Below, piece by piece: positions 1 through 64,000 of a stretch of DNA of 64,000 nt. The first letter of the stretch is position 1. Each line of letters opens with the position of its first letter. The DNA is from Bolinopsis microptera. Taxonomy: Eukaryota; Ctenophora; Tentaculata; Lobata; Bolinopsidae. The notes below the pieces were generated by a model. That model was not told where the DNA came from, searched no databases, and saw only the letters and a list, made by a program, of their open reading frames with translations. A program made the position numbers and the translations under genes. The stretch spans positions 15,908,983-15,972,982 of the forward strand of contig NC_087077.1 of assembly GCF_026151205.1 (NCBI RefSeq), written 5' to 3'.

Positions 1-1814
1 TTCTTGTCAAAATATTTAAAAGATCTAGGCATAACTGTGTTTTTTTCTGGATAAGACAATGTTTGGTTGTGTCTTTAAACTAATTCCTACATGTTTATGT
101 GCCAACCATCAGCAAAAAGTCACACATGTATCAGCTTGAAATTTAATTTTTTCTAATTGATGAAATAAGTATCGAAATTTCAGTTCTCTTGTTCAGTCAC
201 CATATTGACTTTTAGATTGAAGGTGCCATTAATCAGTTAAAAGAAGGCTTGAACTCTGTACTGCTTACACTCAATTATGTCCCGAGTGCCCAAATTCAGC
301 ATATCAGTCATATAGATAAATGATGTAAAAAGACAAAAATTGTCTATTTCTTGATCCATGGGTGCACTAGTGTTAGTTTAAGCATCTATTTCGAAAAGTA
401 ATGTGTTCATAAAGGGGTCAAAAACAGATAATAGTATGAGAGTGCCACTAATCAGCTGTAGTGACTTCTGCAGCCAACGTGGGAATTACCAATTATTATA
501 AGTCAATATCAGCATTATTAATCATCTCAAACCACCGAATTGTTCATGTTGCAGATACGAATCTTAGTTTAGTTACATCCTGAAAATTTGAAGAGCATAT
601 GTGTCCTGAAAATCAGTAAAAAGTGACTTATTTTACAGAAATAGTCATTCTTACTGCTAAATGGCACTCTTTTTAGTTCAGAATATTGTTTGAGGGAGCG
701 GTGTGCCTTTTTCGTTTAATGTGGCACAATTTTGTTGCACTGTGTGCCATTATTCAGCTTAAAATGACTTCTTTTTCTATGCATATACCAATGGTAAATC
801 ACATAAAATTTGTGCTTTGTAAGCAGTGTTGTGATAACCTGCTATAACTAACTTAAAACTGGCACAATGAACTTCAAACATCAATAGTATGTACCAAATT
901 TCCATGATGAACATAATATTGTTGTCAGAAATCTACTTTATCGTGCCAATAATCAGCAAAAAGTCATTTCTATGAAGATTTTAAGCTAAAAATATTATTT
1001 ATAAAATGACTTTTTGCTGAATTAGAACACACAATATCGTTAGATTTTGTAAAGAATCATCTTGATGAACCTGCCTATGCTGTCAGACAACAATTGTATA
1101 GTGCCAATATTCAGCAAAGAGTCATTTCTTTTGAATTTTTAATCGTGATGAATTTGACCTAAAAATGACTTTTTACTGAAAACTGACACACTCTTAATTT
1201 AATTTTCGAACAGAATGCTGTTGAGCAGACTTAATCTCGACAGTATGATTGAAAAACGTTATAATTTGTTGCTGTCTAGCTACTGCAATGTAAAAAAATC
1301 AATTGTAATTTTGTGAGTGAATTTTTACTGAATACAGGCACACAATAGGTTTTTCCTAGGTTACATTATTACAGACCAACGTTTATTGAAAGTTGTTACA
1401 GTTCATTCACAAGCTGATCAAAAGTATGGGCCTTGTACAACCCAATCAACCAACTAGAAATTTTTCCAAACAAATGACTTTTTGCTTATTTTGAGCACAG
1501 TTCAAGTATTCCTACCAAAATCCAAATATTCTTTGAATAATTCTGAGACATAATCTGAATTTTGAACAGAAAAGTCGCAAAATTCAGTTTTTTATGGGCG
1601 TTTTCAACATTATAGTCCAAAATGCTGAAAACTGGCACTGCCTTGGTACTATATTATGACATATTAACTAAGTAATGGATTTTCCTTACAGGGGCAGTTA
1701 AGATTGAAGGCATATCTGTGCTACACTTTCTAGTAACTAGTCATTTCACTTACACTGTCAAAAGTGTAATGGCACTCAAAGTCATTTTCACCACACTTAA
1801 AAAAAAACGTGTCC
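1..1814. mobile_element. Motif-array DNA element E1, right part (left end outside window)
   Basis: No gene is seen. A motif of about 27 bases recurs at irregular spacing, in the form GTGCCAATAATCAGCAAAAA followed by GTCATTT. Copies or near copies start near 99, 222, 287, 441, 608, 747, 944 and 1101, and reversed copies (AATGACTTTTTGCTGA-type, ending in CACA) lie near 1000, 1160, 1318 and 1472. The stretch ends at 1814 with AACGTGTCC, the same terminus as the elements at 26298-27898 and 48297-51149. The left terminus would lie upstream of this window. No transposase-like ORF is present, so it looks non-autonomous. Confidence 0.65.
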
Positions 1815-1939
1815 ATATATTATAATTAATTTGAAAAAAGGCTCAGCTCAAAATAATTCAGATTAATGGAAATATTTTCTTTACCAAGGCCGGTATAGTT
1901 CTACCATGTTACCAATATCTAAAGAATAATATTTATAGA

Positions 1940-3198
1940 ATGTTGGAGCTATTTTCTATCTTTACCAAGGGTGGTATTGTGCTATTCTGTTTCCAAGGGG
2001 CCTGTACCCAGCTCATATCCTCAACTCATGCAGTTAATGAGTCCATCAAAAACATCCTTATACAGGTACGGAGTACGTTTACAAATCTTTCCATTAAAAA
2101 CTGTGTTTTGTTCAAAACTGTTTAAAATTACAAGTAGTTCAGATAAGGTCAGATTAAATAACAAATGAACGCAAATAGCTTGTAATACTAAGTACTTTAA
2201 AATAATAAAACTTGCTCATATTTAAATTTTAACATCTTGACTGAATAAATATTATTTTCTTGAATAAACGTCCAAGGCGATAATATAACAATGTGTCGTT
2301 GTGTTCAGGGCAGCCCCAGCAACCAACATAACCACAAGAACCTAACAATCCAGCTGAAACTGGATAACGAGTTTGAACTTGTGTTTGCCGTTGTTGTTCA
2401 GAAGATGCTCCAACTCTCTTATCTTGGTGAGTCCCATTTTGTTAACCTTGTCACGTGTTACTCTGTAAGGTTTGGGGATTGTCTTCAAGTTCCATTATAC
2501 CTCCGCTTTGATCTGGGTTAAGGAAATTTCCACAAACAAATTGTGATAGTAGTACTGCATTTACTATGTAATAAAAACCTAATCATATCTAACTAACTAA
2601 AAATATGATGATATTTCAGACAAACTGATCGACTCTATCCATCTGGAGTTCAGAGATAAGTATAAGAACGAGCTGAGAGACGGCACCCTGTGGCTCAACG
2701 GCTGTAACTTCGACTCTGGTGATTATTATTAATAACTCTTGTTATTTATAGATTCTGGTGGGCCGGTGAGGCATATGTTTTGGCACGTGACAGGAACAAT
2801 CCAAATACCAATCAGCTTCCACTATTGACAGGATCACTGAAAAATATGCCTCCCCCGGCCCCCAGCAGTATCCACATTGTGGTGGTTCCAGCACCTTGGT
2901 GCTATGTAGAAACAATGTGCTACTCAGATTAACAGAAGAGTTGTTACAGTCAAGCGACTTATTAATATTCAATCGTGTTTCTAACTTTCAATTCCAAACT
3001 GTAGTCACTTTCGTAGATTGACTTGATAACTATGGTATGCAAATTTGAAACCTATTTTTGTCAGATTTCAGTGGGATCCTAAGCAAGATAGAGGGGGAAC
3101 ATAGAGTAGAGAAGTCAGCTCCACGTGCTATGAAGCAGTTCACTCAGTCAAAGAAGTTCGAAAAGACAGCAACTGCCAACAAAGCCATGTTTGAACAG
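1940..3198 (+). CDS. SRPRA: SRP receptor subunit alpha, N-terminal exons only (partial)
   Basis: Four exons, 1940-2065, 2309-2426, 2620-2718 and 3065-3198, splice in frame (GT...AG throughout) into 159 residues. They match the N-terminal SRX/longin-like part of the SRP receptor alpha subunit, which docks ribosome-SRP complexes at the ER and binds the beta subunit. Visible landmarks are the start MLELFSIFTKGGIVLFCFQG, then LKLDNEFELVFAVV, KMLQLSYLDKLID, FRDKYKNEL and SAPRAMKQF. The ATG at 1940 coincides with the conserved family start. The metazoan protein is over 600 residues with a C-terminal NG GTPase domain; I find no GTPase exons downstream. A PPT2-like exon of another gene follows within 330 bases. 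Either this is a truncated duplicate, or the remaining exons are displaced or missed. Identity is confident; function is doubtful. Confidence 0.85.
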
Positions 3199-3529
3199 GT
3201 ATGCAGAATTTAAGTTATATTTTCAATTTACTTTAAAAATTAATCCCGACAATATAACTTATACTTATTTATTATATATAATACCCAAGCTGTACTCTAG
3301 ATTTTTATAAGAATCTCTGGGCTCGAGTAACACGTTATCTCTCCTGTCTGGTATACAGCTGTTCTATTGTGTTCGATAAACATTTCAGGCCTATGTTTGA
3401 TAAACTTGTAGTCTTTAGTCTGAACTATTGTCCTAAACCTGTGATAATATTATTCACACTTTTGTGCCAAACATCTGTTTGTGAGCTGTATTACTATAAG
3501 TCACAACTTTTTTCCAGAAAATTTCAAAA
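3199..3529. other. Intergenic or intron sequence after the SRPRA exons
   Basis: AT-rich sequence with no recognised exon. It ends in a plausible 3' splice site (pyrimidine run and CAG at 3515-3517) just before the ATG of the PPT2-like exon. Confidence 0.4.
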
Positions 3530-3890
3530 ATGTTTCGTTCATTGTTTTTCGCAATCGTCTTAGGCCAGGTCCTTGGTTCAAAAGTCGGTATACTACACAT
3601 GCATGGAGTATTGGAAGCTACAAGCAGCATTTTGGATTCAAACAGTTCATTGAAAGAGAGACTGGGATACCAGTGCGTCTGATCAACGCTTTTAACCATA
3701 TTTCCAGCATTACCCCCATCAAATACCAAGCAGAGGACATATTGAAGGATGTAAAAGAAATCGCGTCCCAATACGACCAGATCATTGCAGTGGGCTATTC
3801 ACAGGGAGGTATTATTTGGCGCACCATGATAGAAATGTGGGAGGATCACAATGTGGTCCTCTTCATATCTCTAGCATCTCCTCAACACTA
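3530..3890 (+). pseudogene. PPT2: PPT2-like palmitoyl-protein thioesterase, frameshifted and truncated
   Basis: From the ATG at 3530 one frame gives a signal-peptide-like start (MFRSLFFAIVLGQVLGS) and the family HG motif (ILHMHGVL), but it stops at 3680-3682. A second frame, one base off, carries the rest of the fold: IPVRLINAFNH, then the nucleophile elbow GYSQGG, then EDHNVVLFISLASPQ, which is close to PPT2. The two frames must join near 3635-3650, so a single-base frameshift is present. The coding match ends abruptly at about 3886, where a dispersed repeat (R1, 3886-4156) begins; the catalytic Asp and His regions are missing. PPT2 is a lysosomal thioesterase that removes acyl groups. Here it is a dead 5' fragment, unless the shift is a sequencing error and further exons lie elsewhere. 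Confidence 0.75.
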
Positions 3891-4156
3891 AAACCAATTA
3901 TTACCTATTTAACTTCGCATTTTTGGACACCACTTGGGTACAAATTTTGGGCTCTGAAACTCCTTTTCTTGGCTATTTTTTATTTTTTCATGCTGATTTT
4001 GGATGGCCATTAAGAGCATTTGACCCAGTCAAAAAAGTTTCAGTTTGTTATATCTTTTACGGTTTTTGCAGGAAATTTCGCGTTAAAGTTGATGCCGTGT
4101 GTCCGTAAAATGGCATGATCAAATCTTAATCATCTCGTTTATATATAGTATGAGGG
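3886..4156 (-). repeat. Dispersed repeat R1, copy 1
   Basis: This stretch matches the reverse complement of 62930-63240. Shared landmarks are TTATTACCTATTT, a GGGTAC..AAATTTTGGG block, TTTGACCCAGTCAAAAA, the TTTTTGCAG..TTCGCG block and a terminal TCTCGTTTATATATAGTA. A third partial copy is at 26151-26275. Its left edge coincides with the break in the PPT2-like exon, so it probably inserted there. Confidence 0.7.
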
Positions 4157-5097
4157 TTACACATGTTCGTCGAGGAAATACCCTGCCTTCTTACTGTCAG
4201 GTAGCACCCACCTGACAACCACACACTTAGGTCAAGACCCAAATTTTTAACATTTTAACCCCAAAGTTCGGAATGACTGACTTTACTACTAGTGTAATGT
4301 GCTTGCGAGGAAGGAAAACTTAAAAGTGCGCTCGCGCTATTAGCCAATCAGCCTAAACCACGCCGCTTGATTGGGACCGTAAAAGATTTTGACTGCAAAA
4401 TTATTTTCACACATTTATCACTGGCTGTTCACACAATCACCAATTATATTCCTCTAGGCTTGTATTCCAAGTCCATTCACTGTGAGTAAAGAAGAAATGT
4501 GTGAGAAGGTATAAATAAAAATAAATGTATATTTTTTGAATTTTTAAATTTAATTGAGAATGAACTTATAAAGAAATTTTTAATTAGCATGTATAGTTTA
4601 AGATATTATAGCATATTATTACCCATGATACAAAGGCCAATAATCTTTCGCAAGCTCTGTAATTTCCACCTTGAAGCCACATTCATTTTTTATCCTTACC
4701 ACACAATTTAAACTAAAGCATGTTTTAGTGTAGACTTTTTGTCACAACAAGATGCAAAACTATAGTAACAACTATAAACAGAACCCCTAAGGTCTACTAA
4801 CAAATTTCTTCTAGCTCCTAAAATGAGGCTTGTTCTAAAACTAACTGAAATAGCGTTCGGTGTTTGCACAAGCTTTCAGGCAACGCGCACCATTCCTTGC
4901 CCCGTTAGTTACCTGTCTTCCAAAAACCCAAACTAGCAGTCAAGGACAAAAAAAAAAGTCATACACCAAATGGGGCATTTATTTTATGAATTGTTTTACA
5001 TCTTGTTCTTCTGTAATAAATGTGCTTAAAAATTAAAATTTCTTGTATCATTGAATTTCTTGTTTCTTTGATTGTGATTGTTCGCTTGGCAAAAATC
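4157..5097. other. No gene seen
   Basis: AT-rich sequence with short ORFs only. I recognise no exon, RNA gene or clear repeat structure in it. Confidence 0.4.
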
Positions 5098-5430
5098 CGT
5101 TTTTTCAGCACATTTCCGAAAATAGTTTTTAGGGTCTATGTTTGCTTTATAAGTTGTATCTAAATGTGGCATTTGTAATTTTAATGTATCAGAATAGTCT
5201 CTACGACCTACCTAGGCGAAAATGCCAAAATTCACGGAAATTATGAACTGCTTCAAGCCACACAAAACTGTTTTTTCGGCCATATTTCCGAAACGAAGCA
5301 TTTTAAGGTATAAGTTGCTTCATAAGTTGTATATAAAAAGTGGGTATTAGGCACATACTTTGAATGTAGCGGGAATAGTCTTAAGACCTTCCTGGGCTGA
5401 AATACAAAAATTCGAGTGACCGCGGAAACC
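5098..5430. repeat. Imperfect tandem duplication, unit about 175 bp
   Basis: Two diverged copies, roughly 5098-5260 and 5270-5430. Each starts TTTTTTC.GC.CAT.TTTCCGAAA and contains TAAGTTGTAT, GAATAGTCT..A.GACCT.CCT.GGC and AAAATTC near the end. There is no coding signal. Confidence 0.6.
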
Positions 5431-6049
5431 TGAAAAAGGGCGTGGCCCGTATAGGGGTTGTTCCGCAAACTAAAAATGCCACCTTATTAAAAATCCTTTA
5501 GTTTAGGCTTTCAAATAGTGATTCTTGAAGTCAAATTGTTCTAACAAACTAATCAACTCCATTACATACCTCCCTAACTTATACCATTTATAAAGAGTGT
5601 TCTGCTTCAAAAACGGGCAACTGCAGATATGACGAATTCCTGCCGCATCAATTTGTCCCCTTATCATGAGACAGTGCTCGATTTTGGGGTCAAAACTGCC
5701 GAAGGCAGAGAGTATTGAACTGTAAACGAATTGATCTAACTTATCCTAGGAAAAGATCAGCTTTTTTGTTGGTCCGATTAGACTGAAGACGATGTATATC
5801 ATGAAGTGCTAAAGTTGAATAAGTTCATCTACTGTGTCATACTATAAAATCGATAGCATAATGATTTGGCTAAACATAAATCTTGATATGAATATAAGAA
5901 CGGGGAACGAAAGTATTAATTTTAATACCCGTGTTATTAATATTTTATTATTGATTGTTTATTTTAACTATTTGATACGATCTGATACTCCTAAATTGCC
6001 CTAGACATTATTATTAAATGTAAACTATAAGTCACAAACTGTTATCTGG
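5431..6049. other. No gene seen
   Basis: AT-rich spacer between the tandem repeat and the LINE tail. No exon is recognised. Confidence 0.35.
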
Positions 6050-6217
6050 TTTAAATCCCGTGGCCGCAAAATTTGTTCTTCCTTACATTCGGAGGATATT
6101 CGGTCTCAGTACGGCGTTGCCAATTACTGGAACAAAAGTACCAAGTTCGGTTTAAAAGAAGCCAGTTCAGCAGACGCATTCAAAGCTCGACTTCAATGTT
6201 ATAAAATGTGGAACTGA
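6050..6217 (+). pseudogene. Non-LTR retrotransposon reverse-transcriptase C-terminal tail
   Basis: An open frame of about 55 codons ending at TGA 6215-6217 reads SRGRKICSSLHSEDIRSQYG, then VANYWNKSTKFGLKEASSAD, then AFKARLQCYK. The 'W N . . . . . . . . A . S . . . F K . R L' pattern is the usual C-terminal tail of LINE reverse transcriptases. No upstream RT palm domain is seen, so this is a 5'-truncated copy, as LINE insertions often are. Confidence 0.6.
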
Positions 6218-8117
6218 TAGCGAGGTGGAGCGGCATCGTCAATGGGTCACTTTGGATCTCAGCGAAACTTGATGTCCAACATAAATACATGAGAGCATGA
6301 TTACATCATGCATATTTCATGTCTAAAAATAACTTATTGAATGCTAATACCGCCCCCATGAGGAATCAATGAAATTTGTTTCATAAATTCAGAACTACAT
6401 GTTAACGTCCTTCATAATTAATCATTACATGTTTCGGATAGGAACATTTTTCTTTTTAGAAAAATATTGTCGAAACTGCAATAGCGTAGAGTGCCAGTTG
6501 GGTTTCAAGTTTTGTCGAGATGGTATGTGGGCCATAATCCTATTATTATGTAAACGGGTTCTCAATAAGAGGTCTCGACTGCCTAGGCGTCAAACTTGGC
6601 AGTCGGTAGTTATCCTCTGGCCCGGGAAAGCTGACCCTAGGGACCAGAGGGTAAAGGTGTTTGTAGAGACTAAGTGTTAGCTACAAATCTTTCGAGGTTT
6701 TCGTTTTTACAAGAGACAGGCTCTTGTACGCAAGGGAATAAAACGGAGAAACACTCACAAATTATACAAACAAATATTATAGAACTAGCAAAAAAAGAAA
6801 TTACACAATCCTACACTACTACAAATGTATAATACATAATAACAACAGTAAAACACTATAAACAAATAGCTGTATACTCCAGAAACGGGCTTGCAGGCAA
6901 GGGACAGAACACAGGGACTGGTACAGAGTGTTTGTATAAACAGTGATTCAGCAAGTTACCCATTGGGTATTGACTGCATCTGACCACAAAATACCAAATC
7001 AATACAATAAATAAACAAATATTTAAAAACAAACATCTGTTTCTACAAGATCAGGGCTGCCAGAGCAAGAGAAGAAAAATAAGAGAAAAACTCCAAACAT
7101 GTATCCCCTCTAGTCCAGTAAATAAACATAATTACTTGTACAACAAACTGTATAGATATAAAAAACATAACACTACACAGTCTACCCAAATATACGGGTT
7201 TAAAAAATTGTATAAACAAAGAGGGACCGGGGCTTGCATTAGCAAGGGAAGAGATATAGAGGACCAGGTAAAAAGTGTTTATTCCGTAACCAGTGGAAGA
7301 ATAAAACTAAAAATAGAGTAGACTCTAAAGTGTATTATACTCACAAAAATATCATATGTCTAAGGGGGAAAACCATCTGAAAATTCAGGCAGATCCAAGC
7401 AGAGCTGTCTTCTGGAGATTAGAGATGCTCAGATTGCAGTGGACTGCGTCGAGGTGTTTACGAAAGTTATGGTGGATAGTTTTCCTAATGCGCCTATCAC
7501 CCACAGGGGACGATGTGACCTTTCGGTAAAATTCCAGTTCTTCTTAATTTCTCCTTTTTAGGTCTTTGATATTTCAGTATCTTTTCTTGTTCTCAATCCA
7601 GGAAGCCGGGTTATCTCCTGGGACTGCAAACGTCAATGATGGTTGCTGCGTTGGTTACCTTGTCTACCAGGAGGGAGGATCCGGTCTGCAGTGTTCGATA
7701 AGTGGCTCCGACTGGGACTTGAAGTCCCACAAATCTTGCCTTTTTCGTTCTCCAGACACCTTCTCTGCCCGGGTGTTCGTACCACCTTTTTACTGCGTGG
7801 GGAAGCCGTTATTCCTACGCACAGATCCAGTGGCCATGCGGCAGTACTTTGTCATGCCGACATTATTTTCTGTCTGTGTAAAGTTTTTGGGCACCCCATT
7901 CAGTTATGTGGTAGAAATTGCTCTAATGATTTCTGCAGAGTCAGCAGAGGGGAGAAGAGCCACGGTGTTTTGTCAATCCTGTGCTTCCATATTCGTCCTA
8001 CCTTTTCCCAAAATTTTTCCCGGGTACAAAAGGTCCATTTTTTGAGGTACCGGGGCTTTTGGAGGTATGGTAGGTACTTTAAAAGTCGCGTATAGTACAT
8101 AGTAATTTGACGAAATT
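6218..8117. other. Unassigned region with weak ORFs
   Basis: Contains overlapping ORFs at 7566-8045 (159 codons) and 7643-8095 (150 codons) in different frames. Neither shows a recognisable domain. The region is less AT-rich than its surroundings, which may hint at an old mobile sequence, but nothing specific supports a gene. Confidence 0.3.
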
Positions 8118-8193
8118 TACCTGGGGACCTCAGGCTATCATGTTCAAAAACAAATAGAGATTCGGCGAATGACAGGCTGAGCGCGGCCCAGTA
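8118..8193 (+). repeat. Dispersed repeat R2, copy 1
   Basis: ACCTGGGGACCTCAGGCTAT ... GACAGGCTGAGCGCGGCCCA. Near-identical blocks occur at 43020-43095 and 62242-62321, all in the same orientation. Confidence 0.65.
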
Positions 8194-8221
8194 AGACGAA
8201 ATTCGTTGATTTTTATTGCAT

Positions 8222-8880
8222 AATTTTGTAGGTTTATAACCTACCAGGACGCGCGCCGAGTTGGACTCTTCAACGGTCTTGCTCTAACCAGAGCCCTCTC
8301 GCTTGCAGTAGCGCGCAACCGCCGAAGTACGCATACGTATACACATGGCTATGTGAATCAACGGTCCAATATTGAATATATGGAACAGATATTTTACGAG
8401 TATCACCCGTTAAATCTCAAGTTCTTAAACATGAATCATAATGAAAATTTGTCAGAACCTTTCAATAATTAATAATACTTAACTACTGCAAACCTTATTT
8501 AGTTGGGAGAGATTGGCCTTGATTAAAAGGTCTAAAATGACAAAATAGGTATAAATTCGTTGATAGCTCAAATTATGACCATGATCGAAATTGCTCAAAC
8601 TAATTTAGGTTTAGTAAAACATAAATTGTAAATCTTTACGTAAGCTGACGTGACCTTGTAGATTTATAACAGCTACCAGGACGCGCGCCGAGTTGGACTC
8701 GTCGACAATATATAAAACAGATATTTTACTTGACGGATGTTACTCGTCTAAATTTCTTCGAAGTAGCGCGCGCCGCTTTCTTCTCGAAATGGCCCAACGG
8801 CAAGTGTTACGAAGTAGCGCGCGCCGGGCCAGATCATTAACAATGGTCAACTATTTTACGAGAATCACCCGTTAAACGTG
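8222..8880. repeat. Dispersed repeat R3 with internal duplication
   Basis: Two direct copies, at 8228 and 8652, of a block containing ACCAGGACGCGCGCCGAGTT. Each is followed by TATTTTACGAG.ATCACCCGTTAAA. The same block forms the inverted termini of the element at 62633-63402, so this looks like a partial or rearranged copy of that element. Confidence 0.55.
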
Positions 8881-9684
8881 ACCAAATTTCAACAAAATTT
8901 TTATATGTAAAATTGACATGGGCTGAGCACCGTCCAGTCATATGCGCGGTGTTCATATTTTATTAAGCTTTTGTACAGCAATTAGAAGAGAAACGGAAAA
9001 AATCTTAAAACTAGCAAGCTATGCACAGTTAATGTAATATATTTTTTAATGCCATGCTAGTAGTTTACAGTTTATTATTTTATGCATGCATCAAACACTA
9101 CACTTATCGAAAGCTGGGACGGTAGAAGCCATGTACATTGTATAGTACCTTTGGAGGACTCTGACGCGCCGCGCAAACTAGCATTCTTGCTTCGCATCGT
9201 CGATCGTTTCTCTGCTTGGCTATTTTTACTACTTAAAGGGTTTTTATAAATAATAAAATTTAATCAGATTTTTATCGAATTTTTATATATGATAGGATCA
9301 TTGTTATGTGTATATTGTTTGAATTTTATCAACAAAAAAAATGTACATTGTACCTCGAATAAGTAGGTACAGTAAGTACAGTTTGCCATCTGCAAAGCAA
9401 CAACTCTCAAATATAAAACAAGGCGGTGGTATAAGACCCAACGTATGGGTACTGACTTTTGGCCCCCCCTCTATATATATAAAAAATGTATTGTTTATTG
9501 AATTTTAAATTATGAATTTAAGTTTATATTTCATGCAAAATGACTGATGTTCGAATGACCAAAATATTGCATATTATTCGCTCAAATCACAAATATCAAA
9601 AATAATATGGCTCAATTGTATTATTCATCAAAATAGGAAACAAAAATGTTGGTGTAAATGTTGGTGTTTATTATATTATGTTAA
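8881..9684. other. No gene seen
   Basis: AT-rich 3' flank of MMP-A on its strand. Near 9460 is a GACTTTTGGCCC block resembling the ends near 14270 and 52260, possibly the terminus of a small DNA element. Confidence 0.35.
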
Positions 9685-9807
9685 CTACCAGTCTATAGGA
9701 CACCATCCAGCGATTTTGAAATGGTCTGGGACTTTATTCCATGTACGCGTAGCATTTACGCCTTCGGTGATGTGATTTGGGAACGGTTCTTCTTGATACA
9801 CGACGTC

Positions 9808-11605
9808 CTGAAACAAAGCATAAAAAATACAGTGACGTACTAGCATCAGCGGCTACAATTGACAATATAGCCTCCAGGCCCAGGTAAATAAGATGCTATC
9901 AACCTAAAAATTGAAAAAGTGTGTTTTTAGAGCAAAACGCGCAGTTATGCTAGCATTCAAGCGACGATTTGGCGCCCCCTAAGATGGCGCCCCCCACACA
10001 TTGGGGTCAGCGGCGCGGGCCCTTTGTTACACCACTGAACCACCTTTGGAAATATCTTCTAGAGGGTCTAAATATAACTAACTGCCCATCTAAAACATTT
10101 CTAAACACCAAACCAGGCTTCACCATTAATGCTCAATTAATGCTCTACAATCTAAATATGACAGACAACTATGGTGCAGTTACAACTTTGATGCAAATGA
10201 ATTATCATTGAAATAGGTTAATTAACTAAACTTAATCATATGAGTAAACCACGGTGTTATTGCAAAGAACCATGACAAGGGTATCAGACCTATATATTAA
10301 TCTAAGAGACGAAACAAAACGAATCATCATACAACAAATTTAAAATCCTGCGGCACAGGATCCTGTTGTTTTCCTACTCTGCCTCTCCCAAACCCCTCTC
10401 CTTCCCCTTTCTTCAGGTTTATTCTTCAATTTTTTAAATTAGATAGCAGATATATTTTCTTTCGAATTAGTAATGGCATTATACATTATTTGGTATCGTA
10501 TGTATGTTGTGTTTAGTGTTTGCTAACTAGGTATGTGCTGTATATTTTGAAGAATTTTGAGGCTCACGACGTCTCGTCCCATGGGTTGAGTTGTAAGCTG
10601 AGTATATGTTCAAATCGCCTTACTTCGTATGGTGAAACATCGACAGGTTTGCCTTGACCTTTCGGACGAGTGTTTGCCCACCGGGGATCAAAAAATATGA
10701 TCACCATGAACATTACTTTGACACGTGAACTTATCAAACGACTGTAATGATTCCATTAAATTTTCTTAGTATATTTAGCTAGTTTATAGTAGATACACAC
10801 GATCACAGAATAGAAGAGCACAATTGGGCTCTTTGTTCTGCGACCGTGTTTCCTCGGTGGGCCGACAGGTTTTTGTTGTGTAGTAGTGCTGGGGAAAAAA
10901 CACGCTTTAAATATCAATGAATGTAAATATTGTTAATTGACATTAGTGCCACAGTTTATGTGGTAAAAACAAATTTATGGTCAAACATTATATATCGTAG
11001 AAGGGCATGATTTACCCACATCACTAAGCATCTGGATGGATAATTAGCACACAAGGATAAACTGACCTTTAAACATGACCACCAGCTATACCACGTAATC
11101 ATAGCTCCAAAATAAATAAATTGCTCTACATAGAAACATCTGGCCTGATCTTATCACATTGTGGTCCCCTGGGGTTCGGTAAAGCCCTTACAGGCAACTG
11201 GGTCCTTTTACCAGCCACAATAAAACTAGTCATGCCAGTACTGTCATAAACTGTAACCAACTATTTAAAAATAAGATATCTTTTGCTAGAATTTTACATT
11301 TTAAGCCATAGAGCAATCTTCTCAATTTTAAAATTTAAAAATAACATTTTACCCTAACTATGATGTGGTGGCATTTCATACTTAACTAAAATTCAACTTT
11401 GAAAGTCAATAGATTATTAGTCACAATGAAATTATAGTTTAAGACATCCATTTTGCATTGTGTTTCCAATATTAGAATTTATGATATGTATTGATTGAAT
11501 AATTGGTAATAAATTTAACTTTTGTTTTATTAACTTTTGTTTTATTAATGAAACAAGACTATTTTCCAGAAAAACATTAAAAGTGAAGCTTAAAGTTGAA
11601 CTCAC
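9808..11605. other. Last intron of MMP-A
   Basis: A 1.8-kb intron, AT-rich with scattered short ORFs. No nested gene or defined mobile element is recognised. Confidence 0.5.
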
Positions 11606-12683
11606 CTTTCTAAACTGGTATATGTTTTCCTTGTCTTCTCCAACCACTTTAAATGTCATGGCAGCATTAAATGCTTTTGGAGGCGATCGTCCAAATAATT
11701 TGTTCATATCAGTTAGTTTTTTTATACCAGCTAACAATGGCTCCCCATCTTTTGGTCTGAATCTCCAAGATAGCTGAAATATTTCGAAACTTTATTTTCT
11801 TACTTTGCATATATTATATTATTTTTGATTGACTGAGGAGAAGTATGGACTTGGTGATGAATCCATGAAGATTTATTTACAACCAACACCCAAATGTTGT
11901 GATAATCAAAACTAACCTCAAAGTAACTTTGCAAGTCATCTGCTACTAGTATAGTTTTGTCTCCAAATGTGAATGCTGCTTTAATTGTTTGGTCAATTGT
12001 AGTCTTTCCTTTAGTCAAAAAACTATTCCTTTCTTTCCCCGACCAATTAATGGTAATTAATGGTTCTGCATTGTCACGTAGGAGAATGTTGTATCTAGAT
12101 ATCAAGTTGTTGCCATGAAGCACAAAAGCTGAAAATTTAGTTATATCGCTTTTGGCTTCAACTTTAAAAATAGCCTCCACTCCACCAATCGCTTGTTGAA
12201 ATACACTTGTCACTCTCTTAGGATAGTCATCAAATTTAGACCACGCATCAGACTCTTTCCCTCATTTTCCAAATTGTTGGTCCAGATACAATAAATGCAA
12301 ATTCTGAAGTAATAAACCATGATGAAATCTAAACAGAACTATAATTTCATTTCGATTTATAAAAACCAGAGGGAGGAGGTAAACGTTTAAAAAATCGACA
12401 AAAGCGTGATATCTCAGGAGCGCAAAATCCTTTTGTCCCTGATATCATATATTATGTGAAAACTAGAAAAGTGCCATAACCCCCCCCCCCCCATTTTGGC
12501 ACCATCATTATCTCAGATATCTCCTGAAAAAAGGCTAAATATGATGTGTTAAACTCTCACCTTTTACTTGTAGAGCAGCATCTATATGAGAGTAGCATTC
12601 TGTTGGAAATGGGATTTTGGGTGTGTATTTTGTTTCCTTAGCTACTGTTGATAACTTTTCTAGTCTTCCAGTACCAGAGAGTT
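11606..12683 (-). other. MMP-A hemopexin-like exons
   Basis: Three exons (12561-12683, 11917-12303, 11606-11773) encode the C-terminal propeller-like region. Blade-like signatures are CYSHIDAALQV..FAFIVSGPTIW, then VEAIFKV with FVLHGNNLISRYN, then IKAAFTFGDKTILVADD, then FNAAMTF. The one-base insertion lies in the middle exon, whose length (387) is one base off the value needed for phase, while the MMP-B counterpart (395) is in phase. Confidence 0.7.
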
Positions 12684-13107
12684 CTGTTAAGATATAAAAT
12701 GTAAACTTTAATAGCAAAATAATTGCAAACATGGATCATAATATTATTGCAACTTATACAATAGGTTTTCCATTTAAACACTCCAGTGTGACAATTATCA
12801 TGAAAGGTGAAAATTCTGGAAAAACATTGTACAGTAAATGTCAATACCAGAATGCAAATTGTATATTATGGATTAGTTTTGATCGCTTAAGTTCATAATA
12901 ACTTCTTTTACATTGCTATTCTAATAGAGGTACCTGGGTACAATGTTTTGACTGCTCTGACATCATCATCATGCAGATGCTGGAAGCTAAATGCGCGTAC
13001 GTTAAGTGGATATCCTGCTTTCATCAAAGCATCCGCTTGTGGTGAGTGGAGAATTCCAAGAGCGTGCCCTAAGTTATGTTGTTATTTAAAGCAATTAAAT
13101 TGCTTAA

Positions 13108-13835
13108 GGGGGCCGGGGGGGGGGGGGGGTCTTCATCAAAATTCTATCGAAATCGACTTTATAGTTGTTTCTGATAGAGGGGAGTGATATCTATCAGCTG
13201 CTTTTGGTCCCATGGAAAAATATTGTTCCTAGCCGAAATTATCGCCGGTCTAAGGTCAGCATTTATGAGCCCAATGTGTAATTGTATTGCGCGAGCGATT
13301 TTCAATCGCAAATTCTAAAAATCGTGTCTAAAAATCTATCTTCTCCCACATTTTTTGAGCAATCACCCTGAAACTTTCAGGATATGTTCTAGGGACCATT
13401 TAAAGGAGATCGCTCATAAAATATTTTGAGATATAGACCTTTAAAAATGTTGTATTCAATTTTGAAAATCTTAGACCTCGTTTTTTGAGGTTAGGCCTTT
13501 AAAACTTTTTTGGCCAACAAATTATTTTGCACAAAAACATTTTTTTCCACCAATTTAAAAAAAGCCTTACTCAAAAATCTGGCCCAAACAATAAGGTCCT
13601 GAGGCGATTCCAAAACCATTCAGAAAATTTCATGGGGAAATTTTGAAAAATGAAAAAGCTTTAGGCTTTCTGGTGAAGTCACTTCACGAAAATCGCCAAC
13701 TGAGATAAGGGCAGTTTTCTTTATTTTTAGTGGTCTTTTGGCGGTTGGGGTCCAGAACTTCTCAAAAGTGTGGTCACGGGTCCCAGTTTATTGGCCAACT
13801 GCTATGTTGAGGCTGAAATCCCCCCCCCCCCCCCC
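13108..13835. mobile_element. TTAA-flanked DNA element T1
   Basis: Bounded by TTAA at 13104-13107 and 13836-13839, with G-rich start (GGGGGCC and a G run) and C-run end. Its left 150 bases closely match the terminal repeat of element T2 (29582-30104), including TATAGTTGTTTCTGATAGAG and TTTTGGTCCCATGGAAAAAT. The right side differs from T2. TTAA targets are typical of piggyBac- and Kolobok-type elements. No transposase is present. It sits in an MMP-A intron. Confidence 0.65.
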
Positions 13836-14057
13836 TTAATAAGCATATTTAATTAATACTTAGGACACACAATGTTTATTTCTCAGTACAGTACAATTTA
13901 AGTTAACCTTTACTGTATACTGAAAGGGTTTTATAATAAGAAATATTCTAAACATGGTTATCAGGTTATGAAACGATTGTAAATCACAAGCTGAAGATTC
14001 AAGAATAGAATAATCTCAAAACAATTATTCGACCAAAACACAAGATAATATCCTCAC

Positions 14058-14183
14058 CAATTTCATGGGCAGCAACATACAACATGCTAGTTGCTCCATC
14101 TGCTTGTCCCATAGTAAACGTCTCGAAATCATTGAAATGAATTTCACTGTGAGTTGGAACAAAGGCATGAGCTTTCTCGACTC
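14058..14183 (-). other. MMP-A catalytic exon with first half of the zinc motif
   Basis: The exon encodes VEKAHAFVPTHSEIHFNDF and ends YVAAHEI plus the first base of Gly. The next exon (12934-13068) begins GHALGILHS, so the HExxHxxGxxH zinc site is split by an intron as in MMP-B. The intron 5' of this exon does not exist in MMP-B, where the two halves are one exon (30459-30760). Confidence 0.85.
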
Positions 14184-14406
14184 CTAAAAATGTATAAAAG
14201 TATATTGTTATATTGTATAAGTAATTTTGGTGCAATTAAGAGACGAATTACGTGAGTTATTAAGAGGTTGCGTGTGGGTAGTCACTTTTGGGCCACCCTG
14301 TATAAACATGTTAAAAATTTTAATTTGTTTGATGTACAATATATATGATATAACGATTGTTGCATGTTACTATTTCATACATTTCAATTATTTGATTGAT
14401 TAATAT

Positions 14407-14689
14407 GGGGTCGTTACATATTACCTAATCAATATTTTAGCAATGTTTACTCCCCTCCCCAGTTCCCCCTCTGTAGTCAACCGTAATCAAAACCCACCTG
14501 ACAGCAAAATTACGTAATCATGGGCCATATGGCCTGACCCCCCCCCCCCCCCTTTTTGACTTTTTTCCCCTGGAAAACTCTTTTCACTACGTTTCATGCT
14601 ACCCTGATCATTATTAGCCGAAATCATTGTTATGATATCCCCCACCTCCCCCCCCCCCCCCGGCTGATTACGTAATATGTGAACGACTG
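14407..14689. mobile_element. MITE-like element M1
   Basis: Inverted ends GGGGTCGTTACATATTAC and its reverse at about 14665-14689 (GATTACGTAATATGTGAACG). A related shorter element is at 31257-31397. There is no ORF. Confidence 0.55.
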
Positions 14690-15041
14690 CACATTTCTAT
14701 AAATCCTTGATTATTATCACCCTACGCGCGTGGGGTGGACTCCTGGGGTGGACTTTTATTCAGCGCGTATTTTGTAGCCTGTTCAACTTGACGTTTTGAT
14801 TCGTTACTATCTCAATGTCACAGATACACAGAATGTGAGGTGATCATCTTAAAGAGAAACGTCTCAGCTTTCACCTGGTGTAAAGTTTATCTTTGTACTC
14901 AAAATATAGCTCGCTCAGTGTGCAATAGAAGTTGACAATACAATAACCACGTCTGCGACCGGTCGTCAGATACCGGAGTGTTGCACAAAATTGGGTCCCT
15001 AAATTAAAATTCTATGACACAGTTACCATGCAGAAATGTCT

Positions 15042-16002
15042 AGGGAAACATTTGGTGAAAGTTTCAACTCTCTACTATAAAAATAGCGATAGTTATTGAA
15101 GATAAACCGTGAGAAACTCCCTCTTGTCGAGATCAACGCTCTAGGAACCTCCCTTCTGTACCACGTGACAACGATTTGAGCGTCACGTGGCCGTCACGTG
15201 ACAAAAGTGCGCGCATCGGATGGAGCAGTCTCGTGGGAAATCCTGATTGCCTGATCGATCTCGTGGGAAATCCTGATTGCTACGGAAAGGGCTGACAACC
15301 ACAGTTATTTCCCTTCCTCAATTTTCCAGTTCACTTGCTCAGTGCTGTCAGTTGTTTTTTGTTTGCCCTGCTATATAAACTTCACTCCGTCATAATCCCC
15401 TACTCTCCTATCCAATGAACTGTTTCTGTTACAGCTGCCATTCTGTTGACTGGACCCTAACTTAGTCTTATCATTTTCACTTGATAACTTTATCCGTGTG
15501 CACTTTCTCGAAACTCAACTTATCTTTGTCAAGACTCAGCTAATCTCAGAACTAAATGTTGCCTTAACAGACTTACTTGTCACTGCACTGGGCCCTCCTT
15601 TAAATGCAAATATCATATGAGCAGCTGATCGATTTATTGCTTGAACTGTGCATCCTTTTTAAAAATAAATAAGGTCAATTTTACTATCGTGAAACTTAGT
15701 CACTGAAGACAACGCAATCTGGCTGTGCCGGTTCCCCTCTGCCTAGATCACTTAGAATATCCATAGTTAGCAATACTTTTATCGTTTAATGCAGCGATAT
15801 AGCCAGTTATCAATGCTACATAGTAGATTTTAGCCTGTTCCAATCATCCTTATATCGCGTTAATGGAATTTATGAAATTGCCTACCGTTCAAATCGCTCT
15901 CTGTTGTTAGCACCACACTGATTAACTACGATGTTCCAATTTTTTAGAATTATGTCCGACATAATTCTAATTTTTGCTGTTACAGCAGATAGTTATGGTG
16001 TA
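15042..16002. other. Left interior of D1, upstream of the carried gene
   Basis: Contains a short direct repeat (CTCGTGGGAAATCCTGATTG twice, near 15221 and 15259) and CACGTGAC motifs near 15172-15200. This could be promoter sequence of the carried gene, but no specific element can be assigned. Confidence 0.35.
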
Positions 16003-18874
<2,872 letters not shown>

Positions 18875-19901
18875 TTTATTTTTTAAGCGTTGAGGTTGTC
18901 ACGAAAGCGTACTGTAACGGGACTATCAGATTTGAGTGATTTGATTTTGTGATTTGCAGTTCACGTGATTTTATTGTGATTTTAGACTGTAAAAACTATA
19001 AAGGTTCAAGTTGAACTATCGTCGCCATGATTATGTATTTTGGAACTGTTCACGTTGAAATTGCTTCGTTAATCAGCAGTCTTCCTTGGTTACTTTCTAC
19101 TGTGTAATGCAGCTACGATCAACGATACTTAGCTAGTACATTCATAGTAACACTAACTGCACTGAGAAGAGTAAAAAATTTGAGCTTTGAGGGAATAACA
19201 TTTCCTTGTTTTTAGATACGGTTACTACTCTAGTGAGGGGTTCATAGCTGATCATTAAGGTCTTACTCACAATAATTTGTGCTCTGATATTGGCCGTACT
19301 GACGGCTGTTGAAAAAGCCACTCCGTCAGATGCGCGCCGCAAGAGTCCACCCCTGTAGACCCCACTACGTACAAAATTTGAAATTTTCCCAAAAACTTCT
19401 GATTAAGCTAGTTTGTTTTCAATAACTTTTGCAATATTTACAGTAGACCCTTCAAATTTTCACCAAATGTTACTCCAGACATTTCTGCATGGTAACTGTG
19501 TCATAGAATTTTAATTTAGGGACCCAATTTTGTGCAACACTCCGGTATCTGACGACCGGTCGCAGACGTGGTTATTGTATTGTCAACTTCTATTGCACAC
19601 TGAGCGAGCTATATTTTGAGTACAAAGATAAACTTTACACCAGGTGAAAGCTGAGACGTTTCTCTTTAAGATGATCACCTCACATTCTGTGTATCTGTGA
19701 CATTGAGATAGTAACGAATCAAAACGTCAAGTTGAACAGGCTACAAAATACGCGCTGAATAAAAGTCCACCCCAGGAGTCCACCCCACGCGCGTAGGGTG
19801 ATTATATATATCATTGTTTTTCACATTTTTGATTAATAAATATAATGTAAGGGGAATGCTAGATTTATTTGTGTTGCAGCCTCATGCAAACTAACCATTA
19901 C

Positions 19902-20381
19902 CGTGGAAGGTTTTCTGGTCCGCATGAATACCTTTGATAAACATGAACACTATCTCAGCTGTCGCTGTTGGAACCACTTCTTGGAAATTGAAACCAGCTG
20001 CATCAGAAAAAAGTTGTAATGCATCGATAACCCCAGTCCTTGTGCCCTCTTGCCCTAGTGCGGTACTGAAACAGAGACTGGAATGTGTTTGAGACATTTT
20101 TTGGCATTTCAAGTTAAGGTGAGTGATTTACGTACAATGTGATTTTACGTACAATGTGATTTTGCTTTCTCTATATTTACAAATTTTTCAATTTACCTGT
20201 AATTCTGAAAATTGAATCTTATAAGGTTTTCAGCAGTTTCCCATTTATGCTTAGAGATTGCAAAACGCTTTCTGCGGGTTGGTTTGATACGTCTAGTTGA
20301 ACCATCATCAGATAATGTCCACCTCTTACAAATTCGGGACAAAGTGACCTCAATGTCACCTTGATCTCTCATCACCACAGC
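19902..20381 (-). other. MMP-A furin-site and first catalytic exons
   Basis: Exon 20197-20381 encodes ...KRWTLSDDGSTRRIKPTRRKRFAIS..., containing the RRKR furin-type activation site, then the start of the catalytic domain. Exon 19902-20065 gives the first strands (FNFQEVVPTATAEIVFMFIK). It ends TFHG and joins VEKAHAF across the D1-bearing intron. Confidence 0.8.
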
Positions 20382-20635
20382 CTGTGTGAAATACAGGTGA
20401 TGGATCCATCTTGTTTTTTCGCTTAAAACATAAATAAGCAAATCATAAAACGTATAGCCATGAGACACACAATTAGCTGGCAATGCCTGATCATGACTAC
20501 CCATACGTGATTGAAGCGCTTTATGATGGTTGCAGCTATTGATTGGATTATTTCTATTAGCACTGTGGAAATTTTCAACATGTTATCATCACCATATATC
20601 TGTTTAATGTGTAAGTGTTAAAATTAAAAGCTTAC

Positions 20636-21769
20636 CGAAGAAATTATTCCAGTCTTATATACATTTTTAGCCACTTCTTTTCCTTTTATTGAAAGAGATG
20701 CTACTCCCAAAATCCCTGCCATGTCCTTGTACACGTCCAGTCTGACTTTAAAAGAAAGTGTTTTCTCCTCATTTGAGTTAGGGGTGTAGCATGATTCCAA
20801 CACAGTTTCCTTAGAAACCAGGTTTGAGACAAATTGACCTGAGATATTAATTATAATTTCGTGATGAGGAATATCTACTGTGCAAGTGGAAATATTCAAT
20901 ATTTCAGTTCTTAAAATGTTTGATTTTAAAAGATTTAAAAGTATACTGACCATCAAATAAAGTGAGGAATTGTACACAAAGCTTATTATTCAAGAATCTC
21001 AAAGCCACTATTTCTAGAGGTTTGTCTCCTCCGTTTGCACTTTCAGCTTGATAGTTAAAACCAAGGAAAATAGAACGACTTCGTCCGTTTCTAACATTGT
21101 TGAACTTTACGTCTACTTCCAAATAATATGATTCAGGTTCTGCTCTCTCTGTCGACTCTCTGCCTGAATTTCAACATTTCATTATTGTCTTTTCGTCTTT
21201 AAATATTAGGCTGATATCATTATCTTAGATACTATTCACATACTAACCACACTCACTCACTCAGATATTAGATTTCAAACACTTGGTATTGTGTAGGAAA
21301 CTTATGTGAACACAGGGAAATATTTACCTGGTATCAGGAAGGAAACTAATGCCTTTTGATTAGCTGGTGTGTTAATTTTACTTGACTCGTCAGTACACTT
21401 ATCCTCATCCTGACCTATTGCTAGGTCAGCATTTCCACATCTTTCCTTCTGCATGAATTCTATCATTTCATCTGTTATCTCTCCTGACAAAGATGCAATC
21501 TGGTAAACTGTACTTAGCTTTACAGAATTGTATTTTTATTAAAAACTGAGATCAGATATTTGAAAGTAATATTCCGCGAACAACTGAATATGAAACTGCT
21601 ATTCTTCTAAACTTACCATCTTCGACAAAGCCATTAAAGCGGAGAAATGAAGAAACTGCTGTTTGTAAATCATTCTGACCAAAATTCGGTTTGGTTTGGT
21701 TTTCTTTAGGTTGGTCTGGTTTGGTTTCCTCTGCATTTGTATCCAGGCCCAATGAATAGTCCACGTAAC
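20636..21769 (-). other. MMP-A prodomain, cysteine switch and insert exons
   Basis: 21617-21769 carries the prodomain helix region (NDLQTAVSSFLRFNGFVEDG) and 21328-21483 the cysteine switch RCGNADL. 20951-21163 and 20636-20838 encode an insert (YYLEVDVKFNNVRNGRSRS..., GKEVAKNVYKTGIISS) that separates the switch from the furin site. All four have MMP-B counterparts with the same phases. Confidence 0.8.
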
Positions 21770-23313
21770 CTTTATGAGAATATAATGGGATAAGCTAAGT
21801 GTACGTTTATGGGTTTACCATGAATCTACTGTAACGCAGCAAAGGATTTTTATTTCCAGGTTGTAGTACTTGTCCTTGAAAGGGTGTTCATTGCTCTTCT
21901 GTGTCAATCCTAATCAACCAATTAATAAGAAGAACTTGCAGTTACAAAACTTAAGTTGCAATCAATTTAAGCCTTACCAGCATAAGCAAAATAACCAATG
22001 GGAGTCTCAACTGCATTTTCTTTCTGGCCAAGTTCTTCTAACACTTCGAAGGGGACTGGCTCCTGTATTTCTGGTTTCCACACCTTTACTCCTGAATGTT
22101 CAATCAATGGGTGGTCAACAGTATCTCTCTTGATAAATCAACAATATTGGTAAAGTATTTCATCAATTTACATTCCCTTTTGTGTTCCTACTACTAAGTT
22201 ATGAAACACCTTACCATCATCTCTTCTCTCAAGTACAGCAGGGTCTCCTACATTGTCTTCATTGAATATTTGTGCAGGAGCAGCAGCTGTGGTGTATTGG
22301 TATATAATATGTTTTGTTCATCATATTTGCTACATCTAACGTTTGAAATCAGGAAGTTGAATTACTACAAAGAGGGGGGGGGGGGGGAGGGGGTTGGTGG
22401 TGGAAGGGGCTGGGGGCTGGGGCGGGGGGGGGGGGGGGGGCTACAAATATATATCATGCTGCGTTGATATTAGATTGGAAGTGTATAAAGATTAAAACAA
22501 TATTAAATTAATAGATTTATTTATAATATTTTACAAAATATTACCTCCGTCAATCCCAAAAATCACAACTCTGGCTACTTTCATATAATTGCTGTTTCTG
22601 GATGATTGGATGTGAATTTGATTCCCGGATGGAGACCCTTGGCAGTTAACTTTGTAGCGCATACGATTCACTCCGTTGAACAGGATTCCGGATTGGGTCT
22701 GAAGATTTGCTACTCCGCAAAAGACTCTGCCTGTTGATCCCTTTACATAAATGCGGGCATTCTTTATAGCAGTCTGAGGGGTCTCAGAGTCTGGTGCATA
22801 TATCTCTACCTGAGAAGGAATTTAGTTCATTTTATGAATGATTTTTACTATCAACAGTTTTTGTGCTCAAATATTTGATGTTGATTGCATTCTTTATTGT
22901 ATTGAACGTCCTTACTAATGATATTATATTATTTAATATATATGTACGTATTGTACGTTTAAAATATCTCAGCTTCGAAACTAAAGAAAGTTTCAGATCG
23001 ACTGGTATAGTAACTGAACAGACATATTATCATGAAGGCTATTAAAGGGGACGAAGGTCTCTATAGAGTTTGTTCCTTGTCTTATAACAAGGAACATATA
23101 TTAGTAAACTAGCCAAAAAACTGTAAATTTAATTCTGTACCTTGGTAATTTGAGCCTGCTCCTGAAGGGTTACAATCAACCAGTTTTTGTTACCACCGAG
23201 TTGACCGTAAGTTGAATCATCATTAATACAGTTCCCTCCATGTGAAGGTTCTCCATTGGGTCCTCTATAAGGGTCCTTCAATTCTGCCGTAACTATAGTC
23301 AAGGCTCCAGCAG

Positions 23314-25984
23314 CTGTGAAGATGATTACTTAGATGAGCAGTGTGGTTTACAAGGCATTCATGATTAGTAAATAGAAGGTTATTTGATCTATCAGTTTTG
23401 TATTTGAAATTTTTTTCCCAAAATCATCAAATCTGTAGTTTTTCAAATTGTACATGGTTAATGTTATCTCAGATGAGATCTCCATTATAAGTGAAGACAT
23501 TGCTGTCTTTGTCAGAGTGTCTGTAGTATGATTATGTGTGTGCTTTCAAAGGATACGTTCACCCGCTAAAACATCAAGTTAATGCTTTCCCAGTTCCATC
23601 ACTGCTTCTACAGTTCATTACTTCCCGGTGCTCAATGTATGCTATCCTTCGTGCTGCTGAGCTACAGTTGATGTATCTGGTGGATTGGTTCTACTGAGAA
23701 GAATTGTTTTACTGATTTTACGGAATACATACGCTCAACAGTACTATAGAATAAATTATATATAATTAAAGGAACATCGCATGAAAATAATCATTTCATT
23801 TGTTCAAACCTTCCTGTAATTCTCTGCCGGTCATAATCTCTCTCACGGTATCTGAAGTTCGACTAAAATAGTTTTGAGTGTTTCTTTGAAGCTCATCTTA
23901 GTCTTATCCGTGTATATCTGGATTCATATGGACATGTCAGAAAACAGCATAATAACATATAATATGAAATATCCTCACTTCCACAGGTTTGAAAGGAAAA
24001 GATACGGCTACATTCCAACTGTTTATGAGCGGTGCTACTGTTAAACAGCAACTAAACAAGATCCAGGCTAACAAGTGGATCAAAAGTCGTGTCGCACCTT
24101 GAAATTTATCAGAAAGTCCTTTCATGAGAATAAGGGGTCGATTTGTAGAATAATCACGTTTTTGTTTACCTGGATATGGATCGTCATACTGATTAATCGG
24201 CTGTTTAAAAAAATCGATGTTTAAGCGACAAAGAGATAAACTGCATCAAGTGCAAATACCTAAGCAACATGAGGGGGAGAAAGTGATAAACAAAGCTAGA
24301 AATACGGAATTACACGAAAAGGAAATATGATAATTTGATCAAAATATGGTAATTTGATCATTCTGTAATCGTGAACTGTTTTTCGCACACTACGTTACAA
24401 TGACTAATGACTATATGTGTAAAATGTACGAGAATGTCGGCCTCCTGGTTGTTTCATTAATACCTGTTAGGACAATTACGGTAATTTTATTTTAGAATTA
24501 CCTTTAAGTTTGTCCCAGAGCACCCACTGTAAATCTAATTAAATCTCGTGCTCATTTAACGAAACTTTTCCAGACAGAATTACCAATGGTTTTTAGTGAG
24601 GTAATATGTGGACTTATTGGTTATAAAATAATTAGTTTTCGACAGGATTAGTGTTTACCAAGAGCTACAATGACGCTCTGATATCATTATTGAATGACAT
24701 GTTACCCCAAAGTTAAGTTTCGCGGTGCAGAGGCGGCTCGTGGGTAGGGTGTATTAGGCAAGGTGGGTTTTAACCCACCTCGACTGACTCAAGGGGGTTT
24801 AGGGGCAGGCCCCCCAACGGCCAGCGGCCCCTGCTGGAGGGGAAACCAGACGATTTTGGCGTCCTGAAATGGCTCTAGATGCATTAAAACCGCACTATTT
24901 CTACTGACTATGTCAAGATTTATATTACTAAAAGTGACCAAATTTCTGTCGACTAGGTCATAACACACGCGATAATTCGGCTGACTGGTGAAATATATTG
25001 ACAACCAACAACGCATTTGATCCACCATCGTCCATCATGAACTTTAAACAGAACATTTCAAATTGTTTATTTATAACACTAAAAGCCAAAAGGAAGTCTG
25101 CGGTCGAAAAAACGAAATTTGAAAATTGTTCATCGTATTATAAACGCAACGTACACACCAAGTGCTTAACAGAATAATGGATCTGCTCAGTATTTGGAGC
25201 AGTGGGTGGCATTTTTGCCCTCTCGCGACTTTACCACAATATAGCTTTACAATCGGTGGTGATTTTGTCCCGACTTAGGCCCACGAAATTGATAGTTTCA
25301 CCGAATTATCATTCGATTATAGGACAGGACTCCTAAAGGGAGAAGGCTGTAACTTCGTAGGAAGTATCGTGAATTATCCTACTATAATACAGGATAACAG
25401 GAAGTGAAAGCAATTGTGGGTGTTTCTCAAACCCACTTTACATCAAATAATAATTAGACGTACAATACAATTTTCACAAGAGCCACTGGCCCCTTTTGCA
25501 AAATAAACGTAATATCCGAGATTCCGGGTGTTTTCAAACCCATCTATGAGCGCTCGATTCATAATTTAAATCTGGCCTCTCTGTGATCATTAAAGGTTGG
25601 GCCATCAACTAATATGATATGATGATGGATCTGAGATTATAGAATAATGAAATTAATTATTTTTCCCCCTCTTATAAGTGGGTGTATCTCGTGGGTGTAT
25701 CTCGACACCCACACAATCCAGGTGAGCCGTCAGTATTCTTGGACCTGAAACAGTCTTTTTGAATTCTGTCCAGATTTCCGAGAGTTTGAAGTCTTTTGAG
25801 CGAACTAAAAAGCAGTAAAAATAATACTTTTTGATTATAACAAGAGGCTTATTATTTCACAGAGAAATTTTTAAATGAGGCCTTTTTACCCAAGTGTCAT
25901 CGTATTGTACACTAGTACATTATACATTAGTACATTAGCTTCGAGCTAAATTAAAATTGTTCAAGAGTTCCATTACAACTGGGA
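23314..25984. other. Intergenic region between MMP-A and MMP-B, with a relic exon
   Basis: A relic of the MMP-B exon 34961-35058 is visible on the minus strand at about 23811-23900: it keeps SKKHSK and ITG before a GT donor but has stop codons between them. The rest is AT-rich. Small hairpins with GTGGGTTTTAACCCAC (24761-24778) and GTGGGTGT..AAACCCAC (near 25415) may be remains of small DNA elements. Confidence 0.5.
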
Positions 25985-28900
25985 TCATGTGTTTCTGCGA
26001 CGACACCAGCCAGCAATCTTGAACCAGTTTGGAACTTCCTTCCATCTTCGGTTACGACCTTCTGGCGTTGTGAAGGGTTTCTCCTGCCAAACGTTCTGAA
26101 ACACAGATGGAAAGTCATATAATATTAGGTATGATGTAGTCAAACGGCAAATCTTACTATATATAAAGCGAGACGATCAACTTTGACACGACTTTCCGCA
26201 AAAACTGTGAGAGATATACAACCGAAAATTGTGGTGTCAAAATCGCAAAATAAATAAACATTGGCCCCCTTTCTTCATGAGGCGGCCGAAATCTTAGGGA
26301 CACGTTCATGAAAAGGTGGCACTAGAGATTGATTTTTCACTGCCAAAATTGTGTGAAGCATTTTAAAATACTTGCGTCTCAAGGAGTATGCTATGAAAGT
26401 TAACCAAATTTTAATATGTGGTCCAAAAAGATTCAAATATCACATAATTAAGTCATTCATCTCTTTATATCTGTTAATTGTGCAGATATGAGCCAGAAAT
26501 CACAAAATATTCATTTCTTGCACCTCTAATGATGAATTTACATTCTGTGAGTGTGTCCTGCTTCTCAATGTGATTATTGAACCTTTTTGAGATAGTTGAG
26601 TGTTAAAAGTGCAAAGAATCACCGGTTAAATGTGGAGTTACGATGCAATTATCACACACAGGGTTAATTCTGACTAAGTATTTTAGAATGATAAATGTGA
26701 TATGAATATCAACGGAATGATTGTAATAATGAACTCTATCGATCACAATTATAGCATGTTAACTAATATTTAGAGAATTTAGATGGTTAAAAGTGCCATA
26801 ATGAGTCAAAAATCACATAAATGAGCATTTATTGAAATTATGCTGTATCAGGGGAATGTATCACTTTTTGGCTCTATATCAGGTTGGTATTCATAGTAAA
26901 TCTGCAGTAATTTGTTGTGACACTTGTTTATGGTCATGGAGAAGTTCGTTATTAGAGTAATAGTGGAATCAATAATCACAAAACACTGATTTTAAACTGA
27001 GTAAACTAGGCAAGTACTTTTACAGCTCAAGCCATGATAATTTTGTCGCCATAATGTGACAAATAAATCATATCAGTAACATATAATACTTAATTGAATT
27101 TTTGAAATGTGATTATCGATTCATTACCTTTACTTTCAAAATGTCATTACAACTTGAACATTACATATGATTAAATTGTCACACTTTAAAGAAAATTACA
27201 TATTTGGTAGCTAGATTTGTGTGATTTTTGAATCATTTAAGCACCAAGATCAAAAATTATCGCCCAAAGGCCTTCAATATGGTATAAGCTTAGACATGGA
27301 TTCAAAAATCACATAATAAGAATCATAGAATGGATATAAATTGTCATATCGTGCACTTAATTTAAGGCTTACTATAGTGTGACTTAATAGCGCACCTTTA
27401 ACGAAAATGTGATTTTTGAATCATATTAACTGGTTTTAATACTATTTAATACTATTTTGTACCCTAAAAAATGATAGAAAGCCAATAAAAAAGTTAGATG
27501 ATTCAATAATCACTGCTCAAAATAGGCTCATTTCCAACGTTTAAGTTGTGATTTTTGAATCATTTTGGCACCAATAACAATTTCAGATAAGACATTCCAT
27601 TCCTTACATGCATTATAGTCACCATATCAATTTTGGCGTCTTTGTGAATAGTACTTTTCAGATTATCTAGTGTTGATTCATCTTGCATTTCTAATTGTGT
27701 GATATTTGAATCCTTGGCACACAAATAACGATAACTCCTGTGATATAAGCACTAGAGACTCCGTGATTTCAGGATCATGAAATTTAATCGAATTTCTAAA
27801 GGTATAGATAGATATATCAACCAACAAAGAGCAATGACTATTTTTAAATCGCATTTTAAAAATTCAATCTCTAGTGCCACCTTTTTTTGAACGTGTCCTT
27901 AGAGTTTTTCAAATTTAGCATGCGCTTTGGCCACAGCCTGAATTTCAAAAACAGCAAAACGGGTAAAAGGCCTAGCTGAGCAATAGGGCAATAGATATGA
28001 TTTTCAAATATATAATAGGAAGAGCTTAAATGACGTATTTATTGAGGATGCTGAGCAGAGATTGGATCGGAATGGACTGACGATTGATTGTATGAGAAGA
28101 TTAGCTGCAGATCGAAAGGGATGGAGAAATGTTACCCGCTGAAGTTGTATAATACAAATTGATGACACAGTTGATGCAGACTAATCCTTTTGGATTGAGA
28201 TCTCGCCATGTAACATGACGTATGTATTAGCCGGTCGGCAGTGTACCTATTTGCCATTCAAACTATCAGAAAATACTGAACGAAACTTTTATTATGAAAA
28301 TCTCTGCAAGCAAAGTTGAACATACCCTGGCTTCAAACATGTAAATCTCCTCTGTATCTCTCTTATTCAATGTCATTGCAGCGTTAAAGGCTTCTCTATT
28401 AAGCTTTCGTCCGATTAAACTGTTCATGTCAGTATTCTCTGTGATCTCTTTTAAATTAGGGGTCCCTGCCTTATTGAACTTCCATGATAACTGAAATTGC
28501 ATTTGGTTTTACAGACTGATTTATACAACTTATTAATAATTCTTATTACAAAGTTAGAAATGGTATTGGCGTATAGCTGCTTAGTGCTTATGGATTTCAA
28601 AAATCTCATTCTAGAAATTCTCTTTCTAAATTTTGAAACCCAAATATCCCCTGCTTGTTCAAATAATTATTTATCAATTTTAACGAGGGCCCTTAGATCC
28701 AACAATTAAAACTAACCTCAAAATAACTCAGTTGATTGTCTGCTACTAGTATGGTTTTGTCAGCTCCGTATGCGAATGCTCCTTTGATAATTTGGTCAAC
28801 AGTTGTTGTTTTTCTTTTAATTTTTTTTGTCAAAATTTCCTTCCTTTCTTTGCCCGCCCAGGTAAGTAAAACATAGGGTTCTTTTGTCCCCTCCTTCAGT

Positions 28901-31900
28901 ACCACCGTGTATCTAGCTATCAAGTTACCAGCATACAGTGCAAACACTGTAATCTTCAACTCGTGGGGTACTATGAAGAGAGCCTCGATTGTACCGTGAG
29001 CTTGATGAAACACATCTGTCACTCTTTTTGGATACCCATCAAATGGGTACCATCCTTCTGATTCTTGTCTCATTCTCCAGATAAAAGGTCCGGATACTAT
29101 GTATGCGAAATCTGAGGGATTTTGCTGATGTGTCTAAGAATAGAATCAGCAGCTTAAATGTAGTGGAAACTGAACGATCAATAAACACAGTATTTCATAA
29201 ATAATGAATATCCATGACGTATACCACACGTCATCAAACCTTAGAAGGGCACTCTATTAACAGTTCTCGACTGATTTGAATGTCCTGCACAGCAGATTGA
29301 AGCATCTCTAAATTATTTACTATTTTTATTGTATTGCTGTGTAAATTTGATTTTAATTCTAATTCTAATAACTAAGTATCTTACCTCCCACGCGTACAGC
29401 AGCATCTATTTGAGAGTGGCATTCTGTTGGAAATGTGGTTCTGGGAGTGTACTGTATTCCTTTAACTACTGTGCTTTGAAACATGTTTACAGCTCCAACA
29501 CCAGACTGAGGTAACTCTATAGCGTGTGTGGTTGTTAGTTAGTGGTAATATCATATTCTGTTGGGAAACGATCAGAGTTAAGGGGGCAGGGGGGGGTCTT
29601 TATGAAATTTCTCTCGAAATTGATTTTATAGTTGTTTCTGATAGAGGGGAGTGATATCTATCTGCTGCTTTTGGTCCCATGGAAAAATATTGTTTCTAGC
29701 CGAATTTATTGCCGGTCAAAGGTCAGCGTTCATGTGTAATTGTATTGCGCGAGCGATTTTCAATCGCGTGCCCTGAAAATCGAGTCTAAAATTCTATCTT
29801 CTCCTACATTTTTTGAGCAATCACCTTGAAACTTTCAGGATATGTTCTAAGGACCATTTAGAAGATTCCATTCGATCAGAATTTTAAGATAGGCCTTAGA
29901 AAATTTTTTATTCGATTTTGAAAATCTTGGACCTCGTTTTTTGACGATTTTTCATGAACGCTGACCTTTGACCGGCAATAAATTCGGCTAGGAACAATAT
30001 TTTTCCATGGGACCAAAAGCAGCAGATAGATATCACTCCCCTCTATCAGAAACAACTATAAAATCAATTTCGAGAGAAATTTCATAAAGACCCCCCCTGC
30101 CCCCTTAAATTGCAATTAAATACTTTCCTTGTTATCATTATTTAAATAACTTATCGAAAATGCTCATTTGAATATACAATTTAAGCTAACCTGGGTACAA
30201 AGTATGAACTGCCATGGTATCATCGTTGTGCATATTCTGGATCTGGAACGCATTTTTAGGGTACCCTGGCTGCATAAGTGCGTCTTGTTGCTGGGAGTGG
30301 AGAATTCCTAGAGCATGTCCTGGAGTTTGTATAATACGTTATTTTCTAAAACAGATTAATAACGAGTAAATCACATGGTCACTCTTTTGACACTAAGTTA
30401 AAACCAATTATCACTAACTTATTTAAGTTAAACAATTACTAAATAAGAATATTCTCACCTATTTCATGGGCAGCAACATAAAACATGCTTACTGCTCTAC
30501 CTCCGTGATCATGCTCACTAATACCGAACTTCTGGAAATCATTGAAATGTATTTCACTGTTGGTTGGAGCATAGGCATGGGCCTTCTCTACACCTGCACC
30601 GTGGTAGGTTCTACTGTCAGCATGAAGTCCTTTGATAAACATGAACACTATCTCAGCACTTGCTGTGGGTGCTACTTCTTGAAAATTAAAACCGGTGTTG
30701 GAGAAAAGATTCAATGCTTTGAGAACCTCTTGCCGTGTCCCATCTTGCTTGAGAATGGAACTGAAACAGAAGTTTCGTTTACCAATTTTGGCGGCAAAAT
30801 TATTTTGCAGTCCAAACAAATTCTAACACAAGTTTAGTCCATGTGAATGTCATTACATCAATATGGCCAAACGTTCCTATTGGTGTGATAAACCAGATAA
30901 CTGTTCACATTTAAATTACCTGAAGTTCTGGAAGTTGAATCTTATAGACATAGTGCTTTCAACAATTCCCCACTTGTGACTTGAGAGTGAAAATCTTTTT
31001 CTGCGAGTTGGTTTGATACGTTTTGTAGCGCCACTAGATAATGTCCATCTCTTGCAAAGACGAGACAGCATTATATCGTGGTCTCCTTCATGTGTTATCA
31101 CAGCAGCCTAGTGTAATTAATAATTATTCATCAAAATAAGAATACAGGAGATTGAAAAGTATTATTTTGAATAGGATTCTTCTGACTATTTATTTATAGA
31201 TTCCATCATGCACTTACTGCCAAACAATTTTATGTCTGTAAGAGTTCGTTTAATAAGGGGTCGTTCACACATTACGTGATCACTTTTGGCCAAATTTTAA
31301 CCCCCCCCCCCCTCCGTAATTAGTTTTACACATAGCTATTGTGTTAAAAGTACACTAGAAACCCCCTCCAGTGATTACATAATATGTACGAACGACTTCT
31401 AAGTGCGTGAGTTTGTTATGTTCGGACGTCATGACATACCGATGATATCAGTTGAGTATTATACACAGTTTTGGCCACCTCTTTTCCTCTAATTGAAACA
31501 TGCACCTTGCCCAGGATCCCTCCAAGGCGCTTATAAACATCAAGTCTGGCCTTGAAAGCAAGGGTTTTAAGGTCATTTTCAGTCAGACTATAACATGAAT
31601 CTAACACAGACTCTTTGGACACCAAGTTTGATAAGAATTGACCTGAAAAGTGAAATTATTATTATATTATAATGAAGTTAGCCTACAGTAATACAATTTA
31701 TTAGGATAATCAATATCTCACAAAGGCCAAACCTAACCTAAAAATAGTCCAGGCAGATTGATAAGTATACTTATTACTTACCATAAAATAAAGTAAGGAA
31801 CTGAGCACATAGTTTCCCACTCATAAGTCTCAACGCAACTATCTCTAGAGGAGTGTCGTCTCCATTTGCAGTTTTGGTATCATAGTTGAAACCGAGGAAA

Positions 31901-34900
31901 ACTGACCGGCTTCTTCCGTTTCTAACGTCATTGAACTTAATGTCTACTTCCAGATAGTAAGATTCAGATTCAGCCACTAACGAAGCACTCTCCTTTGCCC
32001 CTATGGAGATCAGCATTATTATTTTGGAATGAGATAATTCTAATAACTTCGTCAGCCAAGGATTCAATTAATCGATATCGCACAATACACTATAGTTTTG
32101 ATAATTCTCTAATCAACTGTGTCACAAAATTTCGAAATTTGGGAGATTCCCAAGTTACCAGTTCACTCCTAGAAATGAAATGAAGATAGAAACTAACTAA
32201 CTAAACACAACACTGTCATACATGACCAGTAACCATAGTAACCATAGTAACCAGTCACTGAAATGTTATCAGTTGTGTTTACCTGGCATCATGAACGCAA
32301 CTAATGTCTTTTGTTCGGCTGGTATGATAAGAGTGCTTGTTTGATTTGTACACTTTTCTCCGTTCTCATCAAATACCAGGTCAGCATTCCCACACCTGTC
32401 CTTTTGCATGAACCCTACCATCTCTTCCGTAATTTCACCTAATAAAATACAATCACGTGAGATGACGTCATCATGTGAGATGACGAAATCACGTACATGA
32501 GCTAACATTTAAGTACACGGTAGTCGGTAACCAAATGTAAATCTGGCGTCAGTTTCATAACCTACCATCTTCAACATGGCCATTGAAGCGTAGAAATGAT
32601 TGAGTTGCTTTTTCTAAATCATTCTGATCAAACTTTGCTCTTTTCTTTGTTCTCTCTCTATCTCTTGAGGGTGCCTCCCCGGCTTTCTCATCCATGGTAT
32701 TATCTACATAACCTTTTGGACGATAACATGTTATGAGCAAACTTGTACACTTCTCTTTGTAGTTATTTTGGAATTTTATGATTTTAAACTACGTGGTTTT
32801 ATTTTCTCTAGATGTTCCCGGTATTTAACTTAATTAAGAGTTTTACAAAGCAATAACCAGTAACCATAGTAACCAGTTTTACAAAGCAATGATAATATTT
32901 ATGATCATATTTACGATCGTCAATCAGATATTAGTCTCACCAGCAAAGGCAAGGAAGCCAAGAGGAGTTTTAGTTGCATTTGGGAGATTCCCAATATCTT
33001 GTAGAACTTTAATGGGGATAGGCTCTTCGATTGTGACCACTGCAATTTTAACTCCTGAATTTAATGTTTATTAGCGTTTGCAGAACATATTTCAGGTTAG
33101 AGACTTGAAAAACGAACGTGAATAGTGGGCTCAATTTCCACGAAAAGTCAATATGCATCATCCTAAGAACTATGAAAAAGAGCACACCATAACAATAGCA
33201 TAATAAAGTTTTACCGTCTGCTCGCTCCTCTATTTCAGGTTCCATATCCGGGACCCTAAACGGTGTCTTGGTTTGGACAGGTGCTTGGGTTGGGATAAAC
33301 TCTCTTTCTTCCATATTAGGGATTGTTGGGGCGACTGAAATATCAATATGGATATCAGGACTCAGGAGGCCCAGAATTAAAAGAAGATTAATGCTAATAA
33401 ATAAAATATCAAGTTATCATGGATGTAAGCCTCTGACAATAAGTTAATAGAATGTAACTACGGTAACCAAGGTAACGTTACCATGGTAACTAACCCTCCT
33501 CTTCAATTCCAAAGACCAAAACTCTGGCCACTTTCATGTTCTTGCTGGATGATTGTATTTTCACTGCATGTCCCAGTAAACTATCGTTCTTAATAAAGAA
33601 TTTAAAATAGTTGTCAGTTGTATTAACAATTAACACTTGAAGATTGGCTATTATTCATGAATATTGAATATTATGCGAATATTTTGTGAATTTATCATCG
33701 TCTCTTGAAGTATAATCTGCTATTTAGAAGGTAATGATTGTTCTACCACCTGACATCTATTAACCAGTCAGTTTGTAGCACCAAACAGTCACATATAATA
33801 CCGTCAGCGAGCCCCTCATCTCAGCTGTTATTGACAATAAACTTTAAACACATTACTCTTACCGTTCGGCAGTGGATCACATAGCGTGTCATGGACTGGT
33901 CTTCTAGTTTTCCATCTGCAACCCCACAGTAGGACTGTCCCACATATAAAACCGCATCTTTAATCGTCGTTAATTCGCTCTCATCATCTGGAGCATACAG
34001 CTCTATCTGGGATAGATACTTTTAAGAACAGAGCCCCTTTATAGACTTTATAGACTTTATAGACTTTATAGACTTTATAGACTTTATAGACTTTATAGAC
34101 TTTATTATAGACTTTATAGACTTTATAGACTTTATAGGATACTGGATAAGTATCCGAGACTTTCCAAGTGCCGAGATGGTATTTCATAAATTAGAATCCA
34201 TTTTTATAAAACCTACCTTGGTAATCTTGGATTGCTTCTCGAGTGTAACAGTCAACCAATTGTGACTTGCAGCAAGCTGGGCATATGTACTGTCTCCGGA
34301 GAGGCAATCCTTAGCATCCGACTTATTTCCACCGGTACTTTTAGGCTGATCCAAGACAGCGCCAATTAGAGTTAAAGGTGATTCTGGAGTGATATTCAAA
34401 AATGTGAGCTACGGATTGTGGCTTTCAGAAGTAATGGTAGTGTGGAATATAACTCAAAATGTCTTCCAATTTGTTGGTTCTATATTGTTTTGTTGTTGTC
34501 GTTATTATTGTCGTTATTATTGTCGTTATTATTGTCGTTATTATTGTCGTTATTATTGTCGTTATTATTGTTGTTGTTCTTGTAGTCTGTGATATCATGA
34601 TGTTGCGTGAATGTGCTTTCAAAGGATACAGTTCCCTGACACAACGTTCCATAATGCTTCCTGTGCTTCACTATAATCAACATCGGGTCTCCGGATCTCT
34701 CAAATGCTGTGTGAATTTCTATTGGGCGCTGCAAATATTTGTATCCCCCTAGAAAAATTATCTGATTATTTTACTGCATGAACTTTATCACTCCTACTCT
34801 GAAGAAAAATGCGCTCAGACAACACAAAGTTGAAACCGCGAGTCCACCATAAACTCGTGGGTTTTGTAAAGTTTTAAATGTATCATGCTTCACAGTTTAA

Positions 34901-37481
34901 ACATAATGCTTAAAATGTTCCAAAAAGTTTTTGTAAGAATAATCTGACTTCAGCAAATACCTTGAATTCCAGTTATAACTATCTCATGAAGCAGCAGCAT
35001 GGTTTTAGAGTGTTTCTTTGATAAAGATATCCTGTCCCCATATCCATCGCAAGTAAATCTGGGGGATAATGAGGAAATGGTCACAGTTGAAATGGTCACA
35101 GTTGAATGCTTATTGCTTATTAAATAATACTACAGGTTTATTGACAGCTCTCTCCCATAAACAAACTTCCTTACTGACCAGGTCTATGAAAATAAAACGC
35201 TCGTGGAACATTTGCATCTTATAAACCCGCTTAGTGTGCTAGCGTTGGAGAAAACCAAATCAGTAAATGTTTACAAAATCATACTCCAATCTATAACCAA
35301 TGTCCTATACCTGTAAACCTGATCCTGCTGTCTGAGTCCATGTCCTTGCACGAGTGTACCACATCTCTTAACAAAACTTGACCCTTGGTACAGATCCACA
35401 TCAACAAAGGACATCTCATCTTTACAGAACTTGTACGTCTTCTTGTTCTGTACACAACCCCACGTTTTGTTGAACCAGCTGGTGTAGTAGTAGGAATGTA
35501 GGGTCAACTGATTAGGATAAAGTGGCCTTGTTATCGGAAAAATAGAATATTCAGGTGAGAATTATCAAGTATTTAAACAATATCATGCGTTAAGTAGTCA
35601 AATCTTTTATTCATTTTCTGATTTGTTTATTTGAATGAAGTTTCGAATCATAGTACAGAGGGTTTTCTTGCAAAAAAGATCGGTACGGGTAAATGCCTCA
35701 CAGAATGGCTAGCCTCACAGAATGGCCAAATTTGTAAATGTTTTTGTAACTAATTTTTTATAAAAGACTGGTTTTCAAATTTTTGAACTAAGTTTACATT
35801 TTGGTGAGAACTTCTGGCACCAGTATGACAAAAGATGTTCAAAGAATAGTATTCATCAAACAAAACGAACATTGTTCAATATAGGAAGAAAAAAATGCTA
35901 AAATGGCTACACGCCTCACAAAATGGCCAAAATATGCCTCACAAAATTTGTTTTCAAATTTTTGAACTAAGTTTGCATTTTGGTGAGAACTTCTGGCACC
36001 AGTATGACAGAAGATGTTTAAAGAATAGTATTCATCAAACAAAACGAACATTGTTCAATTTAGGAAGAAACAAAATGTTAAAATGGCTAAACGCCTCACA
36101 AAATGGCCAAAATATGCCTCACAAAATGGCCAAAATTTAAAACTCCTTTTATTCAATGAAACCATAAGTCTAAAGTATTCACAAGCTATTTATCATACAA
36201 TAACACCCCAGATGGAGTGTTTTTACAGCCGAATGAAGGTTATAAATCATGAAATCAGGGAATATGAACAACGCCACACAAAATGGCCATTTTTGGTGTA
36301 GGAAATTATGCCCTTTTTATTCAGTTCTAAGAAATTTCACCTATATGGGGGTGTTAACAAGGCATATTAATACCAGCAGCATGCCTGAAACAAGAGCCAA
36401 AGGTTTTAGAAAAATAAAATTTTCTCGTTTTCTTTTTTTTTTTGCCATTTTGTCAGGCATTTTTTCTTTTTTGTGAAATAATTTTTCACAGCTCAGTTTT
36501 TTCGTGAGTTTTAGGTTATTACCCCATTCCTTAATAGGTTTTCTAAGAACGTGTGGTGATAGAAATTTAAAAAGTATCTCCATCAACAAAATTATAGAAA
36601 TTCAGATTTGGCCATTCTGTGAGGCATGTTTTTTTGGAGGAAGATTTTCCGGCCAATTTTTCTCAAAGAAAAAATGGTTATGAGATTAAATGAACCCCCG
36701 GGAAGAAAAATATGAGTGTCAACTTAGCTTCTTATGAGATAACAACTGGAATAAAGTGTGTTTTGTGACTTTGAGAGACCTTCCTTTTTTTTGGCCATTC
36801 TGTGAGGCAAATACCCGTATCACAAATATTAAAACTCACAGTAGCGATATAGACCACTCCACCAAACTCAGCCTGCCACCATAGCTCATCCCCGTGAGCG
36901 CTTCCATCCCACTTACTGAGCACTACCTCCGCTGCAACCCTCATATCATTGTCAAAAGCGGGTCCTGGTCCAGCTGTGTGGTATGCAGGGTTTATCTGGC
37001 GGGTTGTAGAGGGTACTATCTCTTGTAACTCTGGTAACTCTGGTAACCCTGGTAACCCTGGTCTCTTGTTGGTCCCTCTTCCGTGGGAACGAACTGTATC
37101 ATTTCCATTGAAGAAGGCATTATTTAGAAGAAGAGAAGATAAGTCAGAGGTGTTCCTATTCAGGAGATTTGAAGGCGGGAATATGTCTGTACCATTCAGG
37201 GCATAACTTAAAACAGCTGAAATGTTTAAAATTACTTACAAATTAAACCTCTTTAAAACATTTGGTTACTGATAGTTTTCACCAAGTAAAAGAGCTTCAA
37301 TTATTATCAAATCACCAGTGACAAGTGCCTTTGTTGAAGAAATGATAGATAGTGTCAAGTGAGGTCTCATTTGTAAAGGAACCTACCTGACTGTAATGCT
37401 TAACTCACCTGAACTGAGAACAACATCACTTTCCGCTAAAGAAATTAAAATATTAATAGCAAAAAACTTAACAAAAATCAT
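25985..37481 (-). CDS. MMP-B: secreted furin-activated matrix metalloproteinase
   Basis: Twenty exons, from 37409-37481 to 25985-26095, sum to 3,531 bases (1,176 residues). Start ATG 37479-37481 opens a signal peptide (MIFVKFFAINILISLA). Approximate residues: 20-250 and 250-383, two discoidin/fucolectin-like galactose-binding segments; 460-531, prodomain ending in cysteine switch RCGNADL (525-531); 532-737, insert; 738-741, furin site RRKR; 742-909, catalytic domain with HEIGHALGILH (864-874) and Met-turn at 882; 910-1176, hemopexin-like blades and FKIAGWC tail. Exons: 37409-37481, 36840-37216, 35311-35507, 34961-35058, 34217-34383, 33863-34006, 33495-33588, 33215-33334, 32941-33054, 32566-32712, 32283-32438, 31782-32000, 31440-31642, 30920-31107, 30459-30760, 30191-30319, 29385-29516, 28717-29111, 28326-28490, 25985-26095. 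It should act outside the cell on matrix or sugar-coated substrates; the substrate is unknown. Confidence 0.9.
26151..26275 (+). repeat. Dispersed repeat R1, partial copy
   Basis: TTACTATATATAAAGCGAGA followed by a GCAAAAACTGTGAGAGATAT block, matching 62932 onward. It is adjacent to E2, in the last MMP-B intron. Confidence 0.6.
26298..27898. mobile_element. Motif-array DNA element E2
   Basis: Starts GGACACGTTCATGAAAAGGT, then GGCACTAGAGATTGA, and ends with the inverse, TCAATCTCTAGTGCCACCTT then TTGAACGTGTCC. It is flanked by TTAG on both sides (26294-26297 and 27899-27902). Inside, the motif TGTGATTTTTGAATCATTTT followed by GGCACC, or its inverse, recurs near 26440, 26790, 26968, 27110, 27219, 27298, 27410, 27498, 27547 and 27696. 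No ORF of note. It lies in the last intron of MMP-B. Confidence 0.8.
28326..29516 (-). other. MMP-B hemopexin-like exons
   Basis: Exons 29385-29516, 28717-29111 and 28326-28490. Blade signatures are ECHSQIDAAVRV.DFAYIVSGP, IEALFIV..FALYAGNLIARYT, IKGAFAYGADKTILVADNQ and EAFNAAMTL. The frame is intact throughout, in contrast to MMP-A. The repeats follow the hemopexin pattern (acidic residue, Ala-Ala, aromatic, G) only loosely, so the assignment rests also on position after an MMP catalytic domain. Confidence 0.7.
29582..30104. mobile_element. TTAA-flanked foldback element T2
   Basis: 523 bp between TTAA at 29578-29581 and 30105-30108. Inverted repeats of about 150 bp (29582-29735 and 29951-30104) start AGGGGGCAGGGGGGG or its near inverse, leaving a loop of about 215 bp. 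It is related to T1 at 13108. It lies in the MMP-B intron between the zinc-motif exon and the first hemopexin exon. Confidence 0.8.
30191..31107 (-). other. MMP-B furin-site and catalytic exons
   Basis: 30920-31107 (RRKR site, then start of the mature enzyme), 30459-30760 (most of the catalytic domain, ending AAHEI) and 30191-30319 (GHALGILHSQQQDALMQPGY). The three zinc histidines, catalytic Glu and Met-turn are all present, so the enzyme should be active once the prodomain is removed. Confidence 0.92.
31257..31397. mobile_element. MITE-like element M2
   Basis: Ends GGGGTCGTTCACACATTACG and the inverse, GATTACATAATATGTACGAA with CGAC; related to M1 (14407-14689). It has an internal C run and lies in an MMP-B intron. 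Confidence 0.5.
31440..32712 (-). other. MMP-B prodomain, cysteine switch and inserted region
   Basis: 32566-32712 (NDLEKATQSFLRFNGHVEDG) and 32283-32438 (KDRCGNADL) give a standard MMP prodomain end. 31782-32000 and 31440-31642 then encode a region not normal for MMPs at this place (YYLEVDIKFNDVRNGRSRSV, PLEIVALRLMSGKLCAQFLT, GKEVAKTVYNTQLISS). It could be an extra beta-sandwich-like domain within the propeptide, since the furin site lies after it. Confidence 0.75.
34043..34137. repeat. 10-bp tandem repeat (TATAGACTTT)n
   Basis: About nine units with one small interruption, in an MMP-B intron. Confidence 0.95.
34496..34570. repeat. 12-bp tandem repeat (TCGTTATTATTG)n
   Basis: About six units, in an MMP-B intron. 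Confidence 0.95.
35684..36819. mobile_element. Motif-array DNA element E6 (GCCTCACAGAATGGCC family)
   Basis: Inverted ends TACGGGTAAATGCCTCACAG and, reversed, TACGGGTATTTGCCTCACAG, with a possible TA target. The motif GCCTCACAAAATGGCCAAAA recurs forward at about 35696, 35712, 35911, 35935, 36092, 36116 and 36270, and reversed (GGCCATTCTGTGAGGC) at about 36610 and 36793, with a weaker copy near 36440. An internal direct duplication of about 180 bp is also present (35780-35950 and 35955-36130). No transposase. It lies in the second MMP-B intron. Confidence 0.75.
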
Positions 37482-39032
37482 TTGAACAACTAACAACACT
37501 GCGAGCAAACACGCATATTCCAGTAATTGCAAGACAAGAATATATAAATGTCGTCATGGAAAGTGATTTATTAATTCTATACCTATTGAACAGTTAATTA
37601 TTTAATTAAGTGTTGCAACTGGTAAGTGGGTATACAATTCTAGTAATAAACTTATCATATCAGAATAGCTACGCCGCTCATGTTCAGTGCTCAGTTCTGG
37701 ATAAAAAACGATACAAATGTTTAGATTTGTGATCCTACTAACAGAAGAACTCTTCTCTTAGAAAATATAATCGTAACTATAATTTTGGCAGTTTATGTAT
37801 TTAATTTTGCGATACATTACAGTATGTGATACAGTAATGCTTTCTCGGCTGTGTAATTATCATTCAATTGACAATTTGTTATAATTTACATATCTTATAT
37901 GATATGAGTTCTTCGGTTTTGCCTAATTAATATGAGAATTGAGCCGTTATGCAGAATTCTGCGTGACTAAAAAGCGATAAAAGTTTTGAACCAATAGCCA
38001 GTCACATCGATCAAAATGAAACCAATTCTTATATCGTAGAACTATTGAAAGAATGTAAAACTTAACTGTATCATCAACAAGTTTATTCAAATCACCTGCT
38101 AAATGTAAAGCATTAACCTAAGAGGTTAACAACAACAAGGATATAGGCTGGGGGTCACGAAGTCAGTTTCAAGTTTGATTGTATAATTATCAATTTGAAT
38201 ACTATTTTACATGCAACGCTAAATACTTGATTAATTATATAAATTTAAAAATAAACTGATTGTAAACAACATAAAAAATTGACATTAAACGATTAAACAA
38301 GCAGTAGAAAACCAAAAGGAATCTTAGTGCACGAGTAGCGGAAAAGTAACGTAAACATACACAAACTAAGGAAAGGAGGAAGTAGGAAAGTGTAATACAG
38401 TGCTGAAGCAGTCTATTTGTGTTGCAGGATGAAATTTAAACGACCCTAATGAACACATCCGCTGTAATACTATCAATGACAGGAAAACGGCCCACAACGA
38501 ATATATTATAGTGACTACTGCTTTGGATAATCAAGTTTTCAACAGAACTTGTTTTAAATCATTTAGATACTCGGATATCTTTATAATGAGCTTATGAGAG
38601 ATTGGACTTTTATAGATATTTTATTCTTTGAGTTCGGACTGAAATGCCTGACGCGACACAAATCACAAGATTGCAAGATTATCCGGCTTAAAAGTTCTCG
38701 AAATATTTGAAACTCTGACAGAGAAAATTTCATGGCATTTAAGTGAATAATTAAAGCTGCAACATGTAAGTATTTATTGCTTGAACAATATACTACTGAG
38801 CTGAGATTATTTCAATTTTCTCAAAGAGGGCTTTTTGTAGAAATCAAGTTTTAAACAAAGTTTTAAAATATTATCACCGCTAACTACTCTACCCCATTAT
38901 AGAGATTTTATGACCCAACCGAGCAATATCGTGGAGTCCCCCGTAACCCAGCAACCGCCTAATTGGTCAACCTGAACCACGTGCCACAACCCCAACCCTC
39001 TGATTGGTTAATGTGAATCGCGTGATCTCTTA
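37482..39032. promoter_or_regulatory. Shared upstream region of divergent MMP-B and FAM227-like genes
   Basis: 1.55 kb between the two start codons, which point away from each other. It is AT-rich with a less AT-rich end (38930-39030). It should hold both promoters, but I can assign no TATA box, Inr or specific factor site with confidence. Confidence 0.4.
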
Positions 39033-42000
39033 ATGGAGGTTAAAAAGCAGGTGGTAAAGCCGTCAGTGTGGAACTTACTAGAACGTAAGATAGCACCATT
39101 ATGGGTTAATGATGATCGGGAGGATGTCATATTAGCAAAGATACAGAAGGAGGAGGCAGAAGAGAGGGAACTCGCCAAGGCTACACGTGAGTTCTTAGCG
39201 TTCGCTTTCACTTTCACTTTCACTTCAAGTTAAGGTTTTCTTTTCCCTAGTATTTCGCCAATGGAAATACAAGATATTCGACGGATTTGGATATTTACCA
39301 ACGGAATATAATTATAAGTAGTGAGAGAAAAACACGTGGTGTCAAACAATTGCACGTCTCAAACAACTGTTTATTGCATAACATTTTATTGTACATCTGA
39401 TTAATCAGATTGCGGTTTAATTGCAATAAATTGCAGGCCAATAAAGAATTGGAAGTGAAGGTAAAAGTAAACTCGCAACATCAGTAAACTAGAAACATCA
39501 CAATAGTTAATTACGATTTATGACACGCACAACAGATACACCATTTCGTCAAAAGTGCAGTGCAATTCTGATAAGTGCACAACAATTAACAATAGCACAG
39601 AAGAAACTTATATATATTATCGGTCAGGCCCGATTGCATGCAGTTCTAAAACCGCGCGCAAATACTTTTAAACTGTGCACGTGAGCTCATCTGTTAGGTT
39701 CACCTAATGGTTAAATAGAAGTGCATGTGAGATGCAAGTTGATCGACTTTGGGGTCAACTATTGAATACTTCTTCAGCTGAGTACCTGTTCTATGAATAG
39801 GTACTCAGCTGAAGGAGACAATAAGCCATCATGCTACATGGAGCAGTCTCCTCCTCCTGGCTCCTAGTCGTTATTGTCACTCTGCACACCCACCACATGT
39901 TCCTAATACATTCTAACTGCAGCGTCTTCTATCTCGTACATACTTGTTTATTAAATCTGCACTGTCTCTCGTTGTTTAGTGTCTCATAGTCTAGCTTTTA
40001 GGGCAACTTCAAAATGTTTCGTAACATGATTCGTATTTACAAACTTAATTTGTTTGTTAGTATTAGCAAACCCGTTGGTTGAAAAAGAACTAAACACTTA
40101 AACAGTCAACGTCGGAATTTTATTTACTGTTGGGATGTCAATTTCCTCACCAACCCAGCCACATTCTAGAGCTGATAGATAATACCTTCAATAACACGTG
40201 ACAATAGGTAGACATAGTAATATCTGTCCTAAAATGCTTACTTTTATAGTTATTCTCAAAAACTGATTTGTTTCGTTGTTGCTCTGGAAATCATGAAAAA
40301 TACAGGTATGTGGTGTATCGGGTTAAGCCTTGAGGCTTTTATATGAGGCTACATAAGATGCACTAATAACTAGATTGTTAACGTTTTTGAGGTTTTGACG
40401 ATAAATTTCGCACACCAAAAAGATACATTGTGTGAGGCCAATTTAAGTACCATATTTTGATTGTTATTATTTTACTGTCAGTATAATTACAAATAACAGC
40501 TAAAACAAGGAGACAAAATTACTGAAGGAATTACATTGTAGTTCGGAATTATATGTAGTCCGAGGAGTCCTCCTAACTCTCCTCGCGTCCTAAGATGGCG
40601 TTTCTCTTGTGTCATATACAAACAAATAAACGAAAATTAGTTACACTAATATTATTAATTTCAGCTCAATACCAGATTGGGAACATGAGGGATGTATGCA
40701 GAATGTTGATAGACCAACACAAGGAACCAAAGTTAGACTTTGCACCTCAGCAAACTAGGAGTAAATCTAAGATAGAGCAGGAGGAACAACAACAGGTTAA
40801 TAACCGTAACGATTATTTAACTTTTGAGTATTTCACTGGAAATCATGACTGAAGAAGATCACACATTTTCCGGTTAGCAAAGGAACGGCGGTATTATTAA
40901 ATGTTTAAATAAGCTATTTTCCTTTTGGTGGTACTAAGAAACAGGATTTACTTCATCAAAAGTTTAATAAACATGCTCATTGCTCATGCTGTTTAAGAAA
41001 TTATGAAAATATGAAACTACATAATATGTCATGGCTAAAGTTACTGAATTACTGAGACAATGAGAAACCGCGAAGCCTTTTTAAGGGTGTAATTGCAGAA
41101 TTACGAACAATGAACACAAGACTAAAAAACCGCCCCCCCCCCCCCCAATATGTTAGCATGTTCACTCCGCAGGACACAGGACTAAATCCTCCCCCCTCCT
41201 CCCCTTCCCCAAATATGTTCACTCCGCAGAACACAGGACTAAATCCTCCCCCCTCCTCCCCCCCCCAATATGTTAGCATGTTCACTCCGCAGAACACAGG
41301 ACTAAATCCTCCCCCCTCCTCCCCCCCCAATATGTTAGCATGTTCACTCCGCAGGAAACAGGACTAAATCCTCCCCCCCCCCCCCCGCCCAATATGTTCA
41401 CTCCGCAGGACACAGGACTAAATCCTCCCCCCTCCTCCCCCCTCCCCAAATATGTTCACTCCGCAGGACACAGGACTAAATCCTCCCCCTCCTCCCCCCC
41501 CGGCCCCCCCGGCCCCCCCAATATGTTAGTATGTTCACTCCGCAGGACACAGGACTAAATCCTCCCCCCTCTACCCCCTCCCCCCCCCAAATATGTTCAC
41601 TCCGCAGGACACAGGACTAAATCCTCCCCCCTCCTCCCCCCCCAATATGTTAGCATGTTCACTCCGCAGGACACAGGACTAAATCCTCCCCCCTCCTCCC
41701 CTTCCCCAAATATGTTCACTCCGCAGAACACAGGACTAAATCCTCCCCCCTCCTCCCCCCCCCAATATGTTAGCATGTTCACTCCGCAGAACACAGGACT
41801 AAATCCTCCCCCCTCCTCCCCCCCCCAATATGTTAGCATGTTCACTCCGCAGGAAACAGGACTAAATCCTCCCCCTCCCCCCCCGCCCAATATGTTCACT
41901 CCGCAGGACACAGGACTAAATCCTCCCCCCTCCTCCCCCCTCCCCAAATATGTTCACTCCGCAGGACACAGGACTAAATCCTCCCCCTCCTACCCCCCCG

Positions 42001-45000
42001 GCCCCCCCAATATGTTAGTATGTTCACTCCGCAGGACACAGGACTAAATCCTCCCCCCTCTCCCCCCTCCCCCCCTCCCCCCCCCCCCCAAATATGTTCA
42101 CTCCGCAGGACACAGGACTAAATCCTTCCCCCTCCTCCCCCCCCAAATATGTTCACTCCGCAGGACACAGGACTAAATCCTCCCCCCTCCCCCCCCAAAT
42201 ATGTTCACTCCGCAGGACACAGGACTAAACCCTCCCCCCTCCTCCCCCCCTCCCAAATATGTTCACTCCGCAGGACACAGGACTAAATCCTCCCCCCCCT
42301 CCCCCCCTCCAAATATGTTCACTCCGCAGGACACAGGACTAAATCCTCCCCCCTCCTCCCCCCCAATATGTTCACTCCACAGGACACAGGACTAAAGAAG
42401 CTGATATTTGTGGAGATGGAAGAATACCCGGGTTTCTTTGACACCCCCTGTGATCTGCCCCAGAAAGTAGAGACTCAGTCCATTATGAGAATTGTAACAT
42501 CCTCCATCAGAATCACTGAGAAGGTATGTGCTAATGAATACTCATTTACAGTTACACGAAGGAATTTCCGAAAATATCTGTAGAAGTGGTGGAATGAGGT
42601 TTAATGTTAATGATTGAGTGATCACCCCCCAGCTAACGAGACTTTAGTGATCTCTGAGATTCATCTTTTAGCACTTTAACTGCTTCCTAAACTGCTGTTT
42701 TTACTTTTGATATTACAGCCGGGCCTGATGAGGGAGTGGAAGGATTTCTTCTTTTCTGAAGAAAGTCAAGACATTCTTCACGACCTATTCTGGTGGTTCT
42801 TCCTCAAAAAGTAAGTCAATTTGAAACACCAGTGGATCAGTTGCGTATACTTTTAGACTTGAAGAATTTGAAATTTTACTGATACTAAAAAAACTCCAAA
42901 TAATTGCCAAATCTGTAATATCCATTAATATTAAAGACAACAAGAAATGCGGCCGCTTTTTTGTGTGGATGGCCGCTCAATTTCCCGATCCGTGATGGCG
43001 TATTTTATCATATTCCATACAACCTGGGGACCCCAGTTTTTACTGTTTATAAGCATGCAGATATGGCGGAGTGACAGGCCGAGCGCGGAGCGCCACCAAG
43101 TTAATATAATTCCATATTGAATTTTAAAATCGTGTATATTTCTATGTAACCATCTGCTTATTGTTTATGCAACCTGACACCCGACACGGATCTGTGCAAA
43201 ATAGTAATAGTAACTCAAAATAATAATAACGCTATCAAGGGAAGTTGGTCGTTTAGCTCCGGACAGTCTATGCAACGTCTATGCAACGTCCGTGCAACAA
43301 CAAAAGAACCGTCTATGCAACGTCTATGCAACGTCCCTGCACAATGAACACTCTATGCACACTCCCTGCACGGTCAGTCTATGCAACGTCTATGCAACGT
43401 CTATGCAACGTCTATGCAACGTCCCTGCACAGTACCATATGAACACCGGCTACTAGCCGGCTATTAGCCGGCTAGTAGCCACTTTTGTAATAACAGCTCC
43501 TCAACTTCACATTACCAACCGGCTACTAACCGGCACTTGAAAAGTGGTCACTAGCCGGCTACTAACCGGCTACTAGCCGGCTAGTGACCACAAAGTGGCT
43601 ACTAACCGGCTACTAAGCGGTCACTAGCCGGCTATTAGCCGAGCTCTAAAGCAGACCTATTAGTAGCCGGTTCTAAACCGGCTACTAGCCGGCACTTGAA
43701 AAGCGGTCACTAGCCGGCTACTAACCGGCTAGTAACCGGCTAGTAACCACCAAGTGGCTACTAACCGGCTACTAACCGGTCACTAGCCGGCTCTAAAGCA
43801 GACCTATTAGTAGCCACTTGGTGGTTACTAGCCGGTTAGTAGCCGGTTAGTAGCCGGCTAGTGACCGCTTTCTAAGTGCCGGCTAGTAGCCGGTTTGGAA
43901 CCGGCTACTAGTAGGTCTGCTTTAGAGCTCGGCTAATAGCCGGCTAGTGACCGCTTAGTAGCCGGTTAGTAGCCACTTTGTGGTCACTAGCCGGCTAGTA
44001 GCCGGTTAGTAGCCGGCTAGTGACCACTTTTCAAGTGCCGGTTAGTAGCCGGTTGGTAATGTGAAGTTGAGGAGCTGTTATTACAAAAGTGGCTACTAGC
44101 CGGCTAGTAGCCGGTGTTCATATGGTACTGTGCAGGGACGTTGCATAGACGTTGCATAGACGTTGCATAGACGTTGCATAGACTGACCGTGCAGGGAGTG
44201 TGCATAGAGTGTTCATTGTGCAGGGACGTTGCATAGACGTTGCATAGACGGTTCTTTTGTTGTTGCATGGACGTTGCATAGACGTTGCATAGACTGTCCG
44301 GAGTTAAACGACCAAGTTGCCGCTATCAATTAGTGCCTAGTGGGATATGTACACATGTGAAATTAATAATGTACTTAGTCAGTTCAGCGCCAACAATTAT
44401 TTAATTCAGATTATTACGCAAAATAACTTTGCGCAGGTAGTCACGTGGGCGATAACAGTGCGCGAGGGCACGTATGTACGCTCGCACGCTCGCACGGTCG
44501 CAAGCTACCATATAATACAAAAAAAAACCTCGTTCGCTAACCCTTGTCCTTGACTCTTTTGTGCCTTCGGCACTTTGAGTCATGGATCGAGAAAAATGTT
44601 CTTTTTTTTTGTTACGTACATAATGATTCCCACATTGGTTATCTAACGATTTTACTGAATAGGGCAATTTTCCTAATTCGAAACAAAATAAAGTCAAATT
44701 TTACATAATATTATGATCGTAAACTTCCCTTTTCTTTACTTTTTTCCCTTTCTTTTTTACCCTTTTTCCTTTTTTACCCCTTTTCTTTTCCCTTTGGCTT
44801 ATCATTTCTGTATCTCCTAATATCAGCACAGTCTTCAAGCTTCTTCAATAAAGTCGTCAAGTGACGACAAAGTCTAATGTCTGTTGCAGCACTAAAAGGA
44901 TACATAATTACTGTACACTTTACTCTTGCTCTTGATATTGCAAAGTATAAATTCTCTAAATCTTCAGAGTGCTCTCTGCCCACATTATCTTCCCCTGATT

Positions 45001-48000
45001 CACCAAATATAGTGCTCATCCCCCAAGTAAGGAGTGCAATAACTGCTGGCCACTCTGCAGAATACGATGACTTCAATTCCTTAGATTCAATGTCTCTTGA
45101 TTGTAACATATCATTGGTGAGTTCTGCAGTGAAATTAATATATTCATTACGAACAACTCCCACGACATTTCTATCTAGTATATTATCACCGCATAGTTTA
45201 TCCAATTCCTTAGCGACAATGTCTGACATCAGCTTGTCGTGACCGGTTTCTAAAAAATGTATGACTGCTTTAGGTCCATGTATGTAATGACCGGGGGAGT
45301 GCGAAGGGAAAACATTATTCACATACTTTGTTTTGGTGTTCATCAGTCCAACTATATGTTCACGAATTACTGTCAAAGTGCCCGATAAATCATACGTATT
45401 TCTCAAGGTTTTCGACATGGTTGTAAGATGCTGGGAAGACATTCTTTCGTTAAATAATATTGCTATTATGCTATCTCCATCGTGAGTGCTTTCTTTACTG
45501 GCATTGTAGTTACATTGGACCATATCACACGCTACCCAGACATGCTGAGTCTTTGACAGTTCAAAGAGTGATTCAATGAATACGTATCCTTTCTCTTTAC
45601 ATCCTTCCACTCCATCCCAATTCATCACCACTTGAAAATCGTCGATAAATATTTTGATTCCTTGTAATGAAGTCAACAGTTTTTGCAACAACTCAGCAGA
45701 GGAACATCCTTGGTCAAAAGCATCGAGATGCTTTTCACTATATGGAAGCACAACTATAACCACTTGATGATCCACGAGATTTTTTAATACCTCACAATAA
45801 AGTTCCGACGGTGCATTATCCAAGCTTTTTTCCCACTCCTCCTCATTAAGTTCTTCCGCTCTAGCGTGAATTTCCAGGACATGAGGTCGTGACCGTGTAA
45901 ATAAGGTATTCGGGTCAGTGGCACATATGAATATATGCTTTACACCCGCCTTCTCGAGCGTCTTTTCCTGGCGTCTTGAGGGTTCAACATCTTCAATCAG
46001 TTTTGTAAAGTTGAACAGGACAGCTTTGTTGTTTCCATCCGACAATACTAGTTGTAGTATCTTTGCCATCAATACAACAGTTTTGCCTGTTCCGGCAGGG
46101 CCGTTGATGCACTGAAAAGTCTCAGTAGAATTAATCAAATCATATTGTTTCATATCCAAGTTGTCAACTCCCAAGAAGTTTCTGTAAAGCGGCGGTGTTG
46201 GGACAACTTCAGGGTTGTTCGTCCTGAAGGTGAATCTTCCTGATCGCAATTGCTCGTCAATGTGCAAGATGCATCTACCCAAACTGCACTTCGATTTATC
46301 ACAAGCTTTCTTTTTCTCGGTGCACCACATAGCGAGAAATAAGTTTCTAACTTCTTCTTGCTTGGTGCGGAACTCTGGACTCAAATTCATGACTAGATCA
46401 CTTACATTATCTTCCCACCATTTACTGAAGTCATCAATATCTTCTTTGAAAATGATCGTGGATTTATTATTTCCACTTATTTGGAAATCGTTCTTGAACG
46501 TTTTTTCAAGATTAGGGTAAGCAGTGAAGTGAAGAACTGTTAGGCGTTTACTGAATCTTTTTATCAGTTCTGCCATTTTCTTTCTTTGTTGGAGTGATTT
46601 CTTGAATGTGTTGGTCAGTGCTTCAGCTTGAAACTGCTTATCTTTGTCAGTGATGTCAGGATCAATATGGCTCATGTTCTTGACCTCGATGACGACAAAG
46701 CAGTTTGGAGCTATCACAACAAAGTCGCACTCGCCTTCTCTGTTAGCTGCCATCTTCTTACACTTTTGACACTTTCTTTTGTCATGACTTAAATCACCCA
46801 GATGGTATTGGAAATGACTATATTCAAAATTACTTAATACGATAATGTTTTTGTCCAGTTTCTCCAAAGCCCTGTACACTTTTACCTCAGCCTCATAGTT
46901 ACGTTGCTGGTTACGGTCGTTCTCAAAACTGCCGGTCCCGGGCAGATCTTGGTCTGGGTATAGGTCTATATACTTATGTTGAGGTGCTCTGGGAAACAAT
47001 AAGGGCTGTTTGTCTTCGGCTGTGCAGTACGTATCAAATATATCCTTTCCATTCCGTAGATATTTTTCATACTGCGTTTCATTCTTTGTCATAACAATAG
47101 TCGAACTCTCCTATAAAAATATGATTTTGTGGTGTTGATGAGTAATAATTATTGTTTTTCAGCATAATCTTGGATAACATTAAAGCATTAACAGTAATTT
47201 TTGATTGTATCTGGTCGAAGTAAACAATCTAATAATGGAAATTTTCTTTGGATTATAATAAACTATTTAGACCACCTGAACTGTTTTAAAAGGACAGTAA
47301 GATGAAATAAAAAAGTAAGATTAGATAAAAAAGAAAGAATACAATGTTGATGTTAACAAAACAATAATAAATGGAAATACAAGCTGCAACATATTGTGAC
47401 ACGGTTTAACTGATGGTCAGATGGTCCCAGACACACCAAACTGACACTCGGCCGCAAACACGTCAACATCGCCAAAACTCTTAACACTACTGCACTCAGC
47501 AAAAACAGACCAAATTACAGAACTTCAGTGCACTTCATCACGGAACATTATGGCTTAAACAAACACCTCCACACCATTCGCAAATCAAGCACCAGAGCTG
47601 ATTCTATAAAATTAAAAGTTGGAAACAACAAAATAGTGAATACGTGCAAACATAATATACCGAAACAATATATTGCACTCTTGTATGTAATTCAATCCAT
47701 ATCATGCATATGTTGTAAATCATGCATATGTTTTAAATCAGCATGATTAAAGTGCTGTATTGATGACATGGTGAGATTCTTCAAGTAATTATCTTAAAAT
47801 TAAATCAACGAATTTGTGGACGCTGATTCCGAATCACGTATAATTTCCAGCATAAGGTATTGGTCAGGGTAAAATTGTTTTATTCTTTCGGCTTTTCGGG
47901 CAATCTGCTCGAGCCATCTAAAACTTGTCACGATAGTCAATAGTATAATAAAGGGAATTGTATTATTATTAACCAATAACCAATAATTATCACCTGGTCT

Positions 48001-51000
48001 TATCAAATATCAATATCAGTATCCTTATACAAGCTTGAATATATATCAATATATATAATCAATATATTTTTGTACGGGGATCGGGATAAGTTCAATATCA
48101 ATTTTGAAAAAAAAAAAACATTTCGATAAAATGGAGTTATGAAAAAACAAATAATTCATACCTCAATATTTCATACTATACCTCAATGATCAAGTTAGTA
48201 AACCCCGTTGGTCCATTTTTAAAGGTGTACAAGACAGGTGTGTTCCTATTAGAGATCTCCAGAGTTCATCAGATACCAAGTGTTGTAATTGTTTATGGAC
48301 ACGTTCATTGAAGTTTGAGGAAATTGGTAAATTTCTAAAACAGCGTTTTTGACGATAGTGGTTTAATTTTAACATATATTAATCTAGCGTGTTCATAAGT
48401 TCTGAACATTAGCCACGTCACCCATACTTTCATATGAAATGCTCAAAAATAAAATATTGCTTTTAGGCACTATTATGTAAAAAATGTCACATTTTTGTGA
48501 CATTGTTTACCATAGCTGCCCAATTAGCATTTTTTGGTCTTAGATATAGTAGATTAGGTGAATCTAACAATTATGATACAATGTAGGCCTAAAGGGCAGT
48601 GATCGAACGGCTTTAAGGCAACATTTCGTAAACTTTGTCACACTCAGAATACGAGACCTCTTTTCTACTGTGAGGTGTCCATAAAACCCTTTCAACTCAT
48701 TATTTGATAGTTCTTCTGCTAATCATAGCCCTAAAATATGTTGTTTTGAAAAGTTAACTTGAAATACATGCACTTGGCTATTGGGAAATGATGTAAATTC
48801 TGTCACATTATATGGAATTTGAAATTCTGGGTGAATTTCCGAAATCATTTATATCTGATTTTGGTTTGGAAGGCGGGAAAACTCTATATAATGAGGACGA
48901 TACACGGATACAGTTGATTGAAGTATAGCCCGGCAGTTGATGTAAACATCGTCACAAAATGATACAAAATCGTAAATGGACACGTTCATGTTGAAGTTCA
49001 AGGATATTGGTAAACCAAAAAAAATAGCGTGTTCAGAAGTTCTGTACATTAGCCACGTGACCCATACTTCCATATACACGGCTCAGAAATACAATTTATT
49101 GTTTTTAGGCACTATAATGTAAAAAATGTCACATTTTTGTGACTGTGTTAACCATAGCTGCCCAATTAGCATTTTTTTGGTTTAAAATATAGTAGATTAG
49201 GTCATTCTAACAATTATGATACAACATTTGGCTAAAGGGCAGGGATCGAACGGTTTTAAGGCAATATTCCGTAAACTTTGTCACACTCAGAATACGATAC
49301 CTCTTTTCTACTGTGAGGTGTCCTCAAAACCCTTTCAACTCATTATTTGATGGTTTTTCTACTAATCATAGCCCTAAAATATGTTGTTTTGAAAAGTTAG
49401 CAAATACATGCACTTATTGGGAAATGATGTAAATTCTGTCACATTATATGGAATTTAAAATTTTGGGTGAATTGCCGAAATCATTTATATCTGATTTTGG
49501 TTTGGAAGGCGGGAAAACTGTATATAAGGACGATGCACGGATAGAGCTGATTCAAGTTAAGGGCAGTTGATGTAAAAATTGTCACAATAATAATAAGGGC
49601 AGTTGATATGAAAGAAAATCTATCTAACTAATGCAATGGCTGATGTGACGAAATTTACATTTCTTGACCCTATTTTGAAGAAACATGCCTCGATTACAAT
49701 TCAATATTCTTCCAGGAATTATTAGTAGGTTATTATTCAGCAAATCAGAACTCAAGTTTAACAATTCTGAGTTTAATTTTACTGAGTTACCGAAATGTGA
49801 CGAAATTCACTTTTCCTGCCCCAACAGTATAATTTCAATGTGATGAAAAATGGGCATGGGTTTCTATATTTCCTTATCTCTGAATTAATCATTTCAAACT
49901 ATAATTAGGACTGTTGATGTGAAAGAAAGTGTATCTAAATTTTACAATGACGTATGTGACAAAATTTACATTTCTTGACCCTATTTTGAAGAACCATACC
50001 CCGATTAGAATTCAATATTCTTCCAGGAATTATTAGTAGGTTATTATTCAGCAGATCATCAGAACTCAAGTTTGACAATTCTGAGTTTAATTATACTAAG
50101 TTACCGAAATGTGACGAAATTTACTTTTCCTGCCCCAACAGTATAATTTCAATGTGATGAAAAATGGGCATGGGTTTCTACTTTCTATATTTCTTGTATA
50201 AATCCATTCCAACTATAATAAGGGCAGTTGATATGAAAGAAAATCTATCTAACTAATGCAATGGCTGATGTGACGAAATTTACATTTCTTGCCCCTATTT
50301 TGAAGAATCATACCTCAATTAGTATATAATGTGACTTTATTATCATCACTATGTCGATAAATTAGTTATTTTGCCAACACGGAGCAAATAAAGTTATAAT
50401 ATTTTTTTGTGACGAAATTTACAAATTTTTACCCTGTTCAGGTGTTGAAATTTATCCAATGTTGACATATCACTGCCATATGATAATTTATATGACCGGC
50501 GTATGGTTGAAATATTGTTAATTGATCCATAGTACGTAATATAGGGTGTTTAAGTTGGTATACTAATATTTACTCAATTTCACACATGTTGAGATATCAT
50601 ACAAATTTATGTGACTAAATTTACCTATTTCTGCCTTCTGTATCTGTATTTGCGTATAACAAATATATGAAATATGTGAACAATTCCAAACATATTCAGC
50701 TCACAAAATAATGCTAGACTATTCGGCATTTCTTGTCAGGATGTCATAAACATCCCTCATATAAATTTATTAAATGTGTGACGGAGTTTACATGGTGCTA
50801 CCATTTAAGAAAAAAAGTCGCTAAATATGTAGATAATAGTCATATACAGCTAATCTATGAATTGGAAATTCGAAAATTTGGTCAAACACGGCAACAAGGG
50901 GTCCATATAAACTCCGTCACGTTTTTATAGTGTGACAAAGTTTACAACTCACTGCCGGCCGCATTTAAGCGATATCTTATCGTCTGATAAAGATATCGTT

Positions 51001-53093
51001 ATGCGACAAAGTTTATCTAGAGGATGAAACGATTATCTTAGGGTGAGAGGGTTTATATAGTTTCATAGTGTGACACATTTTACATCATCGTGCCATTCAG
51101 TAGGGTAACTAATATTTACCAATATCCTCAAACTTCAATGAACGTGTCCATATACCTTACTCGGGAATATTATAACCGGGATAAAGTGGTGGATTTTGGA
51201 AGATTCCGCCATATTTTTCCCGGTCAAAAATTTTACCAGTCATAAAAATACCCGCCGACTCAGATTATGGGGTTCCAAGGGGGTCGTGATCATCATATTT
51301 TACCTGAAGTCTCATATGTGCTAGAGAAGACTTTTGAAGCAGTGGATGGAGGGCTGTAACTTTATTGGCGGTTGCTACCATAATTTCGTTATAAAAATCA
51401 CAATTTGGTTATAGAAATCAGATTTCAGGGTGGACCGTGATTCTCACTTCTCTTGCCCATGAATCAGTGAATCGTAGAGAAGAAAACGATTTATATGTTA
51501 TAGAAGAAAACGAAAATAATAATAATATATAATATATATTATAATAATAATGTCTCTAAAGATTGATCGCTTCTCGTGTGCAGTGTGTAGACTAAAGAAA
51601 AAGGGAGTTTTTCCCGTTAAAGTAACTTGTGGCCACATCCCGCTAGAAGTGAGTAAACTGTGCCACTATTTCATGGTCCACGGTGGATTGATTACTGGAG
51701 CAGTTGAAGATGCAAAGCCAAGACGTTCCCCAATACCAAGCGGTGGGCAGGAAATTAAGCTCCGGCTGACCTTCAGAGCAGTAGCCCCATTAGCGGACAA
51801 AATGAAAGTCTTGTTAAGACAACAATACAACTTCGAATTTGAAGGTCAGCAGCAGGGGGATATCAATCATGATAATGGAGGGGACATTAGCGATAATGAG
51901 AATGAGAATACGCTTTAATGAAGATTTGACTTATTATTGCTATAGATTTATTTTCCTTTAAATACTAGACGTGTCTTTTTTTCTATTTCTGAGTAATATC
52001 AGTAACTAAAATTGAAATAACTTCTTTAACAAAAACAGAAATTTCGGTTGAAAATTTGTTGACCTCTGAAAAAAAAACTTGAAAGGTCGGCCACCGGTAA
52101 ATACATGACCGGGATAATTTGGCGGGTTTTGGGAAAGTCCGCCATATTTTTCCCGGTTATTAATTTTCCCAGTCATAAATTAACCCGCTATAATATTCAC
52201 GAGTAAGGTATACAAATCAAAGTAACCTTCTAGAATTCGTATCGGGGCATAATACAGGGTGGGCCAAAAGTCAGTGGGCATACGTTGGACTTAATAGCTC
52301 AGTCACTAATTGCCCAATTGAAATAATTCTTTCTGGTATGACTTACTACCACCACTGGTTCGAGGAATTTGTCATAACGGCTGAAAATTTAAAGAGTTCT
52401 TATCTCTCGATTACAGGAATAACATTATGTTCGGTAGCAAAGTAACAGAGTACGTGGATGAGCAAACGAAAAAACTAAAAATGTTAAAATATGTTGTTAA
52501 CATTTCTTAAAATGTGAAATTATTAAACAGTAAACACAACTGAAAACCAAAATCAAGAAAAAAGAAACGAGTAGTTACTACTCGTGATGAAGCTTTTTTA
52601 AAACGACCATCAAAAACGCCAAGGGCGATTATTTCAAACTAGTCTTGACCCGGGAGTAAGACAGGACGACATCAGCTATCATTCATCCAGTTACAAGGGC
52701 ACTAAATACTGGACAACTTAACAAGTGGTTGATGACGTGAATTTTTCTAATTTAGGTTTCCGACAAAAAGAACGAGTCCAAATTCTCAACTTATTACAAA
52801 TAAGCGAGATTATCGCGAGATTGTCGCGAGATTATCGCGAGATTATCGCGAGATTATGAATTTCAACATGCTCTGACGCATGATAAATAGGAAAAACAAG
52901 AAAGCGAAACCTAACAACACGTAGCAGAACGGTAAATATTAATTAAATATTAATTAGAAAATGTCACCAGGTTCCAGAAGCCTCCCCCGGAGTCACTTAG
53001 CTTTGTTTATGAGCGGGAACTGCGTGAAAAAACATCACTTCTGTTCGGAAGAGTAGCAAGAACATACACCATGCTTCTGAACGGTACTTTCAG
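39033..53093 (+). CDS. FAM227-like (FWWh domain) protein, 3' end uncertain
   Basis: Exons 39033-39186, 40665-40795, 42383-42523, 42719-42810 and 52971-53093 splice in frame with GT-AG junctions. Exon 4 ends in DLFWWFFLKK and exon 5 continues KFQKPPPESLSFVYERELRE then KTSLLFGRVARTYTMLL; this 'FWW ... F' pattern is the signature of the FWWh/FAM227 family, a metazoan family of poorly known function. Exon 1 begins MEVKKQVVKPSVWNLLERKI at the first ATG after the upstream region shared with MMP-B. The five exons give about 214 residues, versus some 500-570 in vertebrate FAM227 proteins. A candidate next exon at 57396 stops after 13 codons. Introns 2 (minisatellite) and 4 (10.2 kb with a nested antisense gene) are unusual. 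Confidence 0.7.
41122..42382. repeat. Minisatellite made of duplicated 3' splice sites
   Basis: About 21 units of 50-75 bp, each with a C-rich tract (CCCCCCTCCTCCCC), then AATATGTTCACTCCGCAG, then GACACAGGACTAAATCC. The last, at 42361-42397, is the true acceptor of exon 3: TTCACTCCACAG followed by GACACAGGACTAAAGAAG. A higher-order repeat of about 494 bp exists: units from 41161 to about 41560 recur in the same variant order from 41655 to about 42050. Its translated ORFs on both strands are artefacts. Confidence 0.9.
42811..43229. repeat. Intron sequence with dispersed repeat R2, copy 2
   Basis: R2 occupies about 43020-43095 (AACCTGGGGACCCCAG ... GAGTGACAGGCCGAGCGCGG). The rest of this stretch is unremarkable intron. 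Confidence 0.55.
43239..44320. mobile_element. 1.08-kb foldback element with internal tandem arrays
   Basis: The whole element is a near-perfect inverted repeat with its centre near 43780. It is flanked by a 9-bp direct repeat CGCTATCAA (43230-43238 and 44321-44329). Outer arms carry TCTATGCAACG units (with TCCCTGCAC variants), inner arms carry CCGGCTACTAG/CCGGCTATTAG units. Ends are GGGAAGTTGGTCGTTTAGCT and, reversed, GCAACTTGGTCGTTTAACT. No ORF. Foldback structure with a 9-bp duplication is seen in Mutator-like and foldback transposons. Confidence 0.9.
44774..47092 (-). CDS. NERD nuclease-related and SF1 helicase-like protein (single exon)
   Basis: An intact intronless frame of 772 residues. 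Residues 60-195 look like a NERD (nuclease-related) domain, with GECDFVVI (120-127) and VVIEVKN (133-139), the D and E-x-K expected of this restriction-endonuclease fold. C-terminally there is a superfamily-1 motor: P-loop GPAGTGKT (331-338), Walker B-like IFIDDFQ (481-487), VACDMVQ (520-526) in motif III position, KTLRNTYDL (561-569), EWPAVIALL (680-688) and motif VI YFAISRARVKCTVI (716-729). A Cys cluster (CQKCKK, 108-113; a second at 264-274) may bind metal. The tail is Lys-rich. NERD-helicase fusions are best known in prokaryotes, often linked to DNA processing or defence; the cellular role here is unknown. It lies antisense within the FAM227-like intron, 453 bp from the foldback element. 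Confidence 0.85.
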   Translation of the reverse strand: MTKNETQYEKYLRNGKDIFDTYCTAEDKQPLLFPRAPQHKYIDLYPDQDLPGTGSFENDRNQQRNYEAEVKVYRALEKLDKNIIVLSNFEYSHFQYHLGDLSHDKRKCQKCKKMAANREGECDFVVIAPNCFVVIEVKNMSHIDPDITDKDKQFQAEALTNTFKKSLQQRKKMAELIKRFSKRLTVLHFTAYPNLEKTFKNDFQISGNNKSTIIFKEDIDDFSKWWEDNVSDLVMNLSPEFRTKQEEVRNLFLAMWCTEKKKACDKSKCSLGRCILHIDEQLRSGRFTFRTNNPEVVPTPPLYRNFLGVDNLDMKQYDLINSTETFQCINGPAGTGKTVVLMAKILQLVLSDGNNKAVLFNFTKLIEDVEPSRRQEKTLEKAGVKHIFICATDPNTLFTRSRPHVLEIHARAEELNEEEWEKSLDNAPSELYCEVLKNLVDHQVVIVVLPYSEKHLDAFDQGCSSAELLQKLLTSLQGIKIFIDDFQVVMNWDGVEGCKEKGYVFIESLFELSKTQHVWVACDMVQCNYNASKESTHDGDSIIAILFNERMSSQHLTTMSKTLRNTYDLSGTLTVIREHIVGLMNTKTKYVNNVFPSHSPGHYIHGPKAVIHFLETGHDKLMSDIVAKELDKLCGDNILDRNVVGVVRNEYINFTAELTNDMLQSRDIESKELKSSYSAEWPAVIALLTWGMSTIFGESGEDNVGREHSEDLENLYFAISRARVKCTVIMYPFSAATDIRLCRHLTTLLKKLEDCADIRRYRNDKPKGKEKG
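47093..47402. promoter_or_regulatory. Upstream region of the NERD gene
   Basis: AT-rich 5' flank on the minus strand. It presumably includes the promoter, but no defined motif can be named. Confidence 0.3.
47403..47620 (+). pseudogene. LINE RNase H-type fragment
   Basis: An open stretch reads GRKHVNIAKTLNTTALSKNR, then HFITEHYGLNKHLHTI. The 'h.TgH.gLN.HLh.i' pattern is the usual end of the RNase H domain of LINE and other retroelement polyproteins. The Cys-rich motif that normally follows is not seen. It is a fragment inserted in the FAM227-like intron. Confidence 0.5.
47621..48296. other. No gene seen
   Basis: AT-rich sequence with a small duplicated block (ATCATGCATATGTT, near 47700-47730). 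No exon recognised. Confidence 0.35.
48297..51149. mobile_element. Motif-array DNA element E3
   Basis: Starts GGACACGTTCATTGAAGTTT, then GAGGAAATTGGTAAA, and ends with the inverse (TTTACCAATATCCTCAAACT, then TCAATGAACGTGTCC). The motif TGTGACGAAATTTACA, usually followed by TTTC.TGCCCC, occurs forward near 49643, 49795, 49947, 50108, 50268, 50408, 50609, 50774, 50927, 51002 and 51066, and in reverse (TGTAAA.T.TGTCACA) near 48490, 48630, 48790, 48943, 49116, 49270, 49427 and 49567. The left half contains a direct duplication of about 615 bp, the right half duplications of about 305 bp. No coding region. Confidence 0.8.
51153..52210. mobile_element. TA-flanked DNA element E4 with a small ORF
   Basis: Inverted ends TACCTTACTCGGGAATATTA and, reversed, TACCTTACTCGTGAATATTA, flanked by TA on both sides (51151-51152, 52211-52212). 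Subterminal blocks include CCGCCATATTTTTCCCGGT in direct orientation near both ends. It abuts the right end of E3. TA targets are typical of mariner-like elements; no transposase is seen. Confidence 0.7.
51550..51918 (+). CDS. Small unknown protein with N-terminal Cys motif inside E4
   Basis: An intact 122-residue single-exon frame. The N-terminus has FSCAVCRLKKKGVFPVKVTC then GHIP, i.e. a CxxC, a third Cys and a His, possibly a small zinc site. The middle is basic and the end acidic (DNENENTL). No family is recognised. It lies wholly between the inverted ends of E4, so it may be the element's own protein or a captured gene. Its codon use looks ordinary and the frame has no stops, which argues for coding, but 122 codons is not decisive. 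Confidence 0.5.
   Translation: MSLKIDRFSCAVCRLKKKGVFPVKVTCGHIPLEVSKLCHYFMVHGGLITGAVEDAKPRRSPIPSGGQEIKLRLTFRAVAPLADKMKVLLRQQYNFEFEGQQQGDINHDNGGDISDNENENTL
52211..52970. other. Intron sequence before FAM227-like exon 5
   Basis: Contains a possible terminus of a small DNA element near 52258 (AGGGTGGGCCAAAAGTCAGT). An 11-bp tandem repeat (GCGAGATTATC, about five units) lies at about 52803-52857. Confidence 0.5.
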
Positions 53094-53764
53094 GTAAGAT
53101 TACATAGCAGATCCTATTCATGTTTTTATGTTAACACGAAGCCAATATAATTAATGATGCCATCATCGCAGCCCGCTAGTTTCACTGCCTCTTAATATTG
53201 CCTAGTCACTGTGGAGGTCATCTTTCTGTGTCTTATATTACTGACCTGCTGGATGGTTGAGATAATGTGACCCAAAATAATCAGGAGAATTAGAAATATG
53301 CTGATGTTTGTTTGTTTGAAAACCAGTTTTTGCTGGTACCCATAAGGGCTTTGGAACCAATATATAATAAATTGTATGAATAAATCAAATCCCCGTGGGG
53401 CACGCGACATTCAAGATCTAGTTGCAAGCACATGTTATAAAACATTGTAAAATAGCCTCAAGACCAGAACTGCATATTGCTTGGGCTTCCAGCCCAGTTT
53501 GCTCAACAGTTCGTGGCCTACTTACCTAACTTAAAACCTTAGTGCAATGCTTGCAACAACTAAAATCCTATTCTATAACTAAGTTACCCTATTACGTATA
53601 ATCTAGAAGAGTGATGCAAAAAGTCAACTGATAACGCAACACAGTCTAATCATACTCTTATCAGTAGTTCCTCTAACCTCTGTTCTCAGTTATACAAAAA
53701 GTTTTAACTCCATGAAATTAACGTCACACACATACACAAATGCTTGACTTTCTCAAATAATTAG
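53094..53764. other. No gene seen
   Basis: Sequence downstream of FAM227-like exon 5. No exon or clear repeat recognised. Confidence 0.4.
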
Positions 53765-54265
53765 TCACTCAGCGACACAAACTTTATTGTTTTTTATGTA
53801 ATATTTCTTGCTCGGGTCCTTCTTGATTCCCTCTTTCATTTCCTGTACGAGCTTTTGGCGAGAGATTCGCTCATCCTGCGACCTGTCTGGAGATAAGTAG
53901 AGTTTGTTGTAGTTGAAATTGTAGTCTGCCACATCAACCGATTTCAAGACTTTTGCTCTGCTCAGAAATTCACGTACAATTTCAGGATCTCGCAAAGTAA
54001 CTTTTATCGGCCGTGATCGAGGGCTGTCAGACTTCTTTACTCCCACTCTCTCAATGTTTGTTATAGTCGGCCTTCCAATGAACTTCATAAAACCCCAAAT
54101 ATCACCCACGAGATCCCGTTCGTTCATTTCTTGCTCTTCACATTCGAGCTGTTCTGGGGCCCGATGTAAGCTGCAACCCAGAAGAAGAATTTTTCTGGTA
54201 GGAAAAACTGAGTCTTCCATTTTTTCTACAGAATTGTATCTTTCTCTCCACTGTTTTAAAAACAA
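53765..54265 (-). CDS. ORF1/gag-like protein of non-LTR retrotransposon type
   Basis: An intact 166-residue frame. The segment RPIKVTLRDPEIVREFLSRA, then NKLYLSPDRSQDERISRQKL, then KKDPSKKYYIKNNKVC is characteristic of ORF1-like proteins of LINE retrotransposons common in cnidarian and other invertebrate genomes, which bind element RNA or DNA. A second Met at residue 16 (MEDSVFPTRK) is an alternative start. No reverse transcriptase or endonuclease is next to it, so it is a lone fragment or a solo gene. The intact frame in a region full of decayed repeats is notable. Confidence 0.65.
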   Translation of the reverse strand: MFLKQWRERYNSVEKMEDSVFPTRKILLLGCSLHRAPEQLECEEQEMNERDLVGDIWGFMKFIGRPTITNIERVGVKKSDSPRSRPIKVTLRDPEIVREFLSRAKVLKSVDVADYNFNYNKLYLSPDRSQDERISRQKLVQEMKEGIKKDPSKKYYIKNNKVCVAE

Positions 54266-57200
54266 AAACCTTTCTACCAGCGAACTTGCGGATTTAACAA
54301 TATCCTATTGCCTCCTAACTCGTGATACTGAAAATACACCTATAAAATAACTAATGAAACTAGAAAGATAATTCCAAGTGTTTTACAAGAGTTACAGCTT
54401 CTAGAATTACCATAGAAAATGTATTTTCGGGTGTCGGAAGGTAATTGTAGTTGAATTTATGTTATATGATGCGCGGGTATGTACATAACCTACCGAGGGC
54501 TGGTAGGGTAGTAGAAAGTACCATAATACACGTTTCATCGTCTAGACGGCTATACTACTGTTCTAGGCTAAGTAGCACGTGGTTAACAGTACAATTTTGT
54601 GCACGTTTACTAGCTACTTACCCTGAATACCTTTATCTACCTTCCTCCTTCCCTAATGATAGGTTTTAATAGCAGACGCCCTAACTTCTAGAAGGGAATC
54701 ACAGGAATGAGGTTTTGTGTGTGACAGAGACAGAAATACTTGTGGATTAATAAATAGGTACATAGTGGTCACAGTGTTTACAGGGATCAGTCTGTGATTA
54801 AGCAATACCACGTTAAATCAGGCGTGAGTGGTGCCTACTCCGCAAGCATTTAGCGTGTTATTAGTTGTAATCTTAATTACTAGATCCCCGTACACACCTA
54901 ACTCGCGAACAGTGTACTCGTCAGTTCGTTCTTCTGTCTCAAGGGAATGTCACGTGGTTTTAGTACACAAGGTGACATCACCAATATATCACTTACAACA
55001 ATGCATTATTTGCTGATCAATACCTCTCGGCTTGTCCGGTGTAGTTTATTTAATGTACCATTGTATCGTCTCGCAAAATACATATAGTAGCGGGTTGCGG
55101 AGTCACAGTAATAAGGCAAATGAGAAGGAGGCACGCTTGGAATAATGGTGGAAGACAAGCGATTGGATCAGGGAGGATTATATATGTCTGCAACTACTCA
55201 TATTATTATCATTTATACTGCAACTACTCATAATTATATATCATTATATACTCAGCGGTATTATTATTAGACTAACTTTAACTTGGTTTAAAATATATAA
55301 TAATTGTTAATAATTTGTGGGTTTGCTCAGAAATTGATGCGAGGGTAAAGGTTACCGTTTAGATTTAGATTTGTTAGTTAAGATTCATAAATTAAACCTG
55401 ACCTTAATTGTTACTTAATTATTTTAAAGTGTATCTAAATATTTAACACACACAATTAGGGCCGTTCGGGGCCGTATTGAATGAGATAGCAAGAAGAAAT
55501 CCTCATGTATCAACAATTCTTAATGTTTCGTCAGTAATGATTTCAACTTACAGCTATTAATCTCTGTAGCAGAGTAAATATTTTAATTAATGTATATAAC
55601 CTATTATACGGTTAATAGGGGCTACTTCACGACCACCCACCTAACATTGTTCACTGCTACAAATATCTCCACCTTAAATGGATCTATTAATTGGGTTCTG
55701 ATGTTCTTTCAGTGCAGTTTTTTAAATTAATCCGAATGATTTAAATGATAGAGTCTGTGACCATGATGTCATTTCTTTTTATGGACCACAAGGAAACATG
55801 TGAGCATTGCCTTGGTTGGGCCAATAAGCCATTATACTCTTAGGTATACTTATATCATATAACTTATATTTAAACGAGGTTTTATGCTTTTAAGGTACGG
55901 CGTAAATAATAGAGTTCGTTACGTGGTGACCTGCTTTTACGAGGAGGACACCCCCGCCCCCACTGTATACCTTTAAATATCTGGTATACTACACCATGAT
56001 CTAGCTTGCACAGTGAGTTATATGAGATTAATAAGAGGTTTACCGAGTACATATAGGGGGACGTGATATTATATTAAGTGATCATTTAGACACCTTTAGT
56101 CATACCATCTTATTTACTTCTACTTACGGTGCCTTGCGTGGTCTGTAACTTGGTTAAATGATATCATGTTTTAAATATTTGGCACCCATGATTATTTATA
56201 TGTGGTAGTTCAAACTATTCAAGATGATTTAATCTAATGAGGCTAGGCAGGCTTTAAATACTGGTGTGGAAATTACCCTTGCAAGGACCCAGGATAATAC
56301 AAGTGTACTAGAGGTGGATTTAAGCTTCAGTGTTGCTGAGTCGCATTGAATGATGTAAATTTGGACAATCCAATAAAGATTTGACGAGTTTGATCAGAGG
56401 AAAACAACAACACGAGAGCTGTTAAACCGAAAGGGATAAAAAATTTGTCGCGTAACCGACAAATTCGATATTATTTACACGTGCTAAGAAATAACTAATA
56501 ATTGCTTTTCGTTTGGAACAAAAATAATTTATTTGTAGTATATGTTGTTTAATGTTATTTCTTTTACGGAAAAATTCCTAACCCCATTCAACTCTTCTAT
56601 TGTTTTCGGTGTGGGTTATGAAAATGAACAAACAAAATACTCTCTTATTGTTTCGTTGGGTTCGTTTTGTAATGAGCTCCTGACAATGATCTTTGCGTCG
56701 TCCGCACACCCTCCGATTCAACGTAGGGGTCATCTGTACCTCCTTATGCCTGCTGGAGTGGCGGAAAGTGTTAATAGTTTTATAGTAATAGTTACCAGTA
56801 CTATGTTTACAGTTCAATACAATGTAGTTTTATGAAGGGGTATCCTGTAAGATTTCCATCTTTTAGAGGTACTCCTGGGCCTCTCATTTAACCCTCAATC
56901 AAGTATCCTAACATCCGGGTGAGTCAACGAGGAGATCGCATAGCTCCTATGGATCTTAGCTATTCCTATAGGACTAAGTGGAGTAGTATTTGTAACGACT
57001 AAATATTTACTGACGGTCAAGTCGCGGGTTTAGTGAATCTATGTATCAACGATGGACTTCAAGACCGATGCCAGATAAGAATTCGAATTAAAACTTACCC
57101 CCCCCCCCCCCCCCCCCCCCCCCACCCCCCCCCCCCCCCCCCCCCTATATCACAATAAAATGCAGGATCGCTTAAAGTCAACGATAAAACATAAGAGTTA

Positions 57201-57395
57201 AAAATAATAATATGTTATATCATACTTTATTAATCAGTGAAGAAAGCATATTACACCGCTTCAAACAAATTAGTGTATGATAAAGGGATTTCGTGATTAA
57301 TACTATTGCCACATTTGTTGAGTGCGCGCTATTATACTATGTATCATATACTCGAGATTATTATATAATTTACTGCTATTCAATTTCCCTTACAG
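54266..57395. other. No gene seen; poly-C tract at 57101-57145
   Basis: AT-rich. ORFs at 54451-54669 and 56542-56835 show no domain and look like chance frames. A nearly pure C run of about 45 bases lies at 57101-57145. Confidence 0.4.
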
Positions 57396-57438
57396 AAAAT
57401 GCTTACATCCCAATCAGTTCAAGGAAATGATTATGTGA
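57396..57438 (+). other. Candidate 3' exon of the FAM227-like gene
   Basis: After a good 3' splice site (CAATTTCCCTTACAG) the phase left by exon 5 continues as KCLHPNQFKEMIM and stops at TGA 57436-57438. Past the stop the same frame reads IFGDWLVQCSPWQL, which also looks protein-like, so the TGA could be a lesion. Weak evidence. Confidence 0.3.
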
Positions 57439-60400
57439 ATATTCGGGGACTGGCTAGTGCAGTGTAGCCCATGGCAACTGATCGAGGGAGTGAGCTGTCA
57501 ACTGACTATATATCTAGTCTGTATTTATACATGCAAATTGGCATGGTGGACCAGAATTTACAACAATATTTATGTTGCGTTGATTATGTCATTGTTGAAA
57601 TCTCTGTAAGGCCAATTTTAGCTGCTTTTACTTTATATTCTCGCTTAATATCTTAATAGTAAATTCTGGGGTCACCTTCTCAATTACTTGACCAGTCCTG
57701 GGGACATGGCAAACAATCAGCATTAAAAACAAAACAACTTATCGATACTTTATTATGAATAAATATATATTTTCGTTTCAAATATCATATAACTTGAGAA
57801 CACAAGCAGGAAATAAAACTGTACTTAGGTTCGTCTGATAGAAATATTGAACATAACTTAGCGTTCAGTTACTGACAAAACAACTACGTTCATGAAGCTT
57901 CATGGCTACATACTGAATTTGACAGCAAAACTCAACTAGATACAAACTACAAACTAATAGATCAACTAATAATAATGTTTAAATATTCTCTAACGTTTGA
58001 TAGTCCTGAGAGAGGATGTGTTCGGTCCTCTGGTAAAAGGATCCTCACTTGCTTGCAAGTCAACACTTTCCACCTGACTGCAGTGCCCCTGGCCACTCCA
58101 CTCTATTATAGGATGGGCCGAGTGTTCAGTCTGTGATCATGTGATCGAGCTGCGTTGAGGGGCTAACTTCTTCAGGGGCGTCTGCAGTCCTTTCTCCGCC
58201 GGGACCTTCGTTCTGAATCAGTTCTTGACTTGCTCCTCGTGCAGACTCACGTCAGTGGGCGGATTATCTGTCTTTTCACTTGCTGATAGTATTTTTTGTC
58301 GTCAAAAACTTTTTCATGATCTTTATTTGTGTGTCTGTGAAATGAGTTCTTGGTTTTCTTGGACGTTTTTTCTCGAAAAAATAAGGAGTTATATGTTTTT
58401 CCATTGATATCATCGGGCATGTTTTAGTACACCAGAGGTTGAGGAGGAAAAATCAATTTCTGTAGGGAAGAGGTTTTGTGAGGGTCGTGCATGAGGGGGT
58501 GGTGGCAGGGGACAAATTTTTTTTCTTGATTCTTCTTTTGATCGGTTCTCTGAGTATCGTTACTGGCCTGAACTGAACTGGTTGTATATAGTTCCCAGTG
58601 TTATGCAATAGAAATCACATCTGTTTGACTCAGTTTGCACAGCTTGGCATAGGTCATAACATGTGCTGAATTATAACATCACTCTAGGCATGTCATGATA
58701 TGTGAAATGCTTGCAAGCTTCGGATCTGTAACTCCATTTTGATTTGCAGGGATTCACAGATTTGTTTCTCGTTTAAGTTTGCCTTGACTTGGGAGTGTGC
58801 TCCCAGTGTTTATTAGGTGATCTGGTGTTGAAACAAGCTCCCACAGCCAACACAAACGTGGCAATGAGTTGTAGGGATAGAGGGCATGATCAGGAGCAAT
58901 GGAAGCATTTTCAAAATAGGATTCATTCTCTTTAACATCACCGTCTTTAGACAAGTGATGTTCACTTAGTTACCTAGACAATAATTTGTAAGTTTCTCAA
59001 GAGTAAAAAGTCTAGATACAATAAAAATGATGTTGATCTATTGACAGTTACAGTGCTGAAATTTCTAGCAATGTGATGGGTAATTCCGGAATACATTTCA
59101 ACTATAAATATTGATTAAAACTATTTTTAATCACATCCCAAGTTTTCTGCTTTTACAAGCTCGTACACTTTAAAGTGACCTGCCGAAGCTCAGCTGCATA
59201 AATATAATTTCTCATCCTTTCCTGCAACATAAATTATCCCACTTTGCATGAGTGTTGATACAGAATGCGCATATGGGGACCTATGAAGAAATGCCGATTC
59301 TACATATATAATGTCTATAAATCAAACTGGTGTTCATATGAGAGAATTGTTGGCCACTCTCTATACTGTCGCACTCTCTGCTTGCATACCTGAAGGAGAA
59401 GCATGAAGTTAATTAAATTTTTTGTAAGCTGTCAATCATAATAATAAGAACGACAAATTTAGTCTACCATTTAAATTTAGTCAAATTTTGACTAAAATTG
59501 TTGTAAACCAAATTTCATGAGACTAAAATTTTAAAGGGACCAAAATTTCGTACAGCATATATGACATGAATATTATTGAGCTTCTTTATTTTTAATTAAT
59601 ATAATGACTTCAACCGTTCCTACAGCTGACCTATTTGTTGGGATGCAAGACCGTTGTGGAAACAAAAATCTCGCTTGAAATCAGGAGAAAAATCAAAAAA
59701 ATGGACTGGCAACCTGGTCTCAAAAAAGTCGAAAAATGTGACCTAAACTTGTTTGTAGATAAAAAGATTTGCGAAATTTGCAGAAAAGATTATGTTAACA
59801 AAATTAGGGTAACAACAATTTATGGTAACCAAATTTGTTTTGAACCAAATTTATTGGCCCTAGGTTATTGTTAACAGTTGACACTCCATTGTATTTACCG
59901 TTTAACTTGCTGTTTATTGCACTACCACTGACCACTAACCAGTCATGGGTCATGTGTGGTTGCTCTCCTCGGAGGGGTGCTGCCAATTGCCATCAAGACC
60001 CTGGTTACTGCATGGTAAGACCCATAACAACAACTACACCAGGATAGTTTGGATTTACACCTTGCTGCACAGAGGACCCTATTGAATTGTCATGATCATG
60101 ACGAAGTCTTGATGGAGTCTACCCTAAGATTGGCCAGATGAAAGTGGATAATTTAGACTAATTTAGTCATTACATGACGGGTAGGGTTGTTAAGTACTGG
60201 AACTGGGAAGGTGACTGTGGTTGTTAGGTTTACACTAGGTTGTGTGCTGTGTTTTGTTTGGAATCCTGCTGTCGTGTTTGAAGTTGTTCATTTGTAATAT
60301 TTATATTTTTGTTTATCGTAGCTGTATGAACATATACTTTATGAACGTAGCTTTTTGGTATTAATTTTTATATATTTTGGAGAAAAAAGTGAGGGAAAGA

Positions 60401-61079
60401 TGATAGTTTGGGCCAGTAATACTTAATAAGTCGCCAATGCACAATCTAAAAGTTGTGGACCTTCAGTTAAGCCTTTCAATTGTTAATAAAGACTGTTATT
60501 CTAAAAAAGGGAACACTCTACAAGATTCAAAAATCGTTAATTTCAAACTCACCAAGGGTTAAATGCAGTGGCGTATGGAAACGATGGGGGGGTGGGGGGT
60601 TGCCATCATGAAAACAACAGATTTTTAAAAGGAAACAAACAAATGTTTCCCTTACAAGAAATATTATATTCGACTTAATTCCGGAGACCTAAATGATTTG
60701 GGAACGACAATATGGGCTTTGATGGAAAAATAAATTTATTTAAATTATTTTTCATATTTAGTGCAATGATTATTTTGTAGACACTTGTTATGTCATAATC
60801 TTTTACTTAATACTTACTTCTTACTTCAAACAGTCACCCATCCTACCAGTGCAGAACGTTACATGAATTGGTGTCCCCCCCCCCCCCCCCCACTCCAGGG
60901 CTTTTTCATTAATCTTAATCTACTTAACAACTGAATAGTCCAATATTTATTAATTAATAAATAATAATAACAATCTAATATAAATAATAAATATAATAAT
61001 AATAATCTAATAATAATCTCCTTATTGCTTAAATAACTGGGTCCTTCAGTTTTCCCTAAAACTTCATTTGAAAACATTC
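57439..61079. other. No gene seen
   Basis: AT-rich, repeat-poor by eye, with short frames only (57471, 58225, 59635). A poly-C run is at 60876-60890 and an AAT/ATA-rich tract near 60945-61020. Confidence 0.35.
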
Positions 61080-61570
61080 AAAAATAAAAATCTTTACACT
61101 GTTTTAGAAAATCATTTCTTTCTTAAATCCTTCTAATCTAACTTAAAACTTAAAACTGTCAAGCAGTTTCTTGTCATCTGGAGGGAGGTTTGTTCCAATA
61201 ATGAATGACTCGTCCGGAAGAAACGAAGACTGGAGATTCTTCATTTAGTTTCACTCTTACTACCTCTATTGGTTGAAACAAGATTAAGACCAGATCTGTT
61301 TCTCATTCTGAACAACCCGATCCATATTCATAAACCACTAGTTACTTTAAAAAGCTTCAATAAGGTCCCACGTATTCGCAGCTCTGCCCGCGTTGTCAGA
61401 TTGAGGATATCCCGTCTACGCTGTATGGAAGAGTACCCACCTCATCAATAACGACGGGTTAAAAAAACCGCCTCTGGACGCTCTCCAGCTCCAAAACAGT
61501 CCCCATTCCATGAGCCGCAATGGATTCACATTGGACACAATATCAAGTTGAGGTCTTATTTCAAAAGCTT
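61080..61570 (-). pseudogene. Decayed LINE reverse-transcriptase tail
   Basis: On the minus strand, in broken frames: LELESVQRRFF, then RRRDILNLTTRAELRIRGTL then LKLFKVTSGL, then RSGLNLVSTNRGSKSE, then IHYWNKPP and a last SFK.KL.. block. Order and spacing match the C-terminal thumb and tail of LINE reverse transcriptases (QRRFT, LxLxxLExRR, FK, N.R.., WN.LP). Several frameshifts and stops mark it as dead. Confidence 0.7.
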
Positions 61571-62241
61571 TATAAATAGCTATATTACAATCTGTTCTTG
61601 ATAACTACTCCTTCAATCCAGCAGATCATACGATTTGCTTTAGAAATTACATGCTTTTATCTGTTCATTCCCAAAGCAGGAACTATGGGTAATAACCCCC
61701 AAGTCTTTTTCTGTGCAGATACTTCTAGTTCTACTCCATTTACAATTAGTTTAAGTTGATTATTAATCAGATTAATATGCACTATTTACACTTGGCCAGG
61801 ATTGAAGTTTAAGTGCCTAATACTCTCCCAAATTTCGAGTTCTAAAATATCATCAGTACACTGCCATGGTTAGCTGCATTCCAAACTACTTGAGATCATC
61901 TGCAAAATAATTTAATCTTATTTTTAACAATGTTGAAAAATGTTGCTCCAAAATCGTTAAAGAGAGCATTTTAAACAATATTACATAGCATTAGTACTAT
62001 ACTGCATAACTATTATAAATTAAGCACCCTACAATTTTAAAGATTAAACAAATTGTGAGAAGAAGGGGTAGATTGGGTTGATTGGGGAAGATGTTAATTA
62101 TTGATTTTCGGGTCGTTATCAACATTCTGGAACGTGCAAAAATGCCTCAGGCTTCCTTTAAATATTACAATCTAAATTTCTTTCCTGTAGCTGCTTGAAT
62201 TTATTTTAGATTTGACTGTTGTGAATGGGTCATGGAAAAGT
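61571..62241. other. No gene seen (possibly further LINE remnant)
   Basis: This lies directly on the RT side of the LINE tail and may include decayed upstream parts of it. Nothing definite is readable. Confidence 0.3.
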
Positions 62242-62321
62242 TACCTTGGGACCCCAGGCTATTATGTTCATTAACAAATAAAGATTTGGCGGAATGACAG
62301 GCTGAGCGCAGCCCAGTAATG
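62242..62321 (+). repeat. Dispersed repeat R2, copy 3
   Basis: TTACCTTGGGACCCCAGGCT ... GACAGGCTGAGCGCAGCCCA, matching 8118-8193 closely. Confidence 0.65.
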
Positions 62322-62632
62322 GAAAAGGAGTTCTCTCAAGAACATTGCTGTTTTTTTTCCTAAATAGACTCATAAAAGTAAATAAATAAATATACAAGCC
62401 TCCCTAGTAAAACTTTAAAACCACTGGTTCACACTTCAAAATTGAAATACCTACGTGGCATGTCATGGACCTTTTTTCGATGTTTTATGTTAATGTTCAG
62501 TGCAATAAGAAAGAGAGACAAAATTAAAGTAAAACAAAATTAAAGTAAAACAAAATTTGTTGACAAATTCTTTTATGGGAGTTATAGTTATGGCTTAAAG
62601 CTGTTTTAGTCACGTGACAGGCTAATAAAACC

Positions 62633-63402
62633 GTTGTAGGTTTACAACCTACCAGGACGCGCGCCGAGTTGGAACAGATATTTTACGAGTATCACCCGAT
62701 AAATAAAACCAAAATCACGTGATAATTTTTCGGCCGCGGCGAGCGAATTCAGTAAGAGCTCAAAAACTGTGAAATTTCTCGCTAACGGTTTGTATTCTTT
62801 GCATGGATGAATTAGTACTCTGTCGTTGTAGCCGGATGCGTTTTGTGCTAGATCGGCGAGATGCGCTTACTGTGGCCGCGCGAGCTGCCATGAATTGACA
62901 TCGTCAATTACTCTGTCGGCATAATAATACTATCTTACTATATATAAGCGAGACGATATATATATATATATATATCTATATATATATATTATTATATATA
63001 TTTATCTGTGCCATTTTATGACATCCACGCATCAAATTTAACGCGAATTTCTGCAAAAACCGTAAAAAGATATACAACTGAAACTTTTTGACTGGGTCAA
63101 ATGCTTTAATGCCTCCTAAATCAGCATGAAAAAATAAAAACTTGGCCAGAAAATAGGAGTTTTAGATGCCCAAAAATTTGGTACCCCACGTGGGTGTCAA
63201 ACACGCGATTAAATACAAAATAGGTAATAATTTGTTTTAGGTTCTTGAGTCTTCTTGACACCATTTTAGGGAGTTCGACGGGGTTCCTGCTAGTACATTA
63301 ACGGTGATACTCGTAAAATATCTCTGATCCCTATATATATTATTCAGGACCATCGACGAGTCCAACTCGGCGCGCGTCCTGGTAGGTTGTAAACCTACAA
63401 CT
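62633..63402. mobile_element. R3 element with inverted ends, containing an R1 copy
   Basis: Left end GTTGTAGGTTTACAACCTAC followed by CAGGACGCGCGCCGAGTTGG; right end is its inverse (CCAACTCGGCGCGCGTCCTG, then GTAGGTTGTAAACCTACAAC). TATTTTACGAGTATCACCCG follows the left end and its inverse lies near 63304. The interior (62930-63240) is the R1 repeat, with an AT dinucleotide tract at 62957-63000. Copies of the end block also occur at 8222-8880. Confidence 0.7.
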
Positions 63403-64000
63403 ATACATGAAACTTCAAACTTAAGACTTGTATTACTAAATTTCGCGAAATGTATTTTTGATTGTTTTATGCACACGGAGCAAATATTTCAAATTCAATC
63501 AATGTAAAATAAAAAAACAAATTTTAGGAAAACAAATTTAAATTTTGGTTATTTATTAATAACAATCAAAATTATCATTCCATAAAAAAATAAAAGCCGG
63601 CGTTATTTGACTGCCTCAGTAAGGTGAATAATAAAAAATAACGAGTTATCAGCGTTTTATAGTATATACAATACGGAGCCAGGTCAAGCATATTTTACAC
63701 AAAATTTAATTTTGAGAACATTTTATGTTTTGAATTGTTACATGTTACCATTTGCCGCTTCAACACGCAAATTAATATTTTTGCTACACAGCCATTCGAA
63801 AAAAATTTTTCATGCTCTGCTTTGCAAAGAAAAAATAAATTCAAAGTTTGTTTCTAGAACTCGCCAATGGCCAATGCATTGTAGCGCGATGCGTTACTGG
63901 TCCGCGCCGCGCACCTAATTATGCTTCTCGCAACCAACCTCGCTTGTATCACGTTGTGTCACCCACGGTCGTTTCACTGTATCGTTCTAACGGATACAGG
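63403..64000. other. No gene seen
   Basis: AT-rich; the last 150 bases are less so. No exon recognised before the window ends. Confidence 0.35.

Follow-up and report, generated by a model that had tools for sequence, protein, structure and literature searches.

The window, a 64,000-nucleotide stretch of the Bolinopsis microptera genome, contains an intron whose 3' end is repeated many times directly upstream of the exon that follows it, which raises the question of which repeat is used as the splice acceptor and whether the others matter to the gene. The preliminary description read the region as a minisatellite of about 21 tandem copies of a real 3' splice site, running directly into the exon 3 acceptor of a FAM227-like gene, and proposed that it could cause splice slippage, act as a decoy or be a hypervariable splice regulator. 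The locus offers a natural experiment in splice-site choice: it presents the spliceosome with a series of 21 near-identical acceptors, and a low-copy form of the intron elsewhere in the genome provides a built-in control.

A search for CACTCC[G/A]CAG within positions 41101-42400 returned 21 matches, corresponding to 20 upstream units and the acceptor at 42383. The region from 41112 to 42382 consists of one decayed unit followed by 20 tandem acceptor-like units, the last of which abuts exon 3 at 42383 as had been described; the earlier coordinates and unit count proved correct to within about 10 bases. In the array proper (41127-42382, plus strand), each of the 20 acceptor-like AGs has a C-rich tract before it and a copied exon start behind it, and AG-to-AG lengths range from 52 to 79 bp (n = 20). 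Units begin with GACACAGGACTAAATCC (exact in 13 of the 20, with a one-base difference in the other 7), continue through a tract of 16-38 bases that is 76-89% C, and end with AATATGTT...CACTCCGCAG or a near variant. Past the acceptor, the sequence continues as CTAAATCC in 19 of the 20 units and as CTAAACCC in unit 18. With the boundary placed by reading frame and phase, a unit comprises the end of intron 2 plus 14 bases from the start of exon 3, so the repeats are indeed copies of a real 3' splice site. Seven of the 20 units carry an extra TTAG 16 bases ahead of the unit end. Tandem Repeats Finder, together with direct reading, delimits a C-rich minisatellite that reaches 42396, and three of the 34 tandem-repeat rows in 229.7 kb (period 20-200, at least 2.5 copies) represent the acceptor array. 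The decayed unit, GAACACAAGACTAAA at 41112-41126 on the plus strand (unit 0), matches the exon part of the unit at 14 of 15 positions and has lost its AG; none of 5000 mononucleotide shuffles of 40797-41132 reached its score.

The array also has an internal structure of a higher order. Comparison of units k and k+8 for k = 1 to 8 gave 0, 0, 0, 1, 0, 1, 1 and 1 substitutions and 0, 0, 1, 0, 0, 9, 12 and 7 gap positions, respectively. Units 1-7 or 1-8 (8 units span 497 bp) are therefore repeated as units 9-15 or 9-16, and the pattern of substitutions and gaps leaves room for a block of either 7 or 8 units. The block duplicates differ by so few substitutions that some of the units may have arisen too recently for the coding constraint described below to be informative about them. 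The array carries eight G-quadruplex-type motifs on its minus strand and none on its plus strand, compared with densities of 0.08 (minus) and 0.05 (plus) per kb over the remainder of the window; the minus-strand motifs would fit DNA that is prone to slippage.

The host gene was reconstructed on the plus strand from five exons. The coding part of exon 1 (39033-39186; MEVKKQVVKPS...) is an open frame in phase with exon 2 (40665-40795), which is itself in phase and ends at the donor CAG/GTTAAT. These are followed by exon 3 (42383-42523; DTGLKKLIFVEMEEYPGF...), exon 4 (42719-42810), which encodes an FWWFFLKK motif, and exon 5 (52971-53093), the last one found in the window copy. Joined in phase, the five exons give 213 readable residues. 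Exons 3 and 4 together match Pfam FWWh (PF14922), which we take to be the domain of the FAM227 family, with an E-value of 9.7e-12 and 45.5 bits (cut-off 25) over profile positions 3-58 of 150. This match above the cut-off places the window copy in the FAM227 family, as had been proposed. The domain is incomplete: an exon for profile positions 89-129 is present in a second copy of the gene, but none was detected next to the window copy. Intron 2 measures 377 bases to the AG of the first unit and 1587 bases to the AG preceding exon 3.

Which of the 21 repeat acceptors belongs to exon 3 can be predicted from the reading frame. The exon 3 frame is open only from 42287, closed upstream by a stop codon at 42284, and within the open stretch the first exonic bases defined by an AG are 42330, 42337, 42383, 42390, 42398, 42401 and 42416. 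Four of these candidate starts agree with the phase of exon 2 (42383, 42398, 42401 and 42416); the last three are in-phase starts inside exon 3 and not repeat acceptors. The open frame and the phase of exon 2 identify 42383 as the genuine acceptor position on sequence grounds, its AG (42381-42382, plus strand) being unique among the 21 repeat acceptors in keeping the exon 3 frame open when joined in phase to exon 2. The genuine acceptor had been distinguished by CTCCAC in place of the CTCCGC of the units; this is no mark of the genuine site, because the second copy has CTCCGC there.

To place the array in its genomic context, we searched the genome (264.65 Mb, 232 contigs) with exon 3, which returned two matches, both 100% identical. 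The second copy lies at C6:16074607, 123 kb from the first, and its exon 3 is preceded by a decayed unit (12 of 13 bases match; the shuffling control applies to the window copy) and then by one 64-bp unit. Two copies of the same intron in one assembly therefore carry 20 upstream units versus 1. Unit 0 and at least one further unit are common to both, so the tandem duplication of the boundary predates the split of the copies. A genome-wide search for the unit core, allowing as many as 3 mismatches, listed 24 matches, 21 in the array, 2 in the second copy and 1 elsewhere (contig C8, 3 mismatches), and the reversed pattern gave 0 matches. We rejected a dispersed repeat on this basis, the matches listed being confined to the two gene copies and the one site with 3 mismatches. 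Self-comparison of 229.7 kb (pieces of at least 400 bp) revealed that the gene lies in a duplicated segment, recovered in pieces on the plus strand, with 8009-53305 of the window corresponding to C6:16032615-16080884. The segment ends before exon 6, which in the second copy is at C6:16081372, and beyond 53305 the window continues with different sequence. In a Pfam search of the genome, a single exon 6 match exceeded the cut-off (FWWh positions 89-129), and it belongs to the second copy; two matches below the cut-off lie elsewhere (C6:9895002 and C39:44783). The second copy's exon 6 match runs across one TAA at the apparent donor.

We then compared the coding sequences of the two copies. Across exons 1-5 they differ at 5 of 641 bases, and all five differences are synonymous. 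Three of them lie in exon 1, exon 2 is identical up to the first of the second copy's two donors, to which it was taken, and the DNA of exon 3 is identical. Simple counting gives 129 synonymous and 510 nonsynonymous sites, and the chance that five of five differences would be synonymous without constraint is 3e-4. In the noncoding DNA of the gene, 195 of 4313 sites differ between the copies (4.5%), a count that omits one row (87/581) matching a non-syntenic place and that becomes 282/4894 when this row is included. Synonymous divergence (5/129) is similar to noncoding divergence, so the exons have not recently been made alike. Together with the exclusively synonymous differences, this indicates that both copies, including the one that bears the array, have mostly been under constraint at the protein level. 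These data argue against the array being ruinous to the gene, unless both the expansion of the array and the disappearance of exon 6 and later exons are recent events, or the two copies are alleles. Exon 6 and later exons were not found for the window copy, and its constraint may therefore be a matter of past history.

That the two copies are alleles of a single, highly heterozygous locus, set in series by the assembly, is possible but on balance doubtful. The array would then be an allelic length polymorphism of 1 versus 20 units, which is compatible with our main explanation of the array as a minisatellite. Constraint on both copies fits this reading, as do the identities of the aligned pieces of the duplicated segment, which run from 99.9% down to about 91%, and the recovery of the right part of the gene beside the second copy only. 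Against it, the copies are 123 kb apart on one 20.9-Mb contig, about 70 kb of other sequence separates the duplicated segments, and the 229.7 kb contain no N.

Alternatively, the window gene could be a truncated pseudogene in which the array grew without opposing selection. Its structure invites this interpretation: only exons 1-5 were found for it, the exon 6 match above the cut-off belongs to the second copy alone, a FAM227-like query picked up no exon past exon 4 in the window but did detect later ones in the second copy, and homology gives way to other sequence at 53305. The substitutions point the other way, as 0 of the 5 coding differences are nonsynonymous against a noncoding divergence of 4.5%, and had the window copy alone been unconstrained since the split, its branch should have gathered about 11.5 nonsynonymous changes. 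A long-dead window copy is therefore unlikely, and we regard this explanation as a whole as improbable, although a recently truncated copy is compatible with the data.

The array might instead regulate splicing, with the number of decoy acceptors setting the share of transcripts that carry a premature stop and so tuning the output of the gene. We determined the predicted outcome of splicing to each upstream acceptor and found that none of the 20 leaves exon 3 readable. All run into stops, 3 of them in phase and 17 after a shift of frame. The preliminary description had anticipated either a frameshift or added codons for DTGLNPPP-type sequence; the frameshift holds for these 17 of 20, and added codons with exon 3 still readable were found for none. 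Stops behind every decoy are what a regulator would have, and the number of units does differ (1 versus 20) between the copies. Each unit also combines a pyrimidine-rich tract and a CAG with CTAAA, which derives from the copied exon start and lies 39-66 nt upstream of the last base of the CAG. CTAAA resembles the branch point consensus. More decoys would then give a larger share of premature stops, so that repeat length would act as a dial on the level of the FAM227-like protein, a proposal to which we attach little probability. The extended form, in which the copied exon start would provide each decoy with its own branch point and make the unit a self-contained acceptor, is equally far from likely when taken jointly with the rest. 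Of 1000 simulated arrays in which tract lengths and unit order were changed, 565 likewise had 0 readable upstream acceptors. The occurrence of stops in every decoy is therefore no sign of selection for them, and we rejected such selection as not exceeding chance. The difference in unit number comes from a comparison of just two copies, and published arrays of this type are described as leaving splicing undisturbed (PMC3087553, PMC3902484). Human boundary repeats can accompany alternative transcripts and new introns (PMC2812944), which favours a regulator. Variability in length, one half of the proposal of a hypervariable splice regulator, thus finds indirect support in the two unit numbers; a regulatory role does not, and neither does splice slippage, given that the all-stop outcome is no more than chance predicts and that the coding exons are constrained. 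On balance we consider a splice regulator very unlikely.

We also considered whether units could be spliced as exons. GTRAG has no match anywhere in 41112-42382 (1271 bases), and each upstream acceptor is directly followed by GA or AA, not GT. A single unit is therefore unlikely to serve as an exon in its own right, and recursive splice sites or unit-sized exons were rejected. Finally, a coding minisatellite, with the array inside an elongated exon 3 that encodes DTGLNPPP-type repeats, is almost certainly wrong and was rejected for the whole array, since plus-strand open frames of 103 and 162 aa cross parts of it but the stop at 42284 closes the frame of exon 3, unit lengths shift the frame, none of the 20 upstream starts gives a read-through, and no readable frame runs from the upstream edge of the array through exon 3 in the assembly.

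We therefore favour, with reasonable confidence, a boundary-spanning minisatellite (a 'mirage') that would be nearly neutral for splicing and unstable in length, with its last acceptor in use. In an ancestor of both copies, about 40-60 bases from the end of intron 2 and 14 bases from the start of exon 3 together underwent tandem duplication. The window array would then have reached 20 upstream units, probably through slippage or unequal exchange aided by the C/G-rich tracts, with a contribution from the duplication of the block of 7-8 units. Growth of the window array or shrinkage of the other copy's may account for the difference between the two copies compared. Each unit has the anatomy of a complete 3' splice site and may be active as one. 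The acceptor at 42383 would probably be the main one spliced, giving an exon 3 of normal length, and transcripts from upstream acceptors, with their early stop codons, would probably be degraded. The minisatellite would be close to neutral baggage of variable length.

As such, the array is a further case of the known boundary minisatellites, unusual in form and not a new category. It adds a clear example of a class that has been proposed as a source of new introns and alternative acceptors. In amphioxus, minisatellite-like repeats over intron-exon boundaries have been termed 'mirages' (PMC3087553), and the window array shares two of their features: its unit spans an exon-intron boundary, and the last unit runs directly into the gene's own genuine boundary. 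In that report, BflGb6 has the end of an intron and the start of exon 2 repeated in 6 and 3 units in two haplotypes; the repeats contain potential splice signals, and RT-PCR suggests normal splicing. BflGb6 thus resembles the window array in that both repeat an intron's 3' end along with the beginning of the exon after it, but the BflGb6 units are 150-160 bp, compared with 20 C-rich units of 52-79 bp in the window array, which is known from DNA alone. The amphioxus Adh3 units (10-72 bp) fall in the size range of the window array (PMC3087553).

Human genes provide further parallels. In CBS, the 844ins68 variant carries the intron 7/exon 8 junction twice, with splicing at the more distal site, although there are only two copies in contrast to the 20 units here, and the paper terms the sites donors (PMC2630376). 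The 31-bp VNTR of the same gene, c.1444_1467+7(16_21), also spans an exon-intron boundary but covers the end of the exon, on the donor side, whereas the window array is on the acceptor side (PMC2630376). Genes in human segmental duplications carry boundary minisatellites whose number differs between recent gene copies, and boundary tandem repeats often accompany alternative transcripts and can make new introns, with support from RNA that sets them apart from our array (PMC2812944). Their frequent alternative transcripts caution against assuming that the window array is neutral. In lancelets, PGBD5, Adh and TnC have 5' or 3' splice sites lying within tandem repeats, and for PGBD5, with repeats of 60 and 108 bp, undisturbed splicing is reported (PMC3902484). 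Amphioxus globin, Adh and PGBD5 genes have an anatomy similar to that of the window array, and their splicing is reported to proceed undisturbed (PMC3087553, PMC3902484).

In the second copy of the FAM227-like gene, located 123 kb away on contig C6, the end of exon 2 together with its donor site is present twice (C6:16073994 and C6:16074109), with a donor-to-donor spacing of 115 bp, whereas the window copy has a single exon 2 donor. As the exon 2 end with its donor is also duplicated, both splice sites of intron 2 are repeated in the second copy. Elsewhere on C6, a 47-bp unit is repeated in tandem in 6.6 copies (C6:16092032-16092338). A further FAM227-like gene was identified on another contig, at C4:13150465-13150896, where positions 2-149 of the 150-position FWWh profile (PF14922) are matched within a single 522-aa open frame.

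Homology between the window and the second copy ends at window position 53305. Beyond this point lies a 179-aa open frame on the minus strand (53765-54304), which gives the impression that it may be part of a mobile element.

Intron 4 of the window copy contains a 778-aa open frame on the minus strand (44774-47110). Its product matches the Pfam NERD domain (E 2.6e-8) and, weakly, helicase-like entries; the second copy has an open frame of 777 aa. The same intron harbours a large nested inverted repeat at 43239-44321, which has no counterpart at the matching place in intron 4 of the second copy. Its arms, of 308 and 231 nt, are 98% complementary and the repeat contains 11-bp subrepeats; in appearance, it resembles a foldback-type mobile element.
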